The notes under the pieces are model-generated. The model made no database searches. It had not been told where the DNA came from and saw nothing but the letters and a program-made list of their open reading frames with translations. The position numbers and the translations under genes were made by a program. From Oleisolibacter albus (GTDB taxonomy: Bacteria; Pseudomonadota; Alphaproteobacteria; Azospirillales; Azospirillaceae), in assembly GCF_003336875.1 (NCBI RefSeq), contig NZ_QGNJ01000004.1:1-64000 (forward strand): 64,000 nucleotides of DNA, written 5' to 3'. Shown here one piece after another: positions 1-64,000 of this stretch. The stretch's first letter is position 1; every line of letters begins with the position of its first letter.

Positions 1-125
1 CACCAGCGGATCGCGGTCGACGGCGCGATCCCGAACCGGGACGCAGCGCCCCGGCAACTCATTCCCTCGTCCAGCACCGCCGCAACCACCCGACGGCGCA
101 GATCCATCGAAAGCCCAAGACCCAT
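1..125 (-). mobile_element. IS630-family transposase, N-terminal fragment (cut by window edge)
   Basis: Reading leftward from an ATG at 125, the frame gives MGLGLSMDLRRRVVAAVLDE and then a helix-turn-helix ending ..GIAPSTAIRW. This matches the N-terminal DNA-binding domain of IS630-type transposases. Only about 41 residues lie in the window, so the catalytic DDE domain cannot be judged. It sits about 110 bp beyond the leader-distal end of the CRISPR array. I did not identify the terminal inverted repeat, which should lie somewhere around 126-236. Confidence 0.65.
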
Positions 126-236
126 GCAGGCTGGCCTCCATACCCAGCCAGCAGCATGAATCACAAAATCAGGCCCCTGGGAATCCCTAACGACTCCTGT
201 CGCCCGGAAACCGCTCTAAAGGGGCGCGGTGTCAAA

Positions 237-3200
237 GTTTCAATCCACGCCCCCGTGAAGGGGCGACACGCCGGTCAGGTAATGGCGCAGCGTGCCTTCG
301 CGGTTTCAATCCACGCCCCCGTGAAGGGGCGACATGACCAAAGCCCAAGAGGCCAAATACGCAAAGCTGTTTCAATCCACGCCCCCGTGAAGGGGCGACC
401 TGGGCGGGGAAAGCGACACGGTGAGAGTCGTCCGTGTTTCAATCCACGCCTCCGTGAAGGGGCGACGCAAGCGCTAGCTACCGGGAGCGCGAATCTGTCC
501 GTTTCAATCCACGCCCCCGTGAAGGGGCGACTTGGCTGCTACCACGCAGAGTTTTGCTCCCACCCTGTTTCAATCCACGCCCCCGTGAAGGGGCGACTTA
601 GCGCAGGGCGATGCCGGTGCGGCGGACCGTGCGTTTCAATCCACGCCCCCGTGAAGGGGCGACCGTCGCATCCCAATAGCGGGCAAGAGACAGCGTGTTT
701 CAATCCACGCCCCCGTGAAGGGGCGACTCGTTGACTTGCTGACAACGCGCAACGCTGCGGGGGTTTCAATCCACGCCCCCGTGAAGGGGCGACATGGTGA
801 CGTGCATAGTTGGTTCCCTTCGATGGGGGTTTCAATCCACGCCCCCGTGAAGGGGCGACACATAGATGCGTTCCTCCAGTTCCTGGTGGGACAGGTTTCA
901 ATCCACGCCCCCGTGAAGGGGCGACCTTCGCGGTCGCCATGGGCCGGGTGCTGGACGTGGTGTTTCAATCCACGCCCCCGTGAAGGGGCGACCCAGACCA
1001 CGGCGGATGGTCTGGTCACCGTGGCCGTTTCAATCCACGCCCCCGTGAAGGGGCGACTTCTCGGTATCGCTGTCCTGCGGCGTAGACCGGGTTGTTTCAA
1101 TCCACGCCCCCGTGAAGGGGCGACGCGCCACCCACCCCGGCGTCAAGCGCCCGTCGCCGTTTCAATCCACGCCCCCGTGAAGGGGCGACTATGCTTGCCG
1201 TTGCCCGCGCATCGCAGGAGGGGGTTTCAATCCACGCCCCCGTGAAGGGGCGACCAGGGTGGCGCTGTGGCAGAGGTATTGGCCGGCGTTTCAATCCACG
1301 CCCCCGTGAAGGGGCGACGCGCTGGCTTTCCCATGGTCAGCGCTCCACTTTGTTTCAATCCACGCCCCCGTGAAGGGGCGACCTTGCCCAAGGGGCGGAC
1401 AGGGCAGTCATCGGGCAGTTTCAATCCACGCCCCCGTGAAGGGGCGACGCGTGGGGCTGGCCGGATAACCGCATCGGCGCCGTTTCAATCCACGCCCCCG
1501 TGAAGGGGCGACGCAGCGCGTCCGTCGGCGCCGCCAGAGCGTCGGTGTTTCAATCCACGCCCCCGTGAAGGGGCGACCCCAGCGCGTAGCGGCCGCCGAG
1601 GGCCGGCAGCTTGTTTCAATCCACGCCCCCGTGAAGGGGCGACCCCAGATGCGCTTCACCATCCTGCTTTTTTCGCAGTTTCAATCCACGCCCCCGTGAA
1701 GGGGCGACCGAGGCGACGCCCGTTACCCCGCCGGATGAGATTGTTTCAATCCACGCCCCCGTGAAGGGGCGACCGTCCGTTATAGGCCGTTTTCAGTTCG
1801 TCCCAGTCGTTTCAATCCACGCCCCCGTGAAGGGGCGACCGCTGTCGCGGTGCGTGATTTTCCGCACATGCTCCTGTTTCAATCCACGCCCCCGTGAAGG
1901 GGCGACCCCTGACTGAGGAGGGGGACGAGCTGCGCGGCGAGGTTTCAATCCACGCCCCCGTGAAGGGGCGACCTTCGGCTGCGGCTGCGGGGTCACCGCC
2001 CGCGCAGGTGTTTCAATCCACGCCCCCGTGAAGGGGCGACCAGGACAGCGCCTTGCTGTAGGCCTGCCAGACGTGGTTTCAATCCACGCCCCCGTGAAGG
2101 GGCGACCCCTGTACCCCAACCGCTCCGGGCAGGGCCGCAGAGTTTCAATCCACGCCCCCGTGAAGGGGCGACCGGGTGCAGACCACGGCGGACGGCATGC
2201 AGCTGCTGTTTCAATCCACGCCCCCGTGAAGGGGCGACCTCCGACGCTCTGCGGGAGGATATCAACAAGCTGGTTTCAATCCACGCCCCCGTGAAGGGGC
2301 GACCCGTCTCGCTCCCGCATCAGGCGGTTGACGTCCTGGTTTCAATCCACGCCCCCGTGAAGGGGCGACCTCAGCATCCACCACATCAGAAGCTCACCTC
2401 CATGGTTTCAATCCACGCCCCCGTGAAGGGGCGACCGTGACGCGGCTGACCGGCCAGTGGGACCCGATGGAGTTTCAATCCACGCCCCCGTGAAGGGGCG
2501 ACCTTTCGCGGCGGTACAGACGCGGGTGACCAATACGGTTTCAATCCACGCCCCCGTGAAGGGGCGACCCGAGGCGATCCTACGCACGGCCCTGATGGCG
2601 GAAGTTTCAATCCACGCCCCCGTGAAGGGGCGACCCCCAGCAGGGCCGCGCCCAGATCGACACCCCATGGTTTCAATCCACGCCCCCGTGAAGGGGCGAC
2701 CAGTTGGGCGGCGCCCACGTGGTGCCGGTGGCGCTGTTTCAATCCACGCCCCCGTGAAGGGGCGACGCAGTTCACAAAGCAAGCCACGCAGCTTGCGCAG
2801 GTTTCAATCCACGCCCCCGTGAAGGGGCGACCTGGGAGGATGGCGCATTCAACGACTGCTGGGAAAGTTTCAATCCACGCCCCCGTGAAGGGGCGACATC
2901 AGCCTGCGCCCAGCCAAGCTGGCCTTGCTGTTGTTTCAATCCACGCCCCCGTGAAGGGGCGACGAGGACGGCATGCAGCTGCTGCGCGGCCAACAGGTTT
3001 CAATCCACGCCCCCGTGAAGGGGCGACGGGTGGTACGGCGTAGTGGTGCGGTCCGTGGCACAGTTTCAATCCACGCCCCCGTGAAGGGGCGACCCGGCAA
3101 GATCGTCATCATGGGCCGCACGATCTGGTTTCAATCCACGCCCCCGTGAAGGGGCGACCTGTCGACCTGATCCGGCCGATGCTGGCCGGCATGTTTCAAT

Positions 3201-5454
3201 CCACGCCCCCGTGAAGGGGCGACGCCGCCCCCCCTCCCCGCCGATGTCGGCCCAATGGTTTCAATCCACGCCCCCGTGAAGGGGCGACCCGTCGCCTTGT
3301 CGATGACGCTGATGACGGCCTGGTTTCAATCCACGCCCCCGTGAAGGGGCGACGTAGCCGGCCTGGCTGTTGTCGATCTCTGCGTAGTTTCAATCCACGC
3401 CCCCGTGAAGGGGCGACCCCGACCTGGCGTGTGCATGTCCAGATCTCGGCAGTTTCAATCCACGCCCCCGTGAAGGGGCGACAATGCGTTTGCTGCCCAT
3501 GCCGCGAACATAGGCGGTTTCAATCCACGCCCCCGTGAAGGGGCGACGCGCCGCTATTGTAATCACAACAAACGGTGTTGCCGTTTCAATCCACGCCCCC
3601 GTGAAGGGGCGACGTGCTGGCTGACATGTCGTGCAGGGGCGGACCGGTTTCAATCCACGCCCCCGTGAAGGGGCGACCGCAGCTTTTCCCTGCTGTGACT
3701 GCTGTTCCGAGGGTTTCAATCCACGCCCCCGTGAAGGGGCGACCCAAACAGGAGGCCGCGTCCAAGGCTGCCGAGACGGTTTCAATCCACGCCCCCGTGA
3801 AGGGGCGACAGCATTGCTTGCAGATCACCAACGACGCGAGACAGTTTCAATCCACGCCCCCGTGAAGGGGCGACTACCGGCGCCATCATCGACGAGGCCG
3901 GCTATGACGTTTCAATCCACGCCCCCGTGAAGGGGCGACCAGGACGGGGCCGGTGAGGTCCTTTTTAATGGCAGTTTCAATCCACGCCCCCGTGAAGGGG
4001 CGACCGATCTTGGCGTTAATCTCCGTCTCCTGACGGAGGTTTCAATCCACGCCCCCGTGAAGGGGCGACCAGTGGCCGGCCCAGGGCCGGCCCAGATCAT
4101 GGAAGTTTCAATCCACGCCCCCGTGAAGGGGCGACATGCACCATCCGCACTAGCGCGATTGCAGGGGTCGTTTCAATCCACGCCCCCGTGAAGGGGCGAC
4201 GACGGGTCAGCAGGCGACGCAGCTGAGCTATCAGTTGTTTCAATCCACGCCCCCGTGAAGGGGCGACTTGGATGGCCCGCCTGGCAAGGCGCCGATCAGA
4301 CGTTTCAATCCACGCCCCCGTGAAGGGGCGACTCTCTGGCCGTCGATGTCCGAAAGGGCCGCGAAAAGGTTTCAATCCACGCCCCCGTGAAGGGGCGACC
4401 CGCGAACGTCGTTCGCCGCCCACCGACGCGGGGTTTCAATCCACGCCCCCGTGAAGGGGCGACGTTGACGGTAGACACCGGATCGGGCGCGCTCAAGTTT
4501 CAATCCACGCCCCCGTGAAGGGGCGACGCTGGCTATGAGTCCGCCACGGCTCTGGTGCAGATGTTTCAATCCACGCCCCCGTGAAGGGGCGACCGCCGCG
4601 CAGGTGGCGGGGCATCAGGGTGTTGGTGGCGTTTCAATCCACGCCCCCGTGAAGGGGCGACATAACGATCTCTTCGCCGACCACACGGACAATCGGTTTC
4701 AATCCACGCCCCCGTGAAGGGGCGACGACCGCCTGCTGTCCAAGCTGGCCCTGGTGGATGCAGTTTCAATCCACGCCCCCGTGAAGGGGCGACTCCGTGT
4801 GGTCGGCGAAGAGATCGTTATCGACAGGTTTCAATCCACGCCCCCGTGAAGGGGCGACCGTGTCGTTCCAGATCCATGCCTTGTGCGCTTTGGTTTCAAT
4901 CCACGCCCCCGTGAAGGGGCGACAATGGCGATGACGCTGCGGACCCGCTGGATCGAAGTGTTTCAATCCACGCCCCCGTGAAGGGGCGACGGCACGAACA
5001 ACGACCCGACCTTCGTCCAGTCGCTGTTTCAATCCACGCCCCCGTGAAGGGGCGACGATCCAGCACCGCAAGGTTCTCAATGCCGGAAGCGTTTCAATCC
5101 ACGCCCCCGTGAAGGGGCGACTCGTCGGATCAGGCCCGCGCTTGTACATGGTGGTGTTTCAATCCACGCCCCCGTGAAGGGGCGACCGGGCCGGCCGCGC
5201 TGGCTGTAGGCGTATTTAGCGTGTTTCAATCCACGCCCCCGTGAAGGGGCGACTGCGGCTATGTCTGCGCCCAGTATCTGGCCAGCGAGGTTTCAATCCA
5301 CGCCCCCGTGAAGGGGCGACTCCCGTGGCGAGGGGACCTGCTGCGCCGCCATCGTGTTTCAATCCACGCCCCCGTGAAGGGGCGACAAGGCGCTGCGGCG
5401 CAGCAATGCCTGGACGGCATCGTGTTTCAATCCACGCCCCCGTGAAGGGGCGAC
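237..5454 (-). CRISPR. CRISPR array, type I-C, 80 repeats and 79 spacers
   Basis: I counted 80 copies of a 31-bp repeat, which on the plus strand begins GTTTCAATCCACG and ends GTGAAGGGGCGAC, separated by 79 spacers of about 32-37 bp (mean period about 65.7). Read on the minus strand the repeat begins GTCGCCCC, folds into a CGCCCC/GGGGCG hairpin and ends ATTGAAAC, which is the type I-C form and the crRNA orientation. The array is therefore transcribed leftward, in the same direction as the cas genes, with its leader at 5455-5643. Only one variant repeat was noticed (436-466, C to T at plus-strand position 451), near the old end. Two pairs of spacers overlap in sequence. The low decay suggests an active or recently active array. 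Confidence 0.98.
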
Positions 5455-5643
5455 TGCCTCAACATATACACTTGTCCAAGAATGCAAAACCGCCTGTCTG
5501 GCGCGACCTGCCGTCGGCGGGCAGCAAGGGTGGCCGCTGGGGCTGGGGGCTTTAAATAGGGGATTGTTCCTTAAGGATAATTCCCGGCGCGAACCGCATG
5601 GCATTTTCCTGCCCGCTTGGGGTTCGCGACCGGGTGGGATGGT
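5455..5643 (-). promoter_or_regulatory. CRISPR leader between cas2 and the newest repeat
   Basis: This 189-bp gap has no credible gene. It contains the only AT-rich blocks nearby (5461-5489 and 5550-5581). Its position, upstream of the array in crRNA orientation and downstream of cas2, is that of a type I-C leader, which holds the array promoter and the site where new spacers are added. The exact promoter cannot be fixed by eye. Confidence 0.75.
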
Positions 5644-5934
5644 TTAGAAGATCAGCGGGGCCTCGAAATCCTGGGCCGGTTTGGCGCCCACATGTTCAAT
5701 ACGCCGGGCCGCGTTGGCGCCCAGGTGATAGAAGCGCAGGCTGTCCACCGCCGGATCTATCTCCCCGATCAGGCGCGCGCGCAGGGCGATCCATTGGGCC
5801 GGATCGACCTCGCATTCGAAGACGGAGAACTGCACCCGTTGGCCGAAATCCTGGCATGCCCGTGCCACACGGCGCAAGCGGCGGCGGCCGGCGGAGTCCT
5901 CGGTCTTCACATCGTATGTGATCAGCATCAGCAT
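5644..5934 (-). CDS. cas2: CRISPR-associated endonuclease Cas2
   Basis: This 96-residue protein starts MLMLITYDVKTED, with the first beta strand and the conserved Asp of Cas2 (YDV), and contains QFSVFECEVDPAQW, typical of the type I-C form. Cas2 forms the structural core of the Cas1-Cas2 integrase that inserts new spacers. It is the last gene of the leftward cas operon. It begins 12 bp after the cas1 stop and ends immediately before the leader. The length is normal for the family and no defect is visible. Confidence 0.96.
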   Translation of the reverse strand: MLMLITYDVKTEDSAGRRRLRRVARACQDFGQRVQFSVFECEVDPAQWIALRARLIGEIDPAVDSLRFYHLGANAARRIEHVGAKPAQDFEAPLIF

Positions 5935-5946
5935 TGCAGCCGATCC

Positions 5947-6987
5947 CTATTTCCAGAGAAAGGGCGGATAGCGGTCCAGATCGCCGCGCAGATGCCGGGC
6001 CAGAAGGCGGGCCTGGATATGGGCGATCAGCCCAACCGTCACCTTTTCCTCAAGGAACGGATGGGTCAGGTCCTCCCTTTTCCGGTCCTGATAGGCGGTC
6101 AGCACCGTTTTGCGCGCATCCTCGCGCAGCAGCACGGCCCCGCCTTCATGCTGTTCAAAATCCCGCCCGGTCAGTTGTCCCCGGTTCAGCAGGCTGAGTG
6201 CCACACGGTCGGCCAGCAGGGGGCGCAGTTCTTCCATCAGGTCCAGGGCCAGACCGGCGCGGCCGGGGCGGTCGCGGTGCAGGAAGCCCACCTGCGGGTC
6301 CAGCCCCACCACCTCCAGCGCCGCCCGGCAATCATGCCCCAGAATGGCGTACAGGAAGGAGAGCAAGGCGTTGGGCGCATCCAGCGGCGGCCGGCGGCTG
6401 CGGCCGCGGAAGGCAAGGCCGGGGTCCGCCGACCGGATCAGGTGGTTGAACACGCCGAAATAGGCATTGGCCCCCTCCCCTTCCAATCCGCGCACCCGGT
6501 CCAGGTCGTCGGCCTCGGCAGCGTGGCGGGCGGCATCGCCGAGCCGGCGTTGGGCATCATCAAGGGCGGCCACCCTGTCGGGGGCCAGCCCGTCGCCATG
6601 ATCCCGCAGGGCACGGCGCAGAACGGCCCGCTGGTTGGCCAGCTTCCCCGCCGCCATGGCACCGCCAATTCTGGCGGATGCGGCGGGGTCGTCGGCCTGC
6701 CGGTACTGGCGGCGGCGCAGCAGCACATTGCCGCTTTGTGCGCCCTCCACCCGCGCGACGAATCGTCCATGTTCCGTCAGGAAGCTGACACCGATCCCCT
6801 GTTCGGCGCAAAAGCCCATCAGCGCCGGCGACATGCCGACCCGGCCGAAACAGACCACGCCCCCCATCATGTGGGCGGGCACGCGACCGCGTTCCTGGCC
6901 CTCCACCTCCACCACCATATTGGCGCCATCCTTGCGCAGCCAGGCGCCCTCCGTGGTGACAAACAGGGTGTTCAGGTGCTGGCGCAT
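5947..6987 (-). CDS. cas1: CRISPR-associated integrase Cas1 (type I-C)
   Basis: The 346-residue protein begins MRQHLNTLFVTTEGAWLRKD, the usual type I-C Cas1 start; the open frame extends further upstream but without family similarity. It shows the N-terminal beta domain and the alpha-helical catalytic domain, with GLEGEGANAYFGVFN carrying the first metal-binding Glu, NALLSFLYAILGHDCRAALEVVGLDP with the catalytic His, and DLMEELRPLLAD. Cas1 catalyses spacer integration together with Cas2, usually with Cas4 choosing PAM-correct ends. The gene lies 4 bp after cas4 and is intact. Confidence 0.97.
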   Translation of the reverse strand: MRQHLNTLFVTTEGAWLRKDGANMVVEVEGQERGRVPAHMMGGVVCFGRVGMSPALMGFCAEQGIGVSFLTEHGRFVARVEGAQSGNVLLRRRQYRQADDPAASARIGGAMAAGKLANQRAVLRRALRDHGDGLAPDRVAALDDAQRRLGDAARHAAEADDLDRVRGLEGEGANAYFGVFNHLIRSADPGLAFRGRSRRPPLDAPNALLSFLYAILGHDCRAALEVVGLDPQVGFLHRDRPGRAGLALDLMEELRPLLADRVALSLLNRGQLTGRDFEQHEGGAVLLREDARKTVLTAYQDRKREDLTHPFLEEKVTVGLIAHIQARLLARHLRGDLDRYPPFLWK

Positions 6988-6991
6988 GGGG

Positions 6992-7609
6992 TCAATCCCG
7001 TAAGTGCCGGCGTAGCCAGCCGGCCACATCGTGATGGGTGGAAAGCGGGCGGGGCTGGCACAGGTCCGCCAGGGAACATTGCCCGCACAGCCGCGCAGCG
7101 TAAGCGGGCGGTGGGGTGACACCACCCGCCAGCATGGCCGCGACCTCTGCGGCCACCCGTTCGGTCAGCGCGCGCAGATCGGCATCGAAGGCGATGTCGG
7201 TGCGCCGCCGCGTCTCGCCATAAAACAGGGCGCCATCGGGGACGGGCTGGCCGAACATCTCCTCCAGGCACAGGGCCTGGGCGCAAAGCTGCACCTCGTC
7301 GGCGCGGTGGGATTTGGGACGGCCCCGCTTATATTCCACCGGAAAGGGGATGCCGCCCCGCATCTCCACCACATCGGCGATGCCGGCCAGGTTGAGGCGG
7401 CGGCAAAAAAGCGGCAGGGCGCGCAGCGTGCGCACCGGCCCCCGCCGGGCTTTGCCCGGCTGGTCCGCGCGTTCATGCAGGATACGGCCTTCCGCCGTGG
7501 CCGCATTCTCCGCCCATTGCCGCTCCAGATGGATCAGCGCGCATTGCCGGGGACAATAGAGCCAGTGCTGAAGGGCCGATAGCGGGATCGGTTCGTCATC
7601 GCCGCTCAT
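6992..7609 (-). CDS. cas4: CRISPR-associated exonuclease Cas4 (type I-C)
   Basis: The 205-residue protein starts MSGDDEPIPLSALQHWLYCP. It has the four iron-sulfur cysteines expected for Cas4 (one in WLYCPRQC near residue 19, the others in CGQCSLADLC near the C-terminus) and the RecB-like nuclease core FPVEYKRGRPK, where the E and K are catalytic. Cas4 trims prespacers and helps define the PAM during adaptation. Its start overlaps the stop of the upstream full-length cas3 in an ATGA arrangement, so it is translationally coupled to that gene. Confidence 0.96.
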   Translation of the reverse strand: MSGDDEPIPLSALQHWLYCPRQCALIHLERQWAENAATAEGRILHERADQPGKARRGPVRTLRALPLFCRRLNLAGIADVVEMRGGIPFPVEYKRGRPKSHRADEVQLCAQALCLEEMFGQPVPDGALFYGETRRRTDIAFDADLRALTERVAAEVAAMLAGGVTPPPAYAARLCGQCSLADLCQPRPLSTHHDVAGWLRRHLRD

Positions 7610-9861
7610 AAGAAGCAGGCTCCGGTCATCTCAATATCGAGATGGTCAAGCACACCCTTCATATAGCCAAAAATCTCGGGATCATAGGCGTAATGCCACT
7701 GGTATATTCCAGGACGGGTACGGATTTCCTGTAACCTATTAAGAAATATCTTGTTTGCCCACATCTGGACGCTGCCGTCGAGCAGATCGCGGAAGTTGAC
7801 CTTTTCAAAATTTTCGAGTTTGCCAAGCAGCTCCTTGTCGACCACCACCAGCCGGGTATCCGCGGCGATGACACGGCCATATTGGGCGACGGCGGGATAA
7901 TCATAGCTGCGTTCCGCCTTGACCAGCGCGTCAGCGGATCCTTTTAGTGTCGTGGGATTTTCACGCAGTTCCTGCTCCATCGCTTGCGTCACCAGATCGG
8001 CCGGCAGGCGGTCGATCTGGTCGAAGGAGCCTCGACACAACAGCTTGCGCAGAACCGGGGCGGAGCCGGCGGCGGCCGGATGGCGGAGAATGCCGTCGCC
8101 GGCGGGGATGGCAAAATCGACGACGTGCCCACCGCCGACGGCATTGAATTCGCCGTGGCGATTGACCCGTCCGGCCACCTGCAACAGGCTGGATGTCGAA
8201 AAGCGCTCCCGAAAGCCGGTGCGAAAAGAGATGTCCACCCCCGCTTCAACACAACTGGTGGCAACCAACACCCACTCTTCGATGCCCATATCCAGCCGCC
8301 CCTTCACCTTGTCGAGGCTCACGGCGCGGTCGCGCGGGCACAGGGCGGTGGACAGGTGCAGCGTGTCGAGGCCGGCCTGTTGCATCGCGCGGGCGACCAC
8401 CGCCGCGCTCTGCACGGTATTGAGAATGACCAGACGCGGTCCTGGTTCATTGCCAACGCGATCCACCAGTGCTTTCACCGAGGATAGATCACCGGCCTGA
8501 ACAAAACGGACGCGCCGTCGCTCGGCGGCATTTGCAAGGTGGGCCAGCGTGTCCGGCATCAGTTGAGGGATGGTGGTGCAGACCTCCTCAACCACCTCCT
8601 TCTTTTCCCAGAACCGCGCCAGCGAACCACTGGCCAGCACGAAGCGGCATCCCCACTTTTCTGCCAGTTCGCGGACCCATGCCCAGTTCTGCCACCACAG
8701 GGCCACCGGCAGCGCGGCGTGGGCCTCATCAATGCATATCGCTGAGCCGGGAACCCGGTGCAGCTTGCGTAAACTGCCGGGGTCACAGGCGGCCAGCGTC
8801 TCAAAGAACTGCACCGCGGTGGTGACGATGATCGGTGCCTGCCAACTGGCGGCAAGATCACGACTGGCCCGGGCGGAGAAATCGGCGCGGTGGTGATGTT
8901 CGATAACGACATCGTCGGGATCTTCGCCCGGCAAGGTCAGCGCCTCACGCAGGACTGCAGCGGTCTGGGAGACGATATTGGTGAAGGGCGCCACCAGGAT
9001 GAGGCGGCGCAGTTCTTTGCGGCTTGCCACCTGCAGCAGATAGGCGGCAATGCCGGTGGTCTTGCCGATGCCAACGGAGCCCTCGCAGGCAACGATAGGC
9101 GCGTCAACGGGGGAAGCCCGGCAGGCATTAAAGAAGTCGCTGCGCAGTCGGTTGCGCGCCGGATCACCCTTCGCTTCCGTCGATTTTCTTGCGACATACG
9201 CCTCAAGGCTTGCCAGACGTTCCGGCCAGCGCGGTGCCGGCGGGTCGGGCAACGGCTCGCCGCGGTCGAAGGCGGCGGTGTCCGTATGATCGGCATCCAC
9301 CAGACAGGACAACGCCAGGCGCAAGGCAAGACCGTGGAACTCTTTGACCGGCGGCACCTCGATTTTGCCAAGCAACGCCGCGTGCAGGCTCAGATAGCCG
9401 TCGAGCTTGCCGTCGGTACGGGCTACTTGCTTTTCGTTGGGTAACTCCAGATCGGTGCGCCGGCCCCGCAGCTTAGCCCCCAGATCATCCCGATTAAAAT
9501 GGTCCTGGTATCTCGGCAGACCTGGCGCATGGTGGGCCCGCACGAGAAACGCCCCCGGTCGATTGCCACTGGCCACCAGATGGGCGCAGCCGGCATCGAT
9601 ATGGTCCCAGGTGAGACTGGCGGAACGGCCTTGGCGGAACGCCTTCTGGATGTCGGGATCGAGCTTGCCGAGATCGTGGAAATAGGCCCCCATCCGGACG
9701 GCGTGGAGAAAACCATCCGGCGGGGCCGCCGCATGGCGAAGGACCGCCGCAGCGTTGGCCGTGGCGTCCTCGACGACCCCCTGGACGTGCTCGGCGAATA
9801 ACTGACCGGAACTCCGCCCTTTCGGGGCGGAGTGGGCCAGGTACGCGTTCGGATCGATCAT
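7606..9861 (-). CDS. cas3: Second, full-length Cas3 helicase-nuclease, between cas7 and cas4
   Basis: The 751-residue protein (start MIDPNAYLAH, overlapping the cas7 stop as ATGA) has a complete Cas3 layout. The HD nuclease has FHDLGK at 61-66, DHID at 86-89 and RAHHAPGL near 108-115. The first helicase lobe has VGIGKTTG at 263-270 and DEAH at 378-381. The second lobe has TSCVEAGVDISF and the motif VI segment QVAGRVNRHGE. Motif III reads ASGS where Cas3 usually has SAT. Type I-C loci normally have one cas3, placed first. Here the intact copy is embedded in the operon, coupled on both sides, and clearly differs from the truncated copy at 13380-14621. It is probably the working target-degrading enzyme. 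Its subtype of origin is uncertain. Confidence 0.92.
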   Translation of the reverse strand: MIDPNAYLAHSAPKGRSSGQLFAEHVQGVVEDATANAAAVLRHAAAPPDGFLHAVRMGAYFHDLGKLDPDIQKAFRQGRSASLTWDHIDAGCAHLVASGNRPGAFLVRAHHAPGLPRYQDHFNRDDLGAKLRGRRTDLELPNEKQVARTDGKLDGYLSLHAALLGKIEVPPVKEFHGLALRLALSCLVDADHTDTAAFDRGEPLPDPPAPRWPERLASLEAYVARKSTEAKGDPARNRLRSDFFNACRASPVDAPIVACEGSVGIGKTTGIAAYLLQVASRKELRRLILVAPFTNIVSQTAAVLREALTLPGEDPDDVVIEHHHRADFSARASRDLAASWQAPIIVTTAVQFFETLAACDPGSLRKLHRVPGSAICIDEAHAALPVALWWQNWAWVRELAEKWGCRFVLASGSLARFWEKKEVVEEVCTTIPQLMPDTLAHLANAAERRRVRFVQAGDLSSVKALVDRVGNEPGPRLVILNTVQSAAVVARAMQQAGLDTLHLSTALCPRDRAVSLDKVKGRLDMGIEEWVLVATSCVEAGVDISFRTGFRERFSTSSLLQVAGRVNRHGEFNAVGGGHVVDFAIPAGDGILRHPAAAGSAPVLRKLLCRGSFDQIDRLPADLVTQAMEQELRENPTTLKGSADALVKAERSYDYPAVAQYGRVIAADTRLVVVDKELLGKLENFEKVNFRDLLDGSVQMWANKIFLNRLQEIRTRPGIYQWHYAYDPEIFGYMKGVLDHLDIEMTGACFL

Positions 9862-10739
9862 CCCCAGTCCTTGAGGCACAGATCCTCGAAAGATCCCAGC
9901 CGGCCGGAAATCTCGCCCGGCAGGTCGACCGGGATCTGGTAATCGTCGATGGAGTTGGACGGCGTCTCCTTGTCTCCATCCTTCTTAATCGGCGTCATCG
10001 CTTCGATGATCAGGTAATCGGGGCAGGAGCCTAACGGGTCTTTGTGCTCGGCGTACCAGGCGTGGCGGATATCGACAAACGGCCGTACTGCCGAGGCGGT
10101 CGCCCGATAGGCATGCGGGATCAGGAACTTCAGCAAGTCAATGTCACTGGCCGAACATCCGGTCTTGCGGGCGGCGCTGGGGTTGACGAAGAACGGCATC
10201 GCATACAGGCCGTGCCGGACGACCCGCCAGCCGAGGGGGGCCATGCCGCGATCCTTGTCCTCTTCGACTCCGGCCTTGTTGGTCATGGTCAGCCGCTCGA
10301 CGTCGATGGCGGCGATGCTGACGCCGGGGCCGAATTGCACGACACCGGTGTTGATGAAGTGAGCGCGGGAAGTCTTTTTAGAGTCCTTCATTGATTCCAG
10401 AAAGGTGTTGCCGAAGACGCGGGCATCCCAGTATTCGTGCTGAAAGGTGCTGGCGTCGAGCCTGCCGATCTCCTCACGGTTGCGGCCGCGGCTTTCCAGG
10501 ATCTTGTGCTTCTGCGCGGTGCCGATCAGGCGTGGCGTGGACGCGGCCTTCTGCCAGACCGGTCCCTCGTGATCCTCGACAATGTCGCGCAGCTTGCGTT
10601 TGAACGACACCGGCGAAATCAGCCCACGGCGGTCGGCAGCAAAGGTGCGCGGATCGCTTTCCTGATCCGGGTCGCCATTCGGGTTGGAGCAGCGCGCTTC
10701 GATGATCAGCAGACCGGTGCCGCGATTGAAATCGACCAT
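9858..10739 (-). CDS. cas7: Cascade backbone protein Cas7c (Csd2 family)
   Basis: The 293-residue protein begins MVDFNRGTGLLIIEARCSNPNGDPDQE, the hallmark N-terminus of Csd2/Cas7 (NPNGDPD). It also has QFGPGVSIAAIDVERLTMTN and GMAPLGWRVVRHGLYAMPFFVNP, matching the RAMP-fold body. Several copies coat the crRNA spacer and form the Cascade filament. It starts 3 bp after the cas8c stop, and its own stop overlaps the start of the second cas3. The length is typical and no defect is visible. Confidence 0.96.
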   Translation of the reverse strand: MVDFNRGTGLLIIEARCSNPNGDPDQESDPRTFAADRRGLISPVSFKRKLRDIVEDHEGPVWQKAASTPRLIGTAQKHKILESRGRNREEIGRLDASTFQHEYWDARVFGNTFLESMKDSKKTSRAHFINTGVVQFGPGVSIAAIDVERLTMTNKAGVEEDKDRGMAPLGWRVVRHGLYAMPFFVNPSAARKTGCSASDIDLLKFLIPHAYRATASAVRPFVDIRHAWYAEHKDPLGSCPDYLIIEAMTPIKKDGDKETPSNSIDDYQIPVDLPGEISGRLGSFEDLCLKDWG

Positions 10740-10742
10740 GTT

Positions 10743-11201
10743 TTATTCCCCTTGCGTCGTGGACGGATCGTTGTGGCTGGCATTGTTGCTTTGGACCGGC
10801 TCCAATCCGGCGATGTAGCCGAGCAGCAGTTCGGCACGGAACGCGTCGTCGGCACTGTGCATCGTCAGAATGCCCTTCAAATCTTCGACCAGATGCTTGG
10901 CGCGCCGGACCTGGGAAACTGCCGTACGGATCGCCAGCCCCTTTTGTGATTTCCGATCGCGGGCAAGTAGATCATCGGCCAGTTTCGCCGTTTGTGGCAG
11001 TTGCGCCCATGAGGCGTAGGGCTTCCAGCGCTGACACAGCAATGCCAAGGCCCGCAGCGGGTTGGCCTGTGCCATCGCCAATACCGAACTGCCCAGCAGG
11101 GTCGGCGGGGTGGCGCCACCGCGCACATCCTCGCAATACCCAAGGTGCAACCGATCGGCGACGCTGAGGAACTGACCCAGTTTGAAGGCAGCATCCTTCA
11201 T
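10743..11201 (-). CDS. Candidate Cas11c small subunit from an internal cas8c start
   Basis: Type I-C systems are known to make the small subunit Cas11c from an internal start in cas8c, in the same frame. Here an in-frame ATG at 11201 (MKDAAFKLGQFLSVADRLHL) is preceded by a purine-rich AAGGGGAAGA stretch about 8 bases away, a good ribosome binding site in an otherwise coding sequence. The product would be 152 residues, mostly helical, slightly longer than well-studied Cas11c. This is inferred from position and the Shine-Dalgarno-like sequence only. Confidence 0.55.
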   Translation of the reverse strand: MKDAAFKLGQFLSVADRLHLGYCEDVRGGATPPTLLGSSVLAMAQANPLRALALLCQRWKPYASWAQLPQTAKLADDLLARDRKSQKGLAIRTAVSQVRRAKHLVEDLKGILTMHSADDAFRAELLLGYIAGLEPVQSNNASHNDPSTTQGE

Positions 11202-12749
11202 GTATTCTTCCCCTTCGGATCGAATGATTTTCAGCAGGATGCCGAACAGGGTGAGCCCCTGCAGGGCCGCAATCCGATGCTTTTCAATTGCCTTGGCCGC
11301 GTCGCTCCCATCCTGTCGACGCGAATGGTCGCGACGCAGCGAATGGGCAATTCCGCCAATGAGCGGACCGTAGCGCGCCAGCACCAGACGCAGGATGCCG
11401 ACGGCACGGAGACGATTGTTTCCGTCACCAAGAAACAGCGCCAATGCTTCCGCCGCCGGGACACCAACGATGTCGGCGCGCCCCTTACCTCCGCGAATGA
11501 AAGCGACCCGGGTCAGGCGTGGCAGATCAAGTGGGTCAATGTGGGGCGGTTTCTGGGCGAGTGGCGGCTGTCTGGCTTTTTGCCAGACCGGCAGGCTCAG
11601 CCAGTGCGGAAGGTTGCCTTCCCCGGCGGCCCAACGGTCGCGGGCATCCTTCAGATTCCGGACCGTGACGGCGCGGTGGAGGACCGTCTTGTGATTGCCG
11701 GGATCGACCTTGCGCAATACGCAGACCTGGACGGGTGTCCTGGAAAAGTCGACGCCGGGTTTACCCGCCAGAGCCTCGAAAATGCGGTCGGTTCGCCGGA
11801 GATAGTCGGCCTCCTCCATCGGTTCATCACCATCGGGGGCCAGCACCGGGACGATGGGTTGATCGGGGGCGGCAGTGACAAACGCGATCAACAGGTCGGA
11901 CTGCTTCGGCTTTTCTCCGGGGATGGGGTGCCAGGTCTTGCCCTGGCGCCAGTCGGCGGTAATCGTCTCGATGGCGCCTTGCAACCGTCCAATGGTATCG
12001 CGGCCGACCGGCATGGCGAAGGCATCCGTCAGGCCATAACGGTTGACCGCCGGCAGGTCGGAATTCTTTGAAAATAAATATGTCTGACCGAGGATCGGCA
12101 AATTCGGCTGGGGAAACTTGTCGGCCAGTTCCATCTCGCCGCCGGTCAAAGCACAGACGCCCCGGCGGTTTGTTTTTTCGGCGGCAAACAGGGCGGCACT
12201 GATGGCTGGAGCCTGGTCGAGACTGCGGGCATCGCGGTTGAAACCATCCTCGGCCACGTCGAAATACAGCGTGCCGCCTTCATTGATCAGCTTGTCTGCG
12301 GTGCTGTTGTCGGCATTGCCAGCCGTCACCAGCCCAGCGACGGCGTCGGCGATTTGCCGCCACAGCGCCTCGGGGTCTTCCGTCGCGGTCAGGAAGCGGC
12401 TGAAGGTGGCCGGCACCGATGCCGTATCGGGACTGTCGGCGAGTACGGCCAGCATATCCCGCCGCTCGCCGACCCGCCGCCGCAGCGTTTCACTGCACCA
12501 GTCCGCCCCTTTGGCACCGGTGCGTTTTACCGCCGGAAAGCTGTTCTGCTGGCCGTCGCGCAGGGTCCACAACGCCGCGATTTCCTCGGGCGGCAGGAAG
12601 GCGACGCCGGCGACCGATCCGGTTTCGGTCAGGCGAACCCGCAGGACGATGCCTTTTCCCACGCCCTTGATGTCGGGATGGCGGCCATCGCCGGTGGCAA
12701 TGCTGGAGATGGCAAGGCCGCGCTCAATGGCGCGCAATTCATTCAGCAT
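10743..12749 (-). CDS. cas8c: Cascade large subunit Cas8c (Csd1 family)
   Basis: The 668-residue protein starts MLNELRAIERGLA. That ATG overlaps the end of cas5c by 11 bp, and the extra N-terminal residues of the longer open frame look like shadow coding. Csd1 features include the central CALTGGE segment, SDLLIAFVT near the middle, and a helical C-terminal third. Cas8c reads the PAM and recruits Cas3. The region after CALTGGE (NRYGLTDAFAMPVG) differs from the common SFNADAFESYG form as I remember it, so this is a divergent Cas8c. A probable internal start for Cas11c lies at 11201. Confidence 0.93.
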   Translation of the reverse strand: MLNELRAIERGLAISSIATGDGRHPDIKGVGKGIVLRVRLTETGSVAGVAFLPPEEIAALWTLRDGQQNSFPAVKRTGAKGADWCSETLRRRVGERRDMLAVLADSPDTASVPATFSRFLTATEDPEALWRQIADAVAGLVTAGNADNSTADKLINEGGTLYFDVAEDGFNRDARSLDQAPAISAALFAAEKTNRRGVCALTGGEMELADKFPQPNLPILGQTYLFSKNSDLPAVNRYGLTDAFAMPVGRDTIGRLQGAIETITADWRQGKTWHPIPGEKPKQSDLLIAFVTAAPDQPIVPVLAPDGDEPMEEADYLRRTDRIFEALAGKPGVDFSRTPVQVCVLRKVDPGNHKTVLHRAVTVRNLKDARDRWAAGEGNLPHWLSLPVWQKARQPPLAQKPPHIDPLDLPRLTRVAFIRGGKGRADIVGVPAAEALALFLGDGNNRLRAVGILRLVLARYGPLIGGIAHSLRRDHSRRQDGSDAAKAIEKHRIAALQGLTLFGILLKIIRSEGEEYMKDAAFKLGQFLSVADRLHLGYCEDVRGGATPPTLLGSSVLAMAQANPLRALALLCQRWKPYASWAQLPQTAKLADDLLARDRKSQKGLAIRTAVSQVRRAKHLVEDLKGILTMHSADDAFRAELLLGYIAGLEPVQSNNASHNDPSTTQGE

Positions 12750-13383
12750 ACCGCAATACTCCCTCGACAACCTGGGCATCCTGGACAAAGCGCGGCGCAA
12801 GCGCTCCGCATTGCGGCGCGTCCCACATGTCGATCAACATTGACGGGATGGTGATATTGAGGGCGGTGTCGACCTCATAGCGCTCGGGGCGGAACGGACC
12901 CCAATAGGTGCAGGTAAATTCCTTCCAGCCCAGTGCCGGGGTCTGATGACAACGCCCCTGACGAAGCCGGCGATAAAACAAATCATGCAGATAATGGGCG
13001 GGGTTGGTTCCGCCGCCGGCGCGGCCGCGCACCTCGGCGTAAATACGGTAGCAGACATCGGCCAGCACAGTGGCGAAGAACTGGAAACCAGACCCGCTGG
13101 CCCGCTGATTTCCCTTGCGCAACGGGCCACCATAGTTGGTGGCATAACCTTGGTACTGGACCGCACCGCCGGTGGTGCCCACCGGCCGGCAAATTTCCAC
13201 ATGAGTCGGGCAAATGATGGCGCCTTGGTCGAGATAAGCAATGGCTTCCAGCACCCCCTTAGCCGCCGACCGGGTCGGCGCCGGATAACTCGTCGGGGCC
13301 GCCCCACCGTCAGGACGGGCAAACATCGCAAGTGGAGCGCTGACCTCCATACATATGGAATATGATTGTATGTGGTTTTTCAT
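12739..13383 (-). CDS. cas5c: Cas5c pre-crRNA processing endoribonuclease (Csd5/Cas5d family)
   Basis: The 214-residue protein carries the RAMP signature SYPAPTRSAAKGVLEAI, and further on GYATNYGGPLRKGNQ and GRCHQTPALGWKEFTCTYWG, as in Cas5c. In type I-C this protein replaces Cas6: it cuts the repeat hairpin and then stays on the crRNA 5' handle. Its ATG overlaps the stop of the truncated cas3, and its end overlaps the cas8c start, so the coupling was kept even though cas3 is shortened. Length and motifs are normal. Confidence 0.94.
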   Translation of the reverse strand: MKNHIQSYSICMEVSAPLAMFARPDGGAAPTSYPAPTRSAAKGVLEAIAYLDQGAIICPTHVEICRPVGTTGGAVQYQGYATNYGGPLRKGNQRASGSGFQFFATVLADVCYRIYAEVRGRAGGGTNPAHYLHDLFYRRLRQGRCHQTPALGWKEFTCTYWGPFRPERYEVDTALNITIPSMLIDMWDAPQCGALAPRFVQDAQVVEGVLRYAE

Positions 13384-14621
13384 TGATGTTCCTTTGCGAT
13401 TGAGTACCGACGTCGTTGTCGCGATATGTAGGATGACGCTGTGTCGGGGCGCAGCAGCGGCTGTGGCAGGGTCTGTGCCTCATCCAGGATGATGACGCTG
13501 CCGGCAATGTTATGCAGCTTGCGGCATTTGCCCGGCCGGTTGGAAAACAGGCTTTCGAAGAACTGCACTGCCGTGGTCACCACCACCGGCCGGTCCCAGT
13601 TTTCCGCCGCCAGACGCGCCTTGGCCGCGCCATCCGGACCCTCGGCATCGTTTGTGCCGGTTGCCGTTTTGGCGCTCGGCGCAGCGGCGTCAAAGCCGCT
13701 GTGATGTTCAAGGATGGCGTCATCCTCCCCCAGTGCCCGGCGGAACACATCGGCCGTCTGTTCCACGATGCTGGTGAAGGGAATGACATAGATGACCCGC
13801 CGCTTGCCCCAATGGACAGCATGGTTCAGCGCGAAGGCCAGGGATGCCAGCGTCTTCCCCCCGCCAGTAGGCACTGTCAGGCTGAACAGGCCCGGTTCCC
13901 GGTCTGCCTGGGCCAGCACATGCGTCAGAACGCGGGCGCGCAGATCATTGACGGGGCCGAGCGACGGGTCGGCCTCCACGTCCGCCCGCGCCTTGGCGGC
14001 GACCGCGTCCAGATGGGCCGTCAGGCGGTCGCGCAACAGGGGAAGGCCGATGTCGCAGCCGCGCTCGACCGTTTGACCGTTCAGGTCTGTATAGAAGGCC
14101 TCCGTTGCCAGCCGGTCGGCATCGATCAGGGCAGAGAACAGCATCCGGCCGAGCAAGGAGCGACGGAAGCCGTTCAGATGCTTCATGGAGGTGCGCACCA
14201 GCGCCGGATCGGGCAATGCCACCCCATCCGGCAGCGCCGGCACGTTTTTGACCCGCGCCAACCTATCTTCCAGGCTTGTCAGCCCGTCTTTCAGGCCACT
14301 TCCTTCCCCGTCGGCCAGCCCCGCATGGTGTCCGGCGATGCAGGCCGCCAGCAGCGTACCCCAGTGCTTCCCATACCGCTCCCGGGCGATTACGGCCCCT
14401 GCGGTGGAATGGTCGGGACTGGGTCCCTTCTTCTGGATATAGAGTTGATAAGCGTCGGTTGCCTTGCCGGCATCATGCAGCAGACCCAGCACCCGGCCCA
14501 CAATCGGCTGGTCGAACCGGCTGGCCAGCCCGCCGGCCCGGTCTGCAACCTCCTGGAGGTGCTTGGCCAGCAATTCCCACGTCGCAAAATCGCCATCTTT
14601 GCCGGAATGGGCATAGAACAT
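13380..14621 (-). pseudogene. cas3: Truncated canonical type I-C cas3 (HD plus first helicase lobe only)
   Basis: This first gene of the operon encodes 413 residues and starts MFYAHSGKDGDFATW, the usual type I-C Cas3 N-terminus. It keeps the HD nuclease (LLHDAGK near 48-53, GHHAGL near 97-102), Walker A PTGGGKT at 251-257, PFTSIVEQTA, and DEAQ at 380-383. Ten residues later (after TLPQPLLRP) family similarity stops and the frame closes with about 20 unrelated residues. The second helicase lobe, roughly 300 or more residues, is missing. The 3' end still overlaps the cas5c ATG, so an internal deletion is likelier than random decay. It may be dead, or may still supply an HD nuclease or a regulatory role beside the full-length copy. 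Confidence 0.85.
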
Positions 14622-14915
14622 GCTTTGCCTATTGCGATATCAACGCATGAATGATTTATACTCGGAAATCGCGGCCGCCAATATATGGTTGCGCAGAATT
14701 GAGACAACTCAATTTTATTGGCATCTCGCAGCCCCTGACCTCGCCCCTTCAAACGTTTCCGGCCTGAGCGCGAGGTGCCCGGATAAGGGCCGCGGCTCAC
14801 GCCTACAGGTCAAGAATCACGGCTTTAAGGACTTCTACGCCCCATCACACCTCCTGCCCGGTGAAGGTACTTAGCTTCTGCCGTAGCATGGGCGCCCAGG
14901 CACCGGGGGGCGGTC
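14622..14915. promoter_or_regulatory. Upstream region of the cas operon with a perfect 7-bp inverted repeat
   Basis: This 294-bp gap holds no convincing gene. It is locally AT-rich at 14640-14735 and must contain the leftward cas promoter. At 14697-14714 a perfect inverted repeat, AATTGAG-ACAA-CTCAATT, lies about 75-90 bp upstream of the cas3 start. It has the size and symmetry of a repressor operator. No regulator gene is adjacent, and the binding protein is unknown. Confidence 0.45.
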
Positions 14916-15930
14916 ATGCTGGACTTTTCGGTCTGGGACGACGGGTTTGACGCGCTGTCGCGGCATTTGCCGTGGGACTGTCTGGTGGCGCCCGATGTGG
15001 TGCTGCTGGCCGAGGATGCCGCCCTTCTGGCGGTGGTGGAGTATCGCGGCCCGGACCCCGGGACGGCCGGTGTGGAAGCACAGGCCCGGGCCGCGGCGGG
15101 GGTGGCGACCATCCTGCAGGCCTTCACCGGTGGCTGGTGCCTGCATTTCGAGCTGCAACGGCGCTGGGCCGCGGACTACCCGCCCAGCACAGGCCCCCAT
15201 GCGGCCAGTCTGCTGATCGATGCGGAACGTCGCGACCGGTTGGGCGCGGCCAGGGCCGGGCTGGAAAGCCGCACCTTCATCGCCATCACCTGGACGCCGG
15301 CCACGGCGCCGGTGCGGCGCACGGTGGCCTGGTTCACCCGCGGCGATCCGGGCCGGCAGGTGGCGGATGTGTACCGGGACCATGTGGAGCCGTTCCGCCG
15401 GCTGGTTGAACAATTCGCCTCGCTGCTGGGACGCGTCCTGGGCACGGCTTGGGTGCTGACGAGGGAGGCCCTGTTGGGCTTCCTGCATGCGTGCGTCTCC
15501 CCACGGCCGCTGGACCGCGTGGCGGTGCCGCTGGTGCCCGGCTTTCCCATTCCGGCTTGCCTGACCGATACCGGCTTCGTCCCGGGGTCCTTCCCCTGCT
15601 GGACCAACGGCACTGCCTGATGGCCGATCCGGCTTGTCGGTGTGCTGGGCTATCCCTCCCACGCCCATCCGGGGCTGCTGGATGGGCTGTTGGCGCTGCC
15701 TTTTCCCTTCCGCTGGTTGCTGCGCTTCGAATGCATGGACCAGATCCAGGCCCGGGGCGTGTTCGCCGCCCTGTGGCGCCGGCATGATGACAGCGCTTAC
15801 GACTGGCGCTCGGTGTTGCTGCGCGCTGTGGGCGGGGTGCAGGCGTTGCGCCATGACGCTGTCGGCGTGCTGGAGGCCATGGAAGCCGAGGCCGCGCGGC
15901 TGGATGCGGCCCAGGCCGGCGCCTCGGCCG
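14916..15930 (+). pseudogene. trbE: Broken conjugal transfer ATPase gene, trbE (VirB4) N-terminal part
   Basis: The first frame (14916-15620) gives MLDFSVWDDGFDALSRHLPW, then VAPDVVLL, VVEYRGPDPGTAG and LVDEERR-like LIDAERRDRL, and FESR-like LESRTFIAITWTP. This is the order found at the N-terminus of TrbE/VirB4 conjugation ATPases. Around 15590-15640 the frame shifts and returns, then continues GVLGYPSHAHPGLLDGLLAL and RWLLRFECMDQIQARG, again TrbE-like. The ATPase domain is absent and similarity ends near 15930. It is a remnant of a Trb-type type IV secretion cluster and is not functional. Confidence 0.7.
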
Positions 15931-15937
15931 GCTGGCG

Positions 15938-16201
15938 GTGCCCTGGCTGGAAACCGGGGTTCTGGTGGCCGCCAGCACCGCCGTGGATGTCGGTGTGGCC
16001 GCCCTGACCGACGGCGGGTCGCTGCTGGGTGCCCTGCTGGGCCGGAATGCCGAGCGGCCTCTGGACCGGGCGGCCCGGGATCAGTTGGAGCGGCTGCCGG
16101 CGATCACGCTGGAACCGGGCGCGCCATTGTTGCTGTTGCTGGCCACGCCGTTGACCACCAGTCCGGTCACGAGCCGCGCCGCTGCAGCTGCACCCGGCTG
16201 A
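15938..16201 (+). pseudogene. Possible trbI (VirB10) C-terminal remnant
   Basis: An open stretch in a new frame reads LETGVLVAASTAVDVGVAAL, followed by ERLPAITLEPGAPLLLLLAT. This resembles the C-terminal beta strand region of TrbI/VirB10 (pattern ..QPTLTIRPGxPVRVxVxRDL..). It is joined directly to the trbE remnant, which suggests that the DNA between trbE and trbI was deleted. The match is short, so the assignment is tentative. Confidence 0.4.
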
Positions 16202-16717
16202 AGCTGAGGAAGCGACGCAGGACCGGGTTCGGATTGGACGGGACCCAAGCGGCGGCCAGTTGCAGCAGCGACTCCGGCCCGGCCATGGGGCGGAAGACGA
16301 TGCCGGGGAAGGCGATGGCGGTGCTGGCGGCGGACGTGATACCGATGCCGAAGCCGGCTGCCACCAGCCCCAGCATGGCTTCGCGGCTGATGTCCTGTGT
16401 CTGCAGGCGGGCGGCGGTATCGCCATTGCCGAGCCGGGCCGCGACCCAGCTGTAGAACAGCCGGTCGGCCGGGCAGCCCGCACGGTCTCATCCGCCTCGG
16501 CGATGATGCGGTGCGCGTGCTGCAGCAGATGCGCACCGGCCGTAGTCAGGCGCACGCCGCCACGGTGGCGTTCGAACAGACTGACACCCAGTTCCTCTTC
16601 CAGGCGATAGAGGGCGGTGCTGAGCGAAGGCTGCGAGATCCCGATTGTGCGGGCGGCCCGACCGATATTCAGCTGCTCTGCGGCAGTGACGAACAGTCGA
16701 AGTTGGCGCAGCTCCAT
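16167..16717 (-). pseudogene. LysR-type regulator with internal deletion and frameshift
   Basis: From an ATG at 16717 the protein reads MELRQLRLFVTAAEQLNIGR and then a full LysR helix-turn-helix to about residue 82 (HRIIAEADETVRAA). It then leaves frame. In another frame the end of a LysR effector domain follows: FYSWVAARLGNGDTAARLQ, QDISREAMLGLVAAGFGIGI, VFRPM and LLQLAAAW, ending near 16167. Intact LysR proteins are about 300 residues. Here only about 180 remain and the middle of the sensor domain is gone. It lies between the conjugation remnants and tRNA-Arg. Confidence 0.75.
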
Positions 16718-17026
16718 CACCGCTCCCCGACATTGCCGGTCGAGCATAGGTCGGGATCCGCCGCCTGCTAACCCCTTCGATCGAGCGCGGGCGTTTGGCT
16801 CGCAACGCTGGACCGGATTGATCCCGGCGATAGGCGGCGATCCTGTCGGAGGGGCCGGCCATTCCAGGCGGGGTGCTGGCGGGTCGGGGGTGATGTGGCG
16901 AAATGGAGGGAGATTACCCCCTCGGGCATCGTCATAGCCCTGTGGACAGTTGCTTACAGGGTGCTTACATGGCGCCAAACCAGGGGCACGGGCCTATGAA
17001 AAAGCTCTATAAGTCTTTGGAAAGAT

Positions 17027-17103
<77 letters not shown>

Positions 17104-17384
17104 AGCGCAGCGTCGTCGGCCGGGGCCGACGCGATTGGTGCCGGACCATAGCGCAAGGTTCCGGCGGATGCAAATGGTCTGGTGAGGATGAGTGCGGGTT
17201 CCGCTTGGGGGAGGCGTCGGCGGGGAACCGTCCCCCAATCCACCCGGCCAGCCGCCGCCGGAGGTCGTATCAGGGGACGGGATTATTCCGGTCGGGCCGG
17301 CCACGCAACCGCATATCCGCCACAGTGGGCGGTTAGGGGTCGGGGGAGCCGGCCGTTGCCCCTGGCCCGATCGGCGGGTCGGAC

Positions 17385-17414
17385 GGCAGGCCACACAGCG
17401 GCAGGCCACACAGC
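17385..17414. repeat. Two tandem copies of a 15-bp unit
   Basis: GGCAGGCCACACAGC occurs at 17385-17399 and again at 17400-17414, followed by two weaker versions (AGGCTACACAGCC, GGCCAGCACAG) up to about 17440. It lies in the 475-bp stretch 17104-17578 between tRNA-Arg and the next gene. That stretch is otherwise GC-rich and has no gene I can support. Confidence 0.7.
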
Positions 17415-17578
17415 AGGCTACACAGCCGGCCAGCACAGCTGCCCCGCACAGCCGGCGCGCGCTATTGTCGGTGCCGCCGAGCCGTGCCGGCCGCGGGGCG
17501 ACCCGGCCTTGTACGGTCCGGCCGTTTACGCTCCCGTTCGTTCATCCCGGTCTCCCCCTGTTCAGGATCGTTCCGCCC

Positions 17579-18436
17579 ATGTCCGTTTTCGCGCGTTTTC
17601 CGGCCTTGCGCACCCGTACCGCCGCCACCTTGCTGCTGCTGCTGGCCGCCCTGGCGGGCGGGCTGGGGCTGTTCGACCGGATCGAGCGCGGCGTGCTGCC
17701 GGTCACCCTGGCGGGCAAGGCCGAACAGGCGCTGGAGACCAATCTGACGCGGGCGGCGGCACTGTTCGCCTCGGCCCGGGCGCTGAACGCCGTGATCTCC
17801 GTGGCCCAGTCGACCCAGGTCTCGGCCGGGGTCGGGGTGCAGGGCACGCTGGGGCCGGGGCAGGTTCTGGACCCGCTCAACGATCTGGTCGAGCGCTTCT
17901 CCGCCGTCATGCTGACGGCCACGGTGGCCCTGGGCGGCAGCGTGCTGCTGGTCCAGGCCGGCGACCTGTTCGGATTGGGCACGCTGCTGCCGGCCGGGCT
18001 GGTGCTGGTGACCCTGGCCCAATGGCTGCCCGGCAGCGTGGGTGGCGGGGCGCGGCGGGCCGGGCTGATCCTGCTGGTGGCGGCGCTGGTGGCCAAGCTG
18101 GGCCTGCCGCTGACGGTGCTGGCCACCGAGAGCGTGGCCGAGCGGCTGGTGGAACCGCAGATCGCCGCGGCGGAGACGCGGCTGCAGGGGCTGGAGGTGC
18201 CGGCGGCACCGGGGCTGGGTCCCGATGCCGGCTGGGCCGAGCGGCTGAAGGCGGCGGGGGACATCACCGCCCAGATCGAGCGGCTGGCGTCGGCCGCCGG
18301 CGGGCTGGCCGATACGGTCATCGACCTGACCGTGGCCTATGCGCTGAAGATCGTGGTGCTGCCGCTGATCACCCTGTGGCTGGTGGCGCGGCTGGCGGAG
18401 GTGCTGATCGCCGGGCTGGTGCCGCGGCGGGAATGA
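17579..18436 (+). CDS. Integral membrane protein of unknown function
   Basis: I chose MSVFARFPALRTRTAATLLL (285 residues). The open frame continues upstream, but that part is low-complexity and lacks membrane character. There is an N-terminal transmembrane helix (about 14-34, ATLLLLLAALAGGLGLF), a soluble stretch (ERGVLPVTLAGKAEQALETN), a hydrophobic middle region (about 100-180) and a C-terminal helix (IVVLPLITLWLVARLAEVLI). I do not recognise a named family. It stands alone on its strand. Confidence 0.7.
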   Translation: MSVFARFPALRTRTAATLLLLLAALAGGLGLFDRIERGVLPVTLAGKAEQALETNLTRAAALFASARALNAVISVAQSTQVSAGVGVQGTLGPGQVLDPLNDLVERFSAVMLTATVALGGSVLLVQAGDLFGLGTLLPAGLVLVTLAQWLPGSVGGGARRAGLILLVAALVAKLGLPLTVLATESVAERLVEPQIAAAETRLQGLEVPAAPGLGPDAGWAERLKAAGDITAQIERLASAAGGLADTVIDLTVAYALKIVVLPLITLWLVARLAEVLIAGLVPRRE

Positions 18437-18491
18437 GGGCGGCGGGAATGAGGGCGACCGGGGCGGGCGGCGGTCCCCGCCGGCCCCCGCT

Positions 18492-19019
18492 TCAGTCCAG
18501 GTCGCGGCGCATGACGATGCGGCGCTGCATCGGCAGACCGGCGTCGGCCTGGCGCTGCCATTCCGCCCGATGCTCCGGCCCCAGGCCGGCCAGGTCCACC
18601 GGCGCGAAGCCCAGCTTGGCGTAATAAGGGGCGTTCCAGGGCACGTCGGCGAAGGTGATCAGGGTCATGGCCGGCAGCTGCGCCGCCCGGGCCCAGGCCA
18701 GCCCGGCCTCCAGCAGCGCCGCCCCCAGGCGGCGGCCGCGATGGGCCGGATCCACATCCATCTCCCGCAGATGGGCCAGCCCGTCCAGGCGCTGGAACAG
18801 GGCGAAGCCGACGGCGAAGCCCTGGCGGTCCTGCACCACCTGAAGCCGGCCCTCCTGCGCCGCCTCCACCAGCACGGCGGGATCGGTCGGTTCGCCGGCC
18901 GCGATCTCCGGCATGCCCAGCTGGGCGAAGCTGCCGGCCGCGGCCCATTCGATGGCGCGAAGCACCTTGGCCTCATCCGGCCGTCCGGGGCGGACGCTGT
19001 AGCTGGGGGCAGAAGTCAT
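18492..19019 (-). CDS. GNAT-family N-acetyltransferase
   Basis: The start MTSAPSYSVRPGRPDEAKVL gives 175 residues; upstream residues in the open frame look non-coding. GNAT features include YSVRPGRPDEAKVLRAIE (motif C region), then HLREMDVDPAHRGRRLGAAL, the acetyl-CoA pyrophosphate-binding motif A (R-G-R-R-L-G-A), and NAPYYAKLGFAPVDL, typical of motif B. The enzyme should transfer an acetyl group to an unknown amine. It lies on the minus strand before mtgA. Confidence 0.85.
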   Translation of the reverse strand: MTSAPSYSVRPGRPDEAKVLRAIEWAAAGSFAQLGMPEIAAGEPTDPAVLVEAAQEGRLQVVQDRQGFAVGFALFQRLDGLAHLREMDVDPAHRGRRLGAALLEAGLAWARAAQLPAMTLITFADVPWNAPYYAKLGFAPVDLAGLGPEHRAEWQRQADAGLPMQRRIVMRRDLD

Positions 19020-19083
19020 GATCGGATCTTGCTCGCAACGGGCCTTTGTAACGGAACGGTGGTCGCAGCCGTTTGTGATAGCA

Positions 19084-19791
19084 CTACAGGCAATCGGCCA
19101 GCCCGTCACGCCGCATGATCCCCATGCGACGTTCCAGGATGCCGGCCCGGAGAGAGACATATCGGCCGGGCGGGTCGGCTTTCCAGCGCAACGGGCTGGG
19201 AATGATGGCGGCCAGCAGCACCGCCTCGCGCCGGGTCAGGGCTGCGGCCGGCTTGCCGAACCAGTGGCGGGCGGCGGCCTCGGCCCCATAGACGCCGGGA
19301 CCCCATTCGATGCTGTTGAGATAGACCTCCAGGATGCGGCGTTTTGGCCAGAGCAGTTCCATCAGGCCGGTGAAATACAGCTCCACCCCCTTGCGCAGCC
19401 AGGTGCGGCCAGGCCAGAGGAAGGCGTTCTTGGCCGTCTGCTGGCTGATGGTGCTGCCGCCGCGCAGGCGCCCGCCCTCCCCGTTCTCCTCCATCGCGGC
19501 CTCCACCGCATCCCAGTCCACGCCGTCATGGGCGCAGAAACGGGTGTCCTCGCCAGCCATCGCCGCCAGCGGCAGGTCGGGGACGATGCGGGCCAGGGGA
19601 ACCCAGTCGTGCGACACGCCATAGCCCTGGGCCAGACGGATCAGCATCAGCGGCGTGCCGGGCACCGGCAACAGGCGGTAGGCCAGGACCCAGGCGGTGC
19701 TGACGGCCAGGAAACCGGCCAGCCCGATCCCGCCCCAGCGCAGGGCCTTGCGCATCCTGGATCGTCCATCCGTCATCGGCAGGCCCTTCAT
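19084..19791 (-). CDS. mtgA: Monofunctional biosynthetic peptidoglycan transglycosylase
   Basis: This family 51 glycosyltransferase polymerises lipid II into glycan strands at the inner membrane. It has one N-terminal membrane helix (WGGIGLAGFLAVSTAWVLAY), the catalytic Glu in MAGEDTRFCAHDGVDW, GGSTISQQTAKNAFLWPGR, and the second key Glu region ILEVYLNSIEWGPGVYGAE. The start at 19791 (MKGLPMTDG) is supported by a GGGAAGGA ribosome binding site about 9 bases upstream; 19776 is an alternative. At 235 residues it is typical for MtgA. Confidence 0.93.
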   Translation of the reverse strand: MKGLPMTDGRSRMRKALRWGGIGLAGFLAVSTAWVLAYRLLPVPGTPLMLIRLAQGYGVSHDWVPLARIVPDLPLAAMAGEDTRFCAHDGVDWDAVEAAMEENGEGGRLRGGSTISQQTAKNAFLWPGRTWLRKGVELYFTGLMELLWPKRRILEVYLNSIEWGPGVYGAEAAARHWFGKPAAALTRREAVLLAAIIPSPLRWKADPPGRYVSLRAGILERRMGIMRRDGLADCL

Positions 19792-19977
19792 CCGCGGGCG
19801 TCCTTCCCGCCAGGGGAGGGGGCGGGGCGGGGCGCCCGCCGCAGCGTGTCCCATGTACACGCTGCGCGCCGTGCCCGGCAATGACGGTCTGCCGCGGCGG
19901 GAAGGCCGGGGCGTTCCGTGCCGTGTTCGTGCTTTGTCTATGGGCGGGGGCCGGAGTCGTCCCTATACTCCGCCGCC

Positions 19978-22776
19978 ATGACCGGACCCCTCGCCCCCGC
20001 CCGCCCGGCCGCGCCGACGCTTGCGCGCATCCGGCTGCCCGACGCCCCCGCCATCGTGGTGGGCGCGCGCGCCGTCACCTGGCTGACGCCTGACGGCGAG
20101 GTGGAGGTGCTGGACAAGGATGAGGCAGCCTTCCGGCTGAAGCGCGGCCCGGCCCTGCTCTGCCATGGGCGGGCCGTGGCGCGGCGGCTGGGGCTGGAGC
20201 GGCTGGCCGACGGCTTCGACCTGCTGGAGCTGTACGCCTTCGTGCGGCCGGCGAAGTTCTGCCTGCCGACGCCGCGCGGGCTGGCCGAGGCGCTGGGTCT
20301 GCGCCCGCCGCGCGACCCGGAGGCCGCCTGCCTGACCCTGGTGGACGCCGCCCGGCTGCTGCTGGAGGAACTGGCCGACCAGGACCGGCCCAAGGACAGG
20401 CAGGAGAAGTCCGATCCGGTGGGCGTCGCCGCCGCCATGGGCGAGGCCGGCTGGAACTGGGCGCCGGGCGTGCTGTCGGCCCTGGGGGGCATGGCCGGGC
20501 CGGAGAAGGCGCGGCGCGCCCTGATGGTCTGGAACGGGCTGAAGGAGTGGCAGGCCGAGGCGCCGGAGCCGCCGCCGGGCCAGATCCCGGTGGAGCCGCA
20601 GGAGGCCCGCACCCGGCTGGCCGAGCTGGTGGCCCAGGGCCGCAAGGCCGAGCCGCGGCCGCAGCAGAGCGACTATGCCAGCGCCGTCAGCATCGCCTTC
20701 ACCCCGCGCGACGTGCCGGGGACCCCCAATCTGGTGCTGGCCGAGGCGGGCACCGGTGTGGGCAAGACTCTGGGCTATCTGGCCCCGGCCACCCTGTGGG
20801 CGGAGAAGAACAACGGCCCGGTCTGGATCTCCACCTATACCCGCCAGCTGCAGCACCAGATCGACAAGGAGCTGGACCGGCTGCACCCGGACCCGCTGGT
20901 CAAGGCGCGCAAGGTGGTGGTGCGCAAGGGGCGCGAGAATTACCTCTGCCTGCTGAACCTGGAGGAGGCCGTCAACATCGCCCACACCCAGCCGGCCTTC
21001 ATGACGGCGGTGGGGCTGATGGCGCGCTGGGCCGCGGTCACGCGCGACGGCGACATGGCCGGCGGCGATTTTCCGGGCTGGCTGGTCGATGTGCTGGGCA
21101 AGGGCCGCACCCTGGCCCTGGCCGACCGGCGCGGCGAATGCGTCTACAGCGCCTGTCCGCATTACCAGAAATGTTTCATCGAGAAGTCGGTGCGCCGGGC
21201 GCGCCGCGCCGACATCGTGGTGGCCAACCATGCGCTGGTGATGATCACCGCGGCGCTGGGCGGCGGTGACGACGCCTATGTGCCCAGCCGCTATGTCTTC
21301 GACGAGGGACACCATGTCTTCGATGCCGCCGACAACGCCTTCGCCGGCCATCTGACGGCGGTGGAGACGGCGGAGCTGCGCCGCTGGCTGCTGGGGGCCG
21401 AGGTCCAGGGGCGCAGCCGCGCCCGCGGCCTGCGCCGCCGGGTGGAGGATCTGGTCGGCGGCGACAAGGAAAGCCTGGATCTGCTGCAGGAGATCGCCCA
21501 GGCGGCCAAGGCCCTGCCGGGGGAAGCCTGGGCCCAGCGCATCCATGGCGGCGGCACCGTGGGGCCGGTTGAGGCCTTCCTGGCCGTGGTGCGGACCCAG
21601 GTCTATGCCCGTGCCCACGGCCAGGACAATCCCTACAGCCTGGAGACGGAGACGCGGCCGCCCGTGGACGGGCTGCTGGAGGCGGCGGCCGATCTGGACA
21701 TGGCGCTGCTGAAGCTGGCTTCACCGCTGGAGAAGCTGGCCGATCGGCTGAAGGCCATGCTGGACGAGGAATCGGACGAGCTGGAAGCGGAGACGCGCCG
21801 GCGCATGGACGCCATCGCCCGCAGCCTGAAGCGGCGGGCACAGCAGGAGATCAACGCCTGGCGGCAGATGCTGCAGCAGCTGCCGGAGGAGACGCCGAAG
21901 AAGTTTGTGGACTGGTTCGGCATCGAGCGCATCGAGGGGCGCGACTTCGACGTGGGCATGTACCGGCACTGGGTGGACCCGACCATGCCCTTCGCCGACA
22001 CGGTGGGCAGCGTGGCCCACGGGCTGGTGGTGACCAGCGCCACCCTGACCGACGGCACCGGCGTGGTGGAGCAGGACTGGCAGGCCGCGCTGCAGCGCAC
22101 CGGGGCCATGCATATGGGCACCGCGCCCCTGCGTGCCGCCGTGCCCAGCCCCTTCGACTATGCCGAGCAGACGCGGGTGCTGGTGGTCACCGATGTGCGC
22201 AAGGACGATCTGGTGCAGGTGGCGGCGGCCTATCGCGAGCTGTTCCTGGCCGCCGGCGGCGGCGGGCTGGGCCTGTTCACCGCCATCAGCCGGCTGCGCG
22301 CCGTGCATGAACGCATCGCCGCCCCGCTGGAGGAGGCGGGCATCCCGCTGCTGGCCCAGCATCTGGACGGCATGGACGTGCCGACGCTGGTGGACATCTT
22401 CCGCGGCGAGGAGGATGCCTGCCTGCTGGGCACCGATGCCGTGCGCGACGGGGTGGACGTGCCCGGACGATCCCTGCGTCTGATCGTGTTCGACCGCGTG
22501 CCCTGGCCGCGGCCCGACATCCTGCACAAGGCCCGCCGGGCCTATTTCGGCCAGCGCCGCTTCGACGACATGATCACCCGGCTGCGGTTGCGTCAGGCCT
22601 TCGGGCGGCTGGTGCGCCGGGCCGACGATACCGGCGTGTTCGTGCTGCTGGACCCGATGATGCCCACCCGCCTGCTGGGCGCCTTCCCCGAGGGGGTGAC
22701 GGTGGAGCGGGTGGGGCTGGCCGAGGCGGTGCGGGTGACGAAGGCGTTTTTAGGGGAGACGGACAAGCCGGCCTGA
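19978..22776 (+). CDS. DinG-type superfamily 2 DNA helicase (XPD/Rad3-like)
   Basis: The protein has 932 residues from MTGPLAPARPA. It has Walker A in LAEAGTGVGKTLGYLAPATL, an iron-sulfur cysteine cluster region (CLLNLEEA.. to CVYSACPHYQKCF), VANHALVM, the DEGH box in VFDEGHHVFDAADNAF, and late helicase motifs including VTSATLTDG, LLGTDAVRDGVDVPG and RLRQAFGRLVRR. These are the signatures of DinG/XPD helicases, which unwind DNA 5' to 3' and resolve unusual structures. The N-terminal 200 residues are an alphaproteobacterial extension with no recognised fold. It is a single-gene unit. Confidence 0.9.
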   Translation: MTGPLAPARPAAPTLARIRLPDAPAIVVGARAVTWLTPDGEVEVLDKDEAAFRLKRGPALLCHGRAVARRLGLERLADGFDLLELYAFVRPAKFCLPTPRGLAEALGLRPPRDPEAACLTLVDAARLLLEELADQDRPKDRQEKSDPVGVAAAMGEAGWNWAPGVLSALGGMAGPEKARRALMVWNGLKEWQAEAPEPPPGQIPVEPQEARTRLAELVAQGRKAEPRPQQSDYASAVSIAFTPRDVPGTPNLVLAEAGTGVGKTLGYLAPATLWAEKNNGPVWISTYTRQLQHQIDKELDRLHPDPLVKARKVVVRKGRENYLCLLNLEEAVNIAHTQPAFMTAVGLMARWAAVTRDGDMAGGDFPGWLVDVLGKGRTLALADRRGECVYSACPHYQKCFIEKSVRRARRADIVVANHALVMITAALGGGDDAYVPSRYVFDEGHHVFDAADNAFAGHLTAVETAELRRWLLGAEVQGRSRARGLRRRVEDLVGGDKESLDLLQEIAQAAKALPGEAWAQRIHGGGTVGPVEAFLAVVRTQVYARAHGQDNPYSLETETRPPVDGLLEAAADLDMALLKLASPLEKLADRLKAMLDEESDELEAETRRRMDAIARSLKRRAQQEINAWRQMLQQLPEETPKKFVDWFGIERIEGRDFDVGMYRHWVDPTMPFADTVGSVAHGLVVTSATLTDGTGVVEQDWQAALQRTGAMHMGTAPLRAAVPSPFDYAEQTRVLVVTDVRKDDLVQVAAAYRELFLAAGGGGLGLFTAISRLRAVHERIAAPLEEAGIPLLAQHLDGMDVPTLVDIFRGEEDACLLGTDAVRDGVDVPGRSLRLIVFDRVPWPRPDILHKARRAYFGQRRFDDMITRLRLRQAFGRLVRRADDTGVFVLLDPMMPTRLLGAFPEGVTVERVGLAEAVRVTKAFLGETDKPA

Positions 22777-22792
22777 TGCCGGAGCGTCCCGC

Positions 22793-23758
22793 TTACGGCG
22801 GTGGCAGCGGCAGCAGGGTGGCCAGCAGGGCCGACAGGGTGGCGACCGAGAGCACGGTGCTGACCAGGATGATGGTGGAGGTGCGCTCCACCGCCGTGCC
22901 GTAGCGCTGGGCGACGACGAAGGTCAGCGCCCCCGTCGGCAAGGCCGAGAGGATGATGCAGGCCCCGGCCCAGAAGGGCGGCAGCGGGAAGACCCAGCGG
23001 GTCAGCGCCCAGGCCAGGGCCGGCTGCACCAGCAGCTTCAGCAGGCAGGCGAGGGCGATGCCGGCGCTGCGTCCGCGCTCTTGGCCCAGGGCCAGGGGCT
23101 GGCCGGCCAGGAACAGGCCGATGGCGAACAGGGCGCAGGGGCCGGCGGCGCTGCCCATGAGGTCGCCGAAGGTCTGCACCGGTGCCGGCAGGGGCAATCC
23201 GGCGGCGGAGATGATCCCGCCCAGCACCGGGGCCATGACCAGCGGATTGCGCAACAGCGCCCGGCCGACGCGGGCCAGGGCGCAGGCCATGCCCTCGCCC
23301 TTGGCCAGCGACAGCTCGATGGCGATGACGGCCACGCCGATGACCACGCTGGACACCAGCACCGTGGCCAGGATGGCCGGGGCCAGCCCCTGGGGGCCGA
23401 AGGCGGCCAGGAACAGCGGCACCCCCATATAGCCGGTGTTGCTGAAGCCGGCGTTGAGCGCGTGCTGGGTCAGGGCCACCGGCGAGGTGCGCGGTTCCAG
23501 CAGGAACGCCGCCAGCACCGCCAGCAGGCCGCTGGCGGTCAGGGCCAGCAGGAAGGTGGCGATGAAGGGGATGTTCAGCACCTCGGCCGGCGGGTTGCGG
23601 GCGATGCCCAGGAACAGCACCGGCGGCAGGGCGAACCAGTAGACGAAGGTGTTGAGGGCACCCGCCGCCTCCGCCCCCAGCAGCCGGACACGCCCGGCCA
23701 GCCAGCCGCAGAGCATGATGGCGAAGACGGGCAGGGCGACATCGATGACGGCGGACAT
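22793..23758 (-). CDS. AEC-family (auxin efflux carrier-like) transporter
   Basis: The 321-residue membrane protein starts MSAVIDVALPVFAIMLCGWL; the longer frame upstream is GC-rich shadow. About ten hydrophobic segments are visible. The N-terminal half has the family pattern FVYWFALPPVLFLGIA and GFSNTGYMGVPLFLAAFG; the C-terminal half has a repeat of the fold ending LSALPTGALTFVVAQRYG and ISTIILVST-like STIILVSTVLSV. Members export organic acids or related anions; the substrate here is unknown. It converges with the helicase gene. Confidence 0.9.
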   Translation of the reverse strand: MSAVIDVALPVFAIMLCGWLAGRVRLLGAEAAGALNTFVYWFALPPVLFLGIARNPPAEVLNIPFIATFLLALTASGLLAVLAAFLLEPRTSPVALTQHALNAGFSNTGYMGVPLFLAAFGPQGLAPAILATVLVSSVVIGVAVIAIELSLAKGEGMACALARVGRALLRNPLVMAPVLGGIISAAGLPLPAPVQTFGDLMGSAAGPCALFAIGLFLAGQPLALGQERGRSAGIALACLLKLLVQPALAWALTRWVFPLPPFWAGACIILSALPTGALTFVVAQRYGTAVERTSTIILVSTVLSVATLSALLATLLPLPPP

Positions 23759-23991
23759 GGCTTCCCGCGGGCTATGGAGCGGAGACCGCGGGCGCCGCGG
23801 CAGGGGCCGGTTCAGGGCCGGTGCGGGTTCGGGGCGGAACCCCGCAGCCCCGCTTCTAGAACAGCCCGCCGCCCGCCGCCAGACCGGGTGGGGGAAGGGC
23901 AGCCATTCGCGGGACGGCTGCGCCAAAGCGCAGCAGAACGGGTTTTCTAGCTGCCATCCCCATCGACACGCTATGCTGAGGGCGCAAAACA

Positions 23992-24420
23992 ATGAACGAC
24001 CGCCAGGGACTGGACATGATCGACCACCATCGCGCGCTGATTTACACCATGGTTCTCGCCTCCGCCTCGGATGGTGATATGACCGATGCCGAGCTGCACA
24101 CGATCAGCGAGAATGTGCGCTTCCTGCCGGCCTTCCGCGGCTTCAATGTGGAGGAGCTGACCGAGGTCGCCAGCGAATGCACCGAGCTGCTGGCCGATCC
24201 GGAAGGGCTGGAAAAGACCATCGCCGCCATCAAGATGTCGCTGCCCAAGCCCCTGCGCGAGACGGCCTACATGCTGGCCTGCGAAGTGGTGGCCAGCGAC
24301 AAGCGGGCCAGCCAGGAGGAACTGCGCATGCTGGAGATCATCCGGCACGGGCTGGATGTGGACCGGCTGACGGCGGCGGCGCTGGAGCGCGGCGCCCGCG
24401 CCCGCCACGTCACGGGCTGA
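23992..24420 (+). CDS. TerB-like tellurite-resistance family protein
   Basis: The 142-residue, all-helical protein starts MNDRQGLDMIDHHRAL. It matches the TerB fold: an acidic metal-binding segment ASASDGDMTDAELHTISENV and a second LACEVVASDKRASQEELRML, the two D/E-rich repeats of the family. TerB-like proteins are linked to stress responses and metal binding, but the exact role is not known. An imperfect hairpin follows the stop (24430-24469). Confidence 0.85.
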   Translation: MNDRQGLDMIDHHRALIYTMVLASASDGDMTDAELHTISENVRFLPAFRGFNVEELTEVASECTELLADPEGLEKTIAAIKMSLPKPLRETAYMLACEVVASDKRASQEELRMLEIIRHGLDVDRLTAAALERGARARHVTG

Positions 24421-24429
24421 TCCCCTGGG

Positions 24430-24469
24430 CTCCGCTTGGCCCATCGGCTCTCCGGTGGGGCAAGCGGGG
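24430..24469 (+). terminator. Possible hairpin terminator after terB-like gene
   Basis: Two 18-base arms (24430-24447 and 24452-24469) pair at most positions around the loop CTCT. They start 9 bases after the stop codon. There is no T run, so termination is not certain. Confidence 0.4.
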
Positions 24470-24591
24470 ACTGCGTGCCGAGGGACAAATGTCCTAGGAC
24501 GTTTTGCGCGGGATCTGCGACTCGGAACCTTGGCTCCGACTCGGGTCGCATCCGCCGATCGGGTGTCAAATCGGCCGCCGCCGGAGGGCGC

Positions 24592-25239
24592 TTACTGGCT
24601 GGCCCAGATGATGCGGGCCATCCAGGCCACGTCCGACAGGTTGAAGCTGCGGTCGGGGTGGGCCTTGTTCAGCGACACCAGATCGACCTTGTTGGCGGTC
24701 TGGCGTGACAGCTGTTTGGCCATGACTTCCCCCGCTTTGGTGCGCAGCACCACACGGTCGCCGCGGCGCAGGCTGGCCGCCGGGGAGACGATGATGATGT
24801 CGCCGTCGCGGTAGACCGGCTCCATGCTGTCGCCCGACACCTCCAGCGCATAGGCGTTGGGGTCGGAGACATGGGGGAATTCCAGCTCGTCCCAGCCGCT
24901 GCCGACGGGGAAGCCGGCATCGTCGAAAAAGCCCTCATTGCCGGCCTGGGCGTAGCCGATCACCGGCACCCGGTGGATGGCGGGGGCCGTGCCGCCGCTG
25001 CCGGGAATGCCGTCGGCCGTCAACGACACGAATTCCGAGAAGCTGCTGCCCGTCGCCTCCAGCACCTTGGCGATGCTTTCGGTCGAGGGCCAGCGCAGCT
25101 TGCCGTCGGGCGTGGTCCGCTTCGACTTGTTGAAGGTCGTCGGGTCCAGCCCGCCGCGCTTGGCAAGGCCGGACGCCGACAGGCCGTGGCGCTGCGCCAA
25201 CCGGTCGATGGCCCGCCAGATATCCGTGTGCTTGAGCAT
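24592..25239 (-). CDS. S24-family (CI/LexA-like) transcriptional repressor
   Basis: The 215-residue protein starts MLKHTDIWRAIDRLAQRHGL. It has an N-terminal helix-turn-helix (about 1-70, SASGLAKRGGLDPTTFNKSK) and a C-terminal S24 peptidase domain with the catalytic Ser in EVSGDSMEPVYRDGDIIIVS and the Lys in RTKAGEVMAKQLSR. Such proteins repress phage or SOS-type genes and cleave themselves when RecA is activated, although self-cleavage must be tested here. It is divergent from the phage-like gene run starting at 25372, so it may control that module. A CCTAGG-containing sequence occurs at both ends of the gene. Confidence 0.9.
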   Translation of the reverse strand: MLKHTDIWRAIDRLAQRHGLSASGLAKRGGLDPTTFNKSKRTTPDGKLRWPSTESIAKVLEATGSSFSEFVSLTADGIPGSGGTAPAIHRVPVIGYAQAGNEGFFDDAGFPVGSGWDELEFPHVSDPNAYALEVSGDSMEPVYRDGDIIIVSPAASLRRGDRVVLRTKAGEVMAKQLSRQTANKVDLVSLNKAHPDRSFNLSDVAWMARIIWASQ

Positions 25240-25371
25240 GGGAGACTTATCCCAGAAAGCCACGGACCTGTCCCTAGGATCATTTTCTTATTTTCATTGA
25301 CATAGGAATTTTGGCATGACATCAAAAGGGGTGTTCCGCATTTGTTCCAAACCGGAGCGAGAAAGCCCCCT
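25240..25371. promoter_or_regulatory. Divergent promoter region between S24 repressor and the phage-like module
   Basis: This is the AT-richest block for kilobases. It contains GTCCCTAGGATC (25270-25281), related to the perfect palindrome GTCCTAGGAC at 24491-24500. A TTGACA at 25297-25302 could serve as a rightward -35, although the matching -10 is poor. The layout (repressor on one side, late genes on the other) resembles a phage control region. Confidence 0.4.
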
Positions 25372-25737
25372 ATGTCCAGGACCCGATTCACCCCCATTCG
25401 TGTCAGCGCCGTCACCCCCGTTCCCTTTGCCAGCAGCGAGGAAGCCTGGTTCTGGTTCGTCCAGGCCCAGGAGGCGCGGCTGGCCGGCGCCCGCATCCGT
25501 GCCGGCCAGGGCGATGTGCCGCGGCCCTGCGAGCCGCTGGATGTGGTCCGGGTCGTCGACCGGCTGTACCGGCAGCGCCAGTTGCTGCGCGACCATCTGG
25601 CCGTGCTGGTGCATTACGGCCGCCGCTGTCTGGCCCCCGACCCGGAGCGCGGGCGCGAGCAGCGGGCCTGCACCCTGTGGCGGGAAGCGCTGACCCGGCT
25701 GGAGCCGGTGCTGCGCCACAAGGGCATCGTGCAATGA
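25372..25737 (+). CDS. Small conserved protein at the head of the phage-like module (unknown)
   Basis: The 121-residue soluble protein starts MSRTRFTPIRVSAVTPVPFA and contains EEAWFWFVQAQEARLAGAR and VVDRLYRQRQLLRDHLAVLV. It is Arg- and Trp-rich and mostly helical. I do not recognise a named domain. Its stop overlaps the next ATG (ATGA), so it is the first gene of a coupled run leading to the portal gene. A role in packaging or regulation is possible but unproven. Confidence 0.65.
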   Translation: MSRTRFTPIRVSAVTPVPFASSEEAWFWFVQAQEARLAGARIRAGQGDVPRPCEPLDVVRVVDRLYRQRQLLRDHLAVLVHYGRRCLAPDPERGREQRACTLWREALTRLEPVLRHKGIVQ

Positions 25738-26144
25738 GCGCCGGGGCGCCGGCGGTGGTGCCCGTGGCGGCCGAGGGCCGGCGGGCGCTGGTCGTCTTCT
25801 GCGACAGCGAGGCGGGCGGGCTGTGGTGGCTGCGGCTGCTGAAGCCGGGGTTCCGCCATGTGTTCGTGGCCCTGGAGGACGGGGCGCACTGGATCACCGT
25901 CGATCCGCTGTCGCCGCACACCGATGTGGCGGTGCAGCCGGTGCCGGCCGGATTCGATCTGGCCGGCTGGTTCCGGCGGCAGGGCATGACCGTGGTGCAG
26001 ACGCGCCTGTGCCGCCCGCCCGCCCGGCCGCTGCCCCCCGCCCCCTTCACCTGTGTCGAGGCGGTGAAGCGCATCCTCGGCCTGTGGGCGCCGGCCGTGC
26101 TGACGCCCTGGCAGCTGCACCGCCATCTGGTCCGGGCCGGATGA
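25734..26144 (+). CDS. Phage-module protein with possible papain-like (NlpC/P60-type) fold
   Basis: The 136-residue protein starts MSAGAPAVVPVAAEGRRALV. RHVFVALEDGAHWITVDPLS provides a candidate His, and APFTCVEAVKRILGLWAPAV provides a candidate Cys followed by a helix, as in small papain-like hydrolases, although the order is permuted relative to classical NlpC/P60. It overlaps the previous gene by 4 bp. A peptidoglycan or processing activity is only a suggestion from this residue pattern. Confidence 0.55.
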   Translation: MSAGAPAVVPVAAEGRRALVVFCDSEAGGLWWLRLLKPGFRHVFVALEDGAHWITVDPLSPHTDVAVQPVPAGFDLAGWFRRQGMTVVQTRLCRPPARPLPPAPFTCVEAVKRILGLWAPAVLTPWQLHRHLVRAG

Positions 26145-26200
26145 TTGGCCCGGCCCGCCTATCCGGCCCGTTTTCCCGCATCCGCCCCGGAGGTCCCGCC

Positions 26201-26464
26201 ATGGCCCGACTCGTCGCGTCGAAGACGCCCCGCCTGTCCCTGCCCGCCACCGTCGCGCCGGTACCGGCGGCCCCGGTCCCGCTGCCCGCGGCGCCCGCCC
26301 TGTCCAGCCCCGCCGCGGGCGGCGCCGCCGAGGCCGCCCTGGACGCCGACAGCGGCCTGCTGCGCCGCGGCGAGGGGCGCAGCAGCACCGTGCTGACCGG
26401 CTGGACCGGGCTGCTGACACCGGGATTCTGGGTGCCGCGGCGCAAGAGCCTGCTGGGGGAATGA
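26201..26464 (+). CDS. Small podovirus-type protein upstream of the portal gene
   Basis: The 87-residue protein starts MARLVASKTPRLSLPATVAP. The Ala/Pro-rich N-terminal half is followed by GEGRSSTVLTGWTGLL and RRKSLLGE at the end. The STxLTG...K(S/T)LLG ending is found in small proteins encoded next to the head-tail connector in many T7-like phages, as I remember them. The function is unknown. It ends 3 bp before the portal start, with AGGTC upstream of its ATG. Confidence 0.6.
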   Translation: MARLVASKTPRLSLPATVAPVPAAPVPLPAAPALSSPAAGGAAEAALDADSGLLRRGEGRSSTVLTGWTGLLTPGFWVPRRKSLLGE

Positions 26465-26467
26465 GCC

Positions 26468-27928
26468 ATGGACCACCCCGCAGCCGACGCCGGGCCCCCC
26501 TTCCAGGCTCCAGCCCTCCAGGCCAGGGCGCTGCTCGACCGGCATGCCGCCGCCCTGGCCCGGCGCCGCCCCTGGGAGGCGCTGTGGCAGGATTGCTATG
26601 CCCATGTGCTGCCGCAGCATGCGCCCTTCGCCGCCGGCCCGGCCGAGCGCCGCGGCGACCGGCTGTATGACGCCACCGCCGCCGATGCCGCCGACCAGCT
26701 GGCCGCCAGCCTGCTGGCGCAGCTGACACCGCCCTGGTCGCGCTGGGCCGGGCTGACGCCGGGTCCTGCCCTGGAGCCGGGGACCGAGGCCCGGCTGGCG
26801 CCGCTGCTGGAGCAGGCCGGCGCCGCGCTGCAGACCCAGATCGACCGCTCCAACTTCGCCGTGGAGGCGCATCAGGCCTTTCTCGACGTGGTCATCGCCG
26901 GCACCGGCTGCCTGCTGGTGGAGGAGGCGCCGCCCGGTGCCGCCTCGGCCCTGCGCTTCACCGCCGTGCCCCTGGCCGAGCTGGTGCTGGAGGAGGGGCC
27001 GGAGGGGCGGCTGGACACGGTGTTCCGCCGCAGCGGCCTGTCGGTGGCGGTGCTGCGGCGCCGCTTCGGCGACCGCCTGCCGACGGTGCTGGAGGAGGAG
27101 GGCGCGCTGCCGGTGCTGGAGGCCGTGGTGCCGGACGGCACGGGCTGGCGCTGGTCGGTGGTGCTGGAGCAGCCGGAGCCGGTCCTGCTGGCCGAGGGCC
27201 GGTTCGCCGAGCCGCCCTTCGTCGCCTTCCGCTGGATGAAGGCGCCGGGGGAGGTCTATGGCCGCGGCCCGGTGATGAAGGCGCTGCCCGATATCCGCAC
27301 CGCCAACAAGGTGGTGGAGCTTGTCCTGAAGAATGCCAGCATCGCCGTCACCGGCATCTGGCAGGCCGATGATGACGGGGTGCTGAACCCGGCCGCCATC
27401 CGGCTGGTGCCCGGCACCATCATCCCCAAGGCCGTGGGCTCGGCCGGGCTGACGCCGCTGGCCAGCCCCGGCCGCTTCGATGTCAGCCAGCTGGTGCTGG
27501 AGGATCTGCGCGGCCGCATCCGCCGCGCGCTGCTGGCCGACAGGCTGGGGCCGGTGGAGGGGCCGCGCATGACCGCCACCGAGGTGCTGGAGCGCAGCGC
27601 CGAAATGGCCCGCCTGCTGGGCGCCACCTTCGGTCGGCTGCAATCGGAACTGCTGGTGCCGCTGGTGCGGCGCTGCCTGGCCATCCTGCGCCGGCGCGGC
27701 GAAGTGCCGGACCTGGTGGCCGACGGGCGGCTGGTGGCGGTGCAGATCCTGTCGCCGCTGGCCCGCGCCCAGGCCCGGCGCGATGCCGAAACCACGCTGC
27801 GCTGGCTTGAAAGCGTGGCGGCGCTGGGACCCGAGGCCCTGGCCGCCGTGGATCTGGCCGCCTGCGCCCGTTTCCTGGCCGATGCCGCCGGCGTGCCGGC
27901 GGGGCTGGTGCGGGGCGCCCATGGCTGA
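26468..27928 (+). CDS. T7-like portal (head-to-tail connector) protein
   Basis: The 486-residue protein begins MDHPAADAGPPFQAPALQAR. It contains RRPWEALWQDCYAHVLPQ, then GDRLYDATAADAADQLAASL and TPPWSRWAGL, which are the signature start of the T7 gp8 connector family. The middle has RWMKAPGEVYGRGPVMKALP followed by DIRTANKVVELVL, also diagnostic. The C-terminal half includes RMTATEVLERSAEMARLLG. The portal forms the ring through which DNA enters and leaves the head. The length is slightly below T7 gp8 (536). There is no stop or frameshift. Confidence 0.93.
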   Translation: MDHPAADAGPPFQAPALQARALLDRHAAALARRRPWEALWQDCYAHVLPQHAPFAAGPAERRGDRLYDATAADAADQLAASLLAQLTPPWSRWAGLTPGPALEPGTEARLAPLLEQAGAALQTQIDRSNFAVEAHQAFLDVVIAGTGCLLVEEAPPGAASALRFTAVPLAELVLEEGPEGRLDTVFRRSGLSVAVLRRRFGDRLPTVLEEEGALPVLEAVVPDGTGWRWSVVLEQPEPVLLAEGRFAEPPFVAFRWMKAPGEVYGRGPVMKALPDIRTANKVVELVLKNASIAVTGIWQADDDGVLNPAAIRLVPGTIIPKAVGSAGLTPLASPGRFDVSQLVLEDLRGRIRRALLADRLGPVEGPRMTATEVLERSAEMARLLGATFGRLQSELLVPLVRRCLAILRRRGEVPDLVADGRLVAVQILSPLARAQARRDAETTLRWLESVAALGPEALAAVDLAACARFLADAAGVPAGLVRGAHG

Positions 27929-28175
27929 CCCCGGCTGGCCCTGGCCCGACCCCGCCGCACCCGCCGGCGGCGACGGACCGCCCGACCTGGCCCGCGCCGC
28001 CGCCCGGCTGCTGGACAGCGCCGATGGCCGCCGGCTGCTGGCGCATCTGCGCCGGCTGACGCTGGAACGCGCCCTGGGGCCGGAGGCGCCGGAGCCGGTC
28101 CTGCGCCATCTGGAAGGCCAGCGCGCCCTGGTCCTGTCCCTGGAAGCCCTGGCCGCCCGCGGCCGCAGCCCGTGA
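27921..28175 (+). CDS. Small Bbp19-like phage protein
   Basis: This 84-residue protein overlaps the portal end by 8 bp (MADPGWPWPDPAAPAGG). Its core DSADGRRLLAHLRRLTLER and VLRHLEGQRALVLSLEALA fit the Bbp19 family, which is found beside portal genes in podoviruses. The function is unknown. Confidence 0.65.
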   Translation: MADPGWPWPDPAAPAGGDGPPDLARAAARLLDSADGRRLLAHLRRLTLERALGPEAPEPVLRHLEGQRALVLSLEALAARGRSP

Positions 28176-28220
28176 GGGCTTTCTCCCGTCCACCGCCCGC
28201 CCCCATCACTGGAGACCGCC

Positions 28221-28991
28221 ATGGATCCGACCGCCGTTACCGAACCCGTCCCGTGCCCGCCGGGCGTGCCGGAGAAATTCTGGGATGCCGGCAGCGGCAC
28301 GCTGCGGGTGGAGGCGCTGCTGAAATCCTATCTTGAGCTGGAGAAGCGCCTGTCCGCCGGGCCGGTTGCCGGTCCGGTTGCCGGTCCGCCCGCCCGGCCG
28401 TCGCTGCTGGCCGACCCGGAGACCGCGCCGTCCGCCGGGATCGCCACCGGAATCGCCGCCGGGGCTGGAGTCGGCCCGGGTCCGGACCGGCCCGACACGC
28501 CGGACGGCTATTGTATCGCCTGCGACCACGGGCTGTTCCGGCCGGACCCGGCGGTCAACGCCCGGCTGCATGCCGCCGGTCTGGACCAGTCGCAGGCGCA
28601 GCTGGTCTATGATCTGGCGGCGGAGGTGCTGCTGCCGGCCCTGCGCGAGCTGGCCACCGAGATGGAAGCCGAGCGCGAGATGGAGCGGCTGGTGCAGCAG
28701 TTCGGCGGACCAGAGGCCTGGCGCGGCGTGTCCCGCCAGATCCTGGCCTGGGCCCGGCGCAACCTGCCGGCCCCGGTGGTGGAGGCCCTGTCCGGCACCG
28801 CCGAGGGGGTGATGGCCCTGCACCGGCTGATGCAGGGGGCCGAGCCCGGCCCGCTGAAGACCGGCGGGGCCGAAGCCCTGGGCGAGGGCGACTTGCACCG
28901 CATGGTCCGCGACCCCCGCTACTGGCGCGACCGCGACCCGGCCTTCATCGCCAGCGTCACCGAGGGTTTCCGGCAGATCTATGGCCGGTGA
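28221..28991 (+). CDS. Capsid assembly (scaffolding) protein, T7 gp9-like
   Basis: The 256-residue protein begins MDPTAVTEPVPCPPGVPEKF and has WDAGSGTLRVEALLKSYLEL, the conserved start of podoviral scaffolds. An Ala/Gly/Pro linker and a charged helical C-terminal half follow (ALRELATEMEAEREMERLVQ, HRMVRDPRYWRDRDPAFIAS). Scaffolds guide procapsid assembly and leave the mature head. In T7-like gene order the capsid gene should follow directly; here about 4 kb of other genes intervene. Confidence 0.85.
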   Translation: MDPTAVTEPVPCPPGVPEKFWDAGSGTLRVEALLKSYLELEKRLSAGPVAGPVAGPPARPSLLADPETAPSAGIATGIAAGAGVGPGPDRPDTPDGYCIACDHGLFRPDPAVNARLHAAGLDQSQAQLVYDLAAEVLLPALRELATEMEAEREMERLVQQFGGPEAWRGVSRQILAWARRNLPAPVVEALSGTAEGVMALHRLMQGAEPGPLKTGGAEALGEGDLHRMVRDPRYWRDRDPAFIASVTEGFRQIYGR

Positions 28992-29189
28992 CAGGGATTG
29001 TCAGGTGTCCATCTCGGGTGCCGAACAGCCGTGGAATGTCGATCCACGGCTGTTCGACCAAGACGGAGCCGCGGGAATGGATCAGTCGTGAGATAGTGGC
29101 AAAGCGCTGGTCAGACCTTGACCGGGCAGCGGAGAGGAGTGATATTTCCACAGACACGAACAGCGCTTGTTCTTTCTGGAGAAAGCGCC

Positions 29190-29585
29190 ATGAACAGCCC
29201 GCCCGTCCCTAGTGCCGTGCCGGAATCCGCCATGAACCGGCAGGAGCGTGTTTTAAGCACCGCCGTGGTCCGTGCCGCCGACCTGCTCGATCTGTCGAAT
29301 ACGGAACTTGCTGCCATTCTTGGCCTTTCGGAAGCCAGCATCTCCCGCCTGCGCCGCGGCAGTTTCCGTTTGCAGCGTGGCAGCAAGCCTTTTGAACTCG
29401 GGCAGATCCTGGTCCGGCTGTTCCGCAGTCTGGACAGCATCACCGGCGGGGACGATGCCGCGTCAAACTCCTGGCTGCGCAGTCACAATCTTGCCCTCGA
29501 CGCGGTGCCGCTGGAGCGGCTCCGGTCCGTAACTGGCCTGGTGGATACGGTTGCCTATCTGGACGCCCGACGCGGTTGGCTCTGA
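29190..29585 (+). CDS. Xre-type antitoxin of a RES-Xre module (MbcA/ParS/Xre family)
   Basis: The 131-residue protein starts MNSPPVPSAVPESAMNRQER. It has an N-terminal helix-turn-helix (DLLDLSNTELAAILGLSEAS) followed by the C-terminal toxin-binding domain: LVRLFRSLDSITGGDDAASN, WLRSHNLALDAVPLERLRSV. It binds and silences the RES toxin and usually represses its own promoter. Its end overlaps the toxin start by 35 bp, indicating coupling. Confidence 0.9.
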   Translation: MNSPPVPSAVPESAMNRQERVLSTAVVRAADLLDLSNTELAAILGLSEASISRLRRGSFRLQRGSKPFELGQILVRLFRSLDSITGGDDAASNSWLRSHNLALDAVPLERLRSVTGLVDTVAYLDARRGWL

Positions 29586-30321
29586 GGCCCGGCCTTACCG
29601 CCATGACCTCTGGCGGGTGGTGGAGGCGCAGCACCGCGTCTCCACCATGCGGCTGGCCGAGCCGGATGATCAGGCCCTTCTGGAGGACTTGATCGAGGAG
29701 GTGAAACCGCCGATGCCGGCAGCCTGCAAGGGGTTGCACTTCCTGTTGGCGACGCCGTTTCGCTATGCACCCTATCCCCATGGCTCGCGTTTCCGTCGGG
29801 CCGGCCAGCGCGAGGGTGCATTCTATGCCGCAGAGGCAGTGCAGACCGCACTGCATGAACTGGCCTTCTATCGCCTGCTGTTCTTTGCGGAGTCGCCGGG
29901 AACGGTGCTCCCCAGCCTTCCCAAGGAATTCACAGCTTTCTCCGTGGCTGTATCCGTCGCGCGGTTGATCGATCTGACTGCCGCGCCCTTCGCCGAAGAC
30001 AGCGCCGTTTGGATTCATCCCACCGATTACGAGGGGTGCCAGTCTCTGGCCGATGCCGCACGGGCCGCGGAAGTCGAGGCCGTGCGCTATCAGTCCGTGC
30101 GTGATCCCGACGCCGGCTGCAATGTGGCCCTGCTGACCCCGGCGGGATTCGCCTCGCATCAGCCAAAGCGGATCGAGACCTGGGCCTTGTTCCTGCGTTC
30201 CGACGGAGTCCAGGCCCGCCGGGAATTTCCGCGGCTGGATCTGCATATGCCCTTGCCACTGTTCAGCGCCGACCCGCGCTTGGCCCCTCTGCTGCCGGCT
30301 CCGCCCGCATCCGCGCGATGA
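29551..30321 (+). CDS. RES-domain toxin (NAD+-depleting, MbcT-like)
   Basis: The frame overlaps the antitoxin and starts at a TTG (29551); later starts would cut conserved sequence such as DLWRVVEAQHRVSTMRLAEP. RES features are the Arg in FRYAPYPHGSRFRR, the Glu in GAFYAAEAVQTALHELAFYR and the Ser in RYQSVRDPDAGCNVALLTP. Characterised members break down NAD+. The 256-residue length is typical of the longer RES family. The gene overlaps the 3' end of the convergent WYL regulator by 59 bp. Confidence 0.88.
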   Translation: MPIWTPDAVGSEARPYRHDLWRVVEAQHRVSTMRLAEPDDQALLEDLIEEVKPPMPAACKGLHFLLATPFRYAPYPHGSRFRRAGQREGAFYAAEAVQTALHELAFYRLLFFAESPGTVLPSLPKEFTAFSVAVSVARLIDLTAAPFAEDSAVWIHPTDYEGCQSLADAARAAEVEAVRYQSVRDPDAGCNVALLTPAGFASHQPKRIETWALFLRSDGVQARREFPRLDLHMPLPLFSADPRLAPLLPAPPASAR

Positions 30322-30982
30322 AATCCACCAGCCGTCGGCCCTGGATCTGGGGATAGCGCTCCTCCAGGAAGTCGGCGGCGCCGACCCGGTCCAGGCGGAA
30401 GCTGCGGAAATCCTGGCGCAGCTCGCACCAGCCGACCAGCAGCCAGACCGGCGGGAAGAAGGCCAGGGCCTGGGGCCAGAGAATGCGTGCGGTCTGGACC
30501 CCGGCGGCATCGGCATAAGCGATGCGCAGCTTGCGCTGTTCCCGCACCCAGCGGCGCAGCCGGGCCACGTCGAGCCCGGGTGGCGGGGCGGCGCCAGCCG
30601 GCGGCGAGAACAGCGACAGCCCGTCGATCTTGGCCCGCAGCGGCGGCGGCACCACGGCGGCGACCTTGGCCAGCAGGTCGCCCGCCGCCCGGCCCAGGCC
30701 GGGATCGGCCCAGCTCTGCACGATGCGGGCGCCCAGCACCAGCGCCTCGATCTCATCCTCGGTGAACATCAGGGCCGGCAGGTCGTAGCCGCTGCCCAGC
30801 ACATAGCCGACGCCGGCCTCGCCGCGGATGGGCACGCGCTGGGCCTGGAGGTCGGCCATGTCGCGGTAGACGGTGCGCACCGTCACCTCCAGCTCGGCGG
30901 CCAGGGTGGCCGCCGTCACCGGCCGCCCCCGTTCGCGGCGGAGAATCTGGATCAGCTGGAACAGGCGGTCGGCGCGGCGCAT
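30263..30982 (-). CDS. HTH-WYL domain transcriptional regulator (YafY family)
   Basis: The 239-residue protein starts MRRADRLFQLIQILRRERGR. It has a DeoR-like helix-turn-helix (TAATLAAELEVTVRTVYRDM) and a WYL domain with RKLRIAYADAAGVQTARILW and WLLVGWCELRQDFRSFRLDR. WYL proteins sense nucleotides or small ligands. It is divergent from the GST-like gene at 31053 (70 bp between starts), and a common arrangement is that such a regulator controls that gene. Confidence 0.9.
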   Translation of the reverse strand: MRRADRLFQLIQILRRERGRPVTAATLAAELEVTVRTVYRDMADLQAQRVPIRGEAGVGYVLGSGYDLPALMFTEDEIEALVLGARIVQSWADPGLGRAAGDLLAKVAAVVPPPLRAKIDGLSLFSPPAGAAPPPGLDVARLRRWVREQRKLRIAYADAAGVQTARILWPQALAFFPPVWLLVGWCELRQDFRSFRLDRVGAADFLEERYPQIQGRRLVDFIARMRAEPAAEGPSAGRR

Positions 30983-31052
30983 GCTGACAGAATGCTGTCA
31001 GCAGGGATCGGGCACAACCCTTGTGTCAGTACGGAACAAAGGGGGAACCGAA

Positions 31053-31790
31053 ATGACCGCACCACAGATCATCCTGCACCAGTTCGTGCCGCCGCCGGGC
31101 ATGCTGAATTTCAGCCCGTTCTGCCTGAAGCTGGAGGCCTGGCTGAAGCTGGTGGGCCTGCCCTATCAGGTCGTCGCGGTGGGTGATCCGGCCGAAGGGC
31201 CGAAGGGCAAGGCGCCCTGGATCGTCGATGCCACGGGACGCAGCGTGGCCGACAGCACGCTGGTCATCGATCATCTCATCCGTCTGCATGGCCACGATCC
31301 CGACGCGCGGCTGACGCCGCGGGACCGGGCCGTGGCCACCGCCGTCACCGCCCTGGTGGAGGAGCGGCTCTATTTCGCCCTGCTCTGGTGCCGCTGGATC
31401 GATCCGGCCAACTGGCAGGTGCTGAAGCCGGCCTATTTCGGCGACCTGCCGGAGGCCATCCGCGACGCCGTGGCCGACGGGTCCCGCGCCGGTGTCGAGG
31501 CCACGCTGAAGGCCCAGGGGCTGGGCCGCCACAGCCCGGAGGAGATCGCCTGGATCGGGGTGCGCGACGTGCAGGCGCTGGCGGCGCTGCTGGCGGACCG
31601 GCCCTGGCTGGCCGGCGACCATCCCGGCACGGCCGACTGCACGGCCTGGGCCATGGTCGTCAATCTGCTGACTCCGATGTTCGACCATCCGCTGCGCCGG
31701 GCGGCGGAGGCGTCGCCGGACCTGCTGGCCTATCACCGGCGCGGGCTGGAGCGCTGGTTCCCGGATCTGGCCACGGCGCAGGCGGCCTGA
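31053..31790 (+). CDS. Glutathione S-transferase-like protein (metaxin/Tom37-type)
   Basis: The 245-residue protein starts MTAPQIILHQFVPPPGMLNF, with a clear AAAGGGGG ribosome binding site upstream. The thioredoxin-like N-terminal domain has SPFCLKLEAWLKLVGLPYQV (CLK replaces the usual CxxC/Ser site), GKAPWIVDATGRSVADSTLV (the cis-Pro and the glutathione gamma-Glu contact region), then an all-alpha domain. These GSTs are encoded in many proteobacteria near YafY-type regulators; the substrate is unknown. Confidence 0.85.
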   Translation: MTAPQIILHQFVPPPGMLNFSPFCLKLEAWLKLVGLPYQVVAVGDPAEGPKGKAPWIVDATGRSVADSTLVIDHLIRLHGHDPDARLTPRDRAVATAVTALVEERLYFALLWCRWIDPANWQVLKPAYFGDLPEAIRDAVADGSRAGVEATLKAQGLGRHSPEEIAWIGVRDVQALAALLADRPWLAGDHPGTADCTAWAMVVNLLTPMFDHPLRRAAEASPDLLAYHRRGLERWFPDLATAQAA

Positions 31791-31844
31791 GCGGGGCAGG
31801 CCAGCCCGTCCGGGGCGGGCCGCCGGAGCAGTGCCGCCCGCGGG

Positions 31845-32642
31845 TCAGGCGGTCTGTGCCGGCGGCAGCCGCCGCAGGGCGGCGATGCGCAGCTTGTCGG
31901 CATAGTCCGGGCGGTCCAGCCCGGCCAGGGGCAGGCCGGTCAGGGCCGCGGCCCGGCGCAAAGTGTCGGCGTCCAGCGCCTCCACCGGTACGCCCAGCCG
32001 GTCACGGGCCAGGGCGGCCAGCACCAGCTCCTGCCCCCAGAAATAGATCAGCGGCGCCCCGGTGTTGGCCTGCATCCGCCGCACCTCCTCCACCCGGCCG
32101 GGGCCGCTGTACAGCGGCAGCCAGATGTCCGGCATCAGGAAATCCACCGGCTGGTCAGGCGTCCAGTCCAGGGCGTCGCCTTCGACCACGCGCAGCTTGT
32201 CCCGCGCCGCCGCCGGCAGCTGCTCGAACAGGCAAAGCCGCTGGTGCAGATCGAGCACGGCCCGGTCCATCTCCACCACGGTCACCGCCGTCACCGCCGG
32301 GTTCATGGCCGCCGCCGCTGCGGCCCAGCCCAGGCCAAGGCCCATGACCACCGTATGGCCCCGCGCCTCCAGGCAGCCGATCTCCTGGCTTTCCAGCTCC
32401 ATCGGCGACATCGACATCCAGCTGTCGTGGCCGCCATCCGGGCGGGTGCGGGTCAGAACGGCCATGTCGGTGGCCACCGACGTGTCGCTCCAGTAGCCGC
32501 GGACGATGATCAGCGGCACCAGCTGCAACTGCCAGTCCTGCGCCTGCATCGGCGTGTAGCGCGGCTGGAACAGCGGTGGTTCGAACCGGGGTGTCCCCCC
32601 GGTGGTCAGCCAGGTCAGGGCCTGCTGGTGATCGATGTCCAC
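31845..32642 (-). CDS. SAM-dependent methyltransferase / spermidine synthase-like protein
   Basis: The 265-residue protein starts MDIDHQQALTWLTTGGTPRF. A Rossmann-like core is seen in HTVVMGLGLGWAAAAAAMNP (motif I), VTVVEMDRAVLDLHQRL (motif II acid) and LRVVEGDALDWTPDQPVDFL (motif III), followed by MPDIWLPLYSG. The order resembles polyamine synthase-type methyltransferase folds, but the catalytic aspartates are not clear, so the substrate is unknown. It is convergent with the GST gene and divergent from the capsid gene. Confidence 0.7.
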   Translation of the reverse strand: MDIDHQQALTWLTTGGTPRFEPPLFQPRYTPMQAQDWQLQLVPLIIVRGYWSDTSVATDMAVLTRTRPDGGHDSWMSMSPMELESQEIGCLEARGHTVVMGLGLGWAAAAAAMNPAVTAVTVVEMDRAVLDLHQRLCLFEQLPAAARDKLRVVEGDALDWTPDQPVDFLMPDIWLPLYSGPGRVEEVRRMQANTGAPLIYFWGQELVLAALARDRLGVPVEALDADTLRRAAALTGLPLAGLDRPDYADKLRIAALRRLPPAQTA

Positions 32643-33008
32643 GCCGTCCTCCCCCGGTTGCCGCAGGGTGATCCTGCTTCATCTGCCCGCCTCGCGTCCA
32701 GGCTGCACAAAAGGGCTTGACAGTAAAAGGAATAAAAACCTAGAAATGAACTGTCGGGGCCACACCCTTGTCCGCAGCCCTGCGGAGGGTCCGGGTCTCG
32801 ACGGGACGGCTCCCCTTCCAGACTGACGCGCCCCGCCGGGGCAACCGCCAGGCCTGCCATCGCGCAGACCTCGGCGGTCCGGGCGGGACGCGCCTTTTTG
32901 TGACCGGCTGTCCGCATCCGACAGGAAAGGCCGCCGCCCCCGGCCAGGGTGGCGCCAACCGATCCGACCGGATCCCTTCCCGACCGCTATCAGGAAAGAG
33001 ATCCTGCC
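32643..33008 (+). promoter_or_regulatory. 366-bp gap before the capsid gene, with a likely sigma-70 promoter
   Basis: Most of the gap has no gene. At 32717-32722 there is TTGACA, then 18 bases, then TAGAAA at 32741-32746, in an AT-rich patch unlike its surroundings. This is a good housekeeping-type promoter pointing at the capsid gene. A strong ribosome binding site (AGGAAAGAG) precedes the capsid ATG. Confidence 0.5.
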
Positions 33009-33824
33009 ATGTCCACGACCATCGAACAGGCCTTCGTCAAACAGTTCGAGCGAGAGGTCCACGAAGCCTATCAGCGCATGGGGTCCAAGCTGCGCGCCAC
33101 CGTGCGGAGCCGCAACAATGTCCGCGGCTCCTCCGCCGTGTTCCAGAAGGTGGGCCGCGGCAGCGCCAGCACCAAGTCGCGCCACGGCCAGGTGCCGGTG
33201 ATGAACACCGACCATGCCACGGTGGAATGCGTGCTGGCCGATTATTACGCCGGCGACTGGGTCGACAAGCTGGACGAGCTGAAGACCAACATCGACGAGC
33301 GCAGCGTCATCGCCAATGCCGGCGCCTATGCGCTGGGCCGCAAGACCGATGAGCTGATCATCCAGGCCCTGAACGCCGGCACCGCCTTCGCCGGCACGGC
33401 CGGTGACGGGCTGACCCGGGACAAGGTGCTGGCCGCCTTCGAAAAGCTGGGGGCGGCCGATGTGCCCGATGACGGACAGCGCACCGCCGTGGTCGGCTGG
33501 AAGCAGTGGAGTCAGCTGCTGGCCATCGCGGAATTCGCCGATGCCGATTATGTCGGCACCGACGAGCTGCCCTGGCGCGGCACCCAGGCCAAACGCTGGC
33601 TGGGAACCCTGTGGATGCCCCATTCCGGCCTGACCCTCAGCGGCGGGGCGCGGCTCTGCCACTGGTACCATAAGACCGCCATCGGCCATGCCGCCGGGGC
33701 CGATGTCAGCACCGACATCACCTGGCATGGCGACCGCGCCGCCCATTTCGTCAACACCATGATGAGCCAGGGCGCCTGCCTGATCGACCCGGCCGGCGTG
33801 GTCACGCTGCGCTGCCTGGAATAG
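33009..33824 (+). CDS. Major capsid protein (podovirus type)
   Basis: The 271-residue protein starts MSTTIEQAFVKQFEREVHEA. It contains YQRMGSKLRATVRSRNNVRG, KSRHGQVPVMNTDHATVECV, DYYAGDWVDKLDELKTNIDE and TDELIIQALNAGTAFAG, in the order found in major heads of alphaproteobacterial T7-like phages. The C-terminal HFVNTMMSQGACLIDPAGVV matches the last strand of the HK97-like fold. It should form the icosahedral shell. Confidence 0.88.
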   Translation: MSTTIEQAFVKQFEREVHEAYQRMGSKLRATVRSRNNVRGSSAVFQKVGRGSASTKSRHGQVPVMNTDHATVECVLADYYAGDWVDKLDELKTNIDERSVIANAGAYALGRKTDELIIQALNAGTAFAGTAGDGLTRDKVLAAFEKLGAADVPDDGQRTAVVGWKQWSQLLAIAEFADADYVGTDELPWRGTQAKRWLGTLWMPHSGLTLSGGARLCHWYHKTAIGHAAGADVSTDITWHGDRAAHFVNTMMSQGACLIDPAGVVTLRCLE

Positions 33825-33873
33825 GGCGCACGCCCCTTCCCGCTCCCCGTTCCCGTCTGAAAGGATGACCACC

Positions 33874-34146
33874 ATGGCCTTTGCCAAGAGGGACCTGAGC
33901 GTGCTGGCCTATGCCAACGGCTTCACGCTTTGGCACTACACCACGCCCGACCCGCACACGGGCGTGCGCGTCAGCGGATATTTCAATGCCGCCGAGTCCA
34001 TGCTGCGCGTGGGCGACATGATCCTGGCCAACACCGGCACGGCCGGGGCCAGCCCGGCCGCCGGCATCCTGCTGGTCAATGCCAATGCCGCCGGGGTGGT
34101 GGATGTGGCCGACCTGACCCCGGTCGGCGCCACCGACACCGATTGA
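33874..34146 (+). CDS. Small structural or accessory phage protein after the capsid gene
   Basis: The 90-residue protein starts MAFAKRDLSVLAYANGFTLW; this ATG is 9 bases after GAAAGG, so it is preferred to the ATG at 33865. The sequence HYTTPDPHTGVRVSGYFNAA and VGDMILANTGTAG is known from proteins next to capsid genes in podoviruses, of unknown role. It could be a head decoration or stabilising protein. Confidence 0.7.
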   Translation: MAFAKRDLSVLAYANGFTLWHYTTPDPHTGVRVSGYFNAAESMLRVGDMILANTGTAGASPAAGILLVNANAAGVVDVADLTPVGATDTD

Positions 34147-34175
34147 GGCTGGTCCTGGGACCTCCGCCGCCGGGC

Positions 34176-34227
34176 GCCGCCGTCCGGCGGCTTCCCTCGA
34201 CCCGTGCCCCCGGCCCCGTCCGGGGGC
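34176..34227 (+). terminator. Two tandem GC hairpins between capsid and tail genes
   Basis: Hairpin 1 is GCCGCC (34176-34181), loop GTCC, GGCGGC (34186-34191), followed by TTCCCT. Hairpin 2 is GCCCCCG (34206-34212) with CGGGGGC (34221-34227), again followed by TTCCCT. They lie between the capsid pair and the tail tube genes, where T7 has its early-late attenuating terminator after gene 10. They may reduce tail-gene expression relative to capsid. Confidence 0.5.
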
Positions 34228-34251
34228 TTCCCTGACAGAAAGGAGCCGACC

Positions 34252-34824
34252 ATGGCCCTGACCGCCATCGGGCTGTGCGCCCGCGCCCTGTTGAAGATCG
34301 GCGCCGCCCCCATCAGCGGCTTCACCGACGGCACCGCCGAGGCGGCGGTGGCGGCCGGCCTGTTCGGCCCCGTGCGCGACGGGCTGCTGTCGGCCCAGGC
34401 CTGGAGCTTCGCCACGCGGCAGGCGCCGCTGGCCCGGCTGGCCGCGGTGCCGGCGGCCGATTTCGGCGCCGCCTTCCAGCTGCCGGCCGACTTCCTGCGG
34501 GCGCTGTCGGCCGGGACCGGCGGGCGCGGCCGCGGCCTGACCTACCGCATCCAGGGCCGCTGCCTGCTGGCCGATGCGGAGGCCGTGATCCTGACTTATA
34601 TCGCCCGCCCGGCGGAGGAGGATTTCCCCCCCTTCTTCGATCAGGCCCTGATCGCCCGGCTGGCGGCCGAGTTCTGTGTGCCGCTGACCGAGAACACCGC
34701 CCGCGCCGAGGCGCTGTGGCGGCTGGCCGATGCCGAGTTCCGCCGCGCCCGGCTGGTGGACGCCCAACAGGACAGCCAGCCCGGATTCGAGGATTTCACC
34801 CTGGTGGAGGCGCGCTGGTCATGA
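34252..34824 (+). CDS. Tail tubular protein A (T7 gp11-like)
   Basis: The 190-residue protein begins MALTAIGLCARALLKIGAAP and contains SQDLADG-like sequence around SGFTDGTAEAAVAAGLFGPV, then WSFATRQAPLARLA, LPADFLRALSA and a C-terminal YIARPAEEDFPPFFDQALIA. This is the gp11/TTA family that forms the adaptor ring below the portal. A strong AAAGGAG ribosome binding site precedes it. Its stop overlaps the next start (ATGA). Confidence 0.9.
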   Translation: MALTAIGLCARALLKIGAAPISGFTDGTAEAAVAAGLFGPVRDGLLSAQAWSFATRQAPLARLAAVPAADFGAAFQLPADFLRALSAGTGGRGRGLTYRIQGRCLLADAEAVILTYIARPAEEDFPPFFDQALIARLAAEFCVPLTENTARAEALWRLADAEFRRARLVDAQQDSQPGFEDFTLVEARWS

Positions 34825-36716
34825 CCCGGCTGAAAAGCGTGAAGACCAGCTTCACCGGCGGCGAGCTGTCGCCGGAGCTGCTGGGCCGCGGCGATCTGCG
34901 CGCCTATGAGAATGGCGCCGCGCGCCTGCGCAATGTGCTGATCCTGCCCACGGGCGGGGTCGTGCGCCGCCCCGGCACCGCCTATCTGGCGACGCTGCCG
35001 GGGCCGGGCCGGCTGGTGGCCTTCACCTTCAACAACGCCCAGCAGCATGTGCTGGCCTTCACCGACCATGCCGTCACCATCGTCCGCGACGGGCTGGTGG
35101 AGGGGGTGCTGGCCACGCCCTGGGCCCAGGACCGGCTGTCGGCCCTGCGCTGGGCCCAGAGTGCCGATGTGCTGCTGCTCTGCCATCCCGAGGTGCCGCC
35201 GCAGCGCCTGTCGCGGCTGGGCGAGGGGCGCTGGCGGCTGGAGCCCTGGACCTTCGCCGGGACCGGCGGGCGCAGCGGCCTGCCGGTGTTCCGCTTCGCC
35301 GATCCCGGCATCACCCTGACCCCGTCCGGCACCAGCGGCCGCGTGCGGCTGACGGCGTCGGCCCCGGTGTTCCAGCCGGGGCATGAGGGCCAGCCCTTCC
35401 ATGTCCGGCGCAAGGCCGGGCGCATCGCCGCCGTCCGCTCCCCCATCCTGGCCGAGCTGGATCTGGCCGAGGACCTTCCCGACGCCGCTGCGACCGACGA
35501 CTGGCAGGAGGCGGCGTTCAGCCCGGTGCGCGGCTGGCCCGTCTCCGTCTGCTTCCACCAGGACCGGCTGGTCATCGGCGGCAGCCGCGACCTGCCCAAC
35601 CGGCTGTGGCTGTCGCGCTCCGGCGCCCTGTTCGATTTCGGGCTGGGCACAGGGGAGGACGATGCCGCCATCGAGTTCGCCATCCTGTCGGACGAGGTCA
35701 ACCCGATCCGGGCCGTGGTCTCCGGCCGGCATCTGCAGGTCTTCACCACCGGCGGCGAATGGGCCGTGACCGGCCAGCCCCTGACCCCGGCCGAGATCCG
35801 GCTGGACCGGCAGACCCGCATCGGCAGCCCGGCCGAACGGCAGGTGCCGCCGCGCGACGTGGACGGGGCCACCCTGTTCGCCGGGGCCGACGGCAGCCTG
35901 CGGGAATTCCAATGGGCCGATCTGGACAGCGCCTATCAGGCCAACGACCTGTCGCTGACGGCGCGGCACCTGCTGCCGGGCACGGTGGATCTGGATTACG
36001 ACCGGCGCCGCCGGCTGGCCCTGGCGGTGCAGCGGGACGGGACCGTCGCCGCCCTGACCCTCTACCGGGCCGAACAGGTCATGGCCTGGACCCGGCTGGA
36101 GACAGCGGGGCGGGTGCTGTCGCTGGCCCTGGCCGGCGGTGCCGTCCATTGGCTGGTCGAGCGCGACGGCCGGGTCCTGCTGGAGGTCTGGGATGCCGAT
36201 CTGGCCGTGGATTGCGGCCTGTCCGGCCGGGCGGAGACGCCGACGCCGCGCTGGGCCGGGCTGGAGCATTTGTCCGGCCGGCGGGTGGCGGTCGTGGCCG
36301 ACGGGATGGTCCAGCCGGACCAGCGCATCGCCGCCGGCAAGCTGCGGCTGGGCCGGGCGGCGGCCGGCGTGGCCGCGGGCCTGCGCTTCACCCATGTGGT
36401 GGAGCCGCTGCCGCCCAACCTGATGGCGGCGGAGGGGCAGGGGCGCTGCCGCCGGCTGCTGGCGGTGACCTTCCGTCTGCAGGACACGCCGGTGCTGCGG
36501 GCCGATCTGGGGCAGGGGCCGCAGGAGGTGCCGTTGCGCCGGGCCGCGGGACCGGTGCTGGCGGAGATTCCGGCACCGCCCTTCACCGGTGACCGCCGTC
36601 TGGCCACGCTGGGCTGGAGCCTGACCCAGACCCGCCCGCACTGGCGCATCGAGGAGGACCGGCCGCTGCCCTTCACCCTGCTGGCGGCCCTGCACGAGCT
36701 GAAGGTGAATGACTGA
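34821..36716 (+). CDS. Tail tubular protein B (T7 gp12-like nozzle)
   Basis: The 631-residue protein starts MTRLKSVKTSFTGGELSPEL, the signature N-terminus of the nozzle (FTGGELSPxLxGRxDL), followed by LRNVLILPTGGVVRRPGTAY, WPVSVCFHQDRLVIGGSRDL and LWLSRSGALFDF, and TTGGEWAVTGQPLTP. It forms the tail nozzle through which DNA passes. The gene overlaps gp11 and its stop shares a base with the next ATG (TGATG). No interruption is visible. The open frame upstream of 34821 is a shadow of gp11. Confidence 0.92.
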   Translation: MTRLKSVKTSFTGGELSPELLGRGDLRAYENGAARLRNVLILPTGGVVRRPGTAYLATLPGPGRLVAFTFNNAQQHVLAFTDHAVTIVRDGLVEGVLATPWAQDRLSALRWAQSADVLLLCHPEVPPQRLSRLGEGRWRLEPWTFAGTGGRSGLPVFRFADPGITLTPSGTSGRVRLTASAPVFQPGHEGQPFHVRRKAGRIAAVRSPILAELDLAEDLPDAAATDDWQEAAFSPVRGWPVSVCFHQDRLVIGGSRDLPNRLWLSRSGALFDFGLGTGEDDAAIEFAILSDEVNPIRAVVSGRHLQVFTTGGEWAVTGQPLTPAEIRLDRQTRIGSPAERQVPPRDVDGATLFAGADGSLREFQWADLDSAYQANDLSLTARHLLPGTVDLDYDRRRRLALAVQRDGTVAALTLYRAEQVMAWTRLETAGRVLSLALAGGAVHWLVERDGRVLLEVWDADLAVDCGLSGRAETPTPRWAGLEHLSGRRVAVVADGMVQPDQRIAAGKLRLGRAAAGVAAGLRFTHVVEPLPPNLMAAEGQGRCRRLLAVTFRLQDTPVLRADLGQGPQEVPLRRAAGPVLAEIPAPPFTGDRRLATLGWSLTQTRPHWRIEEDRPLPFTLLAALHELKVND

Positions 36717-37237
36717 TGGCCGGACTTGCCACCCCCGCCCTGGCGACCCTTTCCACCCTCAACACGCTGCGCGGCGGCGTGCGCGGCGTGCGCCGGCTGA
36801 CCGGCGGCGGCGACGGCGACGATGACGCCGAGGCGATCCTGGCGGCCGGGCAGGCCCAGGATCTGGCCCAGCTCCAGGCCGGGCAGGCGGAGGATCTGGC
36901 GGCGTTGCAGGCCGGGAACCGCATCGAGGCCGAGCGCATCGCCGCCCAGGCGGCGGACACGGAGCGGCAGCGCCGCAACGCCCTGCGCCGGGCCGTGGGC
37001 CGCAGCCGGGCCAGGCTGGGCGGCCAGGGCCTCTCCAGCGCGGACGGGTCCGGCGAGGCCATCCTGCTGGGGCTGATCGACGACAGCGCCGCCGAGGCCG
37101 GAAGCAGCCAGCGCCTGGACAGCCTGCGCCTGCGCACCCTGGCCGAGCGGGAGCAGGCCGCCAACCGCCGCAACCTGCTGGAACTGTCGCAGTTGCAGGA
37201 GCGCCAGCGGCTGGAGCGGGCCGTGCGGGGCTATTGA
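36716..37237 (+). CDS. Internal virion protein, T7 gp14-like
   Basis: The 173-residue, Ala/Gln-rich helical protein (MAGLATPALATLSTLNTLRG) has a repeat-like middle, EAILAAGQAQDLAQLQAGQA, then GGQGLSSADGSGEAILLGL, a motif found in T7-like gp14 proteins that form part of the ejected channel. It begins inside the stop of the nozzle gene. The larger partners gp15 and gp16 were not found in this module. Confidence 0.7.
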   Translation: MAGLATPALATLSTLNTLRGGVRGVRRLTGGGDGDDDAEAILAAGQAQDLAQLQAGQAEDLAALQAGNRIEAERIAAQAADTERQRRNALRRAVGRSRARLGGQGLSSADGSGEAILLGLIDDSAAEAGSSQRLDSLRLRTLAEREQAANRRNLLELSQLQERQRLERAVRGY

Positions 37238-37326
37238 GCGGCTGCATCCGGCCTGCCGGGAGCGCGCCCCCAACCCCGGCACCTCCGCGTCTCCCCCCAT
37301 CCCCGCCCCATGACAGGACCCAGCCC

Positions 37327-39702
37327 ATGACCGACACCGGTGCGGTGCCGGCGGTGACGCCGCGCATCCAGTATCTGGCCGACGGGACCACCACCCGCTT
37401 CGGCTTTCCCTTCCCCCTGTTCAGCCCTGCCGACCTGGCGGTGCGCCTGGACGCGGCCCCGATGGAGGCCGGCTTCAGCGTGGAGATGGCGCCGCCCGGC
37501 GGGGCCGTCCGGTTCGACACCGCGCCCGCGGCCGGGTGCGTGCTGACCCTGGAACGGCGGCTGCGGCTGGAGCGGACGGGGGAGTTCCTGGAAAGCGGGC
37601 CTTTGTCCGCCCGCGCCCTCAACGACAGTCTCGACCGGCTGACAGCGGGCCTGCAGGACCTGCACGCCCGGCAGGAGCGCATGTTGCGCTGGCCGGCGGA
37701 TGACCTGCCGGCCCTGGGCGAGCTGCCGGGCCGCGCCGCCCGCGCCGGCCGGCTGCTGGGGTTCGATCCCGATGGCAATCCGGTGGCCCTGGACCCTGCC
37801 GCCCTGGTGCAGGGCGGGGGTGGCGAAGGGCCGGTCAGCCAGATCGGTGCCGGCGCCGTGCCGCGGCCGGTCTCGGCCAAGCTGCGCGATCAGGTCTCGG
37901 TCAAGGATTTCGGCGCCGTGGGCGACGGCATCGGCGACGACACCCTGGCCATCCGGGCGGCGCTGGCGGCCCACCGGGCGGTGTTCCTGCCGCCCGGCAC
38001 CTACCGCACCAGCGGTCCCATCACGCTGGGCCAGGGGCAGACCCTGTACGGGCTGGGGGAGGGCAGCGTCATCCAGGCCCGGCCGCAGCCTTTCGATGCC
38101 GCGGCGCTGCCGGATTATCCCAGCGGCTTCAATGCGGTGGAGCTGGTGGACGGCTATGCCACCCTGCGCGACCTGCGCATCGTCGGCGGGGCCAGCGGCG
38201 TCAAGCTCTATGGCCGCGACGGGCCATGCGTGAAGAACGTGGTGGAGAATGTCTCCATCTGGGACGCGCAGATCGGCCTTGTCCTGGACGGCCACGACGA
38301 TCCGGACCGGCCCTGCTACTGGAACCATATCGCCCGCGTTCTGGTGGCGCGGCCGCGTCTGCACGGGGTGCTGGCCACGGTGTCGGGGGCGGGCGATACG
38401 CCCAACGCCAACAAGCTGCATGATGTGCGGGTCTACAGCCTGTCGGCGCCGCTCGGCGGCTGCGGCTTCTTCCTGTCGGCGGCACGCTTCAACACCAGCC
38501 TGATCGACTGCGAGGCCAATCTGCATGAAGGCGGCGAGGCCTGCCTGCGGCTGGGGGCCGCCACCGACCAGACGCTGGTCGTCAATTTCTATGCCGAGAG
38601 CCTGGGGGCGCTGCCGGGCATCCGCATCGACAACGGCTCCGCCAACACCAGCATCGTCAACCTGTTCAGCGCCACCGGCGGGGCGCCGCTGTGGGATACC
38701 AGCGGGGCGCGGGCCTATACGGCCGTCAATGCCGGCCATCCCGTGCGCAACCTGCTGAAACAGACCCAGATCACCGACCTGCGGGTGGAGGGGTTCAGCC
38801 TGGACACCGAATATGTGGAGCCGGAAAAGGGCGGGCTGGTGGAGCTGACCCTGGCCAGCACCACCTATCTGGTCTCCGCCTTCGGCGGGCCGGTGGAGCT
38901 GCGCCTGCCCGACGCGGACAGCGCCAATGGCCGTATCGTCACGCTGAAGAAGACCGACGCCAGTGACAATGCCGTCCGCGTGACCGAACCCGGCGGCGGC
39001 GGGCCGGACGGGCAGCCCTGGCTGCTGGCCAGCCGCCATGACAGCGTGTCCCTGGTCTCCAACGGGTCGGGCTGGTGGGTCACCGCCGCCAGCCGCCGCC
39101 CCGGCACGGCCCAGTTCCATGAGACGGCGGGCCTGTTCGAGCCGGATCTGGCCAAGGATCTGTATCTGATCTCCGCTGCCGCCGGCGCTGTGGAGGTGCG
39201 GCTGCCGGCGCCGTCCGACCCGCGGGCCGTGGGCCGCAGCCTGACCATCAAGAAGTCCGACAGCGGCGACGGGGTGGTGACGGTGACCCAGGCCGGGGGC
39301 GGGGTGGGGCCGGAGGGACGGGTCTGGCCGCTGGGCCGGCGCTATGATTTCGTCAGCCTGTTCTCTGACGGGGCGGGCTGGTGGGTGACGGCCAGCCGCC
39401 CGGCCCTGCTGACCACCCGTGTGCATGAGGCGGCGGGGCTGCTGCTGCCCGACCTGACGGCCGACGCCTATCTGGTCAGCGGCTTCGCCGGGGCGGTGGA
39501 GGTGCGGCTGCCGGCCCCGGCCGCCGCCAATGCCGGCCGGCGCGTGCTGGTGAAGAAGACCGACGCCACGGCCAATGCCGTGACCGTCACCGCCGCCGCC
39601 GGTGGCGGGCCGGACGGGGCGGCGCTGGTGCTGGGCGTCAAGGGGGCGGCGGCCAGCCTGCTGTCCGATGGGGCGGCGTGGCACCTGCTGGGCCGGATCT
39701 GA
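37327..39702 (+). CDS. Tail fibre/spike with pectate-lyase domain and three C-terminal repeats
   Basis: The 791-residue protein starts MTDTGAVPAVTPRIQYLADG. Residues 1-160 resemble the T7 fibre anchoring domain (RIQYLADGTTTRFGFPFP, SARALNDSLDRL). About 190-470 is a right-handed beta-helix spike (VSVKDFGAVGDGIGDDTLAI, VFLPPGTYRTSGPITLGQGQ, LYGLGEGSVIQ). Residues about 505-790 hold three tandem copies of a roughly 95-residue beta unit, each with YLVSAF/YLISAA, VEVRLP, KKTDA or KKSDS, and WWVTA or WHLLG. It should bind or degrade a surface polysaccharide. The gene shows no frameshift. Confidence 0.88.
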   Translation: MTDTGAVPAVTPRIQYLADGTTTRFGFPFPLFSPADLAVRLDAAPMEAGFSVEMAPPGGAVRFDTAPAAGCVLTLERRLRLERTGEFLESGPLSARALNDSLDRLTAGLQDLHARQERMLRWPADDLPALGELPGRAARAGRLLGFDPDGNPVALDPAALVQGGGGEGPVSQIGAGAVPRPVSAKLRDQVSVKDFGAVGDGIGDDTLAIRAALAAHRAVFLPPGTYRTSGPITLGQGQTLYGLGEGSVIQARPQPFDAAALPDYPSGFNAVELVDGYATLRDLRIVGGASGVKLYGRDGPCVKNVVENVSIWDAQIGLVLDGHDDPDRPCYWNHIARVLVARPRLHGVLATVSGAGDTPNANKLHDVRVYSLSAPLGGCGFFLSAARFNTSLIDCEANLHEGGEACLRLGAATDQTLVVNFYAESLGALPGIRIDNGSANTSIVNLFSATGGAPLWDTSGARAYTAVNAGHPVRNLLKQTQITDLRVEGFSLDTEYVEPEKGGLVELTLASTTYLVSAFGGPVELRLPDADSANGRIVTLKKTDASDNAVRVTEPGGGGPDGQPWLLASRHDSVSLVSNGSGWWVTAASRRPGTAQFHETAGLFEPDLAKDLYLISAAAGAVEVRLPAPSDPRAVGRSLTIKKSDSGDGVVTVTQAGGGVGPEGRVWPLGRRYDFVSLFSDGAGWWVTASRPALLTTRVHEAAGLLLPDLTADAYLVSGFAGAVEVRLPAPAAANAGRRVLVKKTDATANAVTVTAAAGGGPDGAALVLGVKGAAASLLSDGAAWHLLGRI

Positions 39703-39707
39703 CCGGC

Positions 39708-41186
39708 ATGGCGGACCCGGACTGGACGGAGGCGGGGGACGAGTTCGCGACCTTTCCCGCCTTCCTGGCGGCCTGGAATGCCGCCTATGACCTGGCCACC
39801 CCCGACATCCATCAGGAGATGGCGGACTGGCTGCAGGATCAATGGCAGGCGCGGCGGCGCGACCTGTTGCTGCTGGCCTTCCGCGACAGCGGCAAGTCCA
39901 CCATCGTCGGCCTGTTCTGCGCCTGGCGGCTGATCCGGGAGCCGGATACCCGCATCCTGGTGCTGGCGGCCGAACAGGGGCTGGCCAAGCGCATGGTGCG
40001 CACGGTCAAGCGCGTGCTGGAACAGCTCCGCCCCGGCCTGAAGCCGGCGCGGGTGGAGCTGTGGGGGGCGGAGGAGTTCACCGTCGTGCGCCGCCGGGTG
40101 CAGCGCGATCCCAGCATGGTGGCCAAGGGCATCGGCGCCAATGTCACGGGCTGCCATGCCGATCTGGTGATCTGCGACGATGTGGAGGTGCCCAACAGCT
40201 GCGGCACGGCGGCCAAGCGCACCGAGCTGCGCCGGCGCCTCAACGAGCTGGCCCATGTGCTGTCGCCGGGCGGGGTGCTGCTCTATATCGGCACGCCGCA
40301 CACTTATTACAGCATCTATGCCGCCCAGCCGCGCCCGGAACTGGGGGAGGAGGAACCGTTCCTGGCCGGCTTCGCCCGCCGGCAGCTTCCGATTGAAAAG
40401 CCGGACGGGACCACCTGGTGGGCGGATCGTTTCACCCCCGAAACGCTGGAGCGCATCCGCCGCCGCAGCGGCGAGGCCAAATTTCAGAGCCAGATGCTGC
40501 TGCTGCCCCGGCGCGACAGCGACGGGCGGCTGGACCCGGCGCGGCTGCGCCGCTATGCCGGCGAGATCGAGATCACCGCGGCCAACGGCAGCATCAGCCA
40601 CCGGCTGGAGGGGCGCCGGCTGCTGAACGGGCGCGCCTTCTGGGACCCGGCGCTGGGTCTGGACCCCAAGCAGGGCGGCGACGGCAGCGTGGTCGCCATC
40701 CTGTTCACCGACAGCGCCGGGCTGGCCTGGCTGCACCGGGTGGTCTATCTGCGCGTGCCGCCGGAAACGGAAGCCGCGCAGGATCAGTGCCGACAGGTGG
40801 CGGCCCTGTGCGCCCGTTTCGCCCTGCCCTGCATCCATGTGGAGAGCAACGGGCTGGGCGGCTTCCTGCCCCGCATTCTGCGCGACACCATCCAGCGGTC
40901 CGGGGGGACCACCGCGGTCCAGCCGTTCCGGGCCGACCGGGCCAAGCATCTGCGCATCCTGGAAGCCTGGGAGCCACGGCTGCTGGCCGGGCACCTGTAT
41001 GCCCATGACAGCGTCTTCGCCACCCGCCTGCTGCAGGAGATGGAGGAGTGGCGGCCCCTGGGCGGCGGTGCCGATGACGGCCTGGACGCCGTGGCCGGCG
41101 CTCTGCTGGCCGGCGGCTTGCGCGCCGCGTCCCGGTGGTCCGGCGACGGGTCGCCCTTCCTGGCCCAGATGGATTTCCAGGCCTGA
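39708..41186 (+). CDS. Large terminase subunit (T7 gp19-like)
   Basis: The 492-residue protein starts MADPDWTEAGDEFATFPAFL and contains DIHQEMADWLQDQWQARRRD, Walker A in LLLAFRDSGKSTIVGLFCAW, Walker B in HADLVICDDVEVP, and LLYIGTPHTYYSIYA. The nuclease half has WDPALGLDPKQGGDGSVVAI (first metal-binding Asp) and ADDGLDAVAGALLA near the end. It packages DNA by ATP hydrolysis and cuts it. A short 5-bp gap separates it from the fibre gene. A small terminase subunit was not found. Confidence 0.9.
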   Translation: MADPDWTEAGDEFATFPAFLAAWNAAYDLATPDIHQEMADWLQDQWQARRRDLLLLAFRDSGKSTIVGLFCAWRLIREPDTRILVLAAEQGLAKRMVRTVKRVLEQLRPGLKPARVELWGAEEFTVVRRRVQRDPSMVAKGIGANVTGCHADLVICDDVEVPNSCGTAAKRTELRRRLNELAHVLSPGGVLLYIGTPHTYYSIYAAQPRPELGEEEPFLAGFARRQLPIEKPDGTTWWADRFTPETLERIRRRSGEAKFQSQMLLLPRRDSDGRLDPARLRRYAGEIEITAANGSISHRLEGRRLLNGRAFWDPALGLDPKQGGDGSVVAILFTDSAGLAWLHRVVYLRVPPETEAAQDQCRQVAALCARFALPCIHVESNGLGGFLPRILRDTIQRSGGTTAVQPFRADRAKHLRILEAWEPRLLAGHLYAHDSVFATRLLQEMEEWRPLGGGADDGLDAVAGALLAGGLRAASRWSGDGSPFLAQMDFQA

Positions 41187-41244
41187 CCGGCTGCGGCCGG
41201 CCCGCCCTGATGCTGTGCCTCAATGAGGATCAAAGGAGACGACG

Positions 41245-41643
41245 ATGCACACGCCCCGACCCGCGCCCCGACCGGCCCTGCGCCCCGATACCGGCCCGGC
41301 GCCGGGCGCCATCCAGGTCAGCGCGCCGGGGCCGGCGGAATGCCTGGCCCGCGTCCTGCTGCGGCAGGCCGATGGGGTGGCGGCCATGGAGGCCCTGGCC
41401 GCCATGCTCATCAATGCAGGGGAGGCCGGCCGGCTGCCGCTATCGGAGGCCGAGGGGGCGGCCGGGCTGGAGGGGGATCCGCGTCTGGCGGCGGCCCGCC
41501 GCATCGCCCGCCGTGCCCTGGCGGGCCAGATCGCCGATCCCACCGGCGGGGCCGTGCGCTTCCACCGGGTGGATGCGGCGCCCGCCTGGTCGCAGGATCA
41601 GGCGCCGACCTTCATGGTCGGGCGCCTGCTGTTTTATCGGTAA
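41245..41643 (+). CDS. SleB-type cell wall hydrolase (lysin) with replaced catalytic Glu
   Basis: The 132-residue protein starts MHTPRPAPRPALRPDTGPAP, with a GGAG site upstream. The C-terminal part ALAGQIADPTGGAVRFHRVD and GRLLFYR is the SleB/hydrolase_2 fold (ADPTGGAxxFH..., ending FYR). In active members the conserved segment before it reads xxEARGE; here it is LLRQADGVAAMEAL, so the catalytic Glu is Gln. It may be inactive, or use another residue. Its position after the terminase fits a lysis gene. Confidence 0.7.
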   Translation: MHTPRPAPRPALRPDTGPAPGAIQVSAPGPAECLARVLLRQADGVAAMEALAAMLINAGEAGRLPLSEAEGAAGLEGDPRLAAARRIARRALAGQIADPTGGAVRFHRVDAAPAWSQDQAPTFMVGRLLFYR

Positions 41644-41659
41644 ATATTGCGGGGATGGC

Positions 41660-41878
41660 TCAGTCGGCCGCTTCGAGCATTGCCGCATAGACGCGCATGA
41701 CCGTGTCGATGGTCACTTTGCCGGCACGGGCACCGGCCGTCAGCATTTCCTGGCTGGGTTTCAGGGGCACCGTGGTCAAGCCACGGCTCGCCATGCGTTC
41801 CACTTCGGCCAGGGCCGCCCGCATCGGGCCGCTCAGCTCTTTTGTCTCAATCTTTATTTCGGTGCCGAACCCGTTCAT
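41660..41878 (-). CDS. Small conserved protein of unknown function
   Basis: The 72-residue, soluble protein starts MNGFGTEIKIETKELSGPMR; the longer upstream frame is not supported. Its end, SQEMLTAGARAGKVTIDTVM then RVYAAMLEA, is a helix pair seen in many short alphaproteobacterial proteins. It is convergent with the lysin gene, 16 bp away, and marks the right side of the phage-like module. Confidence 0.55.
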   Translation of the reverse strand: MNGFGTEIKIETKELSGPMRAALAEVERMASRGLTTVPLKPSQEMLTAGARAGKVTIDTVMRVYAAMLEAAD

Positions 41879-42075
41879 TTCGACCTCCCCGTCGACGCTG
41901 CAAAATAACTGCGCGTGGATAAGAAGTATCATTGCGGCGGACGCGAAGTTATCTATGCGTCGGGATAGTCCTTGCCTTTGTATGCTTCTGGATAGAATTT
42001 TCTGACTCCGGCCATGCTGCCGGGGCCGCCGCGATGCCCTGGTCAGGTCCGGTCTTTCGGATTAGGGTGCGCGCC

Positions 42076-42483
42076 ATGACCACGACCCTGATCTTCCATA
42101 TGTGCCGCGCCGATGAATGGGACGCGGCGCTGATCGCCGGTGCCTATGCCGGGTCCTCCCAGGATCTGGCCGACGGCTTCATCCATTTTTCCGACGCCCG
42201 GCAATTGCCGGGCAGCGCCGCCAAGCACCGGGCCGGGCAGACCGGGCTGCTGCTGCTGACGGTGGCGGCAGAGGGGCTGGGGCCGGCCCTGAAATGGGAA
42301 GCGTCCCGCGGCGGCCAGCGTTTCCCCCATCTCCATGGCGCGCTGCTGCCGTCGCAGGTGCTGCGGGTGGACCCGCTGCCCCTGGGGCCGGACGGTCTGC
42401 ATGTGCTCCCGCCGCATGTGGCCGGCGGGACGACGGAGTCCGTTTCCGGTCGCGACCGTGCCGACGACCGAGGCCCGGCATGA
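42076..42483 (+). CDS. DUF952 family protein
   Basis: The 135-residue protein starts MTTTLIFHMCRADEWDAALI. It has DLADGFIHFSDARQLPGSAA and KWEASRGGQRFPHLHGALLP, the conserved stretches of DUF952, with Asp/His residues that could form a small active site. The function is unknown. It overlaps the start of pyrD by 4 bp, and the two are commonly neighbours in this group as far as I recall. Confidence 0.88.
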   Translation: MTTTLIFHMCRADEWDAALIAGAYAGSSQDLADGFIHFSDARQLPGSAAKHRAGQTGLLLLTVAAEGLGPALKWEASRGGQRFPHLHGALLPSQVLRVDPLPLGPDGLHVLPPHVAGGTTESVSGRDRADDRGPA

Positions 42484-43544
42484 TCGACCTCTACCCGCTG
42501 CTGCGGCCGCTGATCATGGCCGCCGACCCGGAACGCGCCCACACCCTGACGGTGCTGGCCCTGCGCCTGGGGCTGGTTCCCGGCGACCCGCGGCCCGATC
42601 CGGCCAGCCTGGCGACGACGGTGTTCGGCCTGCGCTTCCCCAACCCCGTGGGCATGGCCGCCGGCTTCGACAAGAATGCCGAGGTGCCGGCCGCCGTGCT
42701 GAAGCTGGGCTTCGGCTTCGCCGAGCCGGGCACGGTGACGCCCCGGCCCCAGCCGGGCAATCCGCGCCCGCGCCTGTTCCGGGTGCCGACGGCGCAGGCG
42801 GTGATCAACCGCTATGGTTTCAACAACCGCGGGCTGGAGGAATTCGCCCGCCGGCTGGAGGATCTGCGCGGCATCGGCTGGCCCGGGATCGTCGGTGCCA
42901 ATGTGGGCAAGAACAAGGAGCAGGAGGATGCGGCGGCCGATTATGCCGCCGGCATCCGCCGGCTGGCGCCGCTGGCCGACTATCTGGTGGTCAATGTCTC
43001 CAGCCCCAATACGCCGGGCCTGCGCACCCTGCAGTCGCGGGACGCCCTGGCCGCGCTGCTGGACGCCTGCCTCGCCGCCCGCACGGCCACCGGCACGAAG
43101 ACGCCGCTGCTGGTGAAGGTGGCCCCCGACCTGACCGACGAGGACAAGCAGGACATCGCCGCCGTGGTGCTGGACAGCGGCATCGACGGGATGGTGATCT
43201 CCAACACCACCCTGGCCCGCCCGGCAGAGATTCCGGCCGATCTGGCGGCCCAGGCCGGCGGCCTGTCGGGCCGGCCATTGATGGGACCGTCCACCCGGGT
43301 GCTGGGCGAGTTCTACCGCCATCTGGGCGGCCGTGTGCCGCTGGTCGGCGTCGGCGGCATCGCCAGCGGGGCCGATGCCTATGCCAAGATCCGCGCCGGC
43401 GCCAGTCTGGTGCAGTTCTACTCGGCCATGGTCTATGGCGGACCGGCCATGGTGGGTCGGGTCAAGCAGGAACTGGCGGCCTGTCTCGCCCGCGACGGCT
43501 TCGCCAGCGTGGCCGACGCGGTCGGCGCCGACCACCGCGCCTGA
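42480..43544 (+). CDS. pyrD: Dihydroorotate dehydrogenase (quinone), class 2
   Basis: The 354-residue protein starts MIDLYPLLRPLIMAADPERA. It catalyses the fourth step of pyrimidine synthesis, oxidising dihydroorotate with FMN and passing electrons to the quinone pool at the inner membrane. It has the class 2 N-terminal membrane-binding helices, FPNPVGMAAGFDKNAEVPAA, NRYGFNNRGLEEFARRL, the catalytic Ser in VNVSSPNTPGLRTLQ, and FMN-binding LVKVAPDLTDEDKQDIAAVV and VGVGGIASGADAYAKIRAGA. Full length. Confidence 0.96.
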   Translation: MIDLYPLLRPLIMAADPERAHTLTVLALRLGLVPGDPRPDPASLATTVFGLRFPNPVGMAAGFDKNAEVPAAVLKLGFGFAEPGTVTPRPQPGNPRPRLFRVPTAQAVINRYGFNNRGLEEFARRLEDLRGIGWPGIVGANVGKNKEQEDAAADYAAGIRRLAPLADYLVVNVSSPNTPGLRTLQSRDALAALLDACLAARTATGTKTPLLVKVAPDLTDEDKQDIAAVVLDSGIDGMVISNTTLARPAEIPADLAAQAGGLSGRPLMGPSTRVLGEFYRHLGGRVPLVGVGGIASGADAYAKIRAGASLVQFYSAMVYGGPAMVGRVKQELAACLARDGFASVADAVGADHRA

Positions 43545-43655
43545 GCGGCGCGCGACACTGCGTTCGGGACATGCCGCGGCTGTCCGGCGCGGGCTTGGCC
43601 GGGCGCGGGGAAGCGGTTAGATCTGGGGCCGTCTTCCCTGTCCCCCGGAGCCTGG

Positions 43656-44537
43656 ATGTCGACCCCGTTGCCGCTGCTGCATGGCCTGTCCGAGATCGCC
43701 GACCGTTACGACGGCTTCATCCTCGACCTCTGGGGGGTGATCCATGACGGGGTGGAGCTTTATCCCGGCGTGGTGCCCTGTCTCCAGGCGCTGAAACAGC
43801 GGGGCAAGCGCATCTGCCTGTTGTCCAATGCGCCACGGCGGGTGCCGGCCGCCAGGGCCAAGCTGGACCGGCTGGGCCTCGACCCGGCCCTGTACGACGC
43901 CCTCCACACCTCCGGCGAGGCCAGTTTCGAGGCGCTGCGCGACCGGCCCGATCCCTGGCATGCCGCCCTGGGGCCACGGCTGTTCCATATCGGCCCGCCG
44001 CGCGACAACGACGTCTATGACGGGCTGGCCGATCGGGTCCGGGTGTTCGACCCGGCCGAGGCCGACTTCGTCGTTAATACAGGCATCGACGATTTCGACG
44101 AGACCCTGGCCGATTACGAGCCGGTGTTGCAGGCCTGTGCCGCCCGCGGCCTGCCCATGCTCTGTGCCAATCCCGATCTGGTGGTGGTGGTCGGTGGCCG
44201 CATGGTGATCTGTGCCGGCGAGCTGGCCCGGCGCTATGCCGAGTTGGGCGGCGATGTGCGCTATCATGGCAAGCCGCACGCGCCGGTCTATGCCCGCTGC
44301 TTCCAGCTGCTGGGCGGCATTCCGGCGGGTCGCATCCTGGCCGTGGGCGACAGCCTGCGCACCGACGTGGCCGGCGCCAACGCCGCCGGCATCGACAGCC
44401 TGCTGATCACCGGCGGCATCCACCGGGAGGAATTGGGCAGCGCCTGGGGCAGCCATCCCGACCCGGTTCGGCTCGGCGCGCTGGTCGCGGCCGGCGGCCA
44501 CCGGCCCACGGCGGCCATTCCCAGCCTGCGCTGGTGA
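43656..44537 (+). CDS. HAD superfamily hydrolase, class IIA (NagD/TIGR01459-like)
   Basis: The 293-residue protein starts MSTPLPLLHGLSEIADRYDG. The catalytic aspartate motif is ILDLWGVIHDG (motif I), LLSNAPRRV provides motif II, GKPHAPVYARCFQLLG the motif III Lys, and ILAVGDSLRTDVAGANAAGI motif IV. It is expected to be a small-molecule phosphatase with a C2 cap; the substrate is not known. It follows pyrD by 111 bp and may share its transcript. Confidence 0.9.
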   Translation: MSTPLPLLHGLSEIADRYDGFILDLWGVIHDGVELYPGVVPCLQALKQRGKRICLLSNAPRRVPAARAKLDRLGLDPALYDALHTSGEASFEALRDRPDPWHAALGPRLFHIGPPRDNDVYDGLADRVRVFDPAEADFVVNTGIDDFDETLADYEPVLQACAARGLPMLCANPDLVVVVGGRMVICAGELARRYAELGGDVRYHGKPHAPVYARCFQLLGGIPAGRILAVGDSLRTDVAGANAAGIDSLLITGGIHREELGSAWGSHPDPVRLGALVAAGGHRPTAAIPSLRW

Positions 44538-44601
44538 GAGGCGGGGACCGCCCCGGTCCTGCCCGCCTCTTCCCGCCGGTCCGCCCTCGGCCCTTCCTTC
44601 T

Positions 44602-45000
44602 TCAGCCCTCGTCGTCGGCGAAGATGGTCAGGGCCCGCTTGAACACCTGCGACTGGGGCCGGCCCGGCGGCAGCAGTTCCGACGGCTCTTCCGCCAGCCC
44701 CATATGCAGCCGCGCCGTCGGCACCGGAACTTGTGCCGCGGCGTGGCGGAAATAGCTGAGAATGAAGATGCGCAGGGCCGCCGTCAGGGCGCTGTCGCCA
44801 CGCCGGGCATCGACCAGCGCCACCACGTCATTGGTGGCACGGCCCTCGCGCCGGCAAATCTCCCCTAAGCTCTCCCACAGCAAAGGTTCCATGCGGATGC
44901 TGGTCCGGCGACCGGAGACGACGACGTTCCGGCAAATCGCCCGCATGGATTCAGGCGCGGTATCGTCGGGGACCATTGGGGGACGCCGCTTCGCCGCCAT
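44602..45000 (-). CDS. Ribbon-helix-helix domain protein
   Basis: The 132-residue protein starts MAAKRRPPMVPDDTAPESMR. The central region VVVSGRRTSIRMEPLLWESL and EICRREGRATNDVVALVDA fits the RHH_4 family (beta strand RTSIRME then two helices), found in alphaproteobacteria as a likely DNA-binding regulator. The C-terminal 50 residues are variable. It converges with the HAD gene. Confidence 0.85.
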   Translation of the reverse strand: MAAKRRPPMVPDDTAPESMRAICRNVVVSGRRTSIRMEPLLWESLGEICRREGRATNDVVALVDARRGDSALTAALRIFILSYFRHAAAQVPVPTARLHMGLAEEPSELLPPGRPQSQVFKRALTIFADDEG

Positions 45001-45280
45001 TAGCAACCATCCGCATATGTTCAGGACTAGACCCAGGTTGCACGCAATCTATTGAGTCTACTTGTATGACACAATAGGGTTAAATCCGTATCCGACGATT
45101 GGCGCGAGCCGGCCGGTCAAACCGCAACGCCAGCGGGCCATGGCAAGCGATCATTGATCCAGGCGGACTGGTGTAACACGCCCCGGAAAATTGTAACGCC
45201 GCTGCAACTGCCGCAGACAGCGGCCCGGAATGCATTATCCTGGGTCAATCGTCGGAGAGGACCTGCCCGGGAACCCTGCC

Positions 45281-46441
45281 ATGGATGCCAGCCCCTATGT
45301 CCGCCCCCGTCTGACCCCTGGGATTCCGCGTGGCGGCATCGCCGCCATTGCCGTGACTCTGTTTGCCATCGGCTGGGGACTGGCGACCGGCACGCCGGAC
45401 GAGCCGGCCGCCCTGCCGGACAGCGCGGCGCTGGCCCCCCTCCCGCCCCTGCCCCCGCTGGTGCCTGCGGCTCCGTTGCCGCCAACCAGCCTGATCGACA
45501 TCGGCGCCATCGCCAAATCGGTGAAGACGGCGGCGGATCTGGCGGCCAAGGCGGCCACCGCCCGCTCCGATGCCATGGACGGGCAGTCCGGCAAGATCCG
45601 TTACCTCGACCGTCAGACGGCGGCGGATGGCAGCAACCGTCTGGCTGCCGTGGCACCGGCACCGGCCGGGCTGCGGCTGGCCGACATCAATGGCACCGTG
45701 CATATCCGGGTGGAGGAGGGGGCCCGCGAGGTCCTGTTCACCCTGGTCAACAGCCGCAAGCGCTACACGCTGGAGGTGGAGCATGGGCTGCTCTGGGTGA
45801 CGGGCCCCGGCCCGGACAGCGCACCGCCGACGGAACTGGCCTTCACCGTACCCAAGGGCACGCCGCTGCTGGTCAACAACATGACCGGCGATCTGGTGGT
45901 GGAGGGCGATCTGGCCGCACCGGTGCGGGTCGAACTGGCGCGCGGCAGCCTGGATCTGGGCCATGTCACCTCGGCCCGGGTGCGCATCACCCAGAGCGGC
46001 ACGGTCCGGCTGGCCGCTGTGGACGGGTTGCTGGCGGTGCAGATGCCGGCGGCCGGGTCCGTCGCCGTCGGCAGCGCCGGTCAGGCCTTCGTCGATATGG
46101 CGGGATCGGGACAGGCGGATATCGGTGTGGTGCGCGAGGGGCTGACGGTCAGCCTGCCCGGCAGCGGCGCCGCCGGCATCGGGCGCCAGGATGGTCCCGT
46201 GGCCCTGGCCCTGCCGGGTACCGGCCGCATCACGATCCGCGAGGGGGAGGCCAGCAGTTTCGTCGCCGCGGTCATCGGCCCCGGCGCGGTGAGCCATGGT
46301 GGTACGGCGGCCTCGCCCCAGCTGCTGCTGACCGGCCCCGGCCGCATCAGCCTTGCCCACCACACCGGCACGCCGGCCATCCAGCGGGTCGGGCCAGGGA
46401 CCCTCAGTCTTGGCGACCAGACCTCCGCCGCTCTCCCCTAG
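45281..46441 (+). CDS. GIN-domain (DUF2807) exported protein
   Basis: The 386-residue protein starts MDASPYVRPRLTPGIPRGGI. One N-terminal hydrophobic segment (IAAIAVTLFAIGWGLATG) serves as membrane anchor or signal, and a Pro-rich linker follows. The rest is beta-rich and repeats short blocks such as LLVNNMTGDLVVEGDLA, SGTVRLAAVDGLLAVQM and PGTGRITIREGEASSFVAA, matching the GIN/DUF2807 right-handed helix. The role is unknown; members are thought to be envelope-associated. The promoter region (45007-45280) has no other gene. Confidence 0.8.
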   Translation: MDASPYVRPRLTPGIPRGGIAAIAVTLFAIGWGLATGTPDEPAALPDSAALAPLPPLPPLVPAAPLPPTSLIDIGAIAKSVKTAADLAAKAATARSDAMDGQSGKIRYLDRQTAADGSNRLAAVAPAPAGLRLADINGTVHIRVEEGAREVLFTLVNSRKRYTLEVEHGLLWVTGPGPDSAPPTELAFTVPKGTPLLVNNMTGDLVVEGDLAAPVRVELARGSLDLGHVTSARVRITQSGTVRLAAVDGLLAVQMPAAGSVAVGSAGQAFVDMAGSGQADIGVVREGLTVSLPGSGAAGIGRQDGPVALALPGTGRITIREGEASSFVAAVIGPGAVSHGGTAASPQLLLTGPGRISLAHHTGTPAIQRVGPGTLSLGDQTSAALP

Positions 46442-46625
46442 AGTGCCGCCGCCGGCGCAAGATTGCTGTCGTCAGGCCGGAGCCGATGCAGGCGGAGTTG
46501 GCGCGCGCCTGTCTGTATGCCAGGGCCTCATCCCCTGCGGATGGGGGACCCCATGGGGATGAAATCCTGGTAAAAAAATGTCGCGCGGGCCGACAGGCCG
46601 GCGGAGGACCTGGCGTGAAAGGGGC

Positions 46626-47270
46626 ATGTTCGCGCTGAACCAGACCTTGGAACCGAACGGGTTCGCCCCGTCCGTTCTTTCTGATCCGCCGGTTCCCGCT
46701 GTTGCGGCGGAGCCGGGGGACGACCAGCTGCTTGCCCGCATCGCCGAGGGCGACCGGGCCGCCTTTGCCCGGCTGGCCCGCCGGCATACGCCCAAGGCCC
46801 TGTCGGTGGCCCAGCGTATCCTGGGCAGTGCGGCCGAGGCCGACGAGGTCGTGCAGGAGGCCTGGATCAGGGTCTGGACCCGCGCGGGGACATGGCGGCC
46901 CGACGGAACGGCCCGGTTTTCCACCTGGCTGCACCGGATCGTGGTCAATCTCTGCCTTGACCGGCGGCGGCGTCCCGCCTTCGCCGGGATGGAGGAGGCG
47001 CCGGATCTGCCGGACCCGTCGCCCGATGCTCCCGCCCTGCTGGACCAGGCCCAACAGGCCCGGCTGGTGGGCGAGGCCTTGCGGGATCTGCCCGACCGCC
47101 AGCGGGCTGCCCTGTCGTTGTGCTATTACGAGGATCTGTCGGCCGCCGAGGCCGGCCGGGTCCTGGGTTTATCGGTCTCTGCCGTGGAGTCGCTGCTTGC
47201 CCGTGCCCGGCGCGCCCTGCGCGCCCGTCTCGGGGACCTTGGTCTCGGCAGGGGTGAGGGGGGAAAATGA
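46626..47270 (+). CDS. ECF RNA polymerase sigma factor
   Basis: The 214-residue protein starts MFALNQTLEPNGFAPSVLSD, with a GGCGTGAAAGGGGC stretch upstream. Sigma region 2 is seen in ARIAEGDRAAFARLARRHTP to DEVVQEAWIRVWTRAGTWRP, then WLHRIVVNLCLDRRRRP. Region 4 includes DLPDRQRAALSLCYYEDLSA and GLSVSAVESLLARARRALRA. It should direct polymerase to stress promoters. The next gene overlaps its stop as ATGA and looks like its anti-sigma factor. Confidence 0.94.
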   Translation: MFALNQTLEPNGFAPSVLSDPPVPAVAAEPGDDQLLARIAEGDRAAFARLARRHTPKALSVAQRILGSAAEADEVVQEAWIRVWTRAGTWRPDGTARFSTWLHRIVVNLCLDRRRRPAFAGMEEAPDLPDPSPDAPALLDQAQQARLVGEALRDLPDRQRAALSLCYYEDLSAAEAGRVLGLSVSAVESLLARARRALRARLGDLGLGRGEGGK

Positions 47271-47764
47271 CTGGAACCACGATGACGCTGGATCATTTCC
47301 GCGTCCTGCTGGAAACGCATGGTGCCGAGGCATCCCGCTGGCCGGATGGCGTGGGGGACGCCGCCGTGATCCTGCTGGCGCGCTCGCCCGAGGCCAGGGC
47401 CGTCCTCGATCGGGCCAAGGCGCTGGAGCGGCTGCTGGACCTGGCGGACGGTCCGGCCGTCTCCGCTGACCGGGTGGACCGGGTCGTCACGGCGGCCTTG
47501 GCCGCCCTGCCGGAACGGCGGTCCGTCTGGACCGCCCTGGCCGATCTGCTGCGCAGCACGGCAACGGGTCTGTGGCCCCAGGCCGCCGGGCTGGCCGTCT
47601 GCGCCCTGGCAGGGATCGTTGTCGGCCTGACCGCGCCCCGGTCGGTCTCATCCGCCGGCATGACCTCAAGCATTGCCGCCGCGGCGAGCGCCGCGACGGT
47701 GGAGCAGCGCGGCGTTGCTGTGGCCGCTTTCGCTCCGTCGACCATTGAAAGCCTGTTCGAATGA
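47267..47764 (+). CDS. Probable membrane anti-sigma factor
   Basis: The 165-residue protein starts MTGTTMTLDHFRVLLETHGA. The N-terminal part (1-100) is cytoplasmic and helical, and one membrane helix follows (GLWPQAAGLAVCALAGIVVG). It shows no clear zinc anti-sigma motif. Its position, coupled to the ECF gene upstream and to a periplasmic sensor downstream by ATGA overlap, is the main reason for calling it an anti-sigma factor. Confidence 0.7.
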   Translation: MTGTTMTLDHFRVLLETHGAEASRWPDGVGDAAVILLARSPEARAVLDRAKALERLLDLADGPAVSADRVDRVVTAALAALPERRSVWTALADLLRSTATGLWPQAAGLAVCALAGIVVGLTAPRSVSSAGMTSSIAAAASAATVEQRGVAVAAFAPSTIESLFE

Positions 47765-48414
47765 TGTCTGCCACCACCGCCACACGGCTGGCCCTGCTGG
47801 GGTCGGTCGGCCTGAACCTGTTCCTGATCGGCACCCTTGTGCCCGGTTGGCTGCATCCCCGGCCCGACCACCCGCCGGTGATGGCGGAGCGGCTGCCACC
47901 CGGCATGGAAGGTCCCCTGTCCGCCGTGCGGCGGCTGGCCGAGGAACTGTCTCCCGAGGATGCCGCCATCCTGCGCCAGGCCTTCAGCCCGGACCAGGAG
48001 AAGTTCCGCACGATGATCGAGGCCATCCGGACCGGCATCGATTCCACGCGGGAGATCCTGAAGGCCGAGCCGTTCGACGAAGCCGCCTTCCGCAAGGCTC
48101 TGGCGGATGTCAATGCCGTGCGGGACCGCTTCGAGGCCAACCAGCAGGAGATCCTGGCCACGGCCGTGGCCCAGCTCTCGCCCGAGGGGCGCAAGCGCAT
48201 GGCGGAATGGAAGATCCCGGTGCCGGGCGGCGCCGGCCGCATGGGGCCGCAGGGTGGCCGTCTGCTGGAGGGGGGCGGGCCGGGCGGCATTCCCTTCGAT
48301 CATGACCGCGCCCCGCTCTCCGGACCCGGCCCCAGGCCCGATGGGCCGCCCGGCCCGGGTCCGGCGGGGGGGGCGGGGCCGCAGGGCCCGGACGAGCCGC
48401 CGCCGCGGCCATGA
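47761..48414 (+). CDS. Periplasmic heavy-metal sensor-like protein (CnrX/ZraP-related)
   Basis: The 217-residue protein starts MMSATTATRLALLGSVGLNL. It has an N-terminal membrane anchor (LALLGSVGLNLFLIGTLVPG), a helical periplasmic domain (SAVRRLAEELSPEDAAILRQ and QQEILATAVAQLSPEGRKRM, with repeated LSPE turns) and a flexible Gly/Pro-rich tail of about 60 residues. In CnrX-type systems such a protein signals to the anti-sigma factor. No clear metal-binding His/Met cluster is visible, so the signal is unknown. Confidence 0.8.
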   Translation: MMSATTATRLALLGSVGLNLFLIGTLVPGWLHPRPDHPPVMAERLPPGMEGPLSAVRRLAEELSPEDAAILRQAFSPDQEKFRTMIEAIRTGIDSTREILKAEPFDEAAFRKALADVNAVRDRFEANQQEILATAVAQLSPEGRKRMAEWKIPVPGGAGRMGPQGGRLLEGGGPGGIPFDHDRAPLSGPGPRPDGPPGPGPAGGAGPQGPDEPPPRP

Positions 48415-48508
48415 GCGCGCGCCGCCGGCGATTCCGCCATCTTTGACATTCCGCGGCCTGCCGCCCCTGCGGGGGAGCAGGCCGCTTTTGGCTCTGTGTC
48501 CGCTGCCG

Positions 48509-50674
48509 TCAGATCGGCGCGGGCAGGGGGCGCCAGCGCTCCAGCTCGGTCAGGGACCGGGCCAGGGTCTCCGGAAGTGTCCGGTACAGACGCTCGGCTC
48601 CGTCCCAGTCCTGCTGTTGCAGGGCTGCATGGAAGCATCGCGCCTCTTCCGCCAGCTGCGGCAATCCGAAATTGGCTGCGGTTCCCGTCAGCATATGCGC
48701 CGCTCGCCGCAGCGCCGCGGCATCCCGGGCCGGCCAGGCCGCCATCAGATCCAGTCCGGCCTGCCGCAGCGCGGTGCCGGACAGGTCCAGCAGTTCAGCC
48801 AGCTCCGCCGGCGGCAGGTGCAGCGAGGCCAGCACATCCTCCATCGTCTCCGGCAGCGGCAGCACGGTCTGCACCGGGTCGGTCCCGGCACGGCCGCGTG
48901 TCCAGACGGCCAGGATTTCCGCAAACAGCTGGCTGGGGCGCACGGGCTTCGGCACGAATCCGTCCATGCCGGCCGCCCGGCAGTGATCGACATCTGCGGC
49001 CATCACCCCGGCCGTTGTGGCAATGATCGGCACCGCGGCCCGCGCCGGGTCCGGCAGGGCGCGGATGGCACGGGCGGCATCCAGCCCGTCGCTGCCCTCC
49101 AGATGCAGATCCATCAGGACCAGATCGACATCCCCCCGCTCCACGGCCGCCACGGCGGCAGGCCCGCTGGATACGCAGGTGACCCGGTGTCCGGCCCCTT
49201 CCAGCAGGGCTGTCAGGACCATGCGGTTGGCGGCCACATCCTCGGCCACCAGCACCGACAGGGCCGGCAGGGGCGGCAGCACCTCCAGGCACTCGCCGTC
49301 GGTCTCCGCGGCCTGCGCCAGCGTGACGGTGAACCAGAAATCGCTGCCCTGGTCGGGGCTGCTGTGGAATCCCATCTCGCCGCCCATGGCCTGGATCAGG
49401 CGCTGGCAGATGGTCAGTCCCAGCCCGCTGCCGCCATAGCGGCGCGCAATGCCGGGATCGGCCTGGGCAAAGGCGGTGAACAACCGCCCCTGCGCGGCCT
49501 TGGCAATGCCGATGCCGGTATCGCTGACCATGATGCCCAGCCGGGTCCGGTCCCCGTCGGCCGGTTCCGCCCGCAGCGTGATGGTCACGCCGCCCGTTTC
49601 GGTGAACTTCACGGCATTGGCCACCAGATTGGTCAGGACCTGACGCAGCCGCAAGGCATCACCGATCAGGCGCAGGGGCAAGGATCCGGTCATATCGGCA
49701 GTGAGATACAGACCCTTCTCCTCGGCCCGGGCCGACATCAGCCGCACCACCCCCTCCACCAGCGACCGGGGATCGAAGGCGGCCGCCTCCAGGTCCAGCC
49801 GGCCGGCTTCGACCTTGGACAGGTCCAGCACCTCGTTCAGCAGGGCCAGCAGGCCCTCGCCGCTGTCATGGACGGTACGCAGATAGTCGCGCTGCCGCGC
49901 GGTCAGGTCGGACTCCAACAGAACCCTGGTCAGGCCCAGGATCCCGGTCATGGGGGTGCGGATCTCATGGCTGAGCGTGGCCAGGAACCGGCTTTTGGCA
50001 TCGTTGGCGGTTTCGGCTGCCGCCGTTGCGTCCTGCAGGTCGAACTGCAGCCGCAGCATCTCCCGCATGCGGCCGGCGGTCCGCAGCCCGACGCGGCCCA
50101 GGACGGCGGCATAGACCACCGCCACCACGGCCATCCCGCCATAGACCGGCTCGGCCGTCGACAGGCAGAGCGCCAGCAATGCCAGCAGCGGCGGCAGCAT
50201 CTGCATGACCAGCGCCTTGGCGAAGGCGGTGCTGCCGGCCGTGCGCAGGGCCATGGCACAGCTCAACACCAGCAGCAGCACATTGCGCGCGGGATCGGAG
50301 GCGCCGGGCCAGGCGAACAGGATCAGCGAGGACCACAGGCTGGCGGTGCCCAGGCGCAGCCACAGCATGCGCCGCTGCCAGGGACGTGGATCGTCCAGCC
50401 GGCCGACCGTGGCGATCAGGGCCGAATAATCGCGGTGCGACAGGATCAGGGCAGAGGAGAACAGGAGCCACCAGACCAGCATCGGCACCGGGCCGGCCCA
50501 ACTGGCGGCGACCACGGCAATCACCGTGGCCACGAGAGGCACGGTCCAGACGTCCAGACGATGATTCTGGGCGAACTCGTGCAGCAGCCCGATCTCGATC
50601 AGCGTTTCGCGCGGAACCGAGCCTGACCGTTTATGAAGAAGGGCCGCAATCTCCGTCCGCACGGGAAACCGCAC
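48509..50674 (-). CDS. Hybrid sensor histidine kinase with receiver and Hpt domains
   Basis: The 721-residue protein starts MRFPVRTEIAALLHKRSGSV. About 40-190 holds several membrane helices. The HisKA box is FLATLSHEIRTPMTGILGL near 229-247. The ATPase domain includes RLRQVLTNLVANAVKFTETG and DTGIGIAKAAQGRLFTAF, then GGSGLGLTICQRL. A receiver domain (VLVAEDVAANRMVLTALLEG with Asp in LVLMDLHLEG) and a C-terminal Hpt domain with AAHMLTGTAANFG follow. It can run an internal phosphorelay; no partner regulator is adjacent. Its input domain is membrane-bound and unknown. Confidence 0.93.
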   Translation of the reverse strand: MRFPVRTEIAALLHKRSGSVPRETLIEIGLLHEFAQNHRLDVWTVPLVATVIAVVAASWAGPVPMLVWWLLFSSALILSHRDYSALIATVGRLDDPRPWQRRMLWLRLGTASLWSSLILFAWPGASDPARNVLLLVLSCAMALRTAGSTAFAKALVMQMLPPLLALLALCLSTAEPVYGGMAVVAVVYAAVLGRVGLRTAGRMREMLRLQFDLQDATAAAETANDAKSRFLATLSHEIRTPMTGILGLTRVLLESDLTARQRDYLRTVHDSGEGLLALLNEVLDLSKVEAGRLDLEAAAFDPRSLVEGVVRLMSARAEEKGLYLTADMTGSLPLRLIGDALRLRQVLTNLVANAVKFTETGGVTITLRAEPADGDRTRLGIMVSDTGIGIAKAAQGRLFTAFAQADPGIARRYGGSGLGLTICQRLIQAMGGEMGFHSSPDQGSDFWFTVTLAQAAETDGECLEVLPPLPALSVLVAEDVAANRMVLTALLEGAGHRVTCVSSGPAAVAAVERGDVDLVLMDLHLEGSDGLDAARAIRALPDPARAAVPIIATTAGVMAADVDHCRAAGMDGFVPKPVRPSQLFAEILAVWTRGRAGTDPVQTVLPLPETMEDVLASLHLPPAELAELLDLSGTALRQAGLDLMAAWPARDAAALRRAAHMLTGTAANFGLPQLAEEARCFHAALQQQDWDGAERLYRTLPETLARSLTELERWRPLPAPI

Positions 50675-50803
50675 TGCAAAAGGGGGGAACGCGCGGGATG
50701 ATGGGCGTTATGCCCCCGCAGGCCGAGAACTCTAGCCGGCCTGCCGGTGGAGTCCAGGTCCGCCCTGCCCCGGTCGCAAAAAGATTAGACATACTTCTTT
50801 TGG

Positions 50804-53440
50804 TTAGGTCGGGTCGGTGCCGCCCTCCGCCAGCCAGGGCCGGTCCCCCGATACCAGGGGCAGGATGGCCTCGGCGGCCAGGGCCGGTGCGAACAGATAG
50901 CCCTGGCCGTAGGGGCAGCCCAGCTCCTGCAACAGGTTCAGCTGCTCGCGGGTCTCGATCCCCTCCGCCACGGCCCCCAGCCCCATGGCCTGGGCCAGAT
51001 GCAGGATGGTGCGCACCAACTCCAGGGCCTTGGTCGAGTCGGTCATGGCCGAGACGAAGCTGGCGTCGATCTTGATGGTATCGATGGGCAGGCGCTGCAG
51101 ATAGGACAGCGAGGAATACCCCGTTCCGAAATCGTCGATGGCCAACCCCACCCCCAGCCGCCGCAGATCGTGCAGGGCGTCGATGGCCGTTCCGCTGTTG
51201 GCGATCAGACCGCTCTCCGTGATCTCCAGCCGCAGCCAGGACGGGTCGGCGCCGGTGATCTCCAACGTCCCGGCCACCCAGCGCACGATGTCCAGCCGGC
51301 CCGATTGCAACTGGTGCGGCGACAGGTTCACCGCCACCATGATCGGGTCCTGCGGGCGCAGCTTGTTCCAGCGGACGGCCTGACGGCAGGACTGCATCAG
51401 GATCTGGTTGCCCAGCGGCACGATCAGGCCGGTCTCCTCGGCCACGGGGATGAACTCCTTGGGCGAAATCACGCCCTTGTCCGTGTCGGTCCAGCGTGCC
51501 AGGGCTTCGGCTCCGATAAGCCGTGTGTCGCGGAGATCGACGATGGGCTGGAAGCGCGGCTCGATGGAACGGCCGAAATAGATGGCGCGGCGCAGCCTGT
51601 CATACAGCTCATAGCGGTCGATCAGCCGTTCCAGCATGCCCTGGTTGAAGGCGCGGGCTCCTCCGCCGGCCTGTTCCGCCTCGGCGGCGGCGATCTCCGC
51701 ATTGCGCAACGCCTCCGCCGCCAGCCCGTGCGGGCTGGCCGCCGCCACCAGCCCCAGGCTGGCGGTGACATAGATGTCGCGTCCGTCCAGCGATACCGGC
51801 GCCCGCATCGCTTCGCGCACGGACTGGGACAGCGTCGCCGCCCGTTCGGCGCCGTCGGGATCGGGCAGCAGGGCGGCGAAGACACCGCCATCGATGCGGG
51901 CCAGCAGATCTCCTGCGGCCAGCCCGGACTCCAGCCGGCGGCCGATGGCTGTGAGCAGGCGATCGGCCAGGGCGTCTCCCAGGGACCCCCGGACCTGCCG
52001 GAACCGGTCCAGCACGACCACCAGCAGGGCGGCGTCGGACCCGCTGGCCAGGATGCGCTGCAATTCCTGCAGCAGCTGCCCGCGATTGGGCAGGCCGGTG
52101 ACGCTGTCGTAATTGGCCAGCCGGTGCAGTTCCCGTTCCGCCTGAATCCGGATCAGATCGGCATGCCGCTCGGCCAGATGGGCGTGCAGGATGCGCGCGG
52201 CCTCCAGTTCCAGGGAGGACCAGGGGCGCGGGGTCTGGCGCAGAAGCAGCAGCGAATTGCCGGCGGCGATGTCGATGCGCAGGGCGGCACCGGCGGGGTC
52301 GCCGCTGGACACGCCATGGCTGATGCCATCGCGGCAGGTTCCATCCAGCAGGCTTGCCCAGGCGACCACCGGCCCGACCAGGCCGTGCCGGTGGATGCTG
52401 CCATCGACACTGATCAGCACCCCGTCGGCCCCGAACAGGATCGTCAGATCCTCCTGCCGCTGAACCAGGGTATCGACCAGACTGCCATGGCGCAGGGCCG
52501 TGGCCAGGCGGTCCAGCAAGCGGGTCGCGGCTTCGCGCCGCGCGGCGGCGGCCCGGTCTTCGGCCTGGGCGATCTGCGCCCCTGCCACCTCGGCCAGTCC
52601 CTCGCACAGGGCACGCGCCGGCGGAGTCAGCCGCAGGGGCTGGCTGCTGCTGCCCCATAACAGCCCCCACAGCCGGCCATGCACGGTCAGGGACACGGCC
52701 AGTACGCTGCGGCTGCCCGTGGGAAGCGGCCCCTGGGGCGCGCGCAGCAGTGCCCGGGCCATGTCGGCGGCGCCATCGGTCAGCGGATTAACCGGCGGCA
52801 GCAGCGGCACGGCGGCCTCATGCGCATCCGCCACCAGATGCAGGGGCGTGATGGACAGCAGGGCCGGCGATCCGCCCAGCAGCCTGTCCAGCGTCGGCGG
52901 CGCCATGTCCGGCTCCGTTCCCGCCGCGGCCAGGACCTGCGGACCCTCCTCGTCCAGGCGCAGCAGCAGCAGCCGCTCCAGCCCGCTGATCTGCTGGGCG
53001 AATCGCACCACCAGCCGGGCGAGATGCGCCATGTCGGGAGCATGGCGCAGTTGCCGCACCATGCAGCCGAAGGCCGCGGCCGGCGTGGCGGCGGCCGGTC
53101 CTTCCGGTTCGATCTCCAGGATCAGGCCGCCGGGACTCCAATGGCCCTGGACCCAGACGGTCCGTTCGTCGTCCAGCCGGGACTGGATGGGGGGCAGCAA
53201 TCCGCTGCCCTGGCGCTCGTCCAGGATCTGCCACAGCGCGTCCGCCACGGTCGGGCCGGTGACGGCTGCCAGCGGCTGGCCCAGAAGCTCCGGTGCGGTG
53301 CGTCCCGCCAGCGTCGCGATATTGGCGCTGGCCTGGATGATATGATGCCGGTCGGGGTCGAGGATCAGGACCCAGCCATGGGGCTGGACATGACCGGAAA
53401 CATCGGAGAGGGCGGCCTCGGAGGGGGAAACACGAGCCAT
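50804..53440 (-). CDS. Phytochrome-derived GGDEF-EAL protein without a chromophore site
   Basis: The 878-residue protein starts MARVSPSEAALSDVSGHVQP. The PAS_2 region (about 18-115) has HVQPHGWVLILDPDRHHIIQ, but the usual N-terminal Cys is absent. The GAF region (about 130-300) has SVLAVSLTVHGRLWGLLWGS without the conserved His. A short PHY-like part follows, lacking the tongue. The GGDEF domain (about 445-600, NYDSVTGLPNRGQLLQELQR) has GGVFA in place of GGDEF, so cyclase activity is unlikely. The EAL domain keeps IGAEALARW, VNLSPHQLQ, LEITESGL, DDFGTGYSSLSYL and KIDASFV, and should break down c-di-GMP. Confidence 0.88.
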   Translation of the reverse strand: MARVSPSEAALSDVSGHVQPHGWVLILDPDRHHIIQASANIATLAGRTAPELLGQPLAAVTGPTVADALWQILDERQGSGLLPPIQSRLDDERTVWVQGHWSPGGLILEIEPEGPAAATPAAAFGCMVRQLRHAPDMAHLARLVVRFAQQISGLERLLLLRLDEEGPQVLAAAGTEPDMAPPTLDRLLGGSPALLSITPLHLVADAHEAAVPLLPPVNPLTDGAADMARALLRAPQGPLPTGSRSVLAVSLTVHGRLWGLLWGSSSQPLRLTPPARALCEGLAEVAGAQIAQAEDRAAAARREAATRLLDRLATALRHGSLVDTLVQRQEDLTILFGADGVLISVDGSIHRHGLVGPVVAWASLLDGTCRDGISHGVSSGDPAGAALRIDIAAGNSLLLLRQTPRPWSSLELEAARILHAHLAERHADLIRIQAERELHRLANYDSVTGLPNRGQLLQELQRILASGSDAALLVVVLDRFRQVRGSLGDALADRLLTAIGRRLESGLAAGDLLARIDGGVFAALLPDPDGAERAATLSQSVREAMRAPVSLDGRDIYVTASLGLVAAASPHGLAAEALRNAEIAAAEAEQAGGGARAFNQGMLERLIDRYELYDRLRRAIYFGRSIEPRFQPIVDLRDTRLIGAEALARWTDTDKGVISPKEFIPVAEETGLIVPLGNQILMQSCRQAVRWNKLRPQDPIMVAVNLSPHQLQSGRLDIVRWVAGTLEITGADPSWLRLEITESGLIANSGTAIDALHDLRRLGVGLAIDDFGTGYSSLSYLQRLPIDTIKIDASFVSAMTDSTKALELVRTILHLAQAMGLGAVAEGIETREQLNLLQELGCPYGQGYLFAPALAAEAILPLVSGDRPWLAEGGTDPT

Positions 53441-53804
53441 CAGATCTGGACGCCTGCTGCGGACCGGGGATACGGGGACCCCGGGGCGCGCACCTTAGTG
53501 AGGGACGGGGGCAAATCGCAACCACGGCAAAGAACATTAGCGAATTATGTTCAAATAAGGTCGCGCCTTTGTCTCCCGCGATTCATCGTGGGGTGGCCGG
53601 GCTGCGACGATTGCGATGCCGATTTGCTTCCGGTGCCGAAATTGCATCCGCTGCCCCGGGCGTGGTAACGATAGCGCGAATGTGTCAGCAGGATGGCGCG
53701 CCCGTCTGGGTGCGTTGGGGCATGCCTGTCGGGGTGTGTCCGTCGGGGGATGGACCTGCGTCCAGGATGCAGGAGACCGGGAGACCGGGTAGGGGGAATG
53801 CGGC
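53441..53804. other. 364-bp divergent intergenic region
   Basis: This region lies between the leftward GGDEF-EAL gene and the rightward two-gene operon. It includes one AT-rich stretch (53530-53575). No gene, RNA or clear repeat is supported. It must contain two divergent promoters, whose exact sites I cannot identify. Confidence 0.5.
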
Positions 53805-54671
53805 GTGTTGGACAGATTGCTTCGGCGGCTGGTCGGCGGTAACGCGGCCGCGCCGGCGGACGCCTCCGCGACTGTGGCAACGGATGAACCGGCGGCGGCA
53901 GCACCCGTTTCCATGGATGCCCTCCCCACCGCCGGGCCGGTGGGGGCGGGGCCTGTGTTTTCCTCGCGGGCCGTCCGGGATGCGGCCGTCGTCACGGCGG
54001 CCGTGGAGGCGTTGAAGCGCTTCGCCGACGGGATGGAGCCGGTGGATGATCTCGCCTTCCGCCTGGAAGGGCTGTCTACCGATCAGCTGAATTTCCTCCA
54101 ACTCAGCGTCGAACCGCTGCTGCTGCATCGCTGCGTCGCCCGCGGCGAGGACAGCAAGGGGGCCAAGGCCGCCGCGCTGCGCCGCATGCTGGGGGATCTG
54201 GCCGCTGGAACCTCGCCCGCCAGTTTCTCCTGGTCGCGGCCGGAGAAGGCACCCGCGACCCTGGCCGCGGCGCCCGCCCTGGCCCCGGTGGTGCCGCCGG
54301 TAACGGCGCCGCCACGCAGCCGCACGCCCCCGGTGCCGTTGCCGCCGCGGCGACCGCCGCCCGCCTTGTCGCCGGCCCTGCGGCCCCTGCCGCCGCGTCA
54401 GAGCGTGCCGGGACCTGCGGCGCCGCTGCCGGCCGTGGGATCGGAGCCTGCGGCCGCTGTGGCCGAGATGGACATTCCGCGCATCATCATTCCCGCCCAG
54501 ACGTCGCCGCCGGCCGAGTCCATTGCCGCGGTGCCGCCGCCGGCGCCGCCGCCCCGGCCGGCCGCCACCGCCGATGTGGCACGCCTGTCGCGGGCCGAGG
54601 CCGACCGCCGCCGGATGCGGCTGTTGGACGATCTCACCACCCACCTGTCCTCAAGCGAGGCTGTCCCATGA
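53805..54671 (+). CDS. Unknown protein with Pro/Ala-rich linker (first gene of two-gene operon)
   Basis: The 288-residue protein starts MLDRLLRRLVGGNAAAPADA. A small helical domain occupies about 60-135 (VVTAAVEALKRFADGMEPVD, LSTDQLNFLQLSVEPLLLHR). A long disordered Pro/Ala-rich linker (150-255) and a C-terminal charged helix (RLSRAEADRRRMRLLDDLTT) follow. I do not recognise a domain. Its last codons overlap the next ATG, so the two genes are coupled. Confidence 0.7.
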   Translation: MLDRLLRRLVGGNAAAPADASATVATDEPAAAAPVSMDALPTAGPVGAGPVFSSRAVRDAAVVTAAVEALKRFADGMEPVDDLAFRLEGLSTDQLNFLQLSVEPLLLHRCVARGEDSKGAKAAALRRMLGDLAAGTSPASFSWSRPEKAPATLAAAPALAPVVPPVTAPPRSRTPPVPLPPRRPPPALSPALRPLPPRQSVPGPAAPLPAVGSEPAAAVAEMDIPRIIIPAQTSPPAESIAAVPPPAPPPRPAATADVARLSRAEADRRRMRLLDDLTTHLSSSEAVP

Positions 54672-55948
54672 CCATCCAGACCAGTGACACCCGGGACGTC
54701 TCCCTGGCCGTGACCGATCCGCCCAAGCCGGCGACGGGGGAACAGCGGACGGCCGAGGTCCAGGATATGGTCGATCCCTTCGACTATGCCGAAACCATCG
54801 TGCGCGACCTGGCCCTGCATGTGGGCAGCCGTCTCCGTGACTTCCGCACCGATCTGGCCGCCCTGCACGGAAGCGTGGCGCAGTTGCCGGAGACGCTGAA
54901 GATCGGGGTGTTGGGCCAGAGCCTGCAGGAACTGCGCGAGCGCCTGGCCCATCTGACCGGCGTGGTCAGCCAGCAGGTGTCGCGTTATCCCGAGGAGCTG
55001 GAGCGGGTCGCCCGCAATGCCGGGGACCTGACCAACCGCGTGGCCGGCCTGGAATCCTGGATCGCCGCCGCCCGCCAGTCGATCGCCCAGGGGGACCAGC
55101 CGAACCTGCCGCTGCCCAGCGGCGGGCTGGTCGGCTACGACCAGTTCGACAAGGTCATCGCCCAGGTGCATGAGTCGATCATGCGTGTGGTGGCGGCTGT
55201 GCGCGATCTGCAACTGGATCTGCGTGACCTGCGCAGCGACGTGCGGGGGCAGCCCGCCGTCAGCATGCCCGCCCGCGTGGTCGAGGAGGAGCCGCGGCCC
55301 GATCCGCTGGCCGATCTCAACCGCATCAACGAGCGTCTGGCCGACCTTGATGCCAAGGTCACCGACGGGCGTGGCCGGCGGGCACAGACCGAACAACTGG
55401 CCAGTCTGGTTTTCGGTGCCTGGGGGCGCTTGAGCCAGCCGGCCGGGGCGGAGGCGCTGCGCCAGACCACCGAGCAGGTCCTGGGCTTCATCACCACCCG
55501 CGTGGCCCATATGGTGCGGGCACCGCAGGTTCCCAAAGGGTCCGGCATCGTGGCCGTCGGCAGCGGGGATGGTCCCAGCGCCAGCGTCGTCGTGCTGCTG
55601 GCGACAGAGGATCTCTGTGGCCGTGTCTGGCAGATGGCCGCCGCCGGCACCGAACTGCGCAGCAATGACGCCGATGCCGCGACCGTCCGCACCCCCTGCT
55701 GGCGGGCATTGCTGTCGGCCGCGGGGTTGGTGGAGCAGGCGCAGCCCGGTGCCGTGGTGGTTCCGGTCCTGGTCTATGGTCACGGCATGCTGGACCAGCT
55801 GCCCGGCCGCGATGCGGTGGCCGCCTTCGGCCAGTCGGTTGGTGCCGTGGCGGCGGCGGGCCGGCTGGTCAGCATCGGCGCGCCGGGCCTGGCACTGCCC
55901 GGTCTCGGCACCCCGGACGATCTGCGCCAGGCCCTGGCCGGTCTCTGA
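54668..55948 (+). CDS. Unknown protein with long coiled-coil region (second gene of operon)
   Basis: The 426-residue protein starts MTIQTSDTRDVSLAVTDPPK. About 35-240 is heptad-like and strongly helical (FRTDLAALHGSVAQLPETLK, DQFDKVIAQVHESIMRVVAA, LADLNRINERLADLDAKVTD). A compact domain after about 285 has GSGIVAVGSGDGPSASVVVL and a Gly-rich end. No signal peptide or membrane helix is clear. The gene pair suggests a structural or scaffolding complex, but this is a guess. Confidence 0.7.
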   Translation: MTIQTSDTRDVSLAVTDPPKPATGEQRTAEVQDMVDPFDYAETIVRDLALHVGSRLRDFRTDLAALHGSVAQLPETLKIGVLGQSLQELRERLAHLTGVVSQQVSRYPEELERVARNAGDLTNRVAGLESWIAAARQSIAQGDQPNLPLPSGGLVGYDQFDKVIAQVHESIMRVVAAVRDLQLDLRDLRSDVRGQPAVSMPARVVEEEPRPDPLADLNRINERLADLDAKVTDGRGRRAQTEQLASLVFGAWGRLSQPAGAEALRQTTEQVLGFITTRVAHMVRAPQVPKGSGIVAVGSGDGPSASVVVLLATEDLCGRVWQMAAAGTELRSNDADAATVRTPCWRALLSAAGLVEQAQPGAVVVPVLVYGHGMLDQLPGRDAVAAFGQSVGAVAAAGRLVSIGAPGLALPGLGTPDDLRQALAGL

Positions 55949-55956
55949 GACCGCCG

Positions 55957-56961
55957 TCAGGGACCCTTTCCCACGGGCGCCGGCAGGTCCTCCGCGGTCG
56001 TGGCCTGCTGCACGGGCAGGCGGATCTCGAACCGCGTGCCCCGCCCGGGAGCACTGTCCAGCTCAACCGTGCCGCCGAGAGGGCCGGTCACCAGGTCCCG
56101 CACGATGTGCAGGCCAAGGCCGCTGCCCCCGTCCCCGGGCCGGGTGGTGAAGAAGGGGGTGAAGGCCTGTTGCCGGACCCCGTCCGCCATGCCGCAGCCA
56201 TTGTCGGCCACCCGCAGCAGCAGATGTCCCTCGCCGTCCGCCGTGGCGGCAAGGCGGATCAGGGCCTTGTCCGCGGGACTTGGAAAGGCGTGCATCACGG
56301 CGTTCTGCACCAGATTGGTGACCACCCGCGCCAGCAGCCCGGGCCGGGTGGTGAGGTAAAGCCCGTCCGCGCCCTCCACCTGCAGGGCGATTCCCCGGCG
56401 ACGGGCCAGGGGCGTAAGGCCGCGGGCGATATCGCGCAGATAAGCCGTCAGATCCAGGCGACGCGTGGCCGGGCTGCAGCCGTCGGCCGAAACCTGCTTG
56501 CAACTGCGCAGCAGCTCGGCACTGCGGCCGAGATTGGTTTCCATGACGGCAAGCCCTTCGCCCAGCAGGTCGAGGAAGCGCTCCAGGGCCGCGCGTGTCA
56601 GCCGGTTCTGCCGGAACAGCCCCGCCAGATCCTGGTGCTCCGCCGCCAGATGGCTGGTCAGGGTCAGCGCCACGCCGACCGGCGTATTCAGGTCATGGAT
56701 GACGCCGGCGGCGAGAAGCTCCAGCCCGCGCGGCTGCTCGCCCTCCCGGTCGAACATCCGGGCTGCCCGGGCCAGGCCCGTCCCGTGGCGGTCGGCGTGG
56801 TCGCTTCCCGGGCGGCCGGGCATCCGGCCATCACGGCCACACCCATCATCGTCGTGGTCGTCAGAACCGGAACTGTCTGACCGGGCACGGTTCGGGCCGG
56901 CGGGCTGCAGCCGCAGACCATGGGGCGTCCCGTCCTGGTTGTCGTCGCCGTCCAGAATCAT
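55957..56961 (-). CDS. Soluble sensor histidine kinase
   Basis: The 334-residue protein starts MILDGDDNQDGTPHGLRLQP. The first 85 residues are charged and disordered. The dimerisation box is LLAAGVIHDLNTPVGVALTL with the His at about 101. The ATPase domain has RVVTNLVQNAVMHAFPSPAD, VADNGCGMADGVRQQAFTPF and GGSGLGLHIVRDLVTGPLGG. There is no membrane helix, and no response regulator is adjacent. It converges with the operon at 54668-55948. Confidence 0.88.
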   Translation of the reverse strand: MILDGDDNQDGTPHGLRLQPAGPNRARSDSSGSDDHDDDGCGRDGRMPGRPGSDHADRHGTGLARAARMFDREGEQPRGLELLAAGVIHDLNTPVGVALTLTSHLAAEHQDLAGLFRQNRLTRAALERFLDLLGEGLAVMETNLGRSAELLRSCKQVSADGCSPATRRLDLTAYLRDIARGLTPLARRRGIALQVEGADGLYLTTRPGLLARVVTNLVQNAVMHAFPSPADKALIRLAATADGEGHLLLRVADNGCGMADGVRQQAFTPFFTTRPGDGGSGLGLHIVRDLVTGPLGGTVELDSAPGRGTRFEIRLPVQQATTAEDLPAPVGKGP

Positions 56962-57053
56962 GTGCTTCCATAGGGTGTCGTGGCAAAATTCTCGTGCCGC
57001 GAGAGAACCCTACGGATTTTCTAAATGGGAGGCAATGCCATCCGCGGCGGCAC

Positions 57054-57458
57054 TCACCGCTGGTGCGGGTCGCGGGACAGTCCCCGGCCGGTCAGGGCCT
57101 GCAGATAGGTGCCCCAGATCTCCTCCTGCCGACTTCCCAGCGTGTAGAGGTAGGTCCAGGAGAAGATACCGGTGTCGTGCCCGTCGTCGAACAGCAGCTT
57201 GACGGCATAATTACCCACCGATTCGACGCCGGTGATGCCGACTCGGGACTTTCCGGCCACGATCTGCTTCTGGCCGGGGCCATGGCCCTGGACTTCGGCC
57301 GACGGGCTTTCCACCCGCAGATATTCCGCCGGCAGCCGGAACAGGCTGCCATCCTCGAAGCGGATCTCCAGCACCCGCTCCTCCCGCTTCAGCCGGATCT
57401 CCTCCGGCCAATGGCGGCTGCCCTGGCTGTCGCTGGCGAAGTCTTCCGCGATGGGCAT
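57054..57458 (-). CDS. DUF971 family protein
   Basis: The 134-residue protein starts MPIAEDFASDSQGSRHWPEE. DUF971 features are EIRLKREERVLEIRFEDGSL, FRLPAEYLRVESPSAEVQGH, and VGNYAVKLLFDDGHDTGIFS followed by WTYLYTLG. The domain resembles the N-terminal part of gamma-butyrobetaine hydroxylase-type proteins. It is often encoded with iron-sulfur or thioredoxin-linked genes, but its function is unknown. A Trm112-like gene precedes it in transcription order. Confidence 0.92.
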   Translation of the reverse strand: MPIAEDFASDSQGSRHWPEEIRLKREERVLEIRFEDGSLFRLPAEYLRVESPSAEVQGHGPGQKQIVAGKSRVGITGVESVGNYAVKLLFDDGHDTGIFSWTYLYTLGSRQEEIWGTYLQALTGRGLSRDPHQR

Positions 57459-57480
57459 GGTGTCGTGCTCCCGGTCCGGC

Positions 57481-57675
57481 TCAGGCGGCCGGCTGGTCCA
57501 GGGGGCGGGCCTCGTCCACCAGCATGATGGGGATGCCGTCGCGGATGGGATAGGCCAGGCCGGCCCGGTCGCTGATCAGCTCCTGCCGTTCGACATCATA
57601 GCGCAACGGACCCTTGGTCAGCGGGCAGACCAGGATCTCCAGCAGCTTCGGATCCACCTTGGCGGCTTCGGGCAT
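57481..57675 (-). CDS. Trm112 family protein
   Basis: The 64-residue protein starts [20 protein letters not shown], with [20 protein letters not shown] and [20 protein letters not shown]. This is the short bacterial Trm112/YcaR form (ending ..[11 protein letters not shown]..). Eukaryotic Trm112 activates methyltransferases; bacterial members may do likewise. It has only one Cys, so it cannot form the full zinc site. It lies 22 bp before the DUF971 gene. Confidence 0.92.
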
Positions 57676-57733
57676 GACGGACTCCTCGTTGTCCGCCGGC
57701 AACCGGCGGCATCAGGGGCAGGGGGCGATGGCG

Positions 57734-58390
57734 TCAATGGCAGCAGGGGTCGCCGCCGCCCTTGTCGTGCACCGCCATTTCGATCAGTGCAAGCAGCATC
57801 TTCGCCCGTGTCGGCAGGTCGGGCGCCTCCAGCAGCGCCTGTTTCTCCGGCGGCTCGAACGGGCAGATCATCGACAGCGAGGTCACCAGCCGCTCGTCCG
57901 GCGCCTCGCCGATGGCGTCCCAGTTGGCGCTGATGTCCTGCTGGCGGAAATAGGCCTTCAGCCCGGCCAGCAGGCGGGGACGGTCGATGCCGCCGTCCGT
58001 CTCCTCCAGGTCCGCCTCGAACCCGCCCCAGTCCGGCACGACGCGGCGATAGCCGCGGGTCGTCGCCAGCTCCAGCCCCGGCCGGAAGCGGCAGACGCCG
58101 GTGAGCGTGACGAGGAAGCGCCCATCCTCCGTCTCGGTGAAGGAGGTGATGCGGCCGGCGCAGCCCATGGGATAGAGCGAGGGGGGGCCTGCCCCCTCCC
58201 GCGGCATGGGCTGGATCATCCCGATCATCCGGTCACCGGCCAGGGCGTCGCGCGTCATGGCCAGATAGCGGGGCTCGAAGATGTTCAGGGGCAGCTTGCC
58301 GCGGGGCAGAAGCAGCACCCCCGTCAGGGGAAAGACGGGGATGCTGTGCGGCAGCTGGTCGAAGGTCGGGTCGAAGGGGTTCGGGCTCAT
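57734..58390 (-). CDS. LON peptidase substrate-binding domain protein
   Basis: The 218-residue protein starts MSPNPFDPTFDQLPHSIPVF, and its ATG overlaps the thioredoxin stop (ATGA). The LON N-terminal domain is shown by IPVFPLTGVLLLPRGKLPLN, IFEPRYLAMTRDALAGDRMI and GCAGRITSFTETEDGRFLVT. There is no ATPase or protease domain, so it is a stand-alone substrate-recognition protein. Its role with thioredoxin is probably in protein quality control (inference). Confidence 0.92.
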   Translation of the reverse strand: MSPNPFDPTFDQLPHSIPVFPLTGVLLLPRGKLPLNIFEPRYLAMTRDALAGDRMIGMIQPMPREGAGPPSLYPMGCAGRITSFTETEDGRFLVTLTGVCRFRPGLELATTRGYRRVVPDWGGFEADLEETDGGIDRPRLLAGLKAYFRQQDISANWDAIGEAPDERLVTSLSMICPFEPPEKQALLEAPDLPTRAKMLLALIEMAVHDKGGGDPCCH

Positions 58391-59316
58391 GCAAATAAGA
58401 TAGAGGACAATTTCCGACGGGCCATGACCGTCAGCTTGTCCGTGGGCCCGAAAGCCTCGAAAAGTTTCAGCAGCTGCTTGCGGGCAGCCTGCTCGTTCCA
58501 CTCCCGGTCGCGCTTGATGATCTCCAGCAGCGCCTCGACGGCGGCTTCGCGCTGGTCGGCCGCATAAAGCGCCATGGCCAGATCATAGCGCGCCTGATGG
58601 TTGTCCGGCTCCCGGGCCACAATGTTCGTCAGCTCGGGGATGGGACCGGCCTGCTTGGCCTGCTCGGCCAGATCCAGCTGGGTCTTCACCGCGGCCAGCT
58701 CGGCCGACTTGGCCACGGCGTCCGGAGCGCCGTCCAGCATCTGCTTGGCTTCCTCGACCTGGCCGATGGCCAGCAGACAGCGCACCAGACCGGCATAGGC
58801 GGCGGCATTCTCCGGCTCCGCCTGCAGCACCTCGTTGTAGATGGCGGCGGCGGTCTGGATGTCGCCCTGGCCCAGGGCGGCGGCGGCTTCCTCCAGGATG
58901 GCCTTGATGTCGGCCGCACCGGGCGCGCCGCCGGCCGCCTGCACCAGCCGGTCGACGAAGGCCTTGATCTGGGATTCCGGCAGGGCGCCCTGGAACCCGT
59001 CGACCGGCCGGCCCTGGTAGAAGGCATAGACGGTGGGGATGGACTGCACCCGCAGCTGCCCGGCCACGCCCGGGTTCTTGTCGGTGTCGATCTTCACCAG
59101 CTTCACCGCGCCCTTGGCGGCGGTGACCACCTTCTCCAGGATCGGACCCAGCTGCTTGCAGGGGCCGCACCAGGTGGCCCAGAAATCGACGATGACCGGC
59201 ACCGTGCGCGAGGCCTCGATCACGTCGGCCATGAAGGTGGCGTCGCTGCCGTCCTTGATGACATCGGTGGCGGCCGGCTTCGGTCCGGGGCCGGCGTTGG
59301 GGGAGATGCTGAACAT
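58387..59316 (-). CDS. Thioredoxin-TPR co-chaperone (CnoX/YbbN-like)
   Basis: The 309-residue protein starts MFSISPNAGPGPKPAATDVI. The thioredoxin domain (about 20-130) has VIVDFWATWCGPCKQLGPIL and the cis-Pro in SIPTVYAFYQG. A tetratricopeptide-like C-terminal half (about 140-305) has GDIQTAAAIYNEVLQAEPEN, EPDNHQARYDLAMALYAADQ and a final REWNEQAARKQLLKLFEAFG. The architecture is that of CnoX/YbbN, which protects proteins and hands them to DnaK or GroEL. This copy has the full WCGPC active site. Confidence 0.94.
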   Translation of the reverse strand: MFSISPNAGPGPKPAATDVIKDGSDATFMADVIEASRTVPVIVDFWATWCGPCKQLGPILEKVVTAAKGAVKLVKIDTDKNPGVAGQLRVQSIPTVYAFYQGRPVDGFQGALPESQIKAFVDRLVQAAGGAPGAADIKAILEEAAAALGQGDIQTAAAIYNEVLQAEPENAAAYAGLVRCLLAIGQVEEAKQMLDGAPDAVAKSAELAAVKTQLDLAEQAKQAGPIPELTNIVAREPDNHQARYDLAMALYAADQREAAVEALLEIIKRDREWNEQAARKQLLKLFEAFGPTDKLTVMARRKLSSILFA

Positions 59317-59568
59317 CGGTGCGGTCCCTGGGGTTTCTCGGGGTCGGTTGATGAGCGGCGATCGCCGCACCGGTTATATAGTCCGCGTCCGCCGCAACCG
59401 CAAACGGGGCAGCCGGAGGATGGAAGAGGCGGAGCCGGCGGGCAGGCCGACCGGTCGTGACGGAACGGTGAAGAAAGTGCTTGCAAGCCGGAAAGAGCTG
59501 GCTATATTCCGCGCTCACCGCCGGACAGCAACCGGCGGCGCCGCGAAAGCGGACATCCGGACTGGCAT

Positions 59569-59643
59569 GCGGGCGTAGCTCAGGGGTAGAGCACAACCTT
59601 GCCAAGGTTGGGGTCGAGGGTTCGAATCCCTTCGCCCGCTCCA
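59569..59643 (+). tRNA. tRNA-Gly (anticodon GCC)
   Basis: A full cloverleaf: acceptor GCGGGCG/CGCCCGC, D arm GCTC..GAGC, anticodon stem CAACC/GGTTG with loop TTGCCAA (GCC), T loop TTCGAAT, and an encoded CCA. Its 3' end is followed by a hairpin, then by non-coding repeats and a type I restriction-modification locus, so it is a plausible attachment site. Confidence 0.97.
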
Positions 59644-59668
59644 GTTTTAGAGCGGAATATCAATGACT

Positions 59669-59699
59669 TAGGGGCCGTCTGTTCAGCAGACGGCCCCTA
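59669..59699 (+). terminator. Perfect 13-bp hairpin after tRNA-Gly
   Basis: TAGGGGCCGTCTG (59669-59681), loop TTCAG, and CAGACGGCCCCTA (59687-59699) pair without mismatch. It begins 26 bases after the tRNA CCA and is followed by GTCGTTT. It is a likely intrinsic terminator of the tRNA transcript. Confidence 0.6.
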
Positions 59700-59700
59700 G

Positions 59701-59813
59701 TCGTTTGGGCTGGTGTCCACATGGTGTCCACCGGAACGAAAGTGGTGGACACCAGCGCCGTCCGTGGTGTCCACCGTCCGTTCGGCGGGACGCTCGGGGC
59801 GATGCCCAAACGA
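59701..59813. repeat. Clustered 10-bp repeats framed by an inverted repeat (possible integrase arm region)
   Basis: The 10-mer TGGTGTCCAC occurs at 59711-59720, 59722-59731 and 59765-59774, and inverted (GTGGACACCA) at 59745-59754. The block is bordered by TCGTTTGGGC (59701-59710) and its exact reverse complement GCCCAAACGA (59804-59813). It sits directly 3' of tRNA-Gly, where phage or island attachment sites often hold integrase or excisionase arm sites. No integrase gene was seen in the window. The rest of 59644-60079 holds no supported gene. Confidence 0.65.
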
Positions 59814-59818
59814 TATCG

Positions 59819-59851
59819 AGCGACGCGGCTTCCATATCGGAAGCGTCGCTT
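59819..59851 (-). terminator. Imperfect hairpin downstream of the XRE gene
   Basis: Around GCGACGCGGCTTCC, ATATC and GGAAGCGTCGC, two arms pair with a small bulge. It lies about 230 bp beyond the end of the leftward XRE gene, and could be its terminator or part of the repeat region. Confidence 0.3.
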
Positions 59852-60079
59852 CGTTCAACGGCGAGCGTCGCGCCAGCGCGGGAGCGTCAGCGCATGATGG
59901 TGCGTGGTCGGCGCGGGGCGGAAGGGTTCACCTTCGATCACCCGCCACACCTCCCCCCGCCAAATCCAAAAGGGGGCTTTCATGAGCGCCGGGCACGGCT
60001 TGTCAGGTCCGATGCCACGCACTTCGCCGGGCGGAAGCCTTTCCGTGGATGGCGTCACGGGGCAACGATCCCGATTGCG

Positions 60080-60427
60080 CTACTCCGTCACCGAATCGGT
60101 GCGGTGGAAGTCCATCAAGACGGCGGATTGCTTGATGGCGATGCGCAGCCCGTCATCCGACAGCGAACGGATCACCGACAGAAGCTCGCTCACCAGCCGC
60201 TCGCGCTCTTCCGGCTCTTCCCGCACGTCGGCAACGCCAAGCAGTTCGTTCGGCGTGACGTCGAGCGTCCGGCTGATCCTCACCAGTGTCGCAAGGTCGG
60301 GTTCGCGCGTGTCCGCGACATAATGGGCGTACCGACGCTCACCCAAGCCGACACGTCGGGCGACTTCCGCGTCCGACATGCCCAAGAGCCGCGCTCGCTC
60401 GCGCAATCTGTCGCCAAATCCCTGCAT
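60080..60427 (-). CDS. XRE-family transcriptional regulator
   Basis: The 115-residue protein starts MQGFGDRLRERARLLGMSDA. The helix-turn-helix (EVARRVGLGERRYAHYVADT then REPDLATLVRISRTLDVTPN) is typical of XRE. A helical C-terminus (ERLVSELLSVIRSLSDDGLR) probably dimerises. It lies between tRNA-Gly and the restriction-modification genes, so it may control the island or the RM locus (inference). Confidence 0.9.
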   Translation of the reverse strand: MQGFGDRLRERARLLGMSDAEVARRVGLGERRYAHYVADTREPDLATLVRISRTLDVTPNELLGVADVREEPEERERLVSELLSVIRSLSDDGLRIAIKQSAVLMDFHRTDSVTE

Positions 60428-60501
60428 AGGAACAAAATGGACTAGCCAGACGGCACGTATCTATGCACGTTATGGGCTCTCTAATCCGTCCATAACGGCA
60501 T

Positions 60502-60963
60502 GTGGTGTTGACCGTGCTGCCTCTGAGCTACAATGCGCGCGCAAACGCGGTTCTTGCTGCCGCCCTTACGTTCTCCGTCGCCGCAGGTGACTCACATGCG
60601 CAAGAACGTGGCTCCGGCTATCTCGCGTTTCAGCGGTGGTTACACGCGGCGGACGTGGCCGCGAACGATGCCATCACATACGAAGTATGCGGCTGGGGCA
60701 TGATCGACCTGCGCACACCGTTCCTCGCCGCAGCGATCAAGCAAAGCGTGGACGTGACAGCGTGGGATGATCTGGCGAAGCGGTACGACAACGCGGCCCG
60801 TGAACGTCGGCGGACGGAAGCGGTGTTGACCGCGCACGGGGCAAACGCGCCGATGCAGCGCACAAGCGGCCTTTACGCCACGGGAGGATGCACCGACGCG
60901 GTTCGGGAGCGGACCGAGCAACAGGTATCGGTGCCTATAGCCTTGAAAGAGAAACAGTTCTGA
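60502..60963 (+). CDS. Secreted protein of unknown function
   Basis: The 153-residue protein uses a GTG start (MVLTVLPLSYNARANAVLAA). A signal peptide (AVLAAALTFSVAAGDSHAQE) is likely cut after SHA. The mature part has WLHAADVAANDAITYEVCGW and several Arg-rich stretches, with two Cys. I do not recognise a family. It is divergent from the XRE gene (74 bp) and convergent with hsdS (7 bp apart). Confidence 0.6.
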   Translation: MVLTVLPLSYNARANAVLAAALTFSVAAGDSHAQERGSGYLAFQRWLHAADVAANDAITYEVCGWGMIDLRTPFLAAAIKQSVDVTAWDDLAKRYDNAARERRRTEAVLTAHGANAPMQRTSGLYATGGCTDAVRERTEQQVSVPIALKEKQF

Positions 60964-60970
60964 AAATTGG

Positions 60971-62362
60971 TCACGCGATAACCGCAACCTGTCCAACGAT
61001 TATTCTTTCGACATTCCTTATAGAGGCCGATGAAATTTTGTGTGCTGAATCAGTAATAGTGGAAACCTTTGCTTGCTCAATGCGAATTTTATTCATCAGT
61101 TCCTGCTGAACATTCAGCGGAGGCAGGGCAAGGCGAAGGTTCAGAAGCGCACCCTTCGTTATGTTTTTCATCGTCGGTGACGTTCCGGTGACGTTCGCCT
61201 CAATCTGTTCTCGAAGGAATGGCGTCTTGGTGATGTAATCAAGATACTCTGCATCAATGGGACTATCTGGCAGCCAAACCGCCCGGAATATCTTGTCGCA
61301 AAGCATCAATCGCTTTGGGGTATCCTTAACCAACACAGACGCTCCGACAAGCCTAGTAATGTTTGCGCGGCTTATCAGCCAATCTCCGGTCATAATTTCC
61401 AAATTTGGACGTGGGTCGAGCGTTTTTGGAAGAGCCTTATTTTCCAGCGGGTTGAATTTCCCAAAGGAAACCGCGCCAAGCCTCAGAACACCCCATTCAT
61501 CGTCTTCAGCCCGGCGTTCAAGGCATTTCGGGCTCCAACCATTCACCAAATCCGCAATGGTGTCGCCAAGCCGAACAACAGGGTATTTGCCTTCGGATAT
61601 ATCCGAGCGAACAAGCCCCTTCTGATTGACATCTACGCCCCATCGGGCATCAAGCTCACTCCAATTCAGCGCAAATGCTTTTTCAGACCGCCCCGCGCCG
61701 GGCATTGTCAGACCCAATGCGGCAAGGAATTCGACTTCAATCGACCGCTCCAAAATGGCAGCTTCGTTTCGCAAACGCTCTGCTTCCAATTGCGCTTGTT
61801 GCCATTCGCGCACGATTGCGCGCTGCACGTCCCTTGAGGGAAGCGGCACCTCGATATGCTCAAGATCATCAGGCTGAACGCGTTTCCGTCCACTTGCTCC
61901 GCTGATCATGCCATTGATCTTACGGCGAAAAGCCTGAGTTCTGAATAGAAGTTTAATGTAATCTGGATCTGTGACGCTTGTATCTACAGAATACACGGGA
62001 AATTCGCTGGTGACAGCGACAGTGCCGAGTTTCCGCGGAATGACGCCAATAGCACCATTTCTGACATCAATTTTTGAGAATACAACATCGCCTGCATCAG
62101 CACGGAACAAATTTCCTTTCAGTGCCGATGCTTCCCGCTCGCGCGGAACGATGTCGCCCGTGAACTGGATTGTAATGAGCTTGATGTCGGCGTTACCGTC
62201 TTGGCGTGGATCAAGACCAATCGATTTTCTTTTCAACGCCTTCCCAAGCGGGCTTATCACCTGTTTGGGCCAATGCCAATCCAACACGGCGAAACTTGAA
62301 ACACTCCATCGGTCAATTTCGCTGAAGTTGACGGCAAATGCTTTCCGCATACCGCTAGGCAT
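60971..62362 (-). CDS. hsdS: Type I restriction-modification specificity subunit HsdS
   Basis: The 463-residue protein starts MPSGMRKAFAVNFSEIDRWS. This ATG overlaps the hsdM stop by 8 bp and is preferred to an upstream start at 62389. Two target recognition domains are seen, each followed by a helical spacer: the first ends with REWQQAQLEAERLRNEAAIL and the second begins with FALNWSELDARWGVDVNQKG and ends with INKIRIEQ-like NKIRIEQAKVSTITDSAHKI. It decides which DNA sequence the complex methylates or cuts. The low-GC stretches here differ from the rest of the window, suggesting transfer. Confidence 0.92.
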   Translation of the reverse strand: MPSGMRKAFAVNFSEIDRWSVSSFAVLDWHWPKQVISPLGKALKRKSIGLDPRQDGNADIKLITIQFTGDIVPREREASALKGNLFRADAGDVVFSKIDVRNGAIGVIPRKLGTVAVTSEFPVYSVDTSVTDPDYIKLLFRTQAFRRKINGMISGASGRKRVQPDDLEHIEVPLPSRDVQRAIVREWQQAQLEAERLRNEAAILERSIEVEFLAALGLTMPGAGRSEKAFALNWSELDARWGVDVNQKGLVRSDISEGKYPVVRLGDTIADLVNGWSPKCLERRAEDDEWGVLRLGAVSFGKFNPLENKALPKTLDPRPNLEIMTGDWLISRANITRLVGASVLVKDTPKRLMLCDKIFRAVWLPDSPIDAEYLDYITKTPFLREQIEANVTGTSPTMKNITKGALLNLRLALPPLNVQQELMNKIRIEQAKVSTITDSAHKISSASIRNVERIIVGQVAVIA

Positions 62363-64000
62363 CGACGTTATCCCCCTGCCGCGCGTCACCTTCTGCCGTT
62401 GACATGAAAAACGTGCTCGGATCGTCGCGGAAGCGGCGATACTGGACCAAGGCCGTGTCGTCGGCGCTGAAGTCCGGGGGGAAGCCCAGGGTGTCGTTCG
62501 GGTACAACTCGCATGTGTCCTGTTCGCCGGTCGCGGTGATGCCGACGTGTTGGGCGTCGTAGAGGAAAATCGGATAGTCGAACCGATCCTTCAGCAATTG
62601 GCGCGCTTCCGCCGTCTTCAGGTCGGTCATGCGCTTCAGATAGCGGGCAAGCTCCGCTTGCGCGGCCTTGCGCGCATCCGCATCACGCGCCCGCTTCGCG
62701 GCGGCAATCTCCTGTTCGATCCGGGCGGTTTCCCGGTCGATCTCGGGTTGGTACTTCGCGTCGATCTCCGCGTTCGCGGTGTACCGCTTGTCCTCGAAAT
62801 CCGCCGCCTCAAGGTCCGTGAACTTCTGCATGAACAGCAACGACGCCTTTACCGTGGCTCCGGCGGAATAGAAGGTTTCTTGCGGCAGGCTGACCACGGC
62901 GCGGATGAACGCGCGGTCCTCGCAGAACTCCCGCACATAGGCCAGCGACGGGTTGTTGAAGATGCCTTCCGGCAACACGATGCCGAACCGCCCGCCGGGC
63001 TTCAGCAGCGACAGGCACCGTTCGATGAACAGGATTTCCGTCTTGACCTTGCCCAGCTTGCGGTTCGCGCTGTCGTCGCCCCGCTTGGGTAGGTCGAACA
63101 GCGACGCGATGGGCACCTTGTCTTCCGCCGCCTTTTGCACCCGCGCTTGCGCGTCGCGGTAGGCGTCGCCGTAGATGCCTTCGTAGAGCCTGCGCTGTTC
63201 GTCGGTGGACCGCACGTCGCCGGGGCCAAGCCTGTCGGTGGGTTCGACGTTCGCCCCGAACGGCGGGTTGGTCAGAATGATGTCGAACCGGCCTTCGAAG
63301 ATGCCGTTGACGTTGATGAAACCGTTGTGATGATGCACGCCGCCGTGACCGTCGCCGTGCATGATCATGTTCATCTTGGACGTGCGCGCCATGCGTTCGT
63401 TCGCGTCGCACCCGTAGATGCAGCGGTTGGCGAGCGTCCACAGGCGGGAACCTTCGCTGGCCGGATCGATGGTCGCCTGAAGCTCTTCGTACCGCGCCCG
63501 CAGCCGTTCCGCGCGTTCCTCGTCCGACAGGGGAAGCGCGTTCAGGTCGGTCACGGTGGCCTGATACTGACGGTCCACGTCGGCAAGGATTTGCTCGCGC
63601 ACCATCTCGAAGAAGCGGATGAGGAAGCCGCCCGAGCCGCTGGCGGGATCGCACACTACGTCGCCTTCCTTCGGCTCCACCATGCGCACCATGAATTCGA
63701 CGATGGTGCGCGGGGTGAAGAACTGCCCGATCTCCCCCCGGAAGGTACGGCCAAGGAAGCGTTCGAAGGCGATGCCCTTGATGTCCTCGCTCGTGTCCGA
63801 CAGGTTGTAGCGTTCGAGCAACTGGACGATTTCCCGCCCGGTTGGGGCCTTCAGGTTCAGCCGTTCGGTCGGCGCGAACAGGTTGTCGTAACGGAAGGCG
63901 TCCTTCGTCTGGCGGAACAGTTCTTGAAGCGGGTCTTCGCCAAGCTGAGTGTCCAGCCAATCCGCCGTGAACAGGTTGAGCCGCTGTTTCTTGCGGCGCA
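62355..64000 (-). CDS. hsdM: Type I restriction-modification methyltransferase HsdM (N-terminus outside window)
   Basis: At least 548 residues lie in the window and the frame stays open through the right edge (..RKKQRLNLFTADWLDTQLGE, FRQTKDAFRYDNLFAPTE..). The S-adenosylmethionine motif is VVCDPASGSGGFLIRFFEMV, and the catalytic motif is DIILTNPPFGANVEPTDRL (NPPF). The C-terminal helices (EIAAAKRARDADARKAAQAE) pair with HsdS. It methylates adenine in the site chosen by HsdS. The restriction subunit hsdR is not in the window. Confidence 0.95.
   Translation of the reverse strand, partial: RRKKQRLNLFTADWLDTQLGEDPLQELFRQTKDAFRYDNLFAPTERLNLKAPTGREIVQLLERYNLSDTSEDIKGIAFERFLGRTFRGEIGQFFTPRTIVEFMVRMVEPKEGDVVCDPASGSGGFLIRFFEMVREQILADVDRQYQATVTDLNALPLSDEERAERLRARYEELQATIDPASEGSRLWTLANRCIYGCDANERMARTSKMNMIMHGDGHGGVHHHNGFINVNGIFEGRFDIILTNPPFGANVEPTDRLGPGDVRSTDEQRRLYEGIYGDAYRDAQARVQKAAEDKVPIASLFDLPKRGDDSANRKLGKVKTEILFIERCLSLLKPGGRFGIVLPEGIFNNPSLAYVREFCEDRAFIRAVVSLPQETFYSAGATVKASLLFMQKFTDLEAADFEDKRYTANAEIDAKYQPEIDRETARIEQEIAAAKRARDADARKAAQAELARYLKRMTDLKTAEARQLLKDRFDYPIFLYDAQHVGITATGEQDTCELYPNDTLGFPPDFSADDTALVQYRRFRDDPSTFFMSTAEGDARQGDNVDA

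Follow-up and report, generated by a model that had tools for sequence, protein, structure and literature searches.

The window analysed here is a stretch of 64,000 nucleotides from Oleisolibacter albus. It carries a type I-C CRISPR array of 80 repeats of 31 bp and 79 spacers of 33–37 nt, together with its leader and cas genes. A single base change was found in one repeat only (436–466). The crRNA orientation is that of the minus strand (repeat GTCGCCCC...GGATTGAAAC, with GGATTGAAAC at the 3' end on the minus strand). The features relevant to this study are as follows.

237–5454, minus strand: type I-C CRISPR array (80 repeats, 79 spacers), with transcription running leftwards from the leader at the right end.
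3810–3843, minus strand: spacer 55, portal gene (matches to P22-like sites, with TTC).
4662–4695, minus strand: spacer 68, older of the pair, read as portal gene sense strand (array parsing and homologous sites of relatives).
4727–4762, minus strand: spacer 69, between 68 and 70 in acquisition order (array parsing; database match at chance level only).
4794–4827, minus strand: spacer 70, younger of the pair, read as portal gene antisense strand (array parsing and homologous sites of relatives).
About 5455–5643, minus strand: leader region between the array and cas2 (position and orientation).
5644–7609, minus strand: adaptation genes cas4, cas1 and cas2 (Pfam and PADLOC).
7606–13383, minus strand: interference genes cas5c, cas8c, cas7 and cas3 (Pfam and PADLOC).

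The first-pass annotation of this DNA had taken the system to be type I-C, and both Pfam and PADLOC agreed, recovering a complete gene set with the cas8c signature gene together with cas5c, cas7, cas3, cas4, cas1 and cas2. The profile matches were strong for Cas8c (3.4e-118), Cas5c (1.8e-19), Cas1c (2.6e-153), Cas4c (1.8e-84), Cas2c (4.5e-42) and Cas3c (2.3e-93), while the best match for Cas7 was to an I-B/I-C model (2.1e-49). Judged by its gene content, such a set would in principle be able both to interfere and to adapt. The two modules differ in their affinities: Cas1, Cas2 and Cas4 show 82, 93 and 85% identity with their counterparts in a congener (G006), while Cas3, Cas7, Cas8c and Cas5c are remote from that genome and share 54, 68, 46 and 65% identity with a more distant one (G017). 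An extra cas3 gene at 13380–14621, encoding 413 residues, contains the HD and first helicase domains only and ends thereafter, and its product shares 72% identity with the beginning of the G006 Cas3. The operon (5644–14621) thus appears to be chimeric, the interference module having been exchanged and a stump of the old cas3 left behind.

Spacers 68 and 70, both 34 nt long, match as reverse complements at 28 of 28 bases. The overlap is offset by 6 bases at each end and the two spacers jointly tile 40 bp, CTGTCGATAACGATCTCTTCGCCGACCACACGGACAATCG, so the complementarity, shift and tile of about 40 bp reported in the first-pass annotation were all reproduced. The 6 private bases of each spacer sit at its PAM side. 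The next-best opposite-strand pair within the array scored only 11, which places the 68/70 overlap far beyond chance. Counted from the leader, spacer 70 is the 10th and spacer 68 the 12th; since repeat orientation and the adjacent cas2 place the leader at the right end, spacer 68 is the older of the two and spacer 69 was acquired in between.

The source of the pair was sought next, as the first-pass annotation had advised for the 40-bp tile. Exact, wobble-tolerant and 3-mismatch searches of IMG/VR, annotated phages, plasmids, and the bacterium's own and related genomes returned no exact protospacer; the whole array was also searched as one contiguous query. Matches with 3 mismatches in two congeners (L124 and L125) were set aside, as they agreed at only ~26/40 positions over the whole tile, and a match to an S. 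fredii plasmid (E 0.5) was judged to be chance. What the searches did yield were related sites. The tile encodes PIVRVVGEEIVID, a core segment conserved in the P22-like portal protein (PF16510), and a search tolerating third-position changes located relatives in IMG/VR contigs, where the homologous site reads KYIPIIRVVGEEIVMEGRLDR; wider searches then brought the total to about 160 distinct relatives. One protein carrying the homologous site (L139) matched PF16510 at 2.7e-154 and belongs to PHROG 156, and its gene adjoins a terminase-like gene. The tile is like this family in reading as the PIVRVVGEEIVID core, but unlike it in that the best relatives share only 34/40 bases and the exact phage was in no collection searched. 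A PF16510 scan across the order (81 genomes) yielded a single match (L148), which lay outside the best tile matches.

The pattern of mismatches bears on the nature of the target. L330 differed from spacer 68 at 4 positions, the fewest seen among the IMG/VR relatives, and each was a third codon position. Over all relatives, 1126 mismatches fell at third, 441 at first and 159 at second codon positions, a concentration at third positions indicating that the tile lies within the coding sequence of a portal gene. On the reading frame of these relatives, spacer 68 corresponds to the sense strand of the portal gene and spacer 70 to the antisense strand.

The PAM could be established independently of the pair, with TTC immediately preceding, on the 5' side, the protospacers of four other spacers (24, 48, 55 and 73). 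It was present at two phage records for spacer 24 (one annotated as a toprim-like gene), at a Paraburkholderia phage site for spacer 48, at a Microcystis phage site for spacer 73 and at 42 of 43 distinct P22-like sites for spacer 55; a weaker match of spacer 48 (L463, 8 mismatches) was without TTC. Both flanks of the tile, where the first-pass annotation had advised looking for a type I-C PAM, were then inspected in 156 distinct relatives. TTC stood immediately 5' of the spacer 68 site in 30 and immediately 5' of the spacer 70 site in 4, so that a PAM was observed at one flank or the other, but at both together in 0 of the 156. In L330, TTC is directly upstream of the spacer 68 site because ATT CCG encodes Ile-Pro there. 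On the other side, the spacer sequences suggest that the codon after Asp in the source was AGN, and AGG followed by AA (Arg, then Lys or Asn) would create the second PAM. We infer that the true source carried TTC at both ends of the tile.

The private 6-base ends led to the rejection of two simple origins for the pair. It is hardly credible that the pair is an artefact or that spacer 70 was copied from spacer 68 within the array: where the array reads GGCGAC, spacer 70 carries the private bases CTGTCG, which do not belong to the repeat and exclude copying from the array, and the private ends of both spacers fit the portal gene. Flipped integration, in which a single prespacer type is inserted in either orientation, has been documented in type I-F 'PMC5059440', but flipping would leave the ends in place or let them slip by no more than a few bases, whereas spacers 68 and 70 are shifted by 6 at both. 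The start of spacer 68 is moreover the exact position where relatives carry TTC, and flipping is thus very improbable here. The geometry fits one class of fragment with a PAM at each end, a 46-bp TTC...GAA piece that would be produced many times over and that Cas4 could trim at either end, with no need for priming. The 34-nt spacers do start from the two opposing ends of a 40-bp core, and the type I-C Cas4-Cas1-Cas2 complex cuts directly beside the PAM in overhangs 'PMC6519985'. However, the two-PAM fragment is itself a reconstruction and both PAMs occur together in no relative, and we consider this origin unlikely.

The rarity of such a pair was assessed using a chance estimate drawn from 31 real phage contigs, in which TTC occurs ~35 times per kb when both strands are counted. 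Any two captures made at random from a single 40-kb phage would overlap on opposite strands by at least 28 nt with a probability of 1.5e-4 per pair, and among 446 spacers in 16 arrays only 68/70 showed an opposite-strand overlap of at least 16 nt. Low chance and rarity together favour local clustering of the kind seen in priming, although the 1.5e-4 is post hoc. These numbers weigh on the main competing account, in which two unprimed, independent captures from the same or related phages, made on different occasions, coincided by chance or at a hotspot of naive acquisition. The position of spacer 69 between the two, showing that the events were separate, is in keeping with that account, as are spacers 12, 30 and 42, which look like related sequences taken from variants without perfect identity. 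Nevertheless, even if 20 spacers had come from one 40-kb phage, 0.03 such pairs would be expected, and no other was present among the 446; unprimed capture is therefore a possible origin that we regard as clearly the less probable one.

Spacers 12, 30 and 42 (993–1026, 2173–2207 and 2964–2996) share a same-strand motif, at 19/20 positions between 30 and 42 and 19/30 between 12 and 30, which on the opposite strand reads QTTADG(M/L) or EDGMQLL; they probably represent one gene captured from related phages. Spacer 24 (1774–1808) agrees with spacer 8 of the array in another genome (G118, L453) at 30/35 positions in the same register, and with the two phage records noted above at 31/35 with TTC. 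This likeness is that of one PAM-defined site of related phages captured by different hosts. In the array of G017 (L443), spacers 15 and 17 overlap by 16 nt on the same strand with exactly one spacer in between, and spacer 15 contains the TTC PAM of spacer 17, immediately ahead of the point where spacer 17 begins.

A third spacer was also traced to the portal gene. Spacer 55 matched portal genes with as few as 4 mismatches, while reversed-spacer controls gave 0 matches at up to 8 mismatches, and its site lay 675 bp from that of spacer 68 in 32 of the 46 contigs carrying both. When further spacers were compared with P22-like loci by an amino-acid search, spacer 55 alone rose clearly above the reversed-spacer controls. 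The presence of three portal spacers is partly a matter of detection bias, because detection favours conserved genes, as portal genes are, and the loci retrieved for comparison. Spacers 55 and 68, both older than 70, match the same gene family, and we infer that all three derive from one replicon.

Taken together, the pair probably arose by two separate type I-C captures from one 46-bp portal site of one P22-like phage lineage, the second of them primed or interference-driven. The portal gene of a not yet sequenced P22-like phage would contain the expected source site, TTC-[40 bp]-GAA. Spacer 68 would have been taken first, from the coding strand, and spacer 70 two acquisitions later from the other strand, by way of the inward-facing TTC at the opposite end. 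An older portal spacer, either 68 or 55, would have guided Cas3 and the Cas complex to a related phage entering the cell, and Cas4-Cas1-Cas2 would then have taken a fragment at the target. That the second capture was interference-driven or primed is the most likely case. The PAM and first six seed bases of each spacer fall outside the protospacer of the other, so that phage variants which evade one guide through changes at these positions stay matched by the other. An escaper of spacer 68 changed only in its PAM or seed would keep an identical 28-bp overlap, and the pair is consistent with the capture of spacer 70 from such an escape mutant. The first-pass annotation had proposed primed acquisition or repeated capture from one replicon; repeated capture from one phage gene, on both strands, holds, and priming fits and has a type I-C precedent 'PMC5071653', though this falls short of proof. 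Telling priming from two unprimed captures would take the source phage, as the array alone gives no strand or distance pattern.

The possibility that the two crRNAs pair with each other, also raised in the first-pass annotation, was supported by in silico prediction. The association of crRNA 68 with crRNA 70 was the strongest predicted among 3081 pairs (−44.6 vs −23.0 kcal/mol for the next), and the three-spacer stretch 68–70 had the lowest predicted energy of 77 such windows, at −128.7 kcal/mol (mean −100.9, sd 7.9). The predicted fold contains a 28-bp duplex with the outer repeats paired too. In the pre-crRNA, the duplex might hinder Cas5c processing by tying up the repeats, or mature crRNAs 68 and 70 might anneal, so that the array would weaken its own portal guides; we hold this to be improbable, and Cas protein binding during transcription could prevent the pairing. 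If mutual weakening did occur, selection would act against complementary pairs and could thereby account for their rarity. Whether fully complementary crRNAs of one array interfere with each other is a question that this pair is naturally suited to address.

On the favoured reading of two captures from one portal site, the pair would show that this host line met one P22-like phage lineage more than once. The expected 46-bp signature, TTC-40 bp-GAA, provides a handle for recognizing the phage, and TTCCTGTCGATAACGATCTCTTCGCCGACCACACGGACAATCGGAA can serve as the query sequence for spotting it in viromes.

The closest precedent is in Legionella pneumophila Toronto-2005, where a type I-C array contains two pairs of overlapping spacers that target LME-1; they were read as natural priming from escape mutants, and primed acquisition was shown experimentally in the same system 'PMC5071653'. 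As in O. albus, the system is type I-C and overlapping parts of one mobile element are covered by two spacers of different age. There, however, the target is known and the older spacer was shown to be mismatched 'PMC5071653', whereas spacers 68 and 70 lie on opposite strands, overlap over 28 of 34 nt and have a source in no collection searched. In type I-F, the priming protospacer steers the location and strand of new spacers 'PMC5059440', and primed or interference-driven acquisition likewise places new spacers near the targeted site and on both strands 'PMC4117759, PMC5059440'. That is another subtype, measured by experiment, while here there is only the trace left in one array. The 68/70 pair is accordingly a further example of a described phenomenon, with no new mechanism involved.
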